64,000 bases of DNA from Arthonia radiata (Eukaryota > Ascomycota > Arthoniomycetes > Arthoniales > Arthoniaceae): NCBI GenBank assembly GCA_002989075.1, contig PSQN01000015.1, forward strand, positions 496,001-560,000, in the 5' to 3' direction. The notes beneath the pieces are model-generated. The model was not told where the DNA came from, made no database searches, and was given only the letters and a program-made list of their open reading frames with translations. The position numbers and the translations under genes were made by a program. Below, one piece after another: positions 1-64,000 of the stretch; the first letter of the stretch is position 1, and each line of letters opens with the position of its first letter.

Positions 1-12
1 ACTCTCATTTTC

Positions 13-252
13 ATGAAATATCATTGCCAACCTGATGTAACCGGTATTAACATAGGGTTGGTGGTGGACGATGCAAAGAGGGAGCAGCTCATCGGGAAGA
101 TCCAAGAAAGAATCTTCTTGCCACCGGAGGCTATGGAGGCTTTACGGTGTAAAGGCGCGCCTGAAGTCTGCTACGAGGGTTTCGATGTTGAGACCGAGAA
201 GATACTTAAGCAGTGGGAGGTCTCTGGTTGCCCCAAGCGTGAAGATGTTTGA
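13..252 (+). CDS. Unrecognised short reading frame, possibly the last exon of a gene starting outside the window
   Basis: An open frame of 79 codons runs almost from the window edge to a stop at 252. It is acidic and soluble-looking with no signal peptide or membrane segment, and contains helical, charged stretches (around VVDDAKREQL). I do not recognise the family. Its position suggests it may be the 3' end of a gene truncated by the window edge; the methionine at 13 need not be the real start. It could equally be a chance frame. Confidence 0.25.
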   Translation: MKYHCQPDVTGINIGLVVDDAKREQLIGKIQERIFLPPEAMEALRCKGAPEVCYEGFDVETEKILKQWEVSGCPKREDV

Positions 253-1300
253 AGATTCATTCAGGCCTGGTGCTACATACACTCTCACCGGAACATAGTG
301 CCACAAGTCTTTTTGCGCTCCACAGTCTTCTTATGAGAGCGACTCGGCGTCCGGTTCAGATAAGGTCTACGACACGACCAACCACACAAATCACCAGCAA
401 ATGGTTTTGCAATGAGCAAGCTCAAGTGATCTTCGACTGTGAGCGAGCAGGCAGACGTATCAATTCCATACCGGCCTTTGGCATGCAACTACCACAGCCC
501 GTCTACAGCCACACTCAGGAGGCTACATGCAGTTTTATGTACATGGTGGTAGGCTTTACCAAGGTGGCCGCTGACCCTGCGCACTGGATCAAAATGAAGG
601 CTTCGGAAGACAGCAAATAGCTTTACACCGTGCAGCCGCCTTCGTTTTTTAGCGGTTTGAATACCGATTCGGGCGCAGAATGTGTCCTATCAAAGTTGGT
701 CGATCGCTTGAAGCTTGCCTGAGCTGTTTGGAATTGTCGCGTTAGTCTTGTGAACATTCACCGTGGACTTTTTGGGCCAGCGAACCTCTTACCAGCAGTG
801 TTTCTCTATATTCATGCAGACATTGCAATAGAGAGCGTGAGTTTGGCAAAACCTAGGCGCTGGCGTGCGGGACACGCGGGAGTCTGCATGATCCCGTAGA
901 CTGGCACGACTGGGTACGTACTCCGCCAAGACCATGTCATTGGCGCTGAAAGCTCAGGTTTAGGGCCGTGCATGAGCAGCCTGCTGAAATGCTGCACGGC
1001 CACATCAGCAAGTCAGTCGTAACTGAATCCTCTTTGACAGAATATATCGCATCATGAAGGTCAAGAGCGTAGCACATCCAGTCGTTCGGCCGTTAATCAG
1101 GCAGGGAAAAGACGTCGCCGGCGAGATGCAATGCAATGAGCGTGGATGACCTTTACCCTTCTAAACGGCTTTCATTGGCCCTCGTTGCCGCTGCTGCAGC
1201 TATGCGGCGTCGTCGGTTGACCAGGCAGCGGATAGCAGGATCCCGCACAGCCCTCGAGTGACTCTTTGTAAAACCCACTTGGTGACTTATTAAAGCGCGC
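253..1300. other. Intergenic stretch, nothing supported
   Basis: Only short overlapping frames on both strands; none has a recognisable domain. No tRNA-like cloverleaf, repeat or element end was seen. Confidence 0.5.
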
Positions 1301-1360
1301 TCGCGGAGCTCGTAGCGCAAAAGACTTGTGTTAATGGTATGTCACATCCTGTGCTGAATA

Positions 1361-2710
1361 ATGTTGATAGCACCATGTATACTAATTACTCTTCTAGTCC
1401 AAGATGCTTCTGCAAGTCCGGCGAATACAACAGGGTTCGAGTTGGAGCCAGATGGTCGAGGCACTGTCGGCTTGATCTGGCAATGTCTATCGACAATCTT
1501 CCTCTGCACATATACAGTTCTCCATTTCGACATTCCGCGAGAGCCCCCACGACGGCGTAAGATTGCAGCATACTCCGCTTTCTGGATGCTCTGCGGTCTC
1601 TTGGCACCGGAAAGCATTTGCTACAAAAGCTTTCGGGAGCGCATCACAGCGAAGCGATTCGCAGACAGGTGGAACGAGTTTGCACCACAGCATGCGATCA
1701 GTTTGAAGCAAGCTTTCTATTTGATCGCTGGTGGCCTCAAAATCGAGTGCTTCGACAGGCCTCCCGAGGAGCCATTCGACCCCTATATCGACATGGCCGC
1801 GTTCTGCTACGATCTAACAAACTTCAAAGATGACGGCATGGTATTCAAAAGCCGTTTCATCGAATCTGTGTCATCTGCTTTACCCTCGGACGCCGAAATT
1901 GGAGCCTTGAGCAAAGCCGACTATCTGACCAAGCTGATCACTTGTCTTCAAGCCTTGTGGAGCCTTGTGCAAGTCGTCGGACGTCTGGCTTGGAAGATGC
2001 ACATATCTCTTTTGGAGGCTTTGACTGCTGGTTTCGTTGTCATTACGTTGCTGACATATTGTTTCTGGTTTCGCAAGCCCTACAACATCGGTCTGGCCCG
2101 TCATCACAAAGCTTCTGACAGTGTCATCAAGACGGCTTGGACACACATCCACACGGTCGGGGAGCGGAGATACGCAAATGGGGATATTTATGACAACGAC
2201 AACCATACGAACGCGCTGGCGCCTTTCAATCGCTATATCGGCTTGAAATTATCGCTTGATCCTCAATTGGAATATTTTCGAGAATGTAAAACCGACGAAA
2301 CGACTCGACCGCCACCAACCATCATCATGGACCAGGTGCCCGTTATGCTTTTTGGGCTGATCTTGGCAGCTACGCATCTCGCCGCTTGGTTCTATCCCTT
2401 TCCCACAGATGTCGAGATGTGGATGTGGAGAGTCTCGTCCATGCTCTTGGGTGCTGCTCCTTTCATCTACTGCTTCTGGAGGTACTTCGACGATATCTGG
2501 AAATATGGTCCGCGTGACGCCCCGCCTGAGAAAGCCTGGCTCTACAAGATCATGCGCAGGGTGAATGAGTACTTTTGGTTCTCCGGCCTCTCCGCCTACG
2601 TCATAGTGCGGACATACATGATCGTCGAGGTCTTCCTCAGCCTGCGCGCTGCGCCCGCCGGTGTCTACGACACGCCGAATTGGACTTCATACTGGCTTCA
2701 CATCGGCTAA
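1361..2710 (+). CDS. Uncharacterised fungal multi-pass membrane protein
   Basis: The 449-codon frame starts with a hydrophobic segment and then the block GRGTVGLIWQCLSTIFLCTY, which I recall as typical of a large family of uncharacterised filamentous-fungal membrane proteins; the name rests on that memory. Further hydrophobic segments lie near residues 215-235, 325-345, 355-375 and 395-415, suggesting a membrane protein with a long central soluble part. Start uncertain: positions 1339-1406 look like an intron (GTATGT donor, TACTAAT branch-like site, CTAG acceptor) overlapping the first codons, so the true first exon may lie upstream and replace roughly the first 15 residues. I could not find a convincing upstream start codon in frame. 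No function should be assigned. Confidence 0.8.
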   Translation: MLIAPCILITLLVQDASASPANTTGFELEPDGRGTVGLIWQCLSTIFLCTYTVLHFDIPREPPRRRKIAAYSAFWMLCGLLAPESICYKSFRERITAKRFADRWNEFAPQHAISLKQAFYLIAGGLKIECFDRPPEEPFDPYIDMAAFCYDLTNFKDDGMVFKSRFIESVSSALPSDAEIGALSKADYLTKLITCLQALWSLVQVVGRLAWKMHISLLEALTAGFVVITLLTYCFWFRKPYNIGLARHHKASDSVIKTAWTHIHTVGERRYANGDIYDNDNHTNALAPFNRYIGLKLSLDPQLEYFRECKTDETTRPPPTIIMDQVPVMLFGLILAATHLAAWFYPFPTDVEMWMWRVSSMLLGAAPFIYCFWRYFDDIWKYGPRDAPPEKAWLYKIMRRVNEYFWFSGLSAYVIVRTYMIVEVFLSLRAAPAGVYDTPNWTSYWLHIG

Positions 2711-3537
2711 GCGACGCAACAGAGTCGCTTTGAAGACTCCAAAAATGTCAAGTAATACTGAGGTGAGGCTGCTGAGACTCAATCGGTCAAAGGTATCCAA
2801 AGTGGGAAGCTTATTTGCGGGGAAGTACCAAAGACCCGTCCACGGCCCGGCAGACCCACTTCGATTGTCGTGGGGCTTCAGCTCCGTGCTTCCCGCAGCT
2901 GACTTGCATACTGAAATGTACATGAGCCCGCAGCATCATGCACCATTTCAGCTTATAATAGACATTACATCCACCAACAAGGATGGTCAGACAGGCGTTT
3001 TCCCAGGAGCATATAGACGGCATGACTGAGACTAACGTTCATCTTATTGATCAACACCACCGATCCAGACTTAACACTAACAAAGGGGCGGGCTATAGCT
3101 CGCGTTTCGATTTGAGACACAAATCAGCAGGATGGATTGGAGATTGCCCGGGAACTCGCCTTGTTGAACTCGCTGGATTGGGTTGACACACGGTTACAAG
3201 TCCATAGATACGTTTATGGGACTGATCGATGTTGCGATGATGGTTAATTTACTTGAAGCTGGGTGTCTGTTCGTTTCCTTTGGTATGTCATGTCCCTCGC
3301 GATTCCGGGAGGGACGTTAGCACGACTACTGATCGATCGCGATAACCGAGGAATTTAATTTGAAGTGTGCTTTATACGACCGGACATTGCACTCGCAGGA
3401 GGCGGAAAACGGCATCTTGAGATAGTACGACTCGGTTAGCGTGCACTACTCACGCTGGTTTCTCCCTCTCGTGCTATCACATCTTCGCGAAACGCACTGT
3501 TCCGCAAGTCCACAAGCGTGTTTCATCCACAACACAA
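2711..3537. other. Intergenic stretch, nothing supported
   Basis: Between the membrane-protein gene and the 3' end of the dehydrogenase gene. Short frames only; no repeats or RNA genes recognised. Confidence 0.5.
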
Positions 3538-4543
3538 TCAGATCAGCCCTCTCCCCAGCGACATGCACGCATCGATCACCAGCGATACTCCGCCAATGTA
3601 GCTCGCCTCCGGACTGCACAGAAATGGGATCGCCGCAGCAGCCTCTTCAACCGTTGCCATCCGCCCCGGCGGACTCAGGTGCTCAATCGCCTTCCGTGAC
3701 TCTGGCGCCCGCTTGATGTTCTTCTCCATCATTGGCGTGTCCACCCATCCAGGACACAAACAATTAATCCTAACACCTCCGCGGGAGTACTCAACCGCTG
3801 TTTTCATCATTCTCAGCTCGGCCTATTCTTCCACGGGGGGTAAGATGACTCACCGGCAACCTCGGTGAGGCCTCTCGCTGCGTATTTGGAAGCGGAGTAT
3901 TGGACGTTGTTGGGGACGGGGACAACGGCGGCCAGAGATGCGACATTGACGATTGCGCCGCGACCAACGGCGCGCGTGCCACTCCGCCCCGTGACGTGTT
4001 TTTCGGATTGGGTTTCCATGACTTTCGCGACCGCGGAAGTGCAGAGGAGGAGGCCAGTGGCATTGATCTCATGCAGGTGGTGGAACTCGTCGAGACTGAA
4101 ATCGCTGACGGGTTTGTCCGTCGACGGCCCTATCTATTACATATTTCATTAATGGGATCTGATTGAAGCCGAATGGAGTCGCGTCAGAGAGAAGTGATAC
4201 TCACTCCGGCACAATGCGCGGCGTAGTCAATGCGCCCGAACTCCTTGACTGTCTGATTCACGACATGATGCACTTCCTCCGGCTTCGTCACATCGACTTT
4301 CATCGCGATGGCGCGGTAATTGGCGCTGGAGGCGAATTGTTTGCTGTGGTCTGCGGCGGCTTTCGCAGTGTTCTCGTCAATATCCGCAAAGACTACCCCG
4401 GCGGCGCCGTGTTCGGCGAATTGGTAGGCGGTTTCGCGACCGATGCCGCTTCCTTTGAGAATTTTTATGAAATGGCTCGGACGATGACCTTTCTGTTACA
4501 TACCTGCGCCTGTCACAAACGCAAACCCTTGGAGGGGCCTCAT
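3538..4543 (-). CDS. Short-chain dehydrogenase/reductase (SDR), four exons
   Basis: A classical NAD(P)-binding oxidoreductase. Exon 1 begins MRPLQGFAFVTGAG at 4543; a GTATGT intron (about 4502-4453) joins it to SGIGRETAYQFAEHG, giving the nucleotide-binding motif TGAGSGIG. Further on are ADID (cofactor preference region), HCAG (in place of the usual NNAG), NVAS (catalytic Ser) and YSASK (catalytic Tyr and Lys), then CLCPGWVDTPM after the third intron. The final frame ends IDACMSLGRGLI. The junction near 3857-3813 is not resolved: the obvious GTGAGT donor leaves a phase that does not match the downstream MMKTAVEYSRGG frame, so either a non-obvious splice site is used or there is a small frame disruption. 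Substrate unknown. It starts about 0.3 kb from a polyketide synthase remnant on the opposite strand, which fits, but does not prove, an origin in a secondary-metabolite locus. Confidence 0.85.
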
Positions 4544-4839
4544 CGTGTTTCTGGGAAGCTTCCTGGAACTTAGACGGATGATCAATGAGCGGAAAATTTT
4601 GGGTGTTGGGGTTCTTTTGCCGTTAGGCATCAGCTCTTCCGAGAAGACTCGGACGAAAGGGACGGCACTGTCTAGCTGTACGATGCTGCTGCCTGCTGCC
4701 TTGCGTGCCACATCGACGCCGAGGACCGCTCATTTATGTCAGTGGATGCGGACAGGGTCTCGCAGGCAACGCTGCATGTCGGGGACCATGCATGCGAAGG
4801 CAGCGGATGAAACGTACGCCTGCTTGCTTGGTAGATCCA

Positions 4840-5776
4840 TGTTCGGACACTCCAGGATATGGGGGACACGAAGGGCCCAGGCGTTATACAAGCTGCAATG
4901 GCACTCTCAGAGGCACTGTTCATCCGGATGAGCGCCTCGGCCTGGCATCACGCCCTCAGACCCAAAGTTCAGGGGACACTGAACTTGCACCACGCACTCA
5001 AAGACCACGAACCTACTCTCGATTTCTTCGCCCTGACCTCCTCAGTCTCGAGCAGTGTGGGAACAGCTACAGAGTCCAACTACTGCGCAGCCAACGCGTT
5101 TCTGGATGCTTTTGCTAATTGGCGGCGTGGTCAGGGGCTCAAATGTATTTTCATTGGCCTCGGCATGCTATCTGAGGTTGGCTATCTCCACGAACATGAA
5201 GAGATCCAACAATTGTTGTTGCGCAAAGGCGTGCACCCGATTAACGAAGAGGAAATGCTTCACCTTGTCGAGATTGCACTTTTGGACGATCAACGGTTCG
5301 TCCAGACACCTGCTTACAAGACGGAAGATGTGTTTTCGCGCTCTGACGGCCACATAATCTCGGGTCTGGAACTCGTTGGCCTAGACAGGCAGCGCCATCG
5401 CGGATTCGAAGGGCACAGCCATGTGCTGGATGATCCGCGCGCTGCACTCCTTGCGCGAAACTACTTCGCGAACGAAGAAAAAGGGGGAGACAACACTGCT
5501 GCATCAGCTTTCAACAAAGGAAGACCTGTGCAACAGACTATGCGAGAAGTGGTAGCAAACAAGCTCTCGAACTTGCTGCTGGTGCCAGTGCAAGACTTCG
5601 AAGATGATAAGTTGCTGGCGGATTTCAGTCTTGACTCGATGCTGGCAGCTGAGTTCCGAGGGCATGTGTTTCGAACGTTGAAGGTAGATGTGCCGTTCAT
5701 GATAATACTGAGCCAGACGGCGAGTATCACAAGTCTGACACAATTGATCATGGAGAAGCTCGGTGACGGGCAGTGA
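4840..5776 (+). pseudogene. Truncated polyketide synthase: end of ketoreductase domain plus acyl-carrier domain
   Basis: The 305-codon frame from 4859 carries GPGVIQAAMALSEALF and RPKVQGTLNLHHAL followed by SSVSSSVGTATESNYCAANA, the second half of the psi-ketoreductase domain of highly reducing fungal polyketide synthases. A linker of about 90 residues leads to a carrier domain whose attachment site is in LADFSLDSMLAAEFRG (Ser of DSM carries phosphopantetheine). The frame stops a normal distance after the carrier domain, so the C-terminus looks natural. What is missing is everything upstream: a complete enzyme would need about 2,000 more residues, but a stop lies just before 4840 and the neighbouring SDR gene begins at 4543 on the other strand. 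I therefore call a 5'-truncated remnant, not a working synthase. Confidence 0.8.
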
Positions 5777-6410
5777 TGGGGATGAACGTTAAAGAACATG
5801 GTTGGTATGGTTACAGTAGTATATATTCGGTATGTTAAGGCCTATGCTGGCATCGGTTTTTTAACTTTGAGCTGCGCTAGTCGCAAAACCTACGTCACGT
5901 TCAACATACCACCCCATCCATGTGCAGCCCTTTGTCTATCACCGCAGTGTTCCATCCACGCTGTAGCAACAATCCGGCTCATCCCCCACCAGCTCTAATT
6001 ACATTCCCCACGCTCACATCCCTCCAACGTCACTTCGGTGTAGAGGGGTGCAAAAAATGCGATCTTGCGTCGCGGGTGATGCTCGTGGCTGCGAAGTCTT
6101 TGATTAGTCGGTCCATGGTGGGGACTGAAACTGAGGCCGATCGGGCACTCATTGAGGGTGCGTGGTAGCAGTGATTCAAACATGACGAGTCGATGTTCGT
6201 TGGATGCTTGTACAAAGCGAAGGGTATTGCAAGATGTTGCAGTATGCTAGAGTGATTTTGACTGTGTTGTGTTCCCCTCAGGCAACCGTTACAAGACTGG
6301 GTACCGCTATGCTAGTACGGGAAGTTGATTTGGCTTGCATGAGAGTGCTGCTGTCTCGGCGAGTGTACAATTTCTGCTGTACGTGCAAGGGGCTTCGTAG
6401 GCTTTGATGC
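5777..6410. other. Intergenic stretch, nothing supported
   Basis: Spacer between two genes that converge here. Short frames only, no domain recognised. Confidence 0.5.
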
Positions 6411-7319
6411 TCAATGTGGATTGATATAGCCTTTGTACCAAGTCGTACTACCACCAGGGACGTTGAAGCTCTGATGCGAAGGATAATATGAGCACATCAA
6501 CGGATATGTGTGTGGAGCTTGAGTATGAGGCTGGACAGGCTGCTTCGCATCTTCCGTCTGTTTGCGGCATTCCTGTTTGCTTGCACGCTGGACACCGAGC
6601 TTTGCCAATTCTTTTGGAGACATCGTGATCTTCAAGACCCTCGTAAGGCGCTCTCTGACTTGCCAAATTTCTTCCAGAGCTTCGTCAGCTCTTTTGATGA
6701 CAGTAGCCAGCTCGCGGGTGGGTAGCATGCTAGCAGACATGAAGTCCTGAATTGTGAGGGTGTTGAAATGATCCAGGTCTCGAGATAAAGAGGTCGCAAG
6801 GTACTTCTCTCGTAATTGCCCGAATAGGTTCCCGCGCTGTTCGAGGGCGCGCCTCTGGTGGTCCTGCACGATTCGGTGGGTGAGTTTGAGCGCGCAGCGA
6901 TTGACGCGGCTCAATGTGGAGATAGATGTATGGTAAGGAATTGGGTCCTTCTGGAAGAAACCTCGAGGATTTGGATTCTTGCAAAGATCGCGGAGGTCTG
7001 CGTCCAGGCGGTGACAGATGACTTCGTAGAGGATGTCCTCCGGTAACGATGGCGGAATAGTCGGTTTCCAATCCATGGGGTCTTCAGGTCGTGAGTCGCT
7101 GTCCGAGTGGGGAGTCGTCTGCTGAGCTGTTTGATCCATGTTGCTGTTGGATATGTGGCTGCTTGATAGTGCTGGTGAAGCTTGCCCACTGTCTGAATTC
7201 ATCGTTAAATTGGTGGGCGCAGGTTTCGATAGCTGGGATGCAGTCGCTGGCTTTGGGACTTTCTGCAGCGCATTGTGCAGAGCAAACCGGCGCGCTGGGC
7301 TGACTTGATCTGGCTTCAT
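6411..7319 (-). CDS. Uncharacterised protein with Ser/Pro-rich N-terminus
   Basis: A single 302-codon frame. Residues 1-85 are low-complexity (Ser, Pro, Thr, Gln, Asp). Near residue 90 comes LPEDILYEVICHRLDADL, resembling the start of an F-box-like or F-box-adjacent helix, followed by a region rich in Arg and Leu helices (about 130-245). The tail is Gln/Pro/His/Tyr-rich. No catalytic motif, signal peptide or membrane span. The F-box resemblance is weak and I would not name it on that basis. Confidence 0.6.
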   Translation of the reverse strand: MKPDQVSPARRFALHNALQKVPKPATASQLSKPAPTNLTMNSDSGQASPALSSSHISNSNMDQTAQQTTPHSDSDSRPEDPMDWKPTIPPSLPEDILYEVICHRLDADLRDLCKNPNPRGFFQKDPIPYHTSISTLSRVNRCALKLTHRIVQDHQRRALEQRGNLFGQLREKYLATSLSRDLDHFNTLTIQDFMSASMLPTRELATVIKRADEALEEIWQVRERLTRVLKITMSPKELAKLGVQRASKQECRKQTEDAKQPVQPHTQAPHTYPLMCSYYPSHQSFNVPGGSTTWYKGYINPH

Positions 7320-7669
7320 ACTTGACCGTTAGCGAAATTGACACACTGGGTGCAAACGCGATGCTGCAGCACGGGCATGTGCACAATCAGTCAAGTTCTA
7401 AACGATCAGCCTTGTTGTCACACGTAGACAGCCGTCTGCCAATGTTATGCCTGGATGACGAAAGTATGATGAAATTTGATGGCGAGCGGGGCACTTCAGG
7501 TGAAGCAGTGGCACTCAGTCAAGCAGCTTACGAGGAGTATAATAGAACGAGCCAAGCGCACGTTGTACGAGAGGTTTCAGAGTGTTCGGCATGCGAATTC
7601 ACAAAGGAGAGCAAACACTCAACGATCTCGACCAAAGCAGGCAGCAACACCCAAAATCCGCTTGGCTGC
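7320..7669. other. Spacer upstream of the 6.4-7.3 kb gene
   Basis: Presumed promoter side of the minus-strand gene ending at 7319. No convincing TATA box or gene. Confidence 0.4.
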
Positions 7670-8665
7670 TGCAGGCTAGCGTACTCTAGCTCTTAGCGTA
7701 TCCTTGCTCACAATCGACAAATCGCCTGCCATCCCTGCACCGTCCACCCTATCAAGATAGAAATTCCATATTCAAAATCGGCTTAAAAAGTTGACCTTAG
7801 CGATGTTCCCCAGTAGGATTAGCAAAATAGGTGCAGGTTTCGCAGAGTTGTGCAGAGAGGTTTGGACACAAGCCGCTTGGCTGGATTGGTCGCTAGCTCC
7901 TTCCCCATTAAGGCCGGATTGACAGAGTGCTTCCTGCTCCTTCCACATCAACACCGTAATAATGCGCCCTCGATTTTCGGAATCAGCACAAAAAGCTGAC
8001 CTTAGTGATGTTCCCCAGTAGAATTAACAAAATCGGTGGAGGTTCTGTTCTCCCGGTCCCCTGCTGCGCAGCGGCTATTCTGTACGCGCCAATGTACTAG
8101 CGCGCTCGCATGCTCCTTGCAACAAAACGCACGCCACGGCCGCACCATCCGCGCCATCAAAAGCTCGACCTCAAATTCGGAATCAGCGCAGAAACTTCAC
8201 CTTGGCGATGTCACCCACCAGAATTAGCAAAATTGGTGGAGGTTTCGTTCGTCGGCTACTTCTGGTGCCATGCAAACCCGCGCTAGCGGTCTTAGCGTCC
8301 ATTCAGCGCTTGCATCGACAAAATGCTTGCCAACGGCGCGACATCCACGCTACCAAATTGTAAGGTACAGAATCGTAACCAGCACAAAAAGCCCGCCTTG
8401 GCGATGTTTCCTGGTAAACTCATCAAAATCGGTGGAGATTTCACCCATTGACTGAGCTCTGCGGCCAAGGGGCGAAAAATGCGCTAGTGGTCTTAGCGTC
8501 CGTTTAGTTCTCAGATTGAGAAAATGTTCGCCGTCGGCGCAGCTTCAACGCTATTGGAATGCAAATTGCGGAATCGGAATCAGCGGTGAAGGTTCACCTT
8601 AGCGATGTTTCCATGTGAATTTGGCGGAATAGGTGGAAGATTTGCAGAAATAGCGCAAGAGGTCA
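7670..8665. repeat. Diverged ~200 bp tandem repeat, five units
   Basis: The core CCTTAGCGATGTTCCC (and variants) followed by a conserved AAAATCGGTGGAGGTTT-like block recurs at 7795, 8000, 8200, 8396 and 8597: spacings 205, 200, 196 and 201 bp. Upstream parts of the units also match: a CTTAGCGTCC-like block, then an AAAATGC.TGCC.. block, then CGGAATCAGCRCA just before each core. Units differ at perhaps a quarter of positions, so this is an old array. No unit keeps an open frame through it, and no transposon end or coding similarity was seen. Confidence 0.85.
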
Positions 8666-8886
8666 GTTGTGTTGCAGATCTCGATTGGGATACGGTTTGC
8701 CTTCAGGCGTATCTGGTTCACGGGGAGTTGCAAGACGGACGAACAACTTGCATCGGTAGCGAGCTAATGTGTCCCATTGAGTAGTTCGCCGACCAACGTC
8801 GCATTTCAAGCAGTCTATTAGCTTCTATCGCCCATTTATGAATCGACCAAGGAGAACTGCACGCATATCTCAATGCTGTGCATAGC

Positions 8887-11009
8887 TCAAGCTGCACTGA
8901 CATGCTGATATCTCTGGTTATGACTCGCCATCGCGCGTCCACTTGGATCTCGCTCTTTGCTCCACGTCGGCGTCCATCGCTCCACTGTGCCCGCGCAGCT
9001 GGGAGGGAAGTGCTCGTCGAACATGCAGCGGTACCAGTAAGCCTCCTTTGTGTCCGGGACATCGCCCCCCCACTCTGCCTTCGGGTGCTTGAGCTGTTCA
9101 TCTGTGACATGCAGCTCCGCGTTATCTCTCAGCGCGTCGATCCAGCCGTATCCAACACCGTCTGAGAATTGCTCCTTCTGCCGATAGAGAATATTATGAG
9201 GTAGGTAAGGGTTCTCGGGTGTGTCGAACGCTTTCCGGAGGATGTACTTCTCAAGGCGGTCTGGATGTCCAGGTGGCCGAATCATCTTGTCCTTGGGGTC
9301 AATACCCATGGCGACATCTAAAAACTGTTTGTCCAAGAACGGGACGCGAGCTTCTACACCCCATGCCGAAGTGGACTTGTTTGCACGCAGACAGTCGGCA
9401 AGATGGAGGTTCTTGACTCGTCGTACGCACTCCTCGTGAAACTCCTTCGGCCCAGGTGCATTGGCAAAGTAAAGGTACCCGCCGAAGATCTCGTCACTAC
9501 CTTCGCCAGAGAGTACCATCTTGACGCCCATTGCTTTGATCTTGCGCGATAGGAGGAACATTGGTGTTGACGCGCGGATGGTAGTTACATCGTACGTCTC
9601 GAGGTGATAGATGACATCCGTGAGGGCATTGAGGCCATCTTCAATGGTGAACGTGAAGGCGTGGTGACGGGTACCGAGGAACTTTGCGACTTCGAGCGCG
9701 GCTTTCGAATCAGGCGCACCAGGCAAACCGATCGAGAATGAGTTCAGCTGGGCGAGAACGGGCAGGCCGGAGAGGTGATCTGAGTCGTCAATGCCAACGA
9801 CTTCAGTGGTAGAGACAGACTCGGCGGTCGAGTTCGGCACGCCATTGGGCTGTGAGGGATACCCATTGACGCCATTCTGCTGCTGTGAGCGATAGGCGGC
9901 TTGGACCCGGATCGTTTCTCGCTGCGCAATGGCCGCGACAAGGGAAGAGTCAAGACCACCAGAAAGGAGCACGCCGTACGGTACCTCGGCCATGAGACGT
10001 TTCCGCACCGATCGCTCGAATGTTTGCCGCAGGAGTGTGTAGTCAACAGGCGTCGTCGGCGTCGCGAGAGGGTTCATCAACCACGAAGGCTTGTAATATC
10101 GGTCGACTTTGTTGGTCTTGGAGTCGTAAAAGTGGCCCGGTGGGAAGGCAATAATGTCGTCGCATACGGGATGTAAGCACTTCAGTTCCGAGGCAAAATA
10201 GACTGCGTTTGGAGTCTGCGATGATCTTCCCATATAGAACGTGGTAATGCCGATTGGATCGCGCGCGGCGACGATCCGGTCCTGCACCTTGTCGTGAAGC
10301 ACCCATGAGAACATGCCATCCAGATACGTAGGAGCGTCGGCGCCATACTCTTGATACTACTTTTCGATCAGCATCGGTCTCGCTCAAAACTTCGCTTGAT
10401 GCGCGTACCAGGGGTATTATGACTTCGCAATCCGAATGTGTCTTGAATTTGTAGGGCTTCTTGAGCTGACCTCGAAGAATCTTGTGGTTGTAAATTTCGC
10501 CATTGACGGCGAGCGCTATCGTGCCATCATCGCTAACGAGAGGCTGAGCGCCGGTATCTGTTCAGCAGGTCAGTTCCTGCGCATTCATGCTTGAGGAGAG
10601 GGTCTCGCAACGGACCTACACCAACGATGCTGAGTCGCTCATGGACGAGGACTGCGTTCTGTTAGCAGCGATCCCTGCGGCCATTGAAGGAGCACGACGC
10701 ACTGGTGTTGTTCGCGACGAGGTTTCCACCTGTCTGCTGTCAACCGCTGTCCTTAACATGATGAACGCTCTTGCTCACTCCAATCGGGGCCTCGATGTCG
10801 GACACTAGTATTGCGTTATCAGTAGGGAGTAGAGCATCGACAAGGCTAGCCGCGACATACGCTTTGCCTAACCTTAAAGCTTGAGGCTTGAATTTCTGAA
10901 CATCAGGATGGCTGTGGAGCTATCAGTCACTTCTGTGTTGCTCAGCATTGGTTCTTGGCCAACGACGTGTGGCAGTTGCTTACTGGTGACAGGCGAAAAT
11001 GCCACACAT
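8887..11009 (-). CDS. Asparagine synthetase (glutamine-hydrolysing), seven exons
   Basis: Makes asparagine from aspartate, ATP and glutamine in the cytosol. Exon 1 (11009-10984) encodes MCGIFACH, whose Cys2 is the glutaminase nucleophile. Small exons then add [48 protein letters not shown] and [16 protein letters not shown], all signatures of the class II amidotransferase domain. The last exon (10356-8887) carries [10 protein letters not shown], the ATP-binding PP-loop LLSGGLDSS, and the synthetase domain to the stop. Introns are short (GTAAGC, GTATGT, GTGAGC, GTACGC donors); the splice between the fourth and fifth small exons (about 10729-10658) is not fixed. An insertion of roughly 50 residues rich in Gln, Asn and Ser follows the PP-loop region (around [20 protein letters not shown]), a place where I expect low conservation. 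Orthologue of yeast ASN1/ASN2. Confidence 0.95.
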
Positions 11010-11574
11010 GATGTCTGTGTAGCTTCCGAACGAGTATTGTGGTGGTTGCGGAAAGCGCTACGCGCTATGTCTCGAGCGAGAGCGGACGAAGAGGCTGTCG
11101 TCGGCCCAATGGGCACATTCACAAAAACTTCAGTCGTCTTTACTCTTGCGCGCCGAAAGCCAGCAATGATAAGCACTATCTGAGATGACCGAAAACGGAA
11201 ATTCCAGGAACCAAACGGCCGGCATCGGTAGGTCACTGCAAGGCTGACAGATCTCTGTGCACGAGGTGACGCGACACACTAGCAAAGCCAATGGATCATG
11301 CAGAGCGAAGGTCAAAATCATTTTCGTTATGCTGCAATCATACATATGCTTCTAGACGTACTCCGGCGCATCAATCATAGGACAAGCGGCCTCTCATTGC
11401 AACAAGTCCAGGGTCTCCCAACGCACCGATTCGTCTTCAAAGGCACCCGACCTTTGCGGAATCTACACGTGTTCCTTTCGCCCTTATCCGTTGTCGCTGA
11501 TATAGAGACATAGAGACCGTCATGATTCAGGGTTTTGGATGTTCAAGACCTCGCTTGTCTATGATACGGTCGAC
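11010..11574. other. Spacer between asparagine synthetase and VAP genes
   Basis: Upstream of the asparagine synthetase start and downstream of the VAP stop. No gene recognised. Confidence 0.5.
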
Positions 11575-12789
11575 CTAAAACAGTAGATAGGCGAGGAGAA
11601 AGCTGATCAAACACAGCGCAGCCACAATCGGGACTGGTACTCCGCTAGGCGTGTGTTGCTGCGTCGCGAGTGATCCACCGGAGCTAGTCGATTTCTCATT
11701 CGAGATAGAGTCGGGCTTGCGTTGCCGCAATCCAGTCTGGTCTTGGAGCTGCTCCTTCAATCGCATGATCTGTGCGTTGGCGCTTTCGAGCTGCGCCTTC
11801 ACGTCATCGCTTGTGGCAGGCATGGCATTCCGCATCGTTGCCGCGGCACCTGCGGCAGCACCACCGGCGGCACCCATGATACCAGACGCGTAAGATTTCT
11901 GATCCGTCTCGGGGTTGCTGGTGGAGTTGACGGCTTCTCCGAGGCTGCGAGCCCCTTCTGGCTTGGATTCCATGCGTGACACCGGCCCACTGGGTGGGGC
12001 GTTGGCTGCAGCAGATGCGTGTGCGGGAGTTGCTGCATTTGAGACTGGGGAGCTGTATGCGGGTGGAGCATCGTGGTCACCCATAGACTTCCTTGGGGTG
12101 ACTGCAGCTCCAGCTGCTCCAGCAGCTCCCGCACCTGCTTGACCGGAAGCGGGCAGGTAGACAACGCGGATTTTCTTCTCTTGAATAGACGATTTGCTGC
12201 TCGATTCGATCTCCGACCACTTTGCGCCTGTCAGTATGTGAACCTCTCTTGTGCAAGTTCATGGGCGCTCATACGTTCTTGAAGTCTTGGTTGGCGGGAA
12301 CGGCTACTGTTTGTACTAGAAACTTGTCGCGGCACTTAACCTCCACTGGTGGGTCTTCTTTCATAGCTTGAAGCAGCACTGTCACGGTATCAGCTCTCCT
12401 TCGGAACATGGTGCTGAACCTCAGAAATTACCCTGGACTTCGACATTTTGGCCCGGATCGATGCGACCGGAGTTTGGGCGGACACAGTATCTATAGCACG
12501 GTGAGCGTTTGAAAAAGGGCTTGGGATCATTGAAGTCAGGCATACTGCTTTGGTGCGGTAGTTTTCACCTGATGACATTCGTTTAGCTTGTGTCGTAAAT
12601 GCGACGAGCCAAAGCTAACAAACCTTGAATGCGATCGGGTCACTGCTCGGGTTGTGCAGACGGAGAGCCTCAGTGATTTCCTGTGTAAATGGGCCTGTGC
12701 TGCCAATTAGCCAGCGTGACATGCGCGCGATGAATGCTGAGCGGCGTACGTCGAAAGCTGAGCTCGAGAGGGTCTAGCTGGATAGACAT
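11575..12789 (-). CDS. VAP family ER membrane protein (Scs2-like), multi-exon
   Basis: Tail-anchored ER protein that binds FFAT-motif partners at membrane contact sites. Exon 1 reads MSIQLDPLELSFR; a GTACGC intron leads to PFTQEITEALRLHNPSSD and PIAFK, then VKTTAPKQY, then CVRPNSGRIDPGQNVEVQ and a later exon with LLQAMKEDPPVEVKCRDKF. Together these are the MSP (major sperm protein) domain. The 169-residue final frame has a Ser/Ala/Pro-rich linker, a short coiled coil (SANAQIMRLKEQLQDQ) and a C-terminal hydrophobic anchor, VPIVAALCLISFLLAYLLF, ending at the stop. This order is diagnostic of the family. It is divergent from the UBX gene, leaving a shared upstream region of about 530 bp. Confidence 0.93.
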
Positions 12790-13322
12790 GGTGTTTGGTA
12801 GGCGGAAAGGATCACTGGACAAACAACGTGTTCAAGGCGCACAAACGCCGACGCCTGCTTTTGTATGTTCTGTGGTTACTTGTAGCGGTTGTGGATAGTC
12901 AAGCAGTATGGTGACAGTGTGATAGGGTGTAGGAAGGTATGGTCTGCGTGTGGTGGAAGTTGGAGCGCAAGAAAGAGCGCGGCTGGCTTGGTCGAGATGC
13001 AACTTCAGGCTTGGCACGTGGAATGACGTTAGCCTCACCAGCTACTTCACCTTCACAAATCACCAGGTTGTCCCTCTTGCTTTCGCTTTTCATATATACC
13101 TGTCTTCTCAAACAAGACGCACGCCCAGAACATGTTCACCATTTTGCAAACCTGACAAAGCTTGCCTTTGCAGACCACATAAGCGATTTCAGCCCTCCCC
13201 GCCTCGCTGGTTGCCGCAATCCACCCAAATATAGATCCGCCAAAGCTTGAGGCAATCGCCCGTTGGGGGAGCACAATCGCATTCCGCTTGCACAAGACAC
13301 TGACTTTGCCTATTTACCCATC
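12790..13322. promoter_or_regulatory. Shared upstream region of the divergent VAP and UBX genes
   Basis: The two start codons (12789 minus, 13323 plus) face away from each other across 533 bp. No TATA box stands out. Pyrimidine-rich stretches precede the UBX start. Inferred bidirectional promoter from geometry only. Confidence 0.45.
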
Positions 13323-14237
13323 ATGGCCGATCTCGATATGCTGAAGGACATGGGCTTCGACCCTGACAAGTCAGCCCTCGCCCTCAAGTCAGGCGGCAAT
13401 CTCCAGGGCGCCTTAGACTGGCTGGAGAAGAACCAAGACAAATCCCTGGAAGAACTTCAAGCACCTCAGGATGATTCCACAGACACACCTGAAGCCAACG
13501 CCAACTCCCTCGTCTGCAACGAATGCGGCAAGAGGTTCCGCGGCACCGCCGCCGCGGAGTACCACGCCAGCAAGACCGAACACCAGGATTTCTCTGAGTC
13601 CACAGAGGAGCTTGCACCTCTCACCGACGAGCAGCGCAAAGCCAAGCTGGACGAGCTTCGCGCGCGCCGCGACCAGAAGAAGCTGGAGCAGCAAAAGGAG
13701 GACAAGGCCGCGAACAAGCGGAATGAGGAGATTCGACGGAAGAGCACAAAAGAGCAGCAGGATGCTAAGGACGCACTAGCGAAGAAAGAGCAGCTGAAGG
13801 AGGCCGACAAGAAGAAGCGGGAGAAGCTAGATGATATTGAAGCGAAGAAGCGGATTCAGGCGAAGATTGCGGCGGATAAGGAGGAACGCCGGATGAAGGC
13901 TGAGGCGGAAAAGGCCGCGAGAGAGGGCAAGCAGGCGCCTGCTACACCGGCGGAGACTGCGCAGCCAACGCCGGCGAGCGGACCGGTCACTAGCAAGGCG
14001 ACTAGTGAATATAAGGAGACACGGTTGCGAGTGTCGACGCCGGGTGGGAACTTCATGAAGAGCTTTGCGGTGGAGACGACGTTGTTTGAAGTCGCGCAGG
14101 AGGTCAATAGCGACAAGGGCGTTGAAGTGACATCGTTGATCCAGACATTTCCAAAGAAGACGTTTGACCAGGCGGACTGGGGGATGACGCTGAAGGAGGC
14201 CGGTCTCGTGCCAAGCGCAGCTCTTATCGCGAATTGA
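13323..14237 (+). CDS. UBA-UBX domain protein (UBXN1/SAKS1-like)
   Basis: A single-exon 305-residue protein. Residues 1-40 form a UBA ubiquitin-binding domain (MLKDMGFDPDKSALALKSGG). Residues about 62-85 are a C2H2 zinc-finger-like segment (CNECGKRFRGTAAAEYHASK with a second His). A very charged coiled coil rich in Lys, Glu and Arg follows (about 100-200), then a Pro/Ala/Thr linker, and a C-terminal UBX domain from about 225 (ETRLRVSTPGGNFMKSF to the end). UBX proteins recruit the AAA ATPase Cdc48/p97 to ubiquitinated clients. The usual Phe-Pro-Arg loop here reads FPKKTF, with Lys in place of Arg. The upstream methionine at 13263 in frame is less likely as start because the UBA domain begins right after 13323. 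Confidence 0.92.
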   Translation: MADLDMLKDMGFDPDKSALALKSGGNLQGALDWLEKNQDKSLEELQAPQDDSTDTPEANANSLVCNECGKRFRGTAAAEYHASKTEHQDFSESTEELAPLTDEQRKAKLDELRARRDQKKLEQQKEDKAANKRNEEIRRKSTKEQQDAKDALAKKEQLKEADKKKREKLDDIEAKKRIQAKIAADKEERRMKAEAEKAAREGKQAPATPAETAQPTPASGPVTSKATSEYKETRLRVSTPGGNFMKSFAVETTLFEVAQEVNSDKGVEVTSLIQTFPKKTFDQADWGMTLKEAGLVPSAALIAN

Positions 14238-14501
14238 GGGGAGCATCTGGAGGCCTAATGATGACTACGAATGGATGCATATGGCACGGCGTTGGGTAGA
14301 ATAATCTCAGGCACCAAGACATTTTGATGATCGAACCACAATATCAGGTGAGATGGGGTACTATGTCAGATATCTGACCACCCGCAAATTTCAACTCCAT
14401 ACTCCACTGCTATGCAAAATCAGCGCCAGCGAAGCGCTGCAGACTGGCCCCCGAATTGTGAATCAACGCTATAAATCGACGAGTACTCAACGACGATCAC
14501 C

Positions 14502-15504
14502 TCACTTCTTCTTGCCCTTCGGCTTGTCATCCTTCTTAGGTTTGTCGTCGTCGCTCTTCTTCTCCTTCTTCTTGGGCTTATCATCATCATCGCTGCCCTT
14601 CTTCTTCTTGCTGGACTTGCCATCATCGTCGTCACTGCTCTCCTTCTTGCTCTTCTTGCTCTTCTTCTTGTCACCGTCACTGTCGTCACTGCTGGATTTA
14701 TCACCCTTCTTTCTCTTCTTCTTGTCCTTGTCCTCCTTGTCACTGCTGTCACTGCTATCGCTCTTGTCCTTCTTCTTCTTTTTGTCCTTGGCCTTTTTGT
14801 CGGAGTCCGAGTCGCTCTCGCTCTCATCACCGCTTTCGCTTTCGTCGTCGTCTTTCTTTTCGTCATCATCGCCCTCCTTCTTCTCGTCGCTTGGTGGTGG
14901 CTTGTTAGCGGCCTCATCAGCCTCCTTGAGCTCCTTGTCTCGTTTCGGGTAAAGACAAGTGAGGGCCAGACCGACTGTCATGGCACTCATGATCATGTCC
15001 TGTGGCCGTGTCAGCTCGTCCTACACGTTGCACCGTGAGTCGACGCTCGGGTCTTACCTCCAGGGTGAACTTCTTCTTGGGATCCTGCTTGGCGCCCTTG
15101 GGCTCCTCTGGCGGCTTCTCATCCTTCTTCTCATCGTCATCGCTCTTCTCAGAGTCCGTATCACTCTCCGAGTCCGAGCTGTCACTCTCCTCCGCCTTCT
15201 TATTCCTCTCCTCGTCATCCCAATCATCGAATGTCTTCTTCGGCGCCTCATTGTACTCCTTATGCGTCATCGCCTTGATAACCTCATACTCCTTGTACGT
15301 GATGAGGTGCTGCGGGGAGCTCGACCCCGGGTCGCCCCAGTGCAGATTGACGTTCATATTGGCGGCCCTTGTGCGACGCTTGGTGGTGCTGCGCTCGTTG
15401 TACCACGTCGGCCCTGTGCGGAAGAAGTCACGCCCAGACTGGTAGCTGCCTTGGAGCTTGGTACCTGGAGGAATGCGACCGCGGACGACGACGATAATGC
15501 ACAT
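14502..15504 (-). CDS. Lys/Ser/Asp-rich low-complexity protein, two exons
   Basis: Exon 1 (15504-15058) encodes 149 residues starting MCIIVVVRGRIPPGTK, with an ordered-looking part (HLITYKEYEVIKAMTHKEYN) then a Ser/Asp/Glu stretch. A GTAAGA intron with CACAG acceptor (15057-15000) joins in phase to exon 2 (14999-14502): a 16-residue hydrophobic segment, IMSAMTVGLALTCLY, then about 140 residues of alternating Lys, Asp and Ser ending DDKPKGKKK. About 314 residues in all. The repeats resemble those of SRP40/NOLC1-type nucleolar proteins, but compositional likeness is not homology. A further upstream exon cannot be excluded, since the first residues look internal. Confidence 0.75.
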
Positions 15505-16855
15505 TCACGAGTGTGGGAGGCAGGAGGGCGGACCATATGGGAAGAGATATATACGGGATTGGGTGACAGGACAGCTGGGCTTTTGCATGGGTGCACGTGC
15601 CGAAGAACACGTCGCTGCTTGAGGCACGCTGCTGACGGGAGAAGGGTGTTGTGCGGTCCGTGTTTCACGTTTTTCGTGTGTGGCTTGGAACAATGATTGT
15701 GGGTCTGCGTTGGCCCCATGTTTGCTGTGAATGGGTATAGAAATTGTATTACTACATGTTCAAGGAGTCTACTACGATTTGCTTGATGAGCTATCATACC
15801 TGCATCGCCAGCACTGGACAAATATTCTGAGAATAACACAAAGTGAAACAATAATGAAAGAGCGGACTTAACAGCAGGCCTTCAACTGACCAACCAAAAG
15901 CGGCCGCATTTGGAGTGAAGTTCCTGCCATCTGTTCTTTCTGTGCACGGCTGGGGCTCGACGCGGGATGAAGCGTACCCCTTTGGGACGAAGCAGCGAGT
16001 ACGACACCTTCTGTCGACTGTCACAACTCCTTTGTGATACACGAATTCTAGACTTCTTGCAGTTGCAGAGTTCGTCCATGCTCGTGTGAAGATCGCAGTT
16101 AGGCGTGGTTGAGAGGCTCATGCTGCCCTTGTCTTTTGCACACAGAGCTAGGTGTGCAGGTCGATATGCAGGCTTAGACATTGTGCTGAAGCAGCTACGG
16201 AGTGGACGATGCCGTCAGCATATATATCACAGACGGAACATCTGGGCTCGTTGAAGTCAATGAACCTTGGTGTCTTGACTCCTGAGAAGCTGTGGTGAAT
16301 CCATTGTAAACATCTGGATGCCTGGAAACCCGGGTCGCAAACCTATGCTTGCCTGAGAACTCAGGCCAACACAGAATTCGAAGTGGCACGGCGACGATAT
16401 CTTCATCATCGCACTGCTTGCTCAATCCTATTTGAAAAGTTCCGCAAACTTCATGCGAGGCTTTTCAGGATTTTTTGAAGCTATTGAAGATTTTTAAAAA
16501 ATAAAAAGATATAAATCTTAGTATGAATAGTAAGGCACCTTGAGTCTAAAAGTATTGTCTCTTTTTGACCTGTCAAGATCTGCGCTCCTAGCGCTCAGGT
16601 ATTTGTGCTTGACGTCAAAGCTTTTAATACTTAATTATTCAATTAAAAAGCTTTTCTGCTGCACTATATATTCGCTGCGCGTTCCTGCTCTTTTCTCTTT
16701 TCGTCTTCTCTTCTCTATCCTGCATTGACTTCCCAAGGTATTTCAAAGTCCAGAATACTTGTAGCAGCATCGAAGGTCTTGCATTGGAAGTGACTCGACT
16801 TCCTGCCAAGCACTCACTTACTTGAAGTAGTACTACTTTGCCTACTACCACACTA
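15505..16855. other. Intergenic, with an A+T-rich patch
   Basis: No gene supported. About 16470-16680 is clearly richer in A and T than its surroundings (runs of TTTTTAAAAAATAAAAAG type), then a pyrimidine-rich stretch leads into the promoter of the 17.0 kb gene. Confidence 0.5.
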
Positions 16856-16875
16856 CTATACTATACTATACTATA
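16856..16875. repeat. CTATA pentamer microsatellite
   Basis: Four perfect CTATA units in tandem, flanked by partial units (CTACTA before, CTACG after). It sits about 25 bp upstream of the TATA box of the next gene. Confidence 0.85.
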
Positions 16876-16898
16876 CTACGAGTACCTCTACCACCACC

Positions 16899-16906
16899 TA
16901 TAAATA
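16899..16906 (+). promoter_or_regulatory. TATA box of the 17.0 kb gene
   Basis: TATAAATA about 110 bp upstream of the start codon at 17017, followed by a pyrimidine-rich leader (TTTTCCTTCTTTC), the usual fungal promoter layout. Confidence 0.65.
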
Positions 16907-17016
16907 CCTCTTCGCTGCCAGCGATCCAACTTTTCCTTCTTTCTTTTTCACATCATCACAACGTAATCCACCCTCATCACCCGTTCTCCGCAACTAACAT
17001 TTCTTCACCAACCAAC

Positions 17017-17751
17017 ATGGCTGCTGCCGAATATCCCAACCCCAACATGGTATCACCACCTCTATACTCATCCTTGTTGCCGGATAACATGACTGCGGAA
17101 AGCGCTCTCGAACATTTTGGGGTGTCCCTTACCACCCTCAATGCCTTCGCGACCTACGTCTACAAGCTCCTCTCCCAGCTGGACATGATCTCCTACCGCG
17201 CCTTGCGCGGCCATCCCGCGCTTGAGGCCGCACCTCAAAAGGCCTTTGTCAATCAACTCCCTCTCATGGTCGGCAGCCTCGACCGTCCGGGTGGACAGCA
17301 AACCTTCCACCAGTGGCTCGCGACCGTGCACGTTTCCCACGGAAAGTGGCAGGGTCTATCCCCACAGATGCTCGCCAGCTTCGTCACTGCAGTGGTCAAC
17401 GCCGTTGTGGCCATGAAGCCCGAGATGCAATCCAACGGCTTTGGCCCGCAGAAATACCTAGATATACTGAGGTCCAAGCTGCCGGCGCTCGTCACGCTGC
17501 TGGCGAAGCGGCGTGTGGGCTACGGGCGAAGCGCTCTCCAGCACCCCAATCATGCTGTACTCACGCAGCTAAGGGGTGAGCTGACAGGTATGATGGCTTC
17601 GGTTGCCGAGGTGCAGCGTTTGGCAGCTGCTCGAGATCGTCGCTTTCAGCCAAGGGCGATCCGGCCCAGAGCCAATGCCAGAGATGACGGTCGCGTACAG
17701 ATGGTCTTGCGGCCTCATCCTGGTGCCAACAGGGTTTTCAGACGTCGCTGA
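17017..17751 (+). CDS. Uncharacterised 244-residue protein
   Basis: A single frame beginning MAAAEYPNPNMVSPPLYSS. Residues 25-205 are helix-rich with moderately hydrophobic segments (QMLASFVTAVVNAVVAMKP) but no clear membrane span or signal peptide. The last 40 residues are strongly basic (Arg-rich: ARDRRFQPRAIRPRANAR), suggesting nucleic-acid binding or nuclear targeting. Start supported by a TATA box and pyrimidine leader upstream. Family not recognised. Confidence 0.65.
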   Translation: MAAAEYPNPNMVSPPLYSSLLPDNMTAESALEHFGVSLTTLNAFATYVYKLLSQLDMISYRALRGHPALEAAPQKAFVNQLPLMVGSLDRPGGQQTFHQWLATVHVSHGKWQGLSPQMLASFVTAVVNAVVAMKPEMQSNGFGPQKYLDILRSKLPALVTLLAKRRVGYGRSALQHPNHAVLTQLRGELTGMMASVAEVQRLAAARDRRFQPRAIRPRANARDDGRVQMVLRPHPGANRVFRRR

Positions 17752-18264
17752 TGGCTGCGGGACGTCTGTGGCTGTTGATATGTCGGGTAGGCATTAGAGG
17801 TTGTTGACAAATTGTTTAGTCGTGAGGCAATTTTCCAGAGAGAGGGTGACCACTCTCCTCTGTTGGTGGCGGGCAGATAGGCGCTCTGTATTCTCTCTTA
17901 GTTGTTGGTTGGAACTTAGGATATGCAAATCTGTTCTTTGAGATAAGTCGTAGCTCATAGCAAGATAACGATATGAATGGTGATATATTTGAAGAAGACG
18001 TATGGCACGTGAGTCTTCTGTTGCTGCTGCTGTTGCTGACGCTGTTGGTAAAGCGGCTCGAGTATGCTAGCATATCGCGAAGTCATGTCTAGCGAGAGTA
18101 TGCATACTCGTCTTGCTGCTCCTTTCGATGTTGTTCTAGTTTCCTTGTCGCGATGACTGCTGACAGAGTAGCAACAAGTCGAAGACCGTTGCTGTGCAAG
18201 TTCATGGTGAAGCTCTCGATGGATGAACTTCTTCCACGTACAGGGGTGCATGGGCGCTAAAGTC
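17752..18264. other. Intergenic, nothing supported
   Basis: Holds a short GCTGTT-type triplet run near 18015-18050; no gene recognised. Confidence 0.5.
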
Positions 18265-18382
18265 CGCGACCGGAGGGTACAACCTTCGCGACTGGGGGGC
18301 TCAGCCCTCATGACCGCGGAGTCCACTGCTCAACTTTCAAGACACGGGGGCGTCTAACATGACCGGGGCCGGGTCTATGAAC
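18265..18382. repeat. Degenerate 22 bp tandem repeat
   Basis: Units beginning CGCGACCGGAGGG (18265), CGCGACTGGGGGG (18287) and CATGACCGCGGAG (18309) are spaced exactly 22 bp. A related CATGACCGGGG unit lies at 18358 after a less similar stretch. The repeated theme is a YRYGACYGGRGG head and a pyrimidine-rich tail. Confidence 0.5.
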
Positions 18383-18689
18383 TTTTTCGTGCTGTCTGGA
18401 GTTTAGTGCTTCTTGACCACACCCTCTATAAGGACGGCTTCGCCTATTGATTCTGTCAGTACTTACTGTGAGATCCCAAGTGCCAGTACCCTGCCCATCC
18501 GTTTCATTACAATTATGAGACAATAAGCCTTCACGGTTCAAGCAACCCCTGTGTATAGCTACGCCTCCAGCGTTCTGGACCATTACAGGCCTCAGAGATA
18601 TTTCATGATGGCGGCTTCGACGGTGCCGACCCATGACATTCCCATGATTGACGGACACAGTGCGATGTGCATGTGGCCACACCTGATCA

Positions 18690-18850
18690 GCAGACAATCT
18701 ACTCTTCCTCGCCTCGAGCCTAACTTACGCCCACCAAAACTCTCTTGCAAAGCTTACCGTCGCCGAACTCGACTGGAATAACTTATTGACCAAGCTCTCA
18801 GAGCGAGACATCCCATACGAAGGCAACTATCGTATTTGCTGGATCCCGGG
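18690..18850 (+). other. Coding-like fragment, gene structure not resolved
   Basis: One frame here reads LASSLTYAHQNSLAKLTVAE and then DWNNLLTKLSERDIPYEG, which looks like real protein (amphipathic helices, balanced composition). It follows a stop and a possible AG acceptor near 18690, and I could not join it to a convincing start or downstream exon. It may be an internal exon, a decayed gene, or chance. Confidence 0.25.
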
Positions 18851-20233
18851 GTCATCGGGATACAGATCTCTCCCATTACTCACAAGGATGAGTTTCTTGC
18901 GGCTCTCAGCAGCATATAATGCCGAAGTCGGGTCGGCACATTATTCTCTGCTTCATTGTGGGTCCGCCTCCATCGGTACGAAGCTGAATCATGCAAAGAT
19001 CCATGTAGCCACATTTCGTGCAGATGAGACAAATGTTTGCGGGGTTGTCCCTGCCCAGGTAGCTGGATCTTCCTGCTTTCCCGCGACGACTCTCATCGAT
19101 ACTAGCACTCCAAACAGGCATGGACAAAACGGTCAAAAAAGTAGGGCTCGAAGCTTTGCACGTGAGTTTGGGAGAGCATGCTGTTGGCGACTGGAGGTGG
19201 TGACGGAGAAAATTGAAAGGGGCGGACTCATGTGATACTGTTCGATATTGGAAGGTCTATGTTTCAATACTACTGGGCGCTTTGAGTAGATCTTTCCAAG
19301 CATTGTCTTAGCTTTCTCTTCGGGTGCGAATATGTAGTTTCGACTTCTGCTTCAAAAGATTACACTGGCGGATTGGACGCCGATACCACTACCGTGATTC
19401 TCAAATGCTTTTGCTGACCGAGGACTTCATGTGAAGATGGCGGAACTCGCCTGGCAAATCTACCAACAGTCCATCTTCCCTTTGGGCTTACCTGAAATCT
19501 AAGGCCACCCTCTGGCCAGGCGGCCACCGTCACGTGATGCTGCTGCCTAAAAAGCACGGTCCTCGGGGAGGAAACGTTGAGCGGATTCGTGGCACGGGGT
19601 ATTGACGAGGAGTATGAAGGTCAGCTCGAAGTGCCCGCAATTTTGGGAGGTGGTTCAAGTGAGTACTCACACTTCACATCGGCGACCACTTCATTGTTAA
19701 ACACCACCAGGGCACCGCGCTAGCACGGACCCTCTGCCCCACTCACAACATAAATATCTGCTGCCCAGCTCCTTCTTCTTCTCTTTCTTCTTTCTTTTTT
19801 TTTCTTCCAACGATAGCGGCCTTCTCGCGCGGCGAAATCGGGAGCTGGGATAGCTGGGAGCGGCCCTCGCGTGGCATCCAACGTGGAAGTACCTTGTCTC
19901 TGTCACAGCAAAAGCATCAGGTGTGAAGAGCAGGGGCCAGGTCAAGGAAGCAGCCCTATGCCGGCAGGCCTTTGTAGGACACTTGCTACCCGAAAGGGGC
20001 GAACACAATGCTAGCGTCGGGATGATGGCACGCGTTGAGTCATCCGCTGTTGCTTAACCGGCGTGGGTTGCGTGGCTACAGACCCGGGCTCACACAAGAG
20101 GACAAGGAAAGGGGACGCAAGTCACAAGTTGCTGAGACCAGGTTCATTTTGGGTCGACTCCATCTTGGTGGCTGCCAGATGATGACTGGACTTGGTTCAA
20201 CAGTCCAGTACGACAACGCACCGCATCAACATG
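18851..20233. other. Intergenic, nothing supported
   Basis: Contains a long pyrimidine tract at about 19775-19810 (CTTCTTCTTCTCTTTC type). No gene or RNA recognised. Confidence 0.45.
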
Positions 20234-20405
20234 GGTGGCCCCCCTCGCCGTGGATCCCACGACACTTCTACATCGGTGGCCCCGCTCGCCGGGGATGCAC
20301 GACACATCGACACGGGTGGCCCCCCTCGCCTTGGACGCACGACACTTCTACATCGGTGGCCCCGCTCGCCGGGGTTCTACACGGGTGGCCCCCTTCGCCG
20401 GGGAA
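20234..20405. repeat. GC-rich ~40 bp minisatellite, five units
   Basis: The block GGTGGCCCCNCTCGCCNNGG starts at 20234, 20275, 20315, 20355 and 20384: spacings 41, 40, 40 and 29 bp. Odd and even units alternate in their spacer text (TGCACGACACATCGACACG versus CACGACACTTCTACATC), so a two-unit, ~80 bp higher-order period is visible. Because 40 is not a multiple of three, all forward frames stay open across it, which produces long but uninformative reading frames. Confidence 0.9.
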
Positions 20406-21584
20406 TTTCAAGATGGGCATCGACCGGCAGTGGCAAGATCAAAGTTGTGGAGTTTTAGGGCTCGGTCAACCTGTTGTACAAGTGAGTTGCTTCTGTGCCT
20501 ACTGCTCAACACATCCTAACAACCAGACAGCCTTTGTTCGGCAGTGAAGCTTCGGCAGATCTGTCATTACCATCTGCGTCAGTGAAACCTTGGCCGATCT
20601 GTCACCACAGGCCTTTGTGGCTGCTTCATCCCAATTGCCTCCGGGTCGGGTGGGAATTTTTGGAACCCCTCTTGCTTTTCAAGCAACTTTTTTTCATCAT
20701 TCAGCTGGCTTTCGAGCCGGTGCATGAGGAAGAAATAGGAACAAACAGTCTTTCTGCATGTGTCTTGCTCATGTCATCATCTTGCAAACGCGAGACGCGA
20801 TCTATCCGCTCAGTGCATCGCTTTCCTTGCGGTGACACAGCCGCAGCACGCTCACAAATCACTTTACAATGAAGATAGTGGCAAATCCGCAAGCCTCGTT
20901 CTTGACAGTGAGAGCTACAGGCGGCTCCATCCACTAAGAATAGCCAGCAGAGTGATGGAGGTAATGTGGACACAGATTGCTCTGAAAGCCTCACAGACAC
21001 ATGATGACGAGCGTGCGGGAAGTTTCAAGAACGGCGGCCTCGAGTAAAGTCGAAGCAGTGGGACCTGCGAGCAAAATCGATGCAGAGCAGGCCGTGAGGT
21101 GAAGAGGAGAAGGAAGTGCAGTCATTCCTGAATACCTAAATAAGAACAAGCGCCGCTGTCAGCATGGTCGGTCCTTGCTCTGATTCGCGGCAGCCGTGCC
21201 CTTGACATTACTGTCTTTGGTGGCTGTGATGGAGCCGCCGGTGTGCATGACTCGCCCGCGCCGCTCACATCTTGAACTTTGGAATGTTTCGCCAGCGAAA
21301 AGGACATACACACCTCTATATTGACCGCAGTCACACATCTCTGACGACAGAGTCCATTACTCACTGACAGCCTTCCCTGCCTCGCAACCTCGCTCCTTTT
21401 CTTCGTCTGTCCCTGACGCTCAGCCCTGTTTCAGCATGTGCTAGGCCACAAAGCCAACCCAGCATAACTCCCTTGGCCGACTGCGCCGCCTGCTTATCTT
21501 TGAATGCGCGTCACGGGCTCCATGATTATCTCATCAATCCTTTGAACGTCCCTTCACCGTCGACGCCGGACACTGGTCTTCCTC
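20406..21584. other. Intergenic, upstream of KEX1
   Basis: No gene supported. The last 200 bp form the presumed KEX1 promoter; no TATA box stands out. Confidence 0.45.
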
Positions 21585-23502
21585 ATGGCTCAGCTCCGCA
21601 GCAATCATGACAGGCACTCCCTTCTCTCCCCACGCGTCTTGCTCGTTGTGCTATGGACACTGTGCGCATCCACACTTGCAGCGTCCGGCAAGACCGCCGC
21701 GGACTACTATGTCAAATCACTACCTGGCGCGCCTCCAGGCGATCTGTTGAAGATGCACGCCGGACATGTGGAGGTATCAGCCAAAACGCACGGCAACCTG
21801 TTCTTCTGGCATTATCAGAACAGACACATCGGAGACAGGCAGCGGACGGTGATATGGCTCAATGGCGGACCGGGATGCAGCAGCATGGACGGCGCGCTCA
21901 TGGAAGTCGGCCCGTATCGAGTAAGAGAAGGCGGCAACCTGGAGTACAACAACGGTAGCTGGGACGAGTTCGCGAATCTACTCTTCGTCGATAATCCCGT
22001 GGGAACGGGTTTCAGCTACGTGGACACGAATGCCTACCTACACGAGCTGGAAGAGATGGCCGAGCAGTTTCTCAAGTTTCTCGAAGAATGGATGCGCATA
22101 TTCCCTGAATACGCAAACGACGAGGTAAGCCGCAGCCAGATACCTCAACATGACCAGATTACTGACACATGCATTTCAGCTCTACATCGCCGGCGAATCC
22201 TACGCAGGCCAACACATCCCACACATCGCGCGCGCCATCCTCGACCGCAACGCGCACCTCTCCTCCAAATCCGTGCCCTGGAACCTCTCCGGCCTGCTCA
22301 TCGGCAACGGCTGGATCTCCGGCCCAGACCAATACCCCGCCTACCTCAAATTCGCCTACGAAGAAGGGCTCCTTCAGCGCGGCTCCCAGACCGCCAGATA
22401 CGTCGAGGACCAGCAGACCACCTGCCTCAAGAAGCTGGCGAACGGCGGCGGCAACCATGTCGACGAGCCTGAGTGCGAGGGTATACTGGCGACCATCCTG
22501 GCGGAGACGATGGACCACAGTAAGCCCAAGTACGAGCAGTGTGTCAATATGTACGACATACGCCTGCGCGACGACCAGTCCTGCGGTATGAATTGGCCGC
22601 CGGATTTGAAGACGGTGACGCCGTATCTAGGCCGCGAGGACGTGCGGCATGCGCTGAATCTGGACCCGCAGAAGAACACGGGTTGGCGTGAGTGCGCCGG
22701 CGCGGTCTCGGACAGCTTCAAGGCGAAGAACTCGACGCCGTCTATTAAGCTACTGCCCGGCATTTTGGAAGAGAATATCCCCATCATGTTGTTCAGCGGG
22801 GACAAAGACCTTATATGCAACCATATTGGCACGGAGCAGCTCATCCACCGCCTCGATTGGCTGAACGGCACTGGATTTGAGACCGATCCCGGCTCTGGTG
22901 TGTGGGCGCCGAAGCGAAATTGGACGTTCGAAGGCGAGCCGGCGGGCATCTACCAGGCAGCAAGGAACCTGACGTACATACGCTTCTTCGACAGTAGCCA
23001 TATGGTGCCGTTTGACTACCCGCGGCGGTCGCGAGATATGCTGGATCGCTTCATGGGTGTTGACATTGGCAGCATCGGAGGCGAGCCCACGGACTCACGC
23101 ATCGATGGCTCCAAAGGCAAGGAAGTCTCCGTTGGCGGCCATCCAGACTCAGACAAGGCAAAGGAGAAACAAGCGGGCAAGGTCAAGAGCGCAGAGACGA
23201 AGGCGTACGTAAAGAGTGGTGAAGCGGTCCTGTTTGTGGTAATTGTGGCAGCGGCAGTGTGGGGCTGGTGGGTATGGAGGCAGAGGAGAAGAGCCAGAAT
23301 GGGCTACATGGGCGTAGACGGAGGTGGACGCGACGACGGTCGAGGAGACTTGGAGGCAGCGGACTTCGACGAGGCGGAGTTGGATGATCTGAGCCATGTG
23401 AATGGCCATGGAAACGGTGTGGAGAAGAGATACGACATTGGAGATGATAGTGATGACGAGGAGAGTGGAGGCAGTTTGGATAAGGCCAACGGAAGGCGAT
23501 AG
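21585..23502 (+). CDS. KEX1: Pheromone-processing serine carboxypeptidase KEX1
   Basis: Golgi carboxypeptidase that trims C-terminal Lys/Arg after Kex2-type cleavage of secreted precursors. Exon 1 (21585-22124) gives a hydrophobic signal sequence ([14 protein letters not shown]), the oxyanion-hole motif [20 protein letters not shown] and [16 protein letters not shown]. An intron of 55 bp (GTAAGC...TTTCAG, 22125-22179) joins in phase to exon 2 (22180-23502), which starts [18 protein letters not shown] with the catalytic Ser of GESYAG. The catalytic Asp is in [14 protein letters not shown] and the His in [17 protein letters not shown]. After a hydrophilic stalk comes one membrane span, [17 protein letters not shown], and an acidic cytoplasmic tail ([10 protein letters not shown]). 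About 620 residues, the normal size. Type I membrane topology and every catalytic residue are present. Confidence 0.96.
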
Positions 23503-25143
23503 TCAAGACTGGGTCGGTATTGATACTGGATTACACACGCATCACGATTGGGTTCTGTCAACCGCAAGCTTCGATCTTCCTTTCCCTATGCAGGCCTGTC
23601 GCTTGCTGCTCATTCAGGTTATGCCGCTATCTCCTCATTGATCTCCAAAGCACGCTTTCCATGCTACTCGACCTATCATCAAAGAGGGCAATCGCATGTA
23701 CCTCCCACTTCATGGCCGAGCGTCCACGGAATTGATACTCTACCTCTTCGTAATTCCTTTTACCGGCCATTTGCCGGCACTCCTATAAACGAATAAACTC
23801 GTCTACGATTATAACTAGTATCGATGCTCTACCGAAGCATTTGCGCTGACGTTTCCCCCTAGCTTGACCATCAGCGCAGCCCGTATCACAGTTTCCACCA
23901 CCCATTCCGCTCATATTTATGTCTTACGCTCAAACCAAGACGCTACCAATGCGCGATCCTCGCACCCAGTTCAGTGACAAGTTCTGCCTTACCCAGTGTG
24001 CCAGTCACAATAACTTCATACGTGCTTTCTAGGTCTTGGCTTTACCTACGTCTATGGATGACAGTGCACTCGGCCATCGCATACTAACCTCGCGTACTGG
24101 ATAGACTTTACGTGCTTTAGGATAGCTTAGTATGCACCTTCCGCATCCCCTCGCCAATGTCGTTTATACAATGGAGGTCAGACAGCCTTCCCTACGTTGC
24201 TGCGCCAGGCTTCAAATCCCCTGATCTCCAAGGTGCCAGTTTCTGAAAGATCGCGAGCTCAGCCTCACCAATGTCGCCTCTCTTTGGCGTATGGATGGGT
24301 ACGTAGTCCATATCATAGACCCGTCTGGACATTTCAGTGTGCAGCAGTGCCGCCGCCGTAGCTATGATAGTTACAGCTACCATAGTCTTCTTTCCACTCA
24401 AAATGGCAACAGTGCGACATCGACTCGAAAGGGAAAAGTGGTTGGTACTCCTTCGGCGTCGCAAACGCTGCCTCAGTGGGCGGCTCGTCACTCCTTCTGC
24501 CACAAGACGGGCAGTGCTAGAGTATTCTTATTAGCTGAGTGCTGGGAAGGACATGGACGCTACGGAAGACGCCGACTAGATGAGCACAGGTCTAAGGGTG
24601 TTGTTGCTGATAAAAGGAAGCAGTAATTATGGGGGTGAAGGGTCGGCGTGAAGGAAATGCGTGTGAACGTAGGCTAGTAGGCAGGCATCAGGTAAGAGTT
24701 TATGAAAGCGTTTTAGCAAGGATTTGGCACAGGCTCGCGAATTAAGAGATGCAACATATGTTTCATGTCTTCCTGACGCATCTGGGCGATTGAAAAACAG
24801 TGATGACGGAAGATGTGGCTTTGTGATGCATCTCATTCGTCTTCCTGGGTCATATCCCTACCTAACCTTTGCTCTTCCCCTTGCTTCCGGCGCTCAGTAT
24901 CTTACAGTCACTTGGATGACTACGGCTCGACCTCAATTCGGTATTGTCTTGCCCCTGTCGTTGATGTGACGCCATCGACGTATAACGTGGCTGCGGCTGG
25001 AGACCTTCTAGCATATCGGGTATGCATGCGCGGTGTTCCTTCGTAACACCATGGTAATATGGTCGCAGTCGCCAGTCGACGTGAACTGCGGGTTGTCTCG
25101 CTTCATCTTCTTATTTTGGAGAGATCGCCATGCGATGAGTTCC
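23503..25143. other. Intergenic, possible small gene on the minus strand
   Basis: A minus-strand frame at 24192-24503 contains a short hydrophobic segment (MVAVTIIATAAALLH) and a plausible tail (DIGEAELAIFQKLAPW) and could be a small membrane protein, but no family is recognised and flanking exons were not found. Nothing else is supported. Confidence 0.3.
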
Positions 25144-26217
25144 TCACTTCTTCCCTGGCGCCCTCCTGGGTTTGCACTCATCGCCAGAGATGGGGTGCAA
25201 CATGATCTTGTTCACGCTGTTCGGCTGGTGTCCGGTAAAGCCCTTGCTCCAGTCGTAGCTGCATGCGTACGCAAACACCATGCCGTTGCGGTTGAAATCT
25301 GTGCTCGCGATCGTCTGTCCGACTTCGGGGTATCCCTTCAACCGATGCTTCGCGTCCTTGTCCCAGAAATGGAACGTACCATCGCTGCCTGCCGTGCTGA
25401 AGGTGCCTTGTATGGGGTGGAAGCGGATGGAGTTGACGGCGAACACGTTAGCGATTGATGGCTGATTCGCAGGTGTGATGCGGTGGCATTTGAAGCTGAA
25501 ATTCGAACCTGCGTCTTTTTCTTCGACGTATTGGATCGCACATCGTCCCTCGATGCTCCCAACCGCGAACCCAGTTGCGTCTGCGAAACAGCTCACCACT
25601 CTTGTCTGCCACTTAAGCGGAGATTGTTGGCTCTTGTAGAACTTCTGCGGCTCGTTGAGATTCACCACATTGATCCATCGGTCCGCCGTTGCAACCACAA
25701 GTAGCTTGTCCTTGCTATCCATCGAGTAGACCCGATCCTGTGTGTCAATCGAAGCCACCGGATTCGAGCTCCTCAGATCCCAGTATTTGAGCTTCTTGTC
25801 CCACCCTCCCGTCACTAAGACGTCTGTTCCCTGCACGTTGCAGAACTGCACGCACTTGATCGGCGCGTCGTGTGCTGCTACCTGCTGCCCTTGCCCGTTA
25901 CCGCCCAGATCTAGCATGCGAACAGCTTTGTCTGCTCCTGCACCGAACACTTTCGTTCCGTCTCTGCTCCAAGTAGTATCTAATACTGGGCCTTCGTGCT
26001 GCAGCATTGTCTTCGCGATGCTCTGTCCATTGCTGTCGATTTCCCAAATACGGACTTGTTTGTTCCACGACGCGGCGGCGAGAAGTTCAGCTTGAGGAGA
26101 AAATCGAATGGCGCTGATGCTGTCGTCTGGGCAGTCTTTCACTTCAACGTCCTTTGAGATATCACCGACCGCAGAGCCACCACTTTGAGCAGCGGGTGTG
26201 CTGCCGAACAGTGACAT
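25144..26217 (-). CDS. RAE1: mRNA export factor RAE1/Gle2 (WD40)
   Basis: A single-exon 357-residue seven-bladed beta-propeller that links mRNA export to the nuclear pore (partner Nup98/Nup116 GLEBS motif). It opens MSLFGSTPAAQSGGSAVGDI, reminiscent of nucleoporin-like N-termini, and then runs through WD repeats: ISAIRFSPQAELLAAASWNK, LDTTWSRDGTKVFGAGADKA, VLVTGGWDKKLKYWDLRS, VSCFADATGFAVGSIEGRCA, VNSIRFHPIQGTFSTAGSDG, then FHFWDKDAKHRL. The VGSIEGR and NFSFKCHR blocks are characteristic of Rae1/Bub3-class propellers; the size and the KGFTGHQPN tail favour Rae1 over Bub3. The C-terminus ends in a basic RRAPGKK. Confidence 0.95.
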   Translation of the reverse strand: MSLFGSTPAAQSGGSAVGDISKDVEVKDCPDDSISAIRFSPQAELLAAASWNKQVRIWEIDSNGQSIAKTMLQHEGPVLDTTWSRDGTKVFGAGADKAVRMLDLGGNGQGQQVAAHDAPIKCVQFCNVQGTDVLVTGGWDKKLKYWDLRSSNPVASIDTQDRVYSMDSKDKLLVVATADRWINVVNLNEPQKFYKSQQSPLKWQTRVVSCFADATGFAVGSIEGRCAIQYVEEKDAGSNFSFKCHRITPANQPSIANVFAVNSIRFHPIQGTFSTAGSDGTFHFWDKDAKHRLKGYPEVGQTIASTDFNRNGMVFAYACSYDWSKGFTGHQPNSVNKIMLHPISGDECKPRRAPGKK

Positions 26218-28606
26218 GGCGTTGCGACGGCGAAGAGGACTGGGGAGGTCGGAAGGAGGCGGTGCTAGGTGACCGGAGGTTTGAGAGTTGTTGAATCCAA
26301 AATTAGACGTGTTGGCGGTTGAGATTTCGGTTGGTGTTGTGAAAGAATGGGCTCGCTTGAGGCTTTGGTGGGGTCTTAAGGGCGGACTCGGGAGGCGCCT
26401 CGCGTCACGTGCGTCGTTTGACGCGTCAAGTCGATGAGGTGATGCTTGTTAGATATCTCGGCGGGCAATACAATGCAGCGTCGACGCGTGAAGATGGAAT
26501 CGCAATGCTTCAAACAAGGTGAAGCGTCAGGCAGAGACATCGAAAAGGCCCAGAACGGGTTAGGCAGCGGCCGGACCATGCCAAGATTATTCGCACTAGC
26601 ACCGCAGAATTCGCTCTAAGGCATAATTTTCATCCTCCACTACTTTCTCCTCTTCTCTTTCCCAACGACCCTTGCTCGACAAGCCGCATTCAAAGCTCAC
26701 AGGCAGAAAGATCATCTCCGGATGTCTTTCACTAAATCACGCTTTGGGAGAAAGTCCCCGGACATCCGCCGGCAGCGTACGCACCGTCTTGCGACGACCG
26801 CCCGCTGTACGTCGGAACGTGGAAACACGCCGCCATAGAAGCAGCTTCACGGCAAAGCGGCTCCATTCGCACCGCTGTGCACACTCGCCACGCTCTTCAT
26901 GACATCCGCCTGCATCGTTGCCGTTTGTACTCATCAGGAGAGGTCTGTGGCAAGCTGGTCGTACGATCTGACCCCGAAGCGGATGATGATATGAGTCTGC
27001 TTCACCCGGCCTTCGGGTTGGGTCCCAAGCTCTGTGAGTACGCCGGCAGTCCGCATTCATCGAATGGTGAGGAGGCACGGCCAGGAGCTGAGCGGGGTCT
27101 TACGAGATCACTGTTCGGATGAGGGATAGGGTTCAGGCTCTCTGCGAGTGTGCTAGAGGCGGTGTAAGCAGTTGATCTCTGATCGGCTGGTCCATCACCA
27201 TTCGTCGAAGTCGATAGTCATGCGGTTGCTTGATGTCCGTCTCTTTGAGGCAGCTCAAGTTACTCGACGGGGCTTATTCTCGAGGCAAGGGTACCGTTCA
27301 CCTTTTTTCCCAGGTCCGCAAGGGCATCGCTACTTGTCTGATCAACAGGATGGTGTTGCGCCTACGCTTGGTCGAACAAGCCGGACCTATGATACAAAAC
27401 GCAGCTCTGTTCAAGTGATGACAAAAGCAAAATAGAGTCAAGCACAGAGGGCGGCGGCTCAAAGTCCTGCTTCATTGTGGGTAGAGTTCGTGTCTGCCCG
27501 TTGACGAGCCATTTGCCTACGACGGTATCTGATGAACATCCTGCACAGCATTGTCTATATTTGTTATGATGTATTTGAGCACGAGTCGCATTCATCCTCC
27601 TTGAGGAGCTGAAGGGCACGAGTAGTGTCTGTCTGTATCTACGCGTCACACACCTCACGGGAATGGTTCGAGAAATGGATGTTGAGGTCGCGCTCGATTA
27701 ACTGTACATCACTTTAAAGATCTTCGAGTATTGTCTCGGTTCGTCCGGTGTACTTGCCTTGCCATGGACCTCCGGTAAACGGCAAGAACGACTACGAGAC
27801 GAGCAGTCGGTACGTCCTCACGTGCTGTCTATGCCTGGCCGTCTTTCAAGAAAGGTATTCAGCGCCTGCATAATCATCAGACGCAAGCCGTAGCGGTTTT
27901 CGCGACAATGTTGGCGTCCGTTGAATCCTGCGAGCCTTCCCAAACACCGATTGCGCTGTCGAATTATTTGCCTAAAATAGCAGGTGAAGATATGCTGTCA
28001 GGATTCATATTAAAGTCGACTCCTCCGCCCCTTTCTCTCCACCTTCGCAAGCGTCAAACACAACCCAAAATCCACGACAGCGGAGATTTCGAGGTTTTAA
28101 TTGCCCAGACTTCTGAATTACCCCACCTTCCAAAAGGCCCCTAAACATGTCGGGAAGAGTCAGATAGGCGCTCTGGACCTTGCAATACTGTAATCCGTAT
28201 CGATTGTGACTTTCTCGGCCAAAATACACCTACTTCATCTCATACATGCATGGAAGCTATCTGTGTAATCTATCTCAACGAGCTGCCCGTAGAACTCAAG
28301 ATGTACGTGATGTTCATGATTCCTCTCTGCATGCGGGCTATCTACGCTCCTTGCACATTCTGGCCACGGAACCGTCCCCGGGTTCTGAAACCGCGCCCTG
28401 GTAGTAAAGACTTGGCGGCGACTAGGAAATGAGAGACAGTGGCCAAAGGTAATTGCTTTGCTTGTCATGACTATGCGGCTCAATGGACATCAAAAGCATA
28501 TGTATTTGTCTCTTTCCTCACGATGGTGCTCTTGCTCCTCAGCCCACGGTCTATACCAGTTCATTTCTTACGCTCATTGTCATTCATTTGAAATCCATTC
28601 GACAGC
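26218..28606. other. Long gene-poor spacer
   Basis: 2.4 kb with only short, mutually overlapping frames. Upstream of RAE1 it contains its promoter; upstream of 28607 it contains the promoter of the secreted-protein gene. No repeat, RNA gene or element recognised. Confidence 0.45.
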
Positions 28607-30472
28607 ATGCTGTCCCTTCCATTCATTACCGCATTCGCATGGGCGACGCTAGCCGTCGCCGACCTGACAGACACGTCTTTGACGAAGAATGCTGACTCTC
28701 TCAAACTCGACTTCGAGTTCAACCCAGTCAAGGCAGCCTACTGGACGGGTTACCCGCATCACCGAAGGACCCCATTCGCCCTCTCTTCCTCTGGCAAATC
28801 AGCCTACCTAGCTTACCTCGACAACCTCGAGACTAGCGTCCATGTCCAACAGGTGGATCCCGCTACCTTTGCTGCAGTAGGCACTGCGACGACCATCGAT
28901 AACGTGAAGGAAGCTGGTGGCTTGGTGGCCCACGATGACGGCTTCGCTCTGCTTACTAACGTAGTCACTGGTACTGGCACTGCCAGCACGACTTCCCCAG
29001 GCAGCACGCCTATCCCCGTTCTTTACCGTTACACCAATGGTCAGCAAACGTGGAACACAACACTCGGCGGCCCGGGTGTGCATGAGAAGGACGGGTCATC
29101 GATGTCCCCAGATCTTAATGGCGACCTTGTGTACTCCGACGCCGCGAAGCTGTACGGCGCCTATTTCGTTGTCACCAACTACGCTGGCTTCGGCGCTGGC
29201 CACTTCGGTGACAGCATCGAATACGTCAATGACGCCGGCGAGCTCCAAACGAACAATCCTGCTGCTAGCTCATGGGGATGCAGCCACAACACCGGCATCG
29301 CCTTCGAAGCAGCCGACGAAACTCCATTCGCCAGTCTTTGCTCCGAAGACCACGGATCCATCTGGCTGAACACAGCAACGCAAGGCATGAACGGAATCAA
29401 GGTCTCCAACGAGAACACCACCAACGGTGCTGGCGGCGAGGCCATGAACGGTATGTCTGGCTCCTACAGCCAACTTGCGCGCATGATCGGCAACAGCAAC
29501 TACATCTTCTCCTGGGTCTCCCGTGGCTCTGTGAACCTCGTCCCAGACACCTGGATGGGTGGCAACAACGTGCAGTCCTCCAACCGCACCAACAACCGCA
29601 ACGTTGCCGTCGCCCTCATGTCCGAAAAAAACACCCTCGTTGGCCCTCAGGCTATCTCCCAAGCTGGCGCTCCATCCGGTGACGACCAAGTCAACTGGAT
29701 CACCAAAGGCACCGCTGATTGCTCCAACGTGCACGCCGCGGCCTTCGATGGCACCACCGCTCTCCTGACCTGGGAGGAGATCGCCGACCCCTTCTGCGAG
29801 TTCACCGCTATGGGCTGCCGCGGTGCCTTCACCGGTACCAAGTTTCAACAGGTCGATGGTGCTACTGGTGCTAAGCTGGGTCAGCCGGTCTCTGCCATGG
29901 ACGCAACCATCGCCGGTGACATGGTGACCATGCCCGATGGCCGCATCTGCTGGCCCTACCCCAACGTCGCGTGGGACCTTTCCAAGAAGGTCGGGTACCA
30001 GAAGGCAGGTGCCGCCAGCCCCGCTCCCCTGGGCACCGTCACGTCCATGTCTTTCGCTTGCATGGCTGGCGGCGCTGGTACTGGCAGCAACACTACTGCT
30101 CCAGCTGATACGCCAGCGTCTTCTTCAGGCGTTCCTGCTGCTCCTGCTTCCTCCACTGAGGCCGCCGCCAGCGCATCGTCCGTTTCCGCGCCTACACCAG
30201 CTGATGCGTCTCCAAGCGCCGCTGCTGTCAATACTGGCGCTGCTGCTCCTGTCCCTGCGCCATCTGCTGCTGCTGGCAACGGTCACTCAGCTCAGCCACC
30301 CACAGCTGCCGCCGGCAACGGACCTAGCGTCCAGCAGCCATCGACCGGCTCAGCTGGTACTGGAGCCTTGACTGGAAGCAAGCCCAGCTCTGGTGGAAGC
30401 TGCAGTGCTCGCAAAGCCCGCAAGGCTCGCCGTCATGCCGCACGCAAGGCGCGCGCTGCCAAGCGCGCTTGA
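28607..30472 (+). CDS. Large secreted protein with mucin-like region and basic tail
   Basis: A single 621-residue frame. A classical signal peptide (MLSLPFITAFAWATLAVA) precedes a globular domain of about 460 residues rich in Gly, Asn and Thr with several probable N-glycosylation sites and conserved-looking blocks (SSWGCSHNTGIAFEAADETP, ADPFCEFTAMGCRGAFTGTK, ICWPYPNVAWDLSKKVGY). The repeated GD/N and W-containing strands suggest a beta-propeller-like fold, which is an inference. Residues about 490-600 are Ala/Pro/Ser-rich (mucin-like, probably O-glycosylated). The end is unusual: one Cys then a run of Lys, Arg and Ala (KARKARRHAARKARAAKRA) to the stop. No GPI signal. Function unknown. Confidence 0.85.
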   Translation: MLSLPFITAFAWATLAVADLTDTSLTKNADSLKLDFEFNPVKAAYWTGYPHHRRTPFALSSSGKSAYLAYLDNLETSVHVQQVDPATFAAVGTATTIDNVKEAGGLVAHDDGFALLTNVVTGTGTASTTSPGSTPIPVLYRYTNGQQTWNTTLGGPGVHEKDGSSMSPDLNGDLVYSDAAKLYGAYFVVTNYAGFGAGHFGDSIEYVNDAGELQTNNPAASSWGCSHNTGIAFEAADETPFASLCSEDHGSIWLNTATQGMNGIKVSNENTTNGAGGEAMNGMSGSYSQLARMIGNSNYIFSWVSRGSVNLVPDTWMGGNNVQSSNRTNNRNVAVALMSEKNTLVGPQAISQAGAPSGDDQVNWITKGTADCSNVHAAAFDGTTALLTWEEIADPFCEFTAMGCRGAFTGTKFQQVDGATGAKLGQPVSAMDATIAGDMVTMPDGRICWPYPNVAWDLSKKVGYQKAGAASPAPLGTVTSMSFACMAGGAGTGSNTTAPADTPASSSGVPAAPASSTEAAASASSVSAPTPADASPSAAAVNTGAAAPVPAPSAAAGNGHSAQPPTAAAGNGPSVQQPSTGSAGTGALTGSKPSSGGSCSARKARKARRHAARKARAAKRA

Positions 30473-31083
30473 GGGTTAAGGAGAGCTTGAGGGGGTCTGT
30501 ATTCGTGAGGTGTGTTTGGTGCGGTAAAGACCGATTCTTGGGGTCGATGTCACTTACGTAGGCATTATCAGCTGTTTGCACAGCTGGGAGGTAGATATTA
30601 CCTCCCCAATTGATGTTCTGTTTCGCTTATGCCTCTACTCTCTTGGTTCACCCTATTTGACCCTTTCAGCATCTCATCTCGCCCTTGATGTTCCACTTAC
30701 ATTCGTTCACAGGGCAGATACGCTAGTCGACTAGATCGCGCAAGCTCACCGCCCGAAAGTCGCGCTTTCTTCCTTCGTCGAGCGTTCTTAACAGTATGCA
30801 TAATGACGATCATCGAATCCTACAGGAGCTGCCCCACCTCGTAGCAGGAGATGCACCTCTATTTCACCGAGAGCACGGAGAATTAATCCATGTCGATGCT
30901 TTTGTACTTCCCATGACAGCTTCATGAAACGCTGTCTATAAGAGCATAGACACCTGAGCTTGTTAACCACGAAACGCTCCACACATATCTGCGCCATCTT
31001 CTATCCTCAGCACTCATCCCCTACCGCTCCATCCTACTGACTATCCCACTTACCACTCGCGACTGCCCAGCCCCACCAACGAA
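30473..31083. other. Intergenic
   Basis: Spacer upstream of the HD-domain gene. Nothing else recognised. Confidence 0.5.
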
Positions 31084-32102
31084 ATGTCCATCACCGACCG
31101 TCTCCCCACCCAAACACTCGGAGGCGTCCCCATCCCAGACACCCCCCTCATCACCGCCGCTCTTACCTTCGCTGAATCCTACGCTACACAAGCGACCTAC
31201 AACCACCTGCTGCGCTCTCTCCTCTTCGGCTTCATCATCGCGCCGAAACTCTCCCACTTACGAGAGCGTGACGAAGAGGTGCATGCGGTGGCGGCGATAT
31301 TGCATGACCTGGGATTTCCGCTGGACCAGCCGCCGCATAGTGAGGTCGTGAGCGGGAGTAAGCGGTTTGAGGTTGATGGGGCCAATGCTGCGAGGAGCTT
31401 TTTGAGGCGGGAGGGGGTGGAGGGGGGGTGGTGAGTTTGCTTTGTCCTTTGCTATGTAAGGGATTTTGTTGTGTGGGGGATGGTGTGTGGTTGGGCAAGG
31501 GGAGAATCAGGAAGGGCACAGTGGCAAACAGCAAAGCTAACAGCAATAACGCAGGGACAAACACCGCCTTCAACTCGTCTGGGACGCCATCGCCCTCCAC
31601 ACGCACGGCAGTATAGCGCTCGAGAAGGAGCCCGAAGTCGCGGCGACCACCTACGGCATCTGGGCGGACTTCCGGGGCCCGGATCGCGTACCGGGTCAGC
31701 TGTTGACGTGGGAGGAGTATGATCGGGTGGTGAAGGTATGTTTTTTTCCTTCTCCCTATCTCCTCAAGCTCCCCTAAACTCCCAGCAAGACGACGATTCT
31801 CTATCGCTCATCGCGACTGATCCCTACCGGCGAGCGGACGGCGTAACACAGGTAGTGGGAGTAACTGACGCACCCAGGAATACCCCCGCCTCGACCTCAT
31901 GAAACACATCAAAGAGAATATGCTGCATCTCTGCCGGACGAAGCCGCAGACGACGACTGACAATACGGTGGGCGAGTGGGGAGACAGGTATCTGGAGGAG
32001 ACGGAGTACGACAGGAAGCCGCATCTGACGCAGAACCTGCTGGAGACGTGCGGGTTAGACGAGAGGGAGAATCGGATGCGGGAGAGAGAGACGAAGAAGT
32101 GA
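31084..32102 (+). CDS. HD-domain protein, cyanamide-hydratase (Ddi2)-like, three exons
   Basis: Exon 1 (31084-31430) carries YNHLLRSLLFGFIIAP and VHAVAAILHDLGF, the H...HD metal-binding signature. GTGAGT intron 31431-31554 leads to exon 2 (31555-31735) with DAIALHTHGSIALEKEPEVA and the IWADFRGPDRVPG block. A GTATGT intron (31736-31877) leads to exon 3 (31878-32102), ending MRERETKK. All three junctions keep phase, giving about 250 residues, the usual size. Enzymes of this group hydrate cyanamide or related nitriles to ureas, or act on other small substrates; the actual substrate is not fixed by the sequence. The protein has no signal peptide, so it is likely cytosolic. Confidence 0.85.
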
Positions 32103-34269
32103 AGATGTGCTTGAACTGCAATCTGCAAGCGACACGCTGGAGGCAGTGGAGATGCTGATCATGATACGTCGGCTGCTTCGGGATGGGCAATTGGTCCGTC
32201 TTTTCTATAACGCTACGATATGTACGTAGGTGGCGATGGGCTAATGCCTCTCTCATTCCTGGCTTATGCTGTTGTAGGGCGACCTGACCTACCAGGCAGC
32301 TCGGCGGGCGATCGGGAAATTTACTCTCCAACTCGTCGGTGTTGAGGTGATTATAAACATGCTCTACAAGCGGATGTTGAGCGGCCCGGAGAGGGATGCT
32401 TGGCAAACCCCTACTTATGCCATTTCGTAATGGGGCCAAAGGGTACTCCGACCCCTAGATCCTCCCACAAGGCGTCCTCTTCTTTTGCTTCGTTTGAGAG
32501 AAACCTTCTCTGCAGGCCCCTCCTAGGTTCGTTATCAACTTCCGATTTTGAAGTTTTATTTGCCCTCTAGGACAAGGGGCTACGTAATATGTTTATAGGC
32601 ACGTAGGCACGGGGTTAAACCTGTTGAAAATCAGGAGTTGAATCGATAAAGAGAAAGGCAGCAGGCTACCTTATCTCTATATATATTCACATATAGATCG
32701 GGTGGCGGGATACCGCCTAGCCTTTTGCCAGCCATCCCATTTTTCAACAAAACCTTCCAGGGTAAGGTCTGCATACGTCAGGTAAACCTCGTTTGGAGTC
32801 TCGGTATCGAACTGGAGATTTTGGACTCCGGCCGAGCTTTGGGCATGCAGCGGACCAACACGCACGGTAAGCACGGTAAGTCACCCTTTCTCACAGCATC
32901 ATTCGTCTATGCGCCGGATACAGCGTCCGGATATGTGATCTGGGTCCGGAAACCAGGGTCGTGAGCCCTTTGCTCCGAAGAACCTGTCTTCTTCCCAGAA
33001 CGTTCTCGAGCGCGAAGTGCGAAAGCGGGAGGGCAGCGATGCCTCGCGGAAGGACCAGATGATCGTGAGGGCCGGGAGCCGGGGTGCTGTCACGCTGCCA
33101 AAGGGGTGGTTGCCCTAGAGTACGGTATATGGGTAGTGGCTTTATCAACTCATCTTGGCATGGCAATCATCTGGCACTCACTCTCTGAGTGTGCGCCTCC
33201 TATACAGCTTTTCAACAACCTCGGACGGACCAGCGGCCGGATCTTCTCGCTTCGTCCCGCGTACACGGGCCCGAAGATCTTGGTGCCACTTCACCGATTA
33301 CTTCAGCAGAAGCATGGTTGACTAGTCGTGGACGTATAGCTTATCAGACTCATTGTAGCCCTGTCGTCGAGGCTGTAACTGCTTGCTTTGCCCTGGCTGG
33401 CGGTGGGCTCACAAACGGCGCTCGCAGTGTTGGCACCGGGTCAGTCCGATGGCTGATCAGGTCAGTCCTCAGTCGGATCGAGCCCCCTTTGAAAATCGTT
33501 CGGATCGGATCTGGTCAGACTGTTGGTCAGATACTAGAGTGATATCTGGCGATTGATCGTACCTCCAAGGTTCCGCATAAGGCAAGGCGTTCAAATCTAA
33601 GCGACGTGTAAACGTGCCTTGCCAGGGCCTTCAATCATCGCAGCACTCTTTGACTGGTGTACTGCCCAACATAGCTATTGCCCAGCACAGTCATTAGCTC
33701 ATTCTCAATCAAGGTAAGCCTTGTTAGATCTACCTGAAATCAGCCAAGGCAGGAGCCAAATTTGCCTTGATTTGCTTTACACGGAAGCCAATGTATATTT
33801 GACCGGATCAGGCGGATCAGTCCTCCTACAACTTTGATCCGGTCGGATCAGTCAGCAGGCAGCGTTTGATCCGTTGACCTTTGTCAACACTGGACGGCGC
33901 TGATCTATGACGGCTGCGAATTGAAACGATTCAAATGAATTTCTCCCAATTTCTTTGAGATACGTGCATGGGATACTAAATTGAGCAGTGATGCAGGACG
34001 ATCGTGTACGTATGTCGTTTTGACTCACCCATCAGATGAGCCTCGCCCCACGGTGGAAACTCACCACAGGTCATCTACAAAGACGAGCCCGCGGTGCCAT
34101 GCCGTTCGTTCTCCGGACATGTTTTGCAAATGGTGTCACACATCCACAGACGCCTCGCTTCCCTGCAAACAGCTCGCGGCTTCACTGTCATGATTCAGCA
34201 CGCTTGCCCATCAACTCGTTACTTGTCCTCTCTCGCGCTCGTGAACACATCGCGTCTGGACGAGCAGCA
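32103..34269. other. Gene-poor stretch, possibly degenerate repetitive DNA
   Basis: No intact gene. A minus-strand frame at 32677-32874 has protein-like text (NEVYLTYADLTLEGFVEKW) that may be a decayed fragment. Parts at 33430-33540 and 33800-33900 are rich in recurring GGATCAG / GATCCG / GGTCAGTC words, suggesting old repeated DNA. I cannot assign it to a family. Confidence 0.35.
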
Positions 34270-34276
34270 TATAAAT
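34270..34276 (+). promoter_or_regulatory. TATA box of the small gene at 34.4 kb
   Basis: TATAAAT about 135 bp upstream of the start codon at 34408. Confidence 0.5.
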
Positions 34277-34407
34277 CCTGCCATGCTCCATAACATAGCT
34301 CCTAAATCACACAATCCAGCAACCTCATCCCTTCTCCAAAGATTCCACTCTAGACCAAATCGTTTCAGCTCCCCAAGCACAAAGCACGGATATCCCAATC
34401 CACCATC

Positions 34408-34708
34408 ATGTCCAAAGCCGGCGAGACCTTCGAGACCTCCTCCGGCGTGCGCTTCGAGGAGGAAGCCACCGCCAGCGCCAGCCGCTACAAGACCGCCAAG
34501 GACCACGTCAACAAACACGAGCTGGCGGGCTGGAAGTCGAAGCATGCTGGCAAGACGCTGACGACGGTGGCATTCGAGTATGTGGGTGCGTGGCAATGAT
34601 GGTGACGACGCTAACAGATACAGGCACGTAGGCCCGATCAGTTCCAGGTGCCGACTCAAGTACAGTGATGGGACCGAAGAGACGCATACGTTTGTTCACC
34701 TCCCGTAG
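34408..34708 (+). CDS. Small unknown protein, two exons with a 40 bp intron
   Basis: Exon 1 (34408-34577) encodes MSKAGETFETSSGVRFEEEA, then SASRYKTAKDHVNKHELAGW and ending LTTVAF. A GTATGT donor and CTAACAG acceptor bound a 40 bp intron (34578-34617); exon 2 (34618-34708) continues in phase as EYRHVGPISSRCRLKYSDGT to HTFVHLP and a stop. Total 86 residues. Without splicing the frame ends five codons later in unlikely text, which is why I prefer the spliced form. It is soluble, charged and without Cys pairs. Family not recognised. A TATA box lies upstream. Confidence 0.6.
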
Positions 34709-35336
34709 TCCAGCTGCCATTGCGTCTGTGAGAGCAGACTTGGGACTGTATGGCCAGCTTGCAGCTAGAGGAGATAGATAGGGCCTAGCGTTGAGAAATG
34801 CTGAGGCCGTCCGTTCTTTTGTGATTGCTTCGAACACGTGTATAATCTTTTCGGTGTGATGTGACATCGCGAAATTTCCTTTTGTGTGCATGCCCGAAGG
34901 TCTTTTTAGCTTCTCTCAATGCTCGCATGTGATGCTTTTCTCTGTCAGAGCTTCCAGAAGAGAAGCCATGCATCATCTTCGTTTTTGAGTCTAATGTAGC
35001 TTTCAGATACGGAGTATTTCGTTCGAGACTAGTAGCATGATAGCCAGACCCCTGTGACTGCTGGTGCCAGCCAAGTAAGCCAGCGATACCTTGGTAACTC
35101 ACAACAACTGCCGGTGGGATCTTGGGAGTGGCACATAGCGACACTGCTCCAGTCTAATGCTACAAAACCAGACAAAGAAAGACAGAGTGAACGCGTCAGC
35201 AATACCTATACCGATCAGAGACTAGGGCCGTTCGTCTGGTCGATTGTCTAAGAGTCAAGTAGTGTCGGGACCATAGCAATCCGGTAAGTCCTGCATAGCA
35301 CCTGATATCCCCTAACTTGTGGAGCCTTTCAGCTAC
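34709..35336. other. Intergenic
   Basis: Between the small gene and the 3' end of the GH5 gene. Nothing recognised. Confidence 0.5.
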
Positions 35337-37110
35337 CTACATAGTCAAAGTATAGTTCGCAGCGTTCCCCGCCACCCTCGGATAAAACTCAAACGTAAAT
35401 ACGCAGTCCTGCCCCGCCGCCACCACCGCCTGCACCGCCGCGCTCGTAATCGTCACCGAATCTGCATCCCAGCTGAACTGCGAGCTGTACGTCATGCGCC
35501 CCTGCTGCAGCGGGCCGAGATACTGCGTCCACGTGTCGATGAGGAAGGTGTCGTCGAAGAGTTTCGCCTGAACAGTCGCGAGCTGCGGCAAGCCTTTCCA
35601 CGTGATGGGGATGGTGAGGTCGATGCCGGCTGGGCCCGCAGAGGCGGCGTTGCTGGTGGTGCCGAGCTCGGGCTGGTCGTATTGGATGATTGTGGCGGTG
35701 AGGGCGGCGCCGCTGTTGAATTTGAGAGATAGAGTGGCTACGGTGCCTGGGGTTGTGGTGGCGGAGAGCAGAGTAGAGAGGTAGGAGGCTCGGTAGGTGA
35801 TGCTGGAGGCGGCTATGGTGTAGTCTGTGCCTTGAACGAGATCGCCGTTCGGTCCTGTAATTGATTGTAGAGTGTTGCCGTTGAAGAGATAGTTTAGCGT
35901 CACATCAGCTACATCGTCGCCAACCTTGTGGAAGATGTAGGCGTATGTGTCCTGGCTGACAGCATTGAGGTCTTCTGTGCTGTCGGCGAGACTGTTGGTC
36001 GTGCCCGCAACGGCATTTCGAAGGATGTCGATGGCGACTGGATCACGGAACTTATGGGCTGGACGGTCCAGTTGGTCGCCGCCATTATCCCAGAGCATAA
36101 TGGATGTGCTGTATTTCTTTGCTGTTCGCGCGAAGTAATCGTAGTACTTCCACCGTGCGGCTGTCTCGGTATTGGTCACTGACGGAGACCATTCGCCAAT
36201 GATGATCGGCACGTCGGTGAAGTTGTCGCGCACAATTGCCAGGTCAGTCTCCATGGCTTGCTTGTCTGCATCTGAGCCCCATATCGTTTTGCCCCAAGCG
36301 CTAAAGATGAAGTCGTAAGGGGAGTAGTAGTGGTACTGCACTGCCCATGGATTCGACATGCCGGCTGGCGGTTTCAGATACTGGTTGGTGAGATCACCGT
36401 TTTCTGACGGCCCGACAAGCGTGACAACGCGATCGCGATTAAAGCCACCAGAGTCAGCAAGAGCTTGTATGAACAGACCCTGAAGTTTGTTCAGCTCCGC
36501 ATATTGGTCTGGTGTTGATCCTGGCGGCTCGTTAATGGTTTCGAAAGCCAGCAGTGACGACTTGCAACCAAGCTTCTCGCCAATTTGATACCACAGGCGA
36601 TAGAACTTCTCTTCGATCATGGTGTAGTTCGCGCCTACCGCAGCAATATTCGCCCAGTCCGAGGCGTCATGGTGCACGTTGACGAGCGCATAGAGATCAC
36701 GCTCGATGACAGCGTCAACAACGTCTGAGACTCGCTGAAGCCATGTAGGGTCTACGTCCCATGATGGCGATCCGCCTGTAAAATGGAAGGTCCATGTGAC
36801 TGCGTAGCACGTAAGCGTCAACGTTTGAGGCGTCGAGTTGATATATGAGTAGCCTACCCGGCAGTCTGACGCTTTTGAAGCCGGCTTCCTTCACATCATC
36901 AAATGTCGAGAAGTCTGCAGTGTTGCCCCAGCTGCCCTCAGTCGGTATGGCGTCCAGCGTGTTTCCAAGGTTCCATCCTGGATTTGATCCGCTGACCCAC
37001 GTGTCAGCCGATATCTTGTCGAAGCTGCCAGCGCAATCTACAGCAAGAGAACTGGCAGCAGTGCCCAAAAGCAGAGCCGCTATACGTCTGATACAATGCA
37101 TGACTGGCAA
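35337..37110 (-). CDS. Secreted GH5 (subfamily 4-like) endoglucanase with CBM_X2 and CBM46-like modules
   Basis: Two exons (37110-36858, 36799-35337; GTAGGC donor, TACGCAG acceptor), about 571 residues. A signal peptide (CIRRIAALLLGTAASSLA) precedes GWNLGNTLDAIPTEGSWGN, the GH5_4 opening motif; the splice restores SVRLPVTWTFHF. Catalytic acid/base Glu is in FETINEPPGS and the nucleophile Glu in IIIGEWSPS; YHYYSPYDF and MLWDNGGD are further active-site blocks. After residue about 370 come two small modules: one with LNYLFNGNTLQSITG and QGTDYTI (CBM_X2, Ig-like) and a last one with PLQQGRMTYSSQFSWDADSV and FTFEFYP (CBM46-like). GH5_4 enzymes hydrolyse beta-1,4-glucans and xyloglucan. The three-module order is best known from bacilli. 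The start could be either of two methionines nine bases apart. Confidence 0.9.
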
Positions 37111-37840
37111 TGCTGGCAGAAAGGATGAATAGGCGATCGCGAATACGGCCTGCGAGGCTGCACCAGGACTTTATGTCAGATCTCAATGACCTTACACTCC
37201 ACATTGTCTGCGCCGCTAATTGCAGGAACAGCAGGTTGTAGCAGAGCAGCAGCAACATCCAGAGATCAGATCACGCGCGGGAAGGGCTGTTCCATTTCCA
37301 CGATGCTTCAAGGCCAGCAGCGCCTGCCCCAAGAGGGCTTGCTCTACGCTGCATGCTTGTTGAACTCGACCTTGGAAGTCTTGCTGTACAATCATCAGAG
37401 TGGAGTATGGGGAATCCTTGCTTGCTGGACAAGGATGTCCCTGCACTTGAGTTCTGTCCTCCAGGTCAGTGTAACGTTGCGAGGCCGTGCACCAACTGCA
37501 TCTGGGGTTGCACCAGCTTCCAGGCGGTAGTTGCGACAAAGGAAGTTCCTATAATTCAACGAGCAGGTCAGGTTGTGACGGGCTCTAATATAATGCTACT
37601 GCAATTTGTGCGTGCCAAAGGAGTCTCTCTCGAAGCTGGCCCCCCGGCTCCCGGATCTCATCTCACTTCTGCCCCACCAAAACCCCTAATCTGAATAGGA
37701 CGGCGCACCATCAGTGGGGCCAACTCTCCGTCTTCAAACGCCTACTGTCGCGCCTCGATTGACACGCAGACTCGTGACTTCGTACCAAGGGCGTTGGCAA
37801 CTAGCTGCACTCATTAGTAATCCCCTTCCACGACTTCGAT
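37111..37840. other. Intergenic
   Basis: Spacer upstream of the GH5 gene and downstream of the HeLo-like gene. Nothing recognised. Confidence 0.5.
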
Positions 37841-40786
37841 CTAATCAGGTCTGCCCCAATGGTCGCTCAGAGACCGAGCAACATCTCGAGCAGCCACCGC
37901 GAGCCGCCTGTCCTGTGTCTTGACTGTCGGATCGGGGTATAGGTCGGTCACCAGCATGTCTGCCTCTTTTTGAAGTGGCTGAAGCGCCTTCTGCTGTCGT
38001 GCCGATACCCACTGCGCCGCCCGTGCTCCAAGTGCGATAGCAGGCTTCATTCGCAAAGGACAGGTAGACTCGTCGTCCATTGCGGACTGAAAACGGCTCT
38101 GTATGACAATAGCCACTCCCAGCCACGAGCCCTTCCTTGCCATCTGCCGCTCAACACGCTTCAAGCGCTTATGCTTGCGTCGTGTATCTCGCAACCGCCG
38201 CGACCATAACGCGAGGCTGTCGACTTCTTGAGTGAGATTGGTGTATGTCCCGTTCTTTAGGCGGCCGTGTACAACCATTTTGAGTGTTTCTGCAACTTCC
38301 ATGTCCTGTGGAGTACGATCCGATAGAAATCTCGATTGACAAGCCTGACTTCCTTTCGATCTATATGCACCTTCTGGCCTACTTCTACGTCTGTCGCGCC
38401 CACGATGACTGCTAATACTGCTGTCCTCGTCGTCAGTGTCGTGGTGTTCTTTGGTGGTGATAAAGGAGATAGCAGTAGCCAAATCATCGTCACGCCTCCA
38501 TTTGCGGCGCCGGTAATCGGCTCTGTAGTCAAGCGCCAACAGATACAAGCCTCGCTCCTCTAGATGTTGCTCAAGCATCTTACGAGCAGAGGGTTCTAAA
38601 GCCAGGAGGCTCCTCATTAGTTCCCCACGAGATGCTTTGTACCCACTAGTATCCTTGATCTTCATCATCAAGGGGGAGACACGCCAAGTGCTTCCCTGGA
38701 TAGATCTCTGACGCCACGCAAACCATGTTTGCGTTTCTTCGTCACGTAACGTCCACGTTTCGGATTCCAGGACTCTGTCATCGCCGTCGTCATCCTCATA
38801 ATACCACTGAGGCTGCTTTGCAGCACGACCGTCTTTGTGAGTTGACTTGGTCGCTTTGCGATGCGGCCACCGCCCATTCCGAGCCTTTGGGTGAACTGAA
38901 TTATTTGTCGAACTTGAGCCTGATTCTTGATGAGCTGCGGAAGTGGTGCGCAGGGAAGATCTATTAGATGTAGGTGCTCTGACACTGCCTAGAACCTGTT
39001 AGTCGGTTTGTGCAATTGAAACTTCGAACGTTATTAACATACCATGGCGGATGTGACGGTGATGCGTGATGATCTCTTGGTGGATTGGGGGCCTTAATAT
39101 TGGCGGCAATTCCATCCGCTCTGAAGCCACCAGACTCCGTGCGCGAGGAGGACTGGGACTCGGGCTCGAAGTACGACGCCTGCGCCTGACCTCAACACAT
39201 TCCCGTTCACGGCGTGACAGCTTAGTGGGAGTTCGCTCTCGAACGCGAACGTCCTCTGCAGAGCTCGTGGCTCCGGCCGCCCGCGTCTGCGGGTGCTTGG
39301 GATTTACCCTTGTATCTTTTTCGTGTAATTTTCCTGGCGATTTCGAATCGCCGTCGCCAGCTTCAAGAAGAAGTCTGCCGTTTTTGGATCGTGCTCCTGG
39401 CTGTGGAATGTGGTCAACTGATTGTCTTCGAATGACGGGGCCATCGCTGTCTGTGGATCTTCTCGGCTCCACGTCGGAGTCCATTTCGGATTCTACGTGT
39501 GCTTGCTTGTCGACGTGCTCTGGATTTTTGGAGCCATGGAGGACAGACTGGGACGGCGTGGATGGCACGAGCGGGTTATTCTGCGGGTCGCGACCACCCT
39601 TCGCAAGCTCTGCATTCTTGCTATGTTCACCGCCATTTTTGTGATTTGTTTCGATAGACAGTGCTCCTACAGGCCCATCATAACGAGGATCCTGGCGAAC
39701 GCTTGGAGTTAACGCTCGATCTCTATTGTCGTCTCGTTGGCTCCCGTCTTCATTGATGAGATTTCCATCAGCATCGGGGATTGACGCCTCCGCAACGTCT
39801 TCGCTTACAACGGGTGCCGCTTGAGGGGCAGCTAGTTTGCCATTGTTGACGAGAGCATTGCTTGAGCTCCCGTTGTGAGCTTGGCGGAGCTCTTTGGAAT
39901 CTTTTAAGTTTGCGTTGTTGTTTGCGTCCTGACCATTTGTCTTGCCATCCGAGCTTCGTGGCTTAGGGTCATGCACGACGGATCCATATCCTTTGGCTTG
40001 GACATTGGCCCCTTGCCCAGTTTCGCGAGGCGGCACAGTTTTGTCGGCATGTGCAATCACATTCGCCGCCGCATACTCATCTGGTCTGCATGCGATTGCA
40101 ATATTCCCCGATTGAATCAGCTTCTGTCGTCGGCTGCGGTCCGTGAGCCGCCTGATGGGACCGTTGTCGATGGCTGCCCGGTCTGACTTGTTGCTCTGGG
40201 TGGTTCTGTCTGTCCCTTGCTTGAGCAGAGGGAACGGAGGATAGAACGTATATACTGCTGCGTTGATGCTGGGGACCCTGGCATGGCGGAGCTCGGTGCC
40301 GTGCTCCCTGAGAATGTGCATCACCTCTTGGTGCATTTTCGTGGCATCAGAGCGCCAAGCAATTGTCATGATGAGGTTCATCTCTTCATGGCACTGGTTC
40401 AAGCCGTTGTAGAGTACGTTAATACTCTCCTTATTAAGCGTTGAGTATTTGACCTTCTGGAATGCTCTACCTAGCCTAGACGGTCTCGCAACATCTTCGC
40501 AAGCTTTGTTGATGTTACCAACAGCAATTTGGAAGCAATCAAGAGCAGTAGTAAGATCTTCTCTGAGTGACTTTGACAATTGTAGGCCATCCTTGGTGTC
40601 GGACTCGATCAGTCCCTTCAACTGCTCCAATAGTCTATTGTTGAGATCAACGCGCTTCGCAAGAGTGCGCATGTGCCTGCCATGCTTCTTGTAATCGTCT
40701 GCAAGCTCATTCACTTTCTTCGCGGTGGTGACTCCGAGCTCGAGGATTTGGATGACAGCGGCGATGACGCCGATCGCTTCTGCCAT
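37841..40786 (-). CDS. HeLo-like N-terminal domain protein with long disordered middle, two exons
   Basis: Exon 1 (40786-39043) starts MAEAIGVIAAVIQILELGVT; the next 180 residues are helical (KKVNELADDYKKHGRHMRTL, LTTALDCFQIAVGNINKACE, LYNGLNQCHEEMNLI) and match the fungal Helo_like_N type found at the front of NLR-like and incompatibility-related proteins. Residues about 200-580 are disordered (Asp/Ser/Asn/Gly, then Arg/Ser-rich). A GTATGT intron with CTAG acceptor (39042-38989) leads in phase to exon 2 (38988-37841), which contains a conserved-looking block (WTLRDEETQTWFAWRQRSI, GYKASRGELMRSLLALEPSA) and a helical basic end. About 963 residues. There is no NACHT, NB-ARC or repeat domain, so this is not a full NLR. 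The function is unknown; the domain hints at regulated cell death or signalling. I start at 40786 because the longer frame adds only eight residues without helix. Confidence 0.8.
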
Positions 40787-41246
40787 CGCATTGCCACAGC
40801 AAGACTTCAATTACTTGAAGTCACACGGCTACGGGTCATGCGAGCCTGTTTTTCATCTCGTTGATCCGGACGCTGAACGAGAATTCTGACGCGATTCACG
40901 CAGCCACTGCACGCTTAGTTGCCTCGTCGGCTATCGTCATATCCACTTGTAGTAATCATCATGCAGGCAGCGGCAGGAGCATGCATGAGCGTGCCGTGCG
41001 AGGCAAACGACTGAGCCGAACATCCTCCAAGCGCAATCTTCTCCGTGTAAGTATGTAAGATCAAGCTAAGCGTCGCATCGATGCATGATGGTGAAAGCCC
41101 AGACGCTGGACATTTAATCAGAAAAGAAGGACCTACTGTGCTGCAGAAGAAGTTGTGGAGCTGATAGATTGCGCTTACCCGAAAACGATCCTGAACTGGC
41201 TTCGGAGATACCTTTTTCCGGCTCCTGGCGATCATATCAATGGGAG
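40787..41246. other. Spacer between the HeLo-like gene and the transposon
   Basis: Promoter side of the HeLo-like gene and the insertion flank of the transposon. No gene recognised. Confidence 0.5.
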
Positions 41247-41383
41247 TACCCGCACCCTCCTCACTCGGTCCTATCGGACATAGAATCCTACGCTATTCCG
41301 CTTCGGGTTTCCTCATTCGTCGGTGCTAGCTGAAGCTAGCACCCCACGCTTATACGAAATCTCCGGTCACACGAGATCGATTC
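41247..41383 (+). repeat. Left terminal inverted repeat of the pogo/Fot element
   Basis: 137 bp including the TA, reverse complement of the right end with one mismatch. Confidence 0.95.
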
Positions 41384-41416
41384 GCTTATATTAGCTACTT
41401 ATAGATCGTAACAAGC

Positions 41417-43075
41417 TCAGAACTCGATAATCTGCTCACCAATCGATAGCTTGGGTTCCGATCTTATAGCTGGCTTGCTTGTTTTAGCAGTTAGAGCCCT
41501 AGCTTGTCCCGTTCCTGCGTTCTCCGCGCGCCGAGCTTCCCTTTGATCGCCCTCCCGATCCCGCTTTCCAACCATTGTTCTTAAAGAGGAAGCCGTAACC
41601 ACGCCTCCTTTCTGCATCTGGCGACCATCGCCCTTCTTGCGCTTAAGTTCCTCACGTCTGCGCGCTTCTGATTGAATAGAATCGAGATCTTCAAGAGCTA
41701 GATCCCGTTCGGTCATTGCACGCGAACTAGCACGCACAAGCTGGTTAAATGCGTCCCAAGTCGGGTGAACCTGACGATCGGGACCTTGCAGGTACTGTAC
41801 CTGATCTACGATCGAGTTGACGTATTGATCTAGTTTTCGTACCGTTTGGGGAGTTTTAGGCGGCTTTTCCCAATCGGCATCTGGTTCCTGATAGGCTTTA
41901 TACAGGTCCGGTATCTGATCAAGTACCTTACTTGCATCTAACGGCCAGATTCCTGTTTTAGCAAAGCCTGAGCGTATAGTTGCCTCTTTAAACGTGTTCC
42001 TGCGTATCTCTAGAAGCTTATCAAGAAAGTCTGTCTTCCTAAACTTGGTTGCGCCGGAACGTACTGCCCGATCGAGCACCTGCGCGTGGTAGTGCTTCTC
42101 AACTTAGAAGATCGACACGTCAAGCGGCTGCATTAGGTGTGTCATATGCGCTGAGAAGCAGAAGATCTTAATCTTGTGATCGTCGGCATACTGCACGAAC
42201 TCTGCAGTAGCTTGGCCGGCAAACCCATCTAAAAGAAGCAGTCGATATGCTCCCTGTTGCCTCTTTAAGGTAGCTTTGTCGAAGTGCTGCAGGTACTCAA
42301 GCATAATATTATTATTAGTATAGCCTGATTCGGAAAGAGCAAGCATCGTCTCGCCTCCGATATCTGTTCTGGCCCAGTGTGCCTAGTGAACGACGCCTGG
42401 AAGCACTACAATTGGGTCTAGCTTCGATTCAGTTGCAGAGATCGTCTCAATTAGGGTAACTAGTGTACGATCTGTTGCGCTTGGAGCTGCTACTCTTGTC
42501 GTATGCGATCGTACTACAACCCAATTCGAAGCTCCTATCCCGACGCGGAAGCCTGCTTGGTCGATATTCCAGATATTATGCGGGTCGATCGCATACTCCT
42601 GTATTAGCTCCCCAAGCTCTTGATACCACTTTCGGATAGTATCTCGGTTCTGCGCCAGGTACCGCGTCATTTCCATTGGCTTCTGGCGTGCTAGCTTATA
42701 CTGAGGATGCCGAGCTAGCCATCTTTGGCACCAAGACTTCGAAACTTGGGGGAGAGGTGCGTCTGTACCTGCATTTGACGCTCGCGCTAGGATCGAATTG
42801 GCCGCCGATACGATCATACGACGGGTCGGAGCGAGGTAGATCTTCCCTAAGCGATCAATATAGCTACAGAGAGCTCTATCTTGGGCAGTTGTAAGCCGCT
42901 CGGGGGTATTATGGCGCTCCCAGATCGATCCGCGCTTCCGAAAGCGGGCATAAAGCGTCGCGTATAGGATATTATTATCGCGAGCCAGCTGCTTAAAGTT
43001 AAGCTTCTTCTTTAATCGATTGGTATGTAGAAGATCCAGGATCTTCTGTTCCTGTTTCTGTAGATCTCGTGCCAT
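41417..43075 (-). pseudogene. Pogo/Fot-type DDE transposase with two in-frame stops
   Basis: About 552 codons on the minus strand from MARDLQKQEQKILDLLHTNR at 43075. Domains in order: a Psq-type helix-turn-helix (LNFKQLARDNNILYATLYAR), a CENP-B-type DNA-binding half (SKSWCQRWLARHPQYKLARQ), then the DDE_1 catalytic core with NIDQAGFRVG (first Asp), LLLLDGFAGQATAEFVQYAD (second Asp) and HLMQPLDVSIF (third Asp), and an Arg/Lys-rich tail. The three catalytic acids look intact. Stop codons lie at 42385-42383 (TAG) and 42106-42104 (TAA) with the same frame continuing across both. Both are C-to-T explainable (CAG to TAG, CAA to TAA), the type of change left by repeat-induced point mutation, but two sites are too few to prove it. 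An in-frame methionine at 43174 lies within the terminal repeat and is less likely as start. Confidence 0.9.
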
Positions 43076-43113
43076 ATCTGGAAGTTTAAAGCGTAGGAAG
43101 ATGGTAGGGAGGT

Positions 43114-43250
43114 GAATCGATCTCGTGTGACCGGAGATTTCGTATAAGCGTGGGGTGCTAGCTTCAGCTAGCACCGACGAATGAGGAAACCCGAAGCGGA
43201 ATAGCGTAAGATTCTATGTCCGATAGGACCGAGTGAGGAGGGTGCGGGTA
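43114..43250 (-). repeat. Right terminal inverted repeat of the pogo/Fot element
   Basis: 137 bp including the TA, reverse complement of the left end with one mismatch. Confidence 0.95.
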
Positions 43251-44326
43251 TTGGCGTAGATGGATGTACGCATTCGGCAGTAAGCCGGAGTCATAGTTGT
43301 AATTGCTATCTCTAGGTTCCGCGCCTTCGCAACGTCTTTGATCTCCACAACTTTCCGAAACAACTTCGACTGCCTGCGCAGGTGCTATCATTTTCAGTGT
43401 CCAGGAGTACAGATGCCAATTGCCAGAAGGGACGTGGATCCCTCATTTTGCGAGAGTCTCTGCGGCTATGGCATATGCTGCGCGAGAACAAGTGAAACGA
43501 TCTATGGCCATCAGGCAAAGTCTCCTCACCTCCAAGCAGCCAAGAGCGCAAAAAATGACATGGCCATCGGATGTTGATCACCGTAGAAGAGCTTCGCATG
43601 CATACTCACAAGCTCTATGGACATCGCGAAGTCTGCAACGATGTATGACGATAGGGAGGCATGGCATTGAGTTAAGAATCTGTGATACATAGTTCGCAAG
43701 TGGGCCCATACCCAAAAGCGTCAAGCGCCCGGCTTTGCCGCTGCCAGGGGCAACAAGGCAGCGTGGAGCGGCGGCACGACGTCTCACAGTCTGCCCCCGT
43801 CCTCCTTTCACGGTTCACTCATCGTCGATGGCTTACTGATACGTATTCCTTCGCTGACAAATTCTTACTGAACGTCCAGTTGACCGACAATCTCACTCGA
43901 GCAGGCCGTCCGTCGCCTTGTGCTACCCTCGTGTAGCTGCAATATATACCGCACTATTCGTACGTAGCTGGTAATTACGCGTATCCGACTTGCTCATGCA
44001 CTCAGCACTGGTCGAAAGGTTGCAGAATGGGCTGAAAGAATGCTTTGGAGACGCACGTGTCGACTCGTGAACAATCCTGCAGGATGCAAGCACCATGCGC
44101 GTGCTTGCAAGCTGACGTTGGTAGAATGCGCATCTTTGGTGTGGGGTGCGAGCTACTGCTCCGGCATGTACCACATTTGACCTCAGAGCAATGTGAAGCG
44201 TGTAGATGCGGCAGCCTATTCCCATGGCACATGTCGCACTTCGCTTGTGCAAACGTGTATATTTCAACAGACTGGTTCCTCACAACAGTAGAGTAATCCC
44301 AAGCTGGTCGCTGCTCGTATAAGAAA
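43251..44326. other. Intergenic
   Basis: Between the transposon and the rhodopsin-domain gene. Nothing recognised. Confidence 0.5.
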
Positions 44327-46019
44327 ATGGAGGACTATGATTTCGATCGTGGTATTGCGTACATCACTATCGCGTGGATCCTGCTTTTTATCATCTTGAT
44401 TGTGGTCGCTATCAGGATCTACTCCCGCGCAATCCTTACCCGTTCTCTCGGCTCGGATGATTTCACCATTCTAATTGCGACAGTAAGCCTAGCTACAGCA
44501 CGATTGACCCTAGTGATTGCCCGCGACTAACTTCTTACGTAGGTCCTGAGTGTCTGGGGCGTAGCCCAGAAAACTGTTGCAGTAAAGCATGGGCTGGGCA
44601 AGCATGAGGCTCTCTTGAGTGCTCACCAGCTGACGCAAGTCAAGAAGTGGCAAGAGCTGAGTCTGGCAGGTTGCGGAGATGCAGGCTGATTGACCTGATA
44701 GGTACTACATCGACTGGATCATCGTATTCGTATCGTACTTCTTTACCCGAGCCTCAGTCATGCTATTTGTACTTCGGCTGCTGCCACCAAACAAGATGTG
44801 GCAAACGAGAGTTATCTTTATAGCCTTCTTCCTCAACTTCGCGATTACCATAGCCGCAACAGTCAGTTATGGATTGAGCTGCATTCCCTTCCAGGCATCT
44901 TGGAACAAGACTGCCGGCGCCAAATGTGTCTCCAACCAGACTTCGGCGGTCACCCAGCAGGTGAATGCCGGTAAGTAGCATAGCTGATCCATACTCATGG
45001 CAACTGGCTGATAACACAAGCGCTCGCTTGTGTCATCGACATTGTCGTAGCCTTGATCCCTCAGCTACTGCTATGGAAGGTTCAAATGAAGTTCTCAACA
45101 AAGCTTACACTAGACGTTATATTCGCACTGGGCCTCCTGACAGCCGGACTCAATATCGGCCGTGCGATGACAATGAACAGCGAGACCTTTCAAGCGGACA
45201 CGGGATGTGAGCCATGAATGCCTCGTCTTTCTCCGGCGTCGACATACCTCGCTAACGTTCACCCACCTTGAAGGGCGCACCATGACTTCGAACACATTTG
45301 GCAACGTTGAAGAGAAGTGCGGCATCATCTTCGCCAGCGGACCCGCTATCCGCCAATTCGTCGCGTATCGGATGCGTACGGGGTCTTTCTTCCCTACCGA
45401 GGCGCGGCAAGCTCCTGAGCAGGACGTACGTACCCACGAAAAGGAGCCCAACCTGACGACGGATCCCTTTTCAATAATCAACCATGCTAACGCTCACTTC
45501 TAGTTCATCCGCTTCCGCCGCCGCGTCAATCTTCGTGACATCTTCTGGTACCGCCAAGCTCCTCTTCACGGCGGCCGTGTCGTACGCCCCCAAGAAATGT
45601 TCCTCGCCCCCAGCACAAACACTGGCAGTGAGACAACGATCACTACGAGCCAAGTGTCAATGCTTGATGTCATCGGCAAGCGCGTTAAGCATGTCTTCAA
45701 CTACGGCGACGACTCTACTGGAACATTTTCCGCGATCGCAAGCTTCCGCAGCAAGATTCGGACAAAGCTTCAAGGCTCAGGCTGGAGTTCGCTCCGATCT
45801 AATAAGTATGCTCAGAACGCCCGCATGGAAATGTCCGCTGAGCGAGGGCAAGGTTGGCCGGCCCTGGCGAACGAGCCGGCCAGGAAGAACTTGGCCCGCA
45901 GCTTTGGAGCGTGGGCCAGCACGCCGTCGTCAGGGCTATACAAGAGCATACCTCACCAACAGACGTCGATGACCGTGCAGGCCAACAAGGACCGGCGCAG
46001 CATCCCCGCCATGATTTGA
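44327..46019 (+). CDS. SAT4-type rhodopsin-domain membrane protein, about six exons
   Basis: A seven-helix fungal membrane protein of the Rhodopsin (SAT4-like) family, often described as Pth11-like. Exon 1 (44327-44482) gives AYITIAWILLFIILIVVAI plus the hallmark AILTRSLGSDDFTILIA; exon 2 from 44543 gives VLSVWGVAQKTVAVKHGLGK. Exon 3 (to 44970) has YYIDWIIVFVSYFFTRASVM and LRLLPPNKMW; exon 4 (45021-45206) ALACVIDIVVALIPQLLLW; exon 5 (45274-45425) WRTMTSNTFGNVEEKCGIIF; exon 6 (45504-46019) a cytoplasmic tail. The 44650-44702 junction is unresolved, and ATCVLRP-like Cys-rich N-terminal (CFEM) modules are absent. Family members have been linked to surface sensing, but the ligand of this one is unknown. 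Confidence 0.88.
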
Positions 46020-46950
46020 CGCTTGCTGAGATCCTGGCGAATCCCATCACGGCGAAGACATCGCATTCTTAGGTCGAGCTTGCCTCTGGAACGGAACGAG
46101 ATCTTCCGAGGAAACACTGCTATCATGGAAGATTGAGCGCTGTCGTCGATGTCCTTCAGCTCGCAGTCGTGGAAGCAAGAGAAAAATCAGGGCCAACCAA
46201 TAGCACTGAGGTATTTCTCGGCAAACGAGTCCGAGAGTCTTTATGACCTTCTTCTTTGCAAGTCGTCTCAAGTCACGACATCGCTCCAAGCGAAGGGCTT
46301 TTGGCGTGGCTATGACGCAGGGGCCATGACGGCGCATACGCGAGTGAACATTGCTCACAAAATCTACAACTACTCGCAGACTCTATTTGCATTTCATTTG
46401 TTCGGCAGCTGCCCATGCGAAAGTCAGTGGCACTGCGCAGAACGTTGCTTGCTTTCGCCAGTGAAAAAGCTCCACTGTGCAGATTTATTTGCCCTACGTC
46501 TACGCTGAGATCGGTCCTCAACGTGAGTAACTACGCTCTATGCAAGCCTTAGACATGACAGTGCTACCCTTTGCCTTATCTGCTAAAACTAATCGCTTGG
46601 CAGCTGCTTCATCGTGCGAGAGCAACGTTTATTGATTGTGCACGCGAAACACACCGTGTCCACTACGTTGTCGCACAATACTCCCCATCCGGAATGACAC
46701 GCGAGACACTCGCATCTTCCGCCACGTAAGGATCTTTGCTATCACAATGAGCGCAGTAAGACTTATTACAACAGCTGTCATCAACGCTCACATTTACGTC
46801 GACGCTATCCATAAACCTCGGTATTTCACCTTCCACAAGTCACAGAGTAGTGAGCCAAGACCTGCACATCCGAATCACAGCTCGTTAAGCTGACGATACC
46901 GACAACCGCATTCCATCTACGCTTCCAAACACCCCAACTCGCTCACAGTC
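46020..46950. other. Intergenic
   Basis: No gene recognised; the last ~60 bp are a C/A-rich leader before the small gene at 46951. Confidence 0.45.
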
Positions 46951-47439
46951 ATGGCCGAAGAAAACGATCACAGCACATCAATCGAATGGGACGAAGACCA
47001 CCCGCGCGACATGGACCACCGGAACGAGCTTCAAATAAAATACCAAGCTGAACAGCGCACCGCGCTCGCCTCGGTCCGGGCACTCGAGAAAGCGCCGGAA
47101 GAACCTTGCACCGGCCGCGAAGATGAACACAGGAAAGCCGTGGCGCATCTTCACCTTATGAACAACAAATTGGACTGGTGAGAGCGCGTTGAATTACTTC
47201 GGCGAGTGGTGGCAGTGGCTGATCTTTCGCCTAGGCTTGTAGGATGGATGCCAGAACACGCGATTGGGCATTTTAAGGAGGATGCGCATATACGCCGGAG
47301 AAAGAGAGAAGGGAAACAAGTCCCGCGACGGGGGCATTCGAAGAATATAGAGCTGGTCTGTGTCCAATATTCACCTGCTTGGGGCAGGTGGAAATTTCGA
47401 GTTTGGTGCTGCTGTTTGTCATTGTTTCGCGACATTTGA
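46951..47439 (+). CDS. Small charged hypothetical protein, two exons
   Basis: Exon 1 (46951-47177) encodes MAEENDHSTSIEWDEDHPRD and a helix-rich, acidic 75 residues (RTALASVRALEKAPEEP...HLHLMNNKLD). A GTGAGA donor and CCTAG acceptor (47178-47234, 57 bp) continue in phase into exon 2 (47235-47439): LVGWMPEHAIGHFKEDAHIR, a basic stretch RRRKREGKQVPRRG, and a Cys/Trp-rich end (WCCCLSLF). Total about 143 residues. No family recognised. The unspliced frame ends at 47181, so either form is possible. Confidence 0.4.
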
Positions 47440-48421
47440 CCGGTTTGATCCTCGTGACGATATAGACCCCTGATTGTGCATGTGCGATGATGCGCAACGA
47501 TGAGGAACGTTAAAAAGGCGAGCAATAGCGAGTGCATCGCACTCGTCGTTGACCACTGTTTCTGTTTTTCATATTTGCTATGCACATTGGGTCAATCACG
47601 CTTCGCAAAAAAGCCGAGCCGGCGAAAGAGCTCTGAGTTTGTTAGCCTGACCTGTATGATCAGATGGTCATAGTGCGCGGAGCTGGCGTCAAAGGCTAGT
47701 GACATGGAAACCGAGATATTGCGTGTTGAGTAAATGAATCCTGATCTCTACAGGACCCCGAGGTGATCTGTTTCCTATGTCACTCGTCCTGACTTTCTTT
47801 TAGGTCTGTGAGAAAAGTGTTCATCTCATCTGATTGGGCTCATTGTTGACGAGAGCATGGAAGGGTTGCGCGAGCAACAGCTCGTGGAGTATTGAAGTAA
47901 GGAGTTCGTGGAAGGCGAGCTGACGTCATCGCATCAGCGGGACAAGTAGCGCAACTTAGCGCATAGATAAGCGTTATTATCAGTATTATAGTGCACCATG
48001 ACAACAGGACCTGTGCATCGCTGCTTGCAAGACTCCAAAGATGCGTACAAAACCCGTGCCAGGAGTAGAAGATGTGCTACCTATCTTACAGCTGTCATGG
48101 ATATACCGACTCAATTTGCGGCTCAGTCCGCGGACTTGACACCTGACCCGCAGAAGATCCTACCCGCCAGCTGAAACGACGTGTTCAGTCGCATGGGCAG
48201 AGTCTGCCATCCCGCAAATCAATGACTTGCCCAAAGGCATCTGAGGTTGCTCACAAGACTTTTACAGTCCCCTCTTTCGAGGATTGTGAACAATTGAAGA
48301 TGCTCAAGTCCTTGACCGATTCGCTGCATCGCATGCTGCAACAGCTGCGTCCACTGCTGAAGGGGAGGAAGACTGGACATGTTTCCTGACGCCCAAAGCC
48401 GTCTCAAGCGTATGAAACCAC
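47440..48421. other. Intergenic
   Basis: Nothing recognised. Confidence 0.5.
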
Positions 48422-48590
48422 TCTTAAGCCCATGGCGAGACTTGCACTCGACATCTCACTCGTACTGGAAGTAATGAATCGGTATCTGCATAATAGAAAC
48501 CCGCGTCAAACATAGCGGGCAGATCTTAAGCCCATGGCGAGAATTGCAACTCGACACCTCAGTTGTGTAGGAAGTGATGAATGGGCAGTT
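48422..48590. repeat. Direct repeat, two copies 102 bp apart
   Basis: TCTTAAGCCCATGGCGAGA followed by about 40 similar bases (ACTCGACA.CTCA..., GGAAGTRATGAAT) starts at 48422 and again at 48524. It lies about 160-320 bp upstream of the next start codon, so it is a duplicated stretch in a presumed promoter. Confidence 0.75.
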
Positions 48591-48743
48591 TCAAACAAAA
48601 CACCTGTCTACCAGCACGCTCTTCCCAGCTCGTCATACGAGCCTCCCATGGAACGACTTAAAAGAGCGGGAAAGCGCACTGTAATATCGTGCCTCGTCTA
48701 AAGTCTATAGCTAACTAGCATCTCCGCGCAGAGGTAATCGAAA

Positions 48744-49370
48744 ATGGCACAAAATGCCCGTTACATCAACACTGACGAATTCCATCATCATGCTGTGGTA
48801 TACCAAATCAGGCATCACCAAGAGGCGCTTCGGGATCACCCACACGTGCTCTTCGAGTGCTTGCATGGCGAACAAGGTATTCGGAGACAACACGAAGAGC
48901 AAGACGAGTGGGAGAAGATCCAGTGTGCACGCAACGCACTCAACCTGCAATGGAACGCCATCAAAGACCAAGTAGGCCTTGGGGACGCCAGCGCGGGCAA
49001 CGTTATAATCGCCCGCCTTGTGTAAGGCGCCAGCACTCATCCAAAGCCCAGCGCGCAATCTTGCAGATACTGCAATGTCCGTCAGCTATGCATGTCATCA
49101 GATACTGACACTTCAGCCAGGTCAATGGAAAACTACGGCAACGCAGGCGTCGCCACGCGCAGTCGAGCGCATTTCGCCTTCGCCAGAAAAGGCCTGGTCG
49201 ACGATTTCGTGGCACTGACTACGGCTTGGCGCACCATTCGCTTCTCGCATCTGACGCAGCGGGGGCATCTCAATAGTCTTCCAGCTGGAGTTCCCACCCA
49301 AGATCCGCCAGGACCATTTCAGGTGGCACAAGCGAGAAGGGCCACGATACTTGTCGACCTGCGACAGTAG
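48744..49370 (+). CDS. Small charged hypothetical protein, two exons
   Basis: Exon 1 (48744-49021) begins MAQNARYINTDEFHHHAVVY and has a long charged helix region (LHGEQGIRRQHEEQDEWEKI). A GTAAGG donor and TTGCAG acceptor (49022-49066, 45 bp) join in phase to exon 2 (49067-49370): YCNVRQLCMSSDTDTSARSM, then VATRSRAHFAFARKGLVDDF and VALTTAWRTIRFSHLTQRG, ending VDLRQ. Total about 193 residues. His/Gln/Glu-rich first half; no signal peptide. Overall design (acidic/charged helix first, basic second exon) resembles the gene at 46.95 kb, but I could not align them convincingly. Confidence 0.45.
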
Positions 49371-49505
49371 GGCTGGAGAGCGGGAACACGCATTAGCTGT
49401 TGGGACCGTGGGCGAAGAGCCTGCTCCGGTTACACAGAAGCTGAACATCATCAGACCACCGTCATTGACACAGACTACTAAACGAGCCTGCCTGATCAGA
49501 CTTGC

Positions 49506-51242
49506 CTACTGATGCACCCTCGCACCAATCTCCCAGAAGAACTCACACCGCTCCCTAGTCAGCGCATCCAGCCCTACGCTCTCACTCTCGCTCCCACCCT
49601 CACCCTGTACAATAAGCCTCTTCTCCGCCCCTGCCGGTCCTACCTCCTCCCACTCCGCCGCCCCCTCAGCCTTCAATCCATTCGGATCCAAAGTCAGCAC
49701 AAAGCTCGTCCAATACCCCTGCATCAAGCCCACGATCCCCTCATTAATCTGACCCGCCTCATACGACTCCGGCGCGCCTCCGCCATAGATGTTGTCGGGC
49801 CCGAAGATGGCATTCACCTCCGTCGTATGCGGCGCGCCCAGGCCTTCAGCAAGATCATCAGGGTCCGTGACGTTGTAAAGGTAGTTCCAGGATTTTCCGC
49901 CCGTGCTGCTGGCAAATATTTGCGAAGCATGGATCCCCGGGCACGTGTACCGCATGTCCCCGTAGACCTTGGCGATGTGGCTGTAGTAGTCGCTGAAGTT
50001 CGCACGGTAGGTTTCGTTGACGGGACCGAGCAGATCCGGGACATTGCTGGGTGTGTACAGCGTGTTCAGGCGCTGAAAGTCCGCCAGTGAGAGCAACGAG
50101 AATTGATTACGTAGGAAGGCATTGCTCTGCGAGACGTTCGCGGTGGTCTTCGGTACGAAGATCGAGCCACCGTTGGCGTCGTCGCCGAATATCGTGGGGA
50201 CGGGGATGAGCTTGCACTCGTTGAGGAGGTTGTAAGCATAGTCTTGGATGAGGTCGTCGTCGAGGGTGGGGCCGTAGAGGTAGAGCGGTTTAGCAGTGCC
50301 GCCGGGGAAGGGGGAGGTGACGTTATTGTAGCGCTGGAAGTCCTCAGCGGAGAGGGAACGTAGGCAAGCGAGGGTGCCATCGTCGGTAGGGTCGACAGTG
50401 GTGACGTTGCTGCAGCCGGTGGCGATGACGAGGTTGTCGTAGGCGAATTGGCTGGCGTCGCGTGTGAACTGCGTGGGGAAGCTTTGGCTCTCTGCTGCTG
50501 CGCCGACGAAGAGGCCGAGATCTTTACCGCCGTATGCGGTTAACAGTTGCACAACGCTCTGTGCGCCAGCTGAGTCTCCGCCGATGACTACATGGTGAGG
50601 ATCACCGCCGAATGCTGCGATATGCTTCTGGACCCAGTCTAGCGCGGCGTAGTGGTCCTTCAGGCCGTTGTTCAGACTGGGGACTTGAGCGCCTGCGAGG
50701 AAGCCGTACGGCCCGACGCGATAATTGAACGTGACGACGAGCATCTGCATGTCCGCTGCTTGAATAAGTCCGGAGCCATTGTTGTTCGGGTTCGAGTCGG
50801 TTGCGTAGCCACCTCCTTGGATGAAGAAGAACACTGGTAGAGCAGAGTCCTTCGTGGCGCCGCTTGGGGCGTACACATCCAGGAACAGGCAGTCTTCAGA
50901 TTGAGCAGTGAAATTCTGCGAACCAACGGCGAGACATATCGGGCCATGCTGCACGGTAGTTGGTGAGAAACCAACGCTGCCGTTGTGCAGTAGGGGTCAT
51001 TGATATCTTACCTTGTCCGCGTCTTGTACGGTATCGCTTGCTGGAGGCTCTTGAGGAGCAGCGAAGCGAAGATCACCCACGGGCGGCGCTACAAACCTCA
51101 TACCAAGCCATTGAGACACGCCGTTTGGATTAGCAGTCCCACGATATGATGTATAGGTCAGGTCCACGAGCGGATCGACCGCGAAACAAGATGTAGACAA
51201 TGTCAGTAACAGGGGCAGATACATGTTGAGTCCAGTATGCAT
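49506..51242 (-). CDS. Secreted type-B carboxylesterase/lipase, two exons
   Basis: Alpha/beta-hydrolase hydrolysing carboxylic esters outside the cell. Exon 1 (51242-51012) gives a signal peptide (MYLPLLLTLSTSCFA) and YTSYRGTANPNGVSQWLGMR with FVAPPVGDLRFAAP. A GTAAGA intron (51011-50949) joins in phase to exon 2 (50948-49506). Motifs: SEDCLFLDVYAPSG, IQGGGYATDSNPNNNGSG (oxyanion hole), VIGGDSAGAQSVV (catalytic Ser), and GAPHTTEVNAIFGP (catalytic His); VNETYRANFSD lies in the region near the third acid. About 557 residues, normal for the family. The methionine at 51224 is an equally good start. Ester specificity cannot be read from the sequence. Confidence 0.92.
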
Positions 51243-51817
51243 GATGGCGCTCTTACACTACAAGAGGTACGTTCCAGCAAACATAGTAAGGAAGGGCAGC
51301 GGCATCAAATCGAACTGGTCAGCGCTATGCGTGCTAGAAAGATCCCCGTGATGAGTCTCGGCATTCAACTACACACCGTGGTTGGCTGATTCAATTGGTT
51401 GACAGCAACGGCCTTGCAAACATGAGGAAGCTGCGGAGAATGCTGTGGAGCGCCGTCGTGAGGAGCAATGGTGTTGTTGGGTTCTTCGGCAGCAATTGCC
51501 GCGGCTAGGATAGGATGAGCAGGGGAAGATATTCGTTAGCGTCATGCTAGTGCCACTTTGTACTAGCGCTCATTTCCTGGGTAGGTACCTATATCCGCAC
51601 TCACACACTCCATCTCCAAAGAAATCCAGTACGGCCTGCAGCTGAGCGTCCATTAGAGCAGAACATGCTCGCCCCCTAAATGGCTCGGAAGAGATCTCGG
51701 ACGACGCTGTGAACGCGCTAGCGTCCGTGTTCCAGTTGACTCTTTAACCGTTCGCGGTCAATCGGCTGTGGTAAGTGGTGAACGGTAGCACCTTTGTGAG
51801 AGTTGTCAGATAAGTAC
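51243..51817. other. Spacer between the carboxylesterase and dioxygenase genes
   Basis: Upstream of the carboxylesterase. Nothing recognised. Confidence 0.5.
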
Positions 51818-53000
51818 TCAGGATGAAGGCGGCGTGCCACTTGGCGGTGCACCCGTCATTCTTCCAGTAGGCGGTGTACCTGCCATTCCACCACTCGGCA
51901 TCGGCCCACCCACGCCCCCACCCATACCCCGACCGCTTCGCCCTGCAGCAGCAGGCACACTCGTCGGATCAATCGCAATGTTGATGAGCCCAACGAAGCC
52001 GACAGTGACATTGTAGCCCATGCTCCTCATCTCCACGAACGCATCATAGGACGTAGTGTTCTGCTGGCCCTGAATGACTTGGTCCACAGTATTGAGAGTG
52101 AGTTCATTGGTATCCAAGGTATACGGGTATTTGGTATTGATTCTAGTAAGAGTTTCTTGCTGGAAGAACATCTGACCGGTGTGGGCGACGGCGCCAGAGC
52201 CCGTGGCGAGGGTCCAGTTGGCGAGGGTGGTGTAGTTGACGTAGGCTTTGACGTGGATGTGCTGGGCGCGGCCGGCGTACCAGCCAGGGACTATTGTGAG
52301 CACCATAGCAAATAATGTTAGTTCCTCCTGCACGGGATTACTATGGACCTGAGAAGTGGCATACTCTGCGCTAGACCATAGTCGTCGGTCTTGCGGACAC
52401 CGCGAAGCTGCGTTTCGCCCACCGTGTCTTCTGCTTCCATGTTAGAGTAGACGCCTGTCGCGTTGGCACTCCAGAAATCAAGAACGACGTCCTTGATGGG
52501 GACGCATGTGCGGGCGTCTGTTACTTGGATATCGAGAAGGAGTGGGAAGCCGGCTTGGCCTTCACGGACGTCGTGACGTATGAGGGAGCCATTGGCGTCT
52601 TGCATGTGAGTTGTCAGTTCGTTCGCCCTTAGCAATGGGTTTCAATACTGTGCAACCCATAAAATGTACCTTCCTCGCCCTCTGGCGTTAGAATGCAACT
52701 GGAGCTGGAACTGTCTGAGCCGTCATACACCCAGTCACGCGGATAGATGGCGCCTCGAGTACTGAAGCCCATGGCCTCCAGATGGTTATCAATGAGCGAG
52801 TCGCGGACCTCAGCGCGCTTCTCATGGATGTCACGGAGGGCCAAGCGGTTGCCGCACGAGGATAACGCACGTCTCATCTTGGTGTGATGGGATGCACGAA
52901 AGGCACGCTCAAACGGGCTCTCAGGCTTGCCGTGGGCATTTATAAGCTTGAAAGTCAGGAGCAAGGCTGCAGTCAAAGTTTTAGCGATGTAGGAAGGCAT
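51818..53000 (-). CDS. Secreted intradiol ring-cleavage dioxygenase-like protein, three exons
   Basis: An extracellular member of the catechol/protocatechuate dioxygenase superfamily, using non-haem iron. A signal peptide (MPSYIAKTLTAALLLTFKLI) starts at 53000. Exon 1 ends at 52670, exon 2 is 52598-52365 and exon 3 is 52290-51818 (GTACAT and GTATGC donors). Exon 2 has AGFPLLLDIQVTDARTCVPI and VVLDFWSANATGVYS (Tyr ligand region); exon 3 has PGWYAGRAQHIHVKAY with the Tyr and two His iron ligands. About 345 residues, ending in a Gly/Pro/Met-rich tail (GGPMPSGGMAGTPPTGRM) common in these secreted forms. The exon 1/2 joint is the least certain. Such enzymes can open catechol rings of lignin- or plant-phenol-derived compounds; direct substrate unknown. 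Confidence 0.88.
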
Positions 53001-53764
53001 CTTGCTCGTTCGTCTGATTGGGGGACGATCAAAGCGGAGATAGAGGATGGAAAACAAGACAAAGTACTGGGCACGGGGTGAAAGATACGCTCATATGTAT
53101 AAGCTACTGTGATCTCGTATGCATTGTGTATTATCTTCGGCTAGGGGCACCATTCAATGGACGCGTGTACTCTTCCTTGTGCTTTGTACCTCTCGTGCGC
53201 GTCGCCAAGTCAACTTGCAACTCTCCCCAGTTGCGAAACGGCGCCACAGTAAGTCACAATGCGGTGACTGGCCCTTCATATTACCAGGGTTTCTCTCAGT
53301 GACAGGCAAGCAAGGTAGTGGTTATCATCGAATTGGTCAAGATAGAGAAGGGCTACAAGCAATCGAGACACGTTCATTCGTAATGCTGACCACGTACGCT
53401 CTCAGTGGTGGATAGCCTAGGCGGTAGTAGCGCGTATTCAGCTTGGGTATGTTCGTGGAGGAACGAAGCAGCAATATACGCGTCGACAATAAATTTATGC
53501 CAGCAATGGATGAAAAGAAAAGCATGTTGATGGTGAAACTCGAGCTCGTGACGCGGCTCGGAAGCGCTTGGGGTTCCGGCCCGAGAGAGTTCTTTCCATC
53601 ATCACCTTTCTCCGCAAGCGTCGCCTTTTCAAGAGCTTTCTTGCGTTTCGTATGGGTAGTGTTTGACGGTGGAACACGTATGCGCAGAAGAGTCACATCC
53701 GAACATGAGCGCCAAATGTCCATTGAACGCACGGTCATTCTGGGACATCCTTCCACCCACCACC
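53001..53764. other. Intergenic
   Basis: Overlapping frames on both strands, none convincing. Confidence 0.4.
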
Positions 53765-54205
53765 TCATCGTCTTTTTGATCCCCTACGCTTTTTGGGCTG
53801 CGGTGCATTTGCTCTGCACCAAGCGGCATATGCTCCCTGGATTTCCGCTGGTGATGCGGACAATTCGCCTCGGAGGAAAGGTCGCAAATGCAGAGGCACG
53901 AGGCATTTCCCTTGCGCCCCGACGTCATACGCGGATCGATACTGGGGGTTTCCGGCCATGTTTTCACCGACAAGAGTATCTATAGCATGAAAATTATCTC
54001 CGTAATTACTGTGCTCGCGATGTGACTGGGCGGCACTGGGATACGTCAGCATCGCGGGGAAGTAGTACATCCTGCTATACTCACGACTTAGCAGCATCGT
54101 TGTTGTGTGCAGGATCGCCCAGTCCAGATGGCCATGCCAAGACACGGGATGCCAGGTGGAGAATTGCCCGAATAGGCATATATTGGGATCACGTGATGAA
54201 CGCAC
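53765..54205 (-). CDS. Possible small hypothetical protein with basic tail
   Basis: A 146-codon frame; the second half (NYGDNFHAIDTLVGENMAGN, LRGELSASPAEIQGAYAAWC) reads like real protein and it ends in a lysine/arginine cluster (PKKRRGSKRR) like a nuclear localisation signal. The first half is less convincing, and a methionine within it (MLLSREYSRMYYFP) may be the true start, or the frame may be an exon of a larger gene. Family not recognised. Confidence 0.3.
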   Translation of the reverse strand: MRSSRDPNICLFGQFSTWHPVSWHGHLDWAILHTTTMLLSREYSRMYYFPAMLTYPSAAQSHREHSNYGDNFHAIDTLVGENMAGNPQYRSAYDVGAQGKCLVPLHLRPFLRGELSASPAEIQGAYAAWCRANAPQPKKRRGSKRR

Positions 54206-55889
54206 TTATATCTTCCGTCTCATCCTCCTGTACCTACCTTCCTACTATGTTAGTCGGAATGTGATAAAAGCCATATACCTTATTAATCGTGCTGGTCTTT
54301 AAAACTAGCGTCCCCTTTTTAATTTTTCTTCGAGTTCTTTCCATTTCTTGCGAAGATCGCAATATTCCTTCGACATTCTCAGGCGCGAGAGGTGATTGCT
54401 CAGATGATGTTAGCAGCGGGAGATGTACCTTACGGGAGCAGTAGCGAGTGGTATGAAAGTAAGTGTGGTCTGCAGAAGACGGAAGGGTGTCTTTGAATAA
54501 TGTTGTACGCAAATGCCACGGTGGTCATTGGCTTTAAGCTTGCAAGAATGCGTCGAAAATACGTAGGGCTGACTCATGGGGACCGCTACTGCCACATGCA
54601 TCGTCGATAGGACACAATGGAGGCATGTCTGCGAGGGAGAAGGCGGCCAACTTTCATCAGTGTGAGGCCTACACGCCCTGCACGGGACACGACTTTTGAT
54701 CAAAGCAGTTTCGAAAATCGAATACACTAAGGAGTGATACGTTACACGACCAAATTTCGAAATTGTTCAGTTGAGGTCCATACCGCGAGCGACAACGCAA
54801 GTGCTGGCCATCATCCCATGATCATTGCACACTTCATCCTCGGCAATAGCTCGCACTATTCGCTGGGACAAGCGAGGCAACAAATCGACGACCATCTCGT
54901 ATTGATGCCGGATGAAGACATGGCAATTTAGTAATGCCAACGTTGCTCCCATGCTACTTGGCGGTCGCTACAGCAACGACCACTTTCGGCCCCCATGTCA
55001 TTACAGCAATCAAGTCGGTTTTGCGACCCTTCTTAGCCCCCATTTCTCCGTCGCGATTTTGCACTTCCACACAGCTACGTCCACGTGGTCCGATGACTGA
55101 GTCCGATCTCACGACTTTGCCAAGCTTGCCAGACTCCCCAAACTTGCGAGCCGGGCGGCTCAGGAAACGCGGGCCGTTGAGAGCCTTGAGTCATGCTCCC
55201 ATCTTGGGCGTTGCTTTGGGATTCCGAGTCAAACTCGGGTCTGTCATCTTGAACACTTTACCCTCTTCTTATCCTCGGTGATGCACGGAGACTGCCAAGC
55301 CGTTGCACAGGAAGACAAGCGACGGTAACGTCGCACACGGCACTATTCTCGTCCAGCTTCATGTGGTGAGCCTCCAAATGTCCCCTACCTTCACCAGACC
55401 TTTTGCTCTCACTCAGTTTGGCGAATTCTTCGCTCAACACTTCAAGAATGCGCTGGCCCGTACGGAGGCGGAGAACGCTCTTCTACGAGATCGGCATTGT
55501 CTTCTCAGACTTCTGCACCAGCACTTGATGCTACAAGTAAAACACATGTATTGGACAATGAAAGTGATCGGCATTAATATTGACTCATAGAGAAACACAT
55601 AAGTGTCATTCTGTGCCACACCCCCGCAGCGGCGTCTTCAGGGCGCAATGAATCACCGCGCGCTCTGCTCCATGCAGCTGGCTGCTCTTCGCCTCATCCT
55701 TTGCCTTTCATACAACACGGAAGCCATCGGTCTCCTTTGAGATGCTCTCGGTGTACCGACTCTGTTTGCCCATGAGCCAGCGGAGGCCTTCTGCCGGTTG
55801 ATCTCCTGTTGCACACCCTGGGCGTCCTTCTAATGTTCTACGACCCGTCAGACCATCGGTTTTAGTTCCCTGGTGACGACTACTACCGC
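54206..55889. other. Gene-poor stretch
   Basis: Short frames only. Nothing recognised. Confidence 0.45.
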
Positions 55890-56051
55890 TTACTTCATGA
55901 CGTCTTGCAGTTCCCTTTTCAAGCCCTTGTATTTCTCTGTCGAGGCCGCCCTCGTTTCCTCCGTCTGGGCCTTGTGGCTGTCTTTGAGCGCCTTTCTCAT
56001 GTTGAGGAACAGCTTCCATCGGCGGTCTTCGAGGTCTTCGTAGCTGTGCAT
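55890..56051 (-). CDS. Possible very small charged coiled-coil exon
   Basis: A 53-codon frame, MHSYEDLEDRRWKLFLNMRK, then ALKDSHKAQTEETRAASTEK and YKGLKRELQDVMK, is highly helical and charged, unlike chance sequence. A GTAAGC donor overlaps its stop (exon could end at 55895), and a downstream acceptor near 55835 leads to another open but unconvincing frame. No start context or partner exon could be fixed, so this may be one exon of a gene. Confidence 0.35.
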   Translation of the reverse strand: MHSYEDLEDRRWKLFLNMRKALKDSHKAQTEETRAASTEKYKGLKRELQDVMK

Positions 56052-56739
56052 GATGAAATATACCTCTCGAACAGTACGCGAATGGGACGTGTCTCACTGT
56101 ATAGCTAACAGGTGATGCTTGTGTAGTGGTGGTAGTTTGTCAGAAAATGTTGCATTCATGGTGATCTTCACCAGGTCATAAAGTAGAAAATAATCACGGC
56201 GAGACGGTTCGACGCGGCTTGCAGCGAATGCCACACCGCCGGATACATGCGCAAATCGTCTACTGGCGACAGACCGACACAACGAGGTTCAAGCACTTGC
56301 AGCGCGCGATCTTACTGGGCATACGCTTGAAGCAGGGGCCCGGTTCCATGCGTGAAGTCCAACATCACAGGTGCTGCTCAAACCCTCCACATACCAGACT
56401 CCGCATTTTCGGAAGGCCTACGTATGCCGCACAAAGCCGAAACCTTACTTTGCTCTCTCACCCTGCTTCTTGTATTTCACCGGCACCAACTAGTGGCGAC
56501 TTGCAGATCAGCAAAATCTGATCAAAGCGTAATGCTCGGGTCAGGCCAGCTAAGTGTTCTTCTCGGTGCCTTACTATTACTGTATTGTTATATGTCAGCT
56601 TTGCCAGCTGTATATGTTTACTGTTGCAGCGGTAACACCCATCGCTTCACATCATGAGGTCTAATCTGGTTCTCATTCTCATGCTGCGCTTGGACAAGGA
56701 CAGACTTGTCAACATTCCCTCAACGGCGACGTCCTGCCC
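56052..56739. other. Intergenic
   Basis: Spacer downstream of the rhamnosidase stop. Nothing recognised. Confidence 0.5.
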
Positions 56740-58957
56740 TCAAAATTCAAGCACAATCTTCGTGTGACCTCCCTTCATCTTTTCCAGCCCAAAGAATGGT
56801 CCTTGCGTCGGCGGCAGCGGCACAAGTTGCTCATCAACATGTAGCTGTGCTGTGCTCGGGTTGCAAGAGAATGTCGGCACATAAATCGTCCCCTCCGTAC
56901 CTTCTGGCGCACTTACATTGAGCTCAAATCGGCGTGGCGTCTCTTGGATTGTCCAGCTCACGTCGAGCTTTCCGATCAGAACATTGACACCGCCCTCGGC
57001 GCTTGTCAGCCCGGAGCCAGCAATTACGGGTTTGATCGCCCAGTCGCCATCTTCCAATGACACCTCGATGCGCGTGGCTCTAATACCTACGACATCATGC
57101 ACAAGGCTATACGTCGGCCCCGTCGACCAAGCGTGCGCATGACTGATGAAGCTCGGCGCACCCGTGTAGAAGCCATAGTTCAGCGACCCGTTGGCGGCGT
57201 AGCCTTCGATAAAAGAGGCTTTGCTAAACGCCCGCTGCATGTATCCCCACTGGGTCCTTGTAAGCTCGATGGGGTAGGAGGCGTTACCCGTGGCTTCCGC
57301 GACAGCAAATTGCGCGATGAGCTCGTGCGACGTGATGTAAGGCGAAATAGAGCCAGGCAGCTCGGCGCTGGGCGCTCCATACGGCGTAAGGCGCTGAGCG
57401 AGTTTGCTGGTTATGCTGGAATCTTTACTGGCACTGTCTGTCAAACCGAACTCGACGGTGAAAGCATTACCGTCTTGCGGGTGAACCATTGCGCCTGCAG
57501 CTGTCGTATTGTCTCTATACAGACCTGCACTCTGGTCCCAGAGCTGATCGTTGAGAGCAGACTTGATTTTGTCGGCCATCGATATCCAGCGATCCGCATC
57601 AGCACCTGGAGTTATCGAAGGATAAACTGTCACGAGTATTGCAAGATTGCGGAGTGTTTTGTAGTAGAGAGCATTGAGCGCAGTGTTCTTTCCGCCCTGC
57701 CCAACGCGACCCCAGTCGTTAGTACGTGTGCTGTTGAAAAGGCCATCATCTTGAACGAAGTCATACGTCGCTCGTATGCCGGTGTTGATCTGATTCCAGT
57801 ATTGCTGAACAAAAGTGGTGTCGTTGCTGATGAAAGCATATTCCACGAACGCATCCATAGTGTACAGATGATCTTGAGTTTGGGTCAGCAAAGTGGCGCA
57901 GTACTCAAGGAGTCTGTAAGTACATACAGGTGTCGCTACCATACGGGGGAATGACGGGTACAATCTTAAGCAGGTCGCCCAGAGGTGAGCCGGCATATGG
58001 GAAATATCCGTATGTGCTTGACAATAACGTCATGTCTTGCAGCGCAATACATGCTTGGAGGGTGTTCCGGACGGCAATCAGAGTCCCATAGTTCTGCGCC
58101 ACCAGTGCACTGCGCAGGCCGATGCTGAGATCGCCTGCCCAAGCATTACGGTCGCGCTTTGCGCCGTCCACGAGGAAGACGTCGTTGCTCGTTAACCCAG
58201 TCGCTGTTGCATCTTGAGACCAACCGGAACCAGTAGCGGCATAGACATGATTGACAGAAGTATTCGCGGCAATTGAACATAGCTGTAGTGTATAGGCTCC
58301 TGCATAACAAATGCTGTTAAGCAGCTCGTCGGAGCTGTGGAAATAGCCAGTGTAACTGTCAAGTTGACCATCCGGCAAATTTGGAGCAGCGTTGAAGTAG
58401 ATCGATTCAAGACTCACTGCTGTACTAGTTGTAGCTGGGATCTGATCGTTTAGGGACAGAGTCAAGTACCGAAATCCGCCACGCGACCATTTGGAAGGGA
58501 CCTCATACGATCCGTTAGAGAGCAGCGGCAGGAAGACTGTACCATCGGGGATGCTGTAAAGCGTACTTTGATCGGAGCTTGGGCCAATATATTGAATGGA
58601 TTCGGAGTAGGATATACCAAGCCCTTGGCAGAAGAGCGAGCAAGATAGCGAAGGTAAGCCATCAGCGCTGCACCCAAAAGCTCCGCAGTCAGAGTTGTGA
58701 AAAGTCAGCGTCGGTTGGCCGGCGATTTCCTGACCGAAGTCGAAAGTCACAGACGCGTTGGGGCCGGTCAGTTGAAACGTGTCAGGTCCATAAGTAGGGA
58801 TGGAAGTGACATTGCCGGTTGTCTGAAAGATGCTATTCGGCTTCACCGTCCTGAAGGTGGGTGAAAAAGCGTACTGCTGATGCGGTGTGACGGTGGTCGA
58901 GGCAGTGATGGACAGGCTAGTCAGTAACGTCAGACATGCAAACTTGTCGCGGGCCAT
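56740..58957 (-). CDS. Secreted GH78 alpha-L-rhamnosidase, two exons
   Basis: Removes terminal rhamnose from rhamnogalacturonan, flavonoid glycosides or similar. Signal peptide MARDKFACLTLLTSLSITAS. Exon 1 (58957-57928) carries VTFDFGQEIAGQPTLTFHNS, the YVPSKWSRGGFRYLTL block and HVYAATGSGWSQDATATGLT, and ends in PPYGSDT. A 55 bp GTATGT intron (57927-57873) restores the family motif SDTYH (GSDTYHLYTMDAFVEYAF) in exon 2 (57872-56740), which has TRTNDWGRVGQGGKNTALNA, SFIEGYAANGSLNYGF, and ISHAHAWSTGPTYSLVHDVV, hallmarks of the six-hairpin catalytic domain with its general acid/base residues nearby. A C-terminal beta domain ends at the stop. About 720 residues. It lies 0.4 kb from the Zn2Cys6 gene. 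Confidence 0.92.
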
Positions 58958-59360
58958 GCTGCAGACTGCTCAGTGCTGTACTTGCCAACGAGCATCATTG
59001 CGAAAGAGTGCATTTTGCACACAGCTATATAGCATCGCTCCAAGCATTATCGGCCCAAGAGCCGAGCTTGAACTAAGGCGTCCTCATGTTACTAGGCCGG
59101 CTTGAAGAGACGAAAGGGCCGCTTGAATTGAGGTACGAGCAAAGCTCCTCATCTACAAATCAGAACCGGTCTAGCGGCCAGCTCGTACATTTGATGACCA
59201 GGTTGGGCCTAGCGTAGGTTTCGCGCAAGGCCTGAATGTGCGTCGATGTCAGAAATTGCCTTCATCGCAAATTGAGAACTCTCTCTTGTCATCGCGATCA
59301 TGCTCGAGCCGACACTGCGCAGTGGTTACCAGGGCATTAGCCAAAGTACGTGGTGATTTC
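58958..59360. other. Spacer between rhamnosidase and regulator genes
   Basis: About 400 bp, presumed rhamnosidase promoter. Direct inspection shows no convincing CGG triplet pair, the usual target form of Zn2Cys6 proteins. Confidence 0.4.
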
Positions 59361-61006
59361 CTAGATGTCGATGACACGTTTCTCAAATGTGTTGCTACCA
59401 ATTTGCCGGTTCATCGTGAGGATCACTCGAGTCCCAACTTTGCCGGCCTCCTCATATTCGTAGAAATCGACTTCAGCCACTCTATGTTCCTGCGTTGGCT
59501 TGAAGGTGCAGTCGTCATTATAGATGTACTCCGCGTTTGTGATGTGCTCTTCCTCGGCCGCAATAACGGCCTGAGAGGCTTTAGCCAGCGTCCTCGCATC
59601 CCAGATGTCCTCTAGAGGGGGTACTCGCTGCAACAGTCGCACAGCCTGGCGTCGAATCGTCGGGTGCCTGCAAAGACGCGCAACGTAGTATAAGGTGGGT
59701 ATTAGATGAGTATCGACAGAGAACACCCGTGCGACCGAGGCTGCGTTTTGCGCCTTGTCTTGCGTTTCGAGGAATGCTTCGACGTGGTCGACAATGTTCT
59801 GAAAGTTTGAAGCGTATCCGTCGTAATCCATCAGAAAGGCGAAGCCGCGATATGCTTGGACGAACACGTGAGAGAGATGATATCTAGATCGCAGAAGGTT
59901 ACAGCAGCCACGGACATGAATGGTTTCCGTTTCCGCATTGCGTTCGATGCCGTCAAATGCGGATGCCCAGGACTTTAGTTGACACAGAAGTGCAGCTTGC
60001 TCAGACCCTTTCGACACCGTATCTTTGAAAGCGCTGGTATCAATCCTGTTTATGAACGCCATAGTACGGGAAGAAATGCGATTGATTACATTGCGCGCTT
60101 GTTCCAGATTGGTGATGTTAAGATGCTCGTCAGGCCCAATTTGAAGACACAGGTTTTGCACCTCGACTGATGCGTCGATGCGGGGCCGCCCGTACATGAC
60201 ATTGGAGAGTGTGAGTTGTAGCAAAGGCTCGTCCAGGCCGAGCTGTCCGCTAGCGCGCTTGTATATATGGTCTCGTCCTGTTAACATCAGGCTTTGGCGA
60301 AGATGTACCAACATGGCTGATCTTTGATTTTGCAGCGACTCATAGAGAGATGCAAGTAGACAAGCCAGCAGTATCTCGTGTGCTGACAAGCTACCTTCGG
60401 ACAAGCCGTTTCTAAGCTTGTTCAACGCTGCAGTGTAGCATTCCATTGCGACGGCTGCGGCTCCAAGGTGAACATCGCCTTGCTGATCATTAACGTCTTT
60501 CGCTCGTATCGCCAAGCGCTTCGCTACTGCTTCATGCTGTCCTCCAATTGCAGTGACCATCTCGCGCAGTAAGGGTTGAGTCGATGCACAGTAAATCAAG
60601 CTTCTCACCCATTGCTCGGGCCGGAAAACGCCTCCAAGAGCCGACAAAGAGTTGCAGCGAAAATAATCCAATGCTCGCAGCTGCTTGTCAGGCAGCGCTT
60701 GTCTCGGCACTGATTGTGGTACGCCATCAAAAACAACACTTCGAAAGCGGTGGGATCTCACTTTGGGTTCTATCATCCGTTTCTGCGCCGCTGTATCAGC
60801 TGTGTCGCCATATCGACAAATGCGCTCCACTTTTAGGCAGCGTGCGCATGTAGGTCGAGTCTCGTCGCATTTCGCATGTCGCTGTCTTGATACTTGTCAG
60901 ACAGTAGGCCGAGCGACTTCAAGAAGACGATCCGAGCTTACTTGCAAGTTAGACATCCCGACCTGCGAGCTTCATGCCTTGCCCTAGAGCGTGGAGCGAC
61001 TAGCAT
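59361..61006 (-). CDS. Zn2Cys6 (Gal4-type) fungal transcription factor, two exons
   Basis: DNA-binding regulator. Exon 1 (61006-60942) starts MLVAPRSRARHEARRSGCL; a 56 bp GTAAGC intron (60941-60886) joins in phase to exon 2 (60885-59361). Spliced, the zinc cluster reads CLTCKQRHAKCDETRP-TCARCLKVERICRYG, i.e. C-x2-C-x6-C-x6-C-x2-C-x6-C, the exact Gal4-type spacing. The remaining 480 residues are helical (LLACLLASLYESLQNQRSAM, LLRSRYHLSHVFVQAYRGFA), the middle-homology/transcription-factor region of this class. About 529 residues. It is embedded between the GH78 and CE12 genes on the same strand, suggesting it regulates them, which is inference. A more distal start at 61126 exists but adds an unlikely segment. 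Confidence 0.92.
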
Positions 61007-61371
61007 GCCCCATGCATACTCACTTTTGTGACAGACCTCACTGGAACTTGATTTCGTGTGGCGAGTCGTGAAATCAACTGAAGACGGACGAAAGGAGTGC
61101 ACGAGAGACCAAAACATGGGAGTCACGTATTTTCCGCTTTGGGTAATTTTTCTGTGCGGACCTTGTTCATGATTTCATCTCTGCTTCTCGGCATGTCTCC
61201 TTGAACTTCACAACGAATCGGAACACTTCTGCAGCATTTCAAGTCGCATTGCATGTAATTGAGCATCACTGCGGAGACGTTGAACACCACAAGAGCATCA
61301 AAAAGGTGCAAACACCAAAAACCAAAGTCGTTTTTGGCCAGGAGAAAGACTCGTTTGTACTTTGCTTGAGA
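61007..61371. other. Spacer between regulator and CE12 genes
   Basis: About 365 bp, presumed promoter of the regulator. Nothing else recognised. Confidence 0.45.
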
Positions 61372-62361
61372 CTATTTCGCATATGCCTTGAGAGTGCTGC
61401 TCGTACCCTTCAAAGCAGTGATGAATGCCTGCGCGACGGTCGTGGCGCCAGCTGGACTTGTATGTGTATGGTCGTTGGGGTAGTAAGAATCGACCGTCTG
61501 TGCACCTGCAATCGTGTCAGCATCGAGATGTGAGAAAGCAAGACACACCATTCGATCAGCTAAGATTGGCAGGTCCATCAAGCGCGACTTACCCAACTTC
61601 TGATAGGCATCCGCAGTCGCCTGTCCATGGTCCACAAAGGTCGCGCCAGTTGCATTTGCTGCGTCGCGGACGTAGCCAACGAAGCGACTCGCGCTGTAAG
61701 TGAACGTGCCAGTCTCCCACACATTGTTCGGCGTAGCGGTCGAGAGGACAACATTGGCACCTTTGGATTGGAAAAGCTTGGCCGCGTTGACGAGATAAGC
61801 CTCATAGGTGAGTACTGTCTCCGCTGTGCCACTGTTGAGAAATCTCTATCAGCTTCTGCTGCTTCAAATGCGAGATAAGCAAGGAAAGCTCTTACTTGTA
61901 AGTCGTCTGGCACGTCGAAGCGTAGTTGCCGTTCACCGGGTTGCAGTCCGTGCGTCTGAAGGCGCTTCATCAGCAAAGTCCACGGCAAGATCGACGCGAA
62001 TGACCCACCCATTGTCCATCGGCGTCAGACTGCCGCCATCATTGTGTCCAAACTCAATCACGACATAGTCGCCTTGCTTGACGCTTTGCGCCATGGCGGT
62101 GAAGCGTCCTTCGCGAGTGAACGAGCGTGCTGAACGACCAGCGATGGCGTTGTTGATGATCGGTATGTTCATGTCGCTGACGACAGCTGCGCCCCAGCCT
62201 TCCGTTCCATCATTGTTGCCGCTTTTCACCATGGTCGAGTCCCCGGCCAAGTAGAGTGATGGTGCTGCTGCGGCGGCTGCGTCACTTGCAGGTGTGGGCG
62301 CTGCGCTCACGCTCGAGACTGCAAGAGCGAGCAGCCCTAAGAGTAATGAAGTCGGTGCCAT
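61372..62361 (-). CDS. Rhamnogalacturonan acetylesterase (CE12, SGNH hydrolase), four exons
   Basis: Removes acetyl groups from rhamnogalacturonan-I. Signal peptide MAPTSLLLGLLALAVSSVSA. Exons: 62361-62009, 61955-61896, 61831-61593 and 61505-61372, with GTGGGT, GTAAGA and GTAAGT donors; all joins keep phase. Catalytic blocks: LAGDSTM (Ser of the GDS motif), NAIAGRSARSFTREG, VIEFGHNDGGSL (Asn/His oxyanion), and YPNDHTHTSPAGATT (Asp/His). About 261 residues, normal for the family. The spliced middle reads NGRTDCNPVNGNYASTCQTT then YNGTAETVLTYEAYL. Located between the Zn2Cys6 gene and the CE5 gene, same strand. Confidence 0.94.
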
Positions 62362-62958
62362 GGCTTATGTTAGTGGCAATTCAGGTAGTGCGAGTGAGTG
62401 AATAATCGGTCAATGGGGGGTCAAGGCTGTGGTATGATGGGCATCTCTTGCCATCTTTAAAAGCAGCCATGCTACTATGTCTTACTTTTCAGCCTCCCCA
62501 CAAAGCAATTTGTGTTCGGCAGCTGTAGGTCACCCGCTTATTTACGGTGCGTCTCATCCATGTTTGAGCATGCCTGCTTATCCGTTCTAGGCAAGTCGGC
62601 GAACATTGACTCGAGCGCCACTGTAGGACGGTCCTACCTCAGCAGTTTTGTACGCATCGATCAGCTTCCAGAGAGAAATACTTGCTACTTCCACAAGCAA
62701 ATTATAGGCACCGTGGTATTAACATAAAAAAAAGTTGTGGGGTTGTGCCTTCCATGTTGCATATCTGCTTGATGCATTTAGCGTGTAGAAGGAGGATGAA
62801 ACGCGCCCTTGTACCGATGTAATGAACTCATCTACAGGCAAAAGTCAACAAAGAACAGAGTCCAAATTCCGTTATTCTACGCCTCGCTATAATACATGCT
62901 GAGTTAACAGAAGTCCCCTCAATCTGATCAGATAGGAAATAACTCCGACGCAAGACGA
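62362..62958. other. Spacer between the CE12 and CE5 genes
   Basis: About 600 bp, presumed promoter of the CE12 gene. Nothing else recognised. Confidence 0.45.
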
Positions 62959-63727
62959 TCAGTAGTGTTTCGGGCCTCCCGCGTTGACTTTATCCACAAC
63001 GAATTTCGCAGCATCCGCGTTGTACTTGTCAAAGTAGCTTAGGTGCACCTGAAGTACCTCGCCGCTGGCACAAAACGGATCCCCGATGTCGCAGTATGAC
63101 TTGATCTTGTTCTGGTAAGGTGCGCATGCGGCAGTGTCCACGCGTGGGAAGATCTATGAAAATATTCGCATCAGCGTTATCATCTTGTAAACCGCTCATT
63201 TCATGACTTACACTCAGCTGCGCATCAGTAGCATTACCCGCATTGTACGGCTGACCCACCGCTCTCGATGGATCACCGTATACAACAATAGCTTTGATAT
63301 TCTTCCCGTACTGCGCAGCCAGAGGCGCCGTCGTGGTGAAGTTCGTTTCAGACGTCCCGCAGAGCGCGTCCAGCGTGATCTGCCCGCCTTGCGACCAGCC
63401 CAGCAGGACGATCGGGGTGTTGGGGCACGACGTGGCGTATTGCTGTAGCTCGGCGAGGACGGCTTGCGTGCCTGCTTCCTCTGATGGCTGGTACGGGTCG
63501 AGTATTGCTGGGTAGACGGTGGCGTACTCGTCGGAGCCGGGGATCTGCTGCGCGATGAGGGTCGAGAGGCTGCCGATTTGGCCAGCCCCTTGTACTTCAG
63601 TGGAGCCACGCGAGGAGATGATGTGAGCGCCGATTGGGCATGTTGAAGTGTTTTGGCGTGGCCATAACTTGGAAGGGGATCCGACGGCCGTGGCGGCGAG
63701 CAAGGATGAGGCGATGACGGTTTTCAT
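62959..63727 (-). CDS. Secreted CE5 esterase (cutinase or acetylxylan esterase), two exons
   Basis: Signal peptide MKTVIASSLLAATAVGSPSK. Exon 1 (63727-63212) has CPIGAHIISSRGSTEVQGAG and the nucleophile motif VLLGWSQGGQITLDAL (G-x-S-x-G); a 58 bp GTAAGT intron (63211-63154) joins in phase to exon 2 (63153-62959), with YCDIGDPFCASG (catalytic Asp) and QVHLSYF (catalytic His). About 236 residues, typical of CE5. The GWSQGG form and the GSTE motif near the start lean towards acetylxylan esterase, but cutinases share them. Confidence 0.93.
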
Positions 63728-64000
63728 GATGGCAGTGGAACTGTGACTTCGAAAGCAGTGTCCAACGAATGGGGTACTAAGCTCAACCTGAAGTGAGAGC
63801 TCTCTTCCTCTTCCTTCGCGGCCGTGCTCCTCTTATGTTCTGCGACATATCATACCATACATCGGCTATGCTCGGCTATCGTGAGTAGTCAATGAACATC
63901 AAATGAGAAGTGTGAGCACCCATGCTGCGCGAGAGGGCCGCGAACGCAATCGAAAGCCTATTACGTTGGGCAAGGAACATGGCGCCAGACGGGTTGCATG
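63728..64000. other. Upstream region of the CE5 gene to window end
   Basis: Presumed promoter; nothing else seen. Confidence 0.5.

Follow-up and report, generated by a model that had tools for sequence, protein, structure and literature searches.

The present locus raises the question whether a zinc-cluster regulator located between the genes of a predicted rhamnosidase and a predicted rhamnogalacturonan acetylesterase is the dedicated activator of its neighbors or one member of a loose neighborhood of plant-matter-degrading enzymes. Within the window, i.e., the entire analyzed stretch of 64,000 nucleotides from Arthonia radiata, the region 56740-63727 carries on the minus strand a glycoside hydrolase family 78 (GH78) gene, a Zn2Cys6 regulator gene, and the genes of a CE12 and a CE5 esterase, extending from the GH78 stop codon at 56740 to the CE5 ATG at 63727. 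The intergenic gaps amount to 403 bp (GH78/regulator), 364 bp (regulator/CE12), and 597 bp (CE12/CE5). Intron-containing gene models with GT..AG sites picked by hand resulted in full-length proteins, and judged from these models together with their Pfam and PDB matches the four are real genes rather than chance open frames. Gene models, Pfam, and PDB matches bear out the one-strand order and the identities proposed in the initial annotation. The window edge lies 273 bp upstream of CE5, and the layout is known on one side only.

The GH78 gene (56740..58957, minus strand; exons 58957-57928 and 57872-56740 separated by a 55-nt intron) encodes a predicted α-L-rhamnosidase of 720 aa. Both the (α/α)6 catalytic domain PF17389 (34.7 bits, cut-off 24.5) and the C-terminal domain PF17390 (30.8 bits, cut-off 22.1) scored above their cut-offs, placing the protein in GH78. 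PDB matches were 8iwd (E = 1.4e-85) and 8hmm (E = 1.9e-79), with 229 identical letters to 8iwd on a 651-residue query span, corresponding to 35-38% identity depending on the span counted. The nearest solved relatives are thus A. niger N12-Rha (8iwf, listed in the PDB under one sequence together with 8iwd) and AoRhaA from A. oryzae (8hmm), short fungal enzymes to which the protein is closest by sequence, with a match over nearly the whole protein and the motifs DGAKRDR..W..D and FIEGY in common. In the window protein these are located at 264 (DGAKRDRNAWAGD) and 564 (FIEGY). In a solved bacterial GH78 enzyme, D567, E572, D579, and E841 are described as the catalytic acids; matched by eye to this numbering, D264, D269, D276, and E566 of the window protein lie in motifs which the alignment shows to be common to the two Aspergillus chains. 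In the window protein as well as in these chains, Asp replaces Glu as the second acid. N12-Rha has been assayed on the flavonoid diglycosides hesperidin, rutin, and naringin, while the substrate of the window enzyme is a prediction: judging from family and motifs, it would free terminal L-rhamnose from plant rhamnosides such as flavonoid glycosides and perhaps from rhamnogalacturonan-I (RG-I) ends.

The CE12 gene (61371..62361, minus strand, four exons) encodes 261 aa with an N-terminus that looks secreted by eye. Its best match over residues 35-258 was PDB 1deo, a rhamnogalacturonan acetylesterase (E = 5.7e-76) which we take to be that of Aspergillus aculeatus, and PF00657 was also found. The near full-length match, at ordinary sequence divergence, is accompanied by GDST at 40, GHND at 105, and DHTH at 229, presumably the catalytic SGNH motifs (GDST, GHND, DxxH). 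By family the enzyme is of RG-I type and would remove acetyl groups from the RG-I backbone. The CE5 gene (62959..63727, minus strand, two exons) encodes a 236-aa protein of the cutinase/acetylxylan esterase family, again secreted-looking by eye, with PF01083 (E = 3.5e-42) and the motifs GWSQGG, YCDIGDPFC, and VHLSYF, which we assume to contribute the Ser-Asp-His triad. Its top PDB match was the acetyl xylan esterase 1qoz (E = 8.4e-29); by score it resembles an acetylxylan esterase more than a classic cutinase and may cleave acetylated xylan or another ester. The proposal that GH78 and CE12 act on the same polymer, RG-I or its decorations, therefore stands for CE12, which is RG-I-specific by family, and falls short for GH78, whose nearest solved relative was assayed on flavonoid diglycosides; extending this substrate to CE5, nearest to an acetyl xylan esterase, is unsupported.

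The regulator gene (59361..61006, minus strand; exons 61006-60942 and 60885-59361) encodes a Gal4-type protein of 529 aa. PF00172 scored above cut-off, and the cysteines at 18, 21, 28, 35, 38, and 45 form the pattern CX2CX6CX6CX2CX6C. The single 56-nt intron splits Cys2 from Cys3, the remainder being one open frame. Beyond the zinc cluster, only a sub-threshold PF11951 match was recorded (E = 0.083, 12.2 bits, cut-off 21). The fungal transcription factor domain PF04082 was found neither at E up to 0.1 nor at E up to 10, the latter pass being one in which HMMER filters remove most matches above about 0.1. Structure prediction from the single sequence, applied to the 511 residues of the main open frame and leaving out the first exon, reached a mean pLDDT of 39.3 and is not interpretable. 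Scans of viral_contigs confirmed relatives of neither the regulator nor CE12.

Taken together, we lean toward the reading, held with slightly more belief than doubt, that the locus is a small neighborhood of secreted plant-matter enzymes showing the loose closeness common for fungal carbohydrate-active enzyme (CAZyme) genes, with a regulator that is most likely an orthologue of neither RhaR nor GaaR. GH78, CE12, and CE5 would most likely be switched on by a trans-acting regulator of the pectin or rhamnose response whose gene is located elsewhere, as is the case in A. niger. The identities of the enzymes, a 529-aa regulator lacking a PF04082 match, and the absence of a common promoter element among the four genes (see below) point in this direction, as does the literature, for which excerpts of PMC4245848, PMC11901676, PMC5701360, PMC4812632, PMC9653530, PMC5469009, and PMC5847190 and further of PMC5468973, PMC6528562, PMC3312857, and PMC7607812 served for the comparisons. 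Deletion of rhaR in A. niger lowers the expression of five GH78 genes and two CE12 genes, but not that of a sixth GH78 gene, An18g04800 (PMC5701360). Co-regulation of these enzyme types thus does occur in A. niger, and no local regulator is invoked for this control. In Trichoderma reesei, 71 of 228 CAZyme genes are described as lying in 20 clusters, and the authors suggest that the separate location of xyr1 may be advantageous (PMC4812632). Consequently, the rarity attributed in the initial annotation to clustered fungal wall enzymes was overstated. The present locus shares with these loose clusters the vicinity of at least three CAZyme genes, but is tighter and hosts a Zn2Cys6 gene inside.

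Against the preferred reading stands the rarity of the four-gene layout if genes are placed at random. For assumed numbers of genes, CAZymes, and regulators, random placement predicts per genome 0.01-0.19 four-gene runs that combine three or more CAZymes with a Zn2Cys6 gene, 0.13-0.92 Zn2Cys6 genes with CAZymes on both flanks, and 0.5-6.0 four-gene runs with at least three CAZymes. The full layout thus appears somewhat unusual and three close CAZymes do not, with the reservations that the pattern was chosen after being seen and that CAZyme and Zn2Cys6 gene positions are reported to be non-random also in T. reesei (PMC4812632). Furthermore, the placement of the regulator between two potentially substrate-sharing enzymes is suggestive, and Zn2Cys6 regulators are described as often located with the gene cluster under their control (PMC4245848). 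Trans control itself is not favored by the promoters: neither the RhaR site CGG-N11-CCG nor the GaaR site CCNCCAA occurs in the 1-kb upstream stretches of GH78, the regulator, and CE12 or in the 273 bp available for CE5 (17 and 55 matches, respectively, in the whole window), so that control by RhaR or GaaR via those sites is also unsupported.

The strongest competitor, which we regard as possible yet unlikely, holds that the locus is a miniature catabolic cluster whose Zn2Cys6 protein is the dedicated activator of GH78, CE12, and perhaps CE5 on a rhamnose-bearing plant polymer. The position of the regulator between GH78 and CE12 on one strand, with gaps of a few hundred base pairs, would fit this, as would the A. 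niger precedent of GH78 and CE12 genes under one regulator and the joint rise of the A. niger GH78/GH28 pair An18g04800/An18g04810 (consecutive locus numbers) reported on gaaR overexpression. However, the genes are arranged in tandem instead of divergently, CE5 is no pectin-type enzyme, and among the Pfam-scanned pieces, which do not cover every frame, neither a transporter nor an intracellular rhamnose or galacturonate catabolic gene was found. Most directly, the four promoters share no dyad or word. Eight-base words common to at least three of the four intergenic promoters numbered zero (0.41 expected), and a single ten-mer was common to two (CE12 and GH78; 1.97 expected). No CGG dyad of the same type and spacing recurred in two of the four promoters, whereas random sequences reached this number in 167 of 300 trials. 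The CE5 promoter was covered for 273 bp, and a site of another type could escape this comparison; the common element that a regulated cluster would lead one to look for was not recovered among eight-mers and CGG dyads of the four promoters. The linkage of the regulator to its neighbors is therefore unproven, and the locus is classified as an ordinary small enzyme cluster. The more specific version, in which a local activator independent of RhaR and GaaR drives a compact GH78-CE12(-CE5) cluster on a rhamnose-bearing polymer as a new inducer route, is rather improbable. If the regulator does control its neighbors, it would represent a pathway-specific pectin/rhamnoside activator outside the known set of RhaR, GaaR, and AraR and would help to explain the tuning of wall degradation in plant-associated fungi; if not, the locus is one more loose CAZyme neighborhood. 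Among the matches listed, titles and abstract openings contained no described GH78-regulator-CE12 cluster, which leaves its absence from print unproven.

Two outlying genes on the same strand open up a different functional context. A type-B carboxylesterase gene (49506..51257, minus strand; PF00135, E = 6.3e-64 on 49506-50996; 5' end by eye) lies about 5.5 kb from GH78, next to an intradiol-dioxygenase-like gene (approximately 51818..53000, minus strand; PF00775 on 52318-52641, 29.1 bits, cut-off 27.3). Conceivably, GH78 strips rhamnose from plant phenolic glycosides and this pair acts on the freed phenolics, as the flavonoid diglycosides assayed with N12-Rha and the kinship with AoRhaA might suggest. 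This reading gains from a CGG-N14-CCG dyad found upstream of both outlying genes and of CE12. The dyad is, however, missing upstream of GH78, and one dyad in three of six promoters arose in 141 of 300 random trials, i.e., the sharing is no more than chance. About 3.6 kb without a recognized gene separate the pair from the four-gene group, CE12 is left without a role, and an ordinary splice choice by eye costs the dioxygenase-like gene its usual Tyr-bearing segment. Neither gene clearly belongs to the cluster, and we consider attack on phenolic glycosides quite improbable.

The identity of the regulator was assessed by described features (length, domain, intron, neighbors). RhaR, PDR-1, and TRC1 are Zn2Cys6 proteins with the identical cysteine spacing. 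Here the likeness ends: A. nidulans RhaR (830 aa) and PDR-1 (971 aa) are longer and carry the fungal transcription factor middle homology region, and of their introns, one separates Cys3 from Cys4 and another lies 21 aa past the cluster, the latter position being reported as conserved as far as Cryptococcus (PMC4245848), in contrast to the single Cys2/Cys3 intron of the window gene. They adjoin lra catabolic genes rather than GH78 and CE12, a weak criterion by itself as a non-clustered rhaR class also exists (PMC4245848). GaaR is a Zn2Cys6 regulator of pectinases as well, yet is described with 740 aa and cd12148 at 139-518, compared with a zinc cluster alone by Pfam in the window protein, and it adjoins gaaX in most Ascomycota analyzed, no gaaX being found immediately beside the window regulator. 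In view of these differences in size, domain content, intron position, and adjacent genes, orthology to RhaR or GaaR was rejected as a candidate assignment, and the regulator is most likely non-orthologous to either. The role analogy to RhaR drawn earlier never claimed homology; what the window protein shares with RhaR is the cysteine pattern, and homology with either regulator outside the zinc cluster is not supported. That the fungus has relocated its own RhaR or GaaR beside the target genes deserves hardly any credence, as Zn2Cys6 class and RhaR cysteine spacing agree with it while length, the PF04082 search, intron place, immediate neighbors, and binding sites all differ.

With regard to the surrounding sequence, no strong signature of repeat-induced mutation was recognized, TpA/ApT remaining below 1 in every 2-kb step of the window. 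The idea of a transfer origin for a GH5-CBM_X2 protein was dropped, as no bacterial relative was confirmed in genome_contigs; this protein has a close solved relative in 9l3d (E = 7.8e-179).

Reading and translating the region from 54 to 64 kb, with introns modeled by hand, revealed four genes, each complete and each on the minus strand (56740-63727), transcribed in the order CE5 esterase, CE12 rhamnogalacturonan acetylesterase, Zn2Cys6 regulator, and GH78 alpha-L-rhamnosidase. They are separated by gaps of 597, 364, and 403 bp in this order, with 273 bp between CE5 and the right edge of the window. A single intron each was modeled in GH78 (55 nt), the regulator (56 nt, within the zinc-cluster region), and CE5, and three in CE12. 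The ends proposed in the initial annotation are exactly the stop of GH78 and the start of CE5.

The enzymes themselves are ordinary and the genes are as previously described. Both PF17389 and PF17390 score above the Pfam cut-off in the GH78 protein (720 aa), whose residues 25-675 match PDB 8iwd/8iwf (E=1.4e-85) and 8hmm (E=1.9e-79); according to PMC11901676, 8iwf is N12-Rha of A. niger and 8hmm AoRhaA of A. oryzae. Compared with 8iwd, 229 letters are identical (35% over the query span, 38% over the chain span). N12-Rha has been assayed on hesperidin, rutin, and naringin, with no rhamnogalacturonan-I assay found. PMC3312857 describes two fungal groups, short (597-661 aa, including RhaA) and long RhaE-type (861-932 aa); judged by length and best matches, the present GH78 is closer to the short one. 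For CE12 the match is to 1deo, a rhamnogalacturonan acetylesterase (E=5.7e-76), and the motifs typical of that enzyme are present. CE5 matches PF01083, and its best PDB match is an acetyl xylan esterase (E=8.4e-29), cutinase and cutinase-like chains reaching 9e-09 or weaker.

The initial annotation had suggested a catabolic cluster under a local regulator analogous to RhaR; a link between the regulator and its neighbors is reasonable but unsupported. No CGG-dyad type and spacing was common to even two of the four upstream regions, which is less sharing than is often seen in random sequences, where two or more promoters had a dyad in common in 167 of 300 trials. Likewise, no 8-base word was common to at least three of the four, and both the RhaR-type CGG-N11-CCG and the GaaR-type CCNCCAA were absent from the 1 kb preceding GH78, the regulator, and CE12 and from the 273 bp preceding CE5. 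Consequently, a simple regulatory site common to the four genes is disfavored, although one of an unfamiliar type may exist, and trans control by RhaR or GaaR via known sites finds no support. In N. crassa, published work on PDR-1 likewise found no site for it at ce12-1. CE12 does have a CGG-N14-CCG dyad upstream, as do the carboxylesterase and dioxygenase-like genes described below, but a dyad common to three of six promoters arose in 141 of 300 random trials.

The zinc cluster of the regulator is canonical (Cys 18, 21, 28, 35, 38, 45; PF00172 above cut-off). The remainder, searched alone, yielded only PF11951 (E=0.083, below the family cut-off) and no PF04082; single-sequence structure prediction was uninformative. 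A. nidulans RhaR has 830 aa and PF04082 at 263-533 (termed truncated by the authors), with one intron separating Cys3 from Cys4 and another 21 aa past the cluster (PMC4245848); PDR-1 has 971 aa. Since Neurospora and Aspergillus share 60-61% identity in the middle regions of these proteins, a true orthologue should be recognizable, although yeast TRC1 shares just 23%. The zinc cluster is the only compared feature shared with RhaR/PDR-1. GaaR (740 aa, fungal TF domain at 139-518, adjoining gaaX in most analyzed Ascomycota) differs in size, TF domain (as judged by Pfam), and gaaX adjacency, and agrees in the zinc cluster. On these features, orthology to RhaR or GaaR was rejected.

Joint control of GH78 and CE12 need not rest on an adjacent regulator, because five GH78 and two CE12 genes fall in A. 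niger delta-rhaR (PMC5701360). T. reesei has 20 loose clusters that together contain 71 of its 228 CAZyme genes, and its Zn2Cys6 gene placement is non-random, the authors arguing that it can be advantageous for xyr1 to be located independently (PMC4812632). Assuming random placement of 12,000 genes, 350-600 CAZymes, and 150-350 Zn2Cys6 genes, or a T. reesei-like case (9,350 genes, 228 CAZymes), one genome is expected to hold 0.01-0.19 four-gene runs with at least three CAZymes and a Zn2Cys6 gene, 0.13-0.92 CAZyme-flanked Zn2Cys6 genes, and 0.5-6.0 four-gene runs with three or more CAZymes, the layout pattern having been picked post hoc, once seen.

A PF00135 carboxylesterase (49506-51257) and the intradiol-dioxygenase-like gene (51818-53000, PF00775) lie on the same strand. 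In the latter, ordinary placement of the first intron costs, by eye, the usual Tyr-bearing segment. Over the following ~3.6 kb no intact gene was recognized by eye; at about 54750-56110 (minus), before GH78, protein-like stretches with changing frames and internal stops, three pieces of which gave no Pfam match above cut-off, possibly represent a decayed gene. The 45 protein entries scanned with Pfam cover part of the window's frames, and some are overlapping segments from a single gene; among them there was no sugar transporter and no enzyme of rhamnose or galacturonate catabolism.

Elsewhere, a polyketide synthase end (4835-5776, plus) close to the left edge carries KR and phosphopantetheine domains above cut-off, the highly-reducing-type ACP model scoring slightly under it. 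A GH5 cellulase with a CBM_X2 domain (35337-36890, minus) has a close solved relative, 9l3d (E=7.8e-179); a bacterial relative was not confirmed in genome_contigs. A Tc5-type transposase DNA-binding domain (42383-43213, minus) probably marks either the remnant of a transposon or a protein that has been domesticated. The RNase MRP RNA gene (26669-27290, plus; Rfam, 90.9 bits) probably contains large insertions, as it spans ~622 nt compared with a 266-position model.
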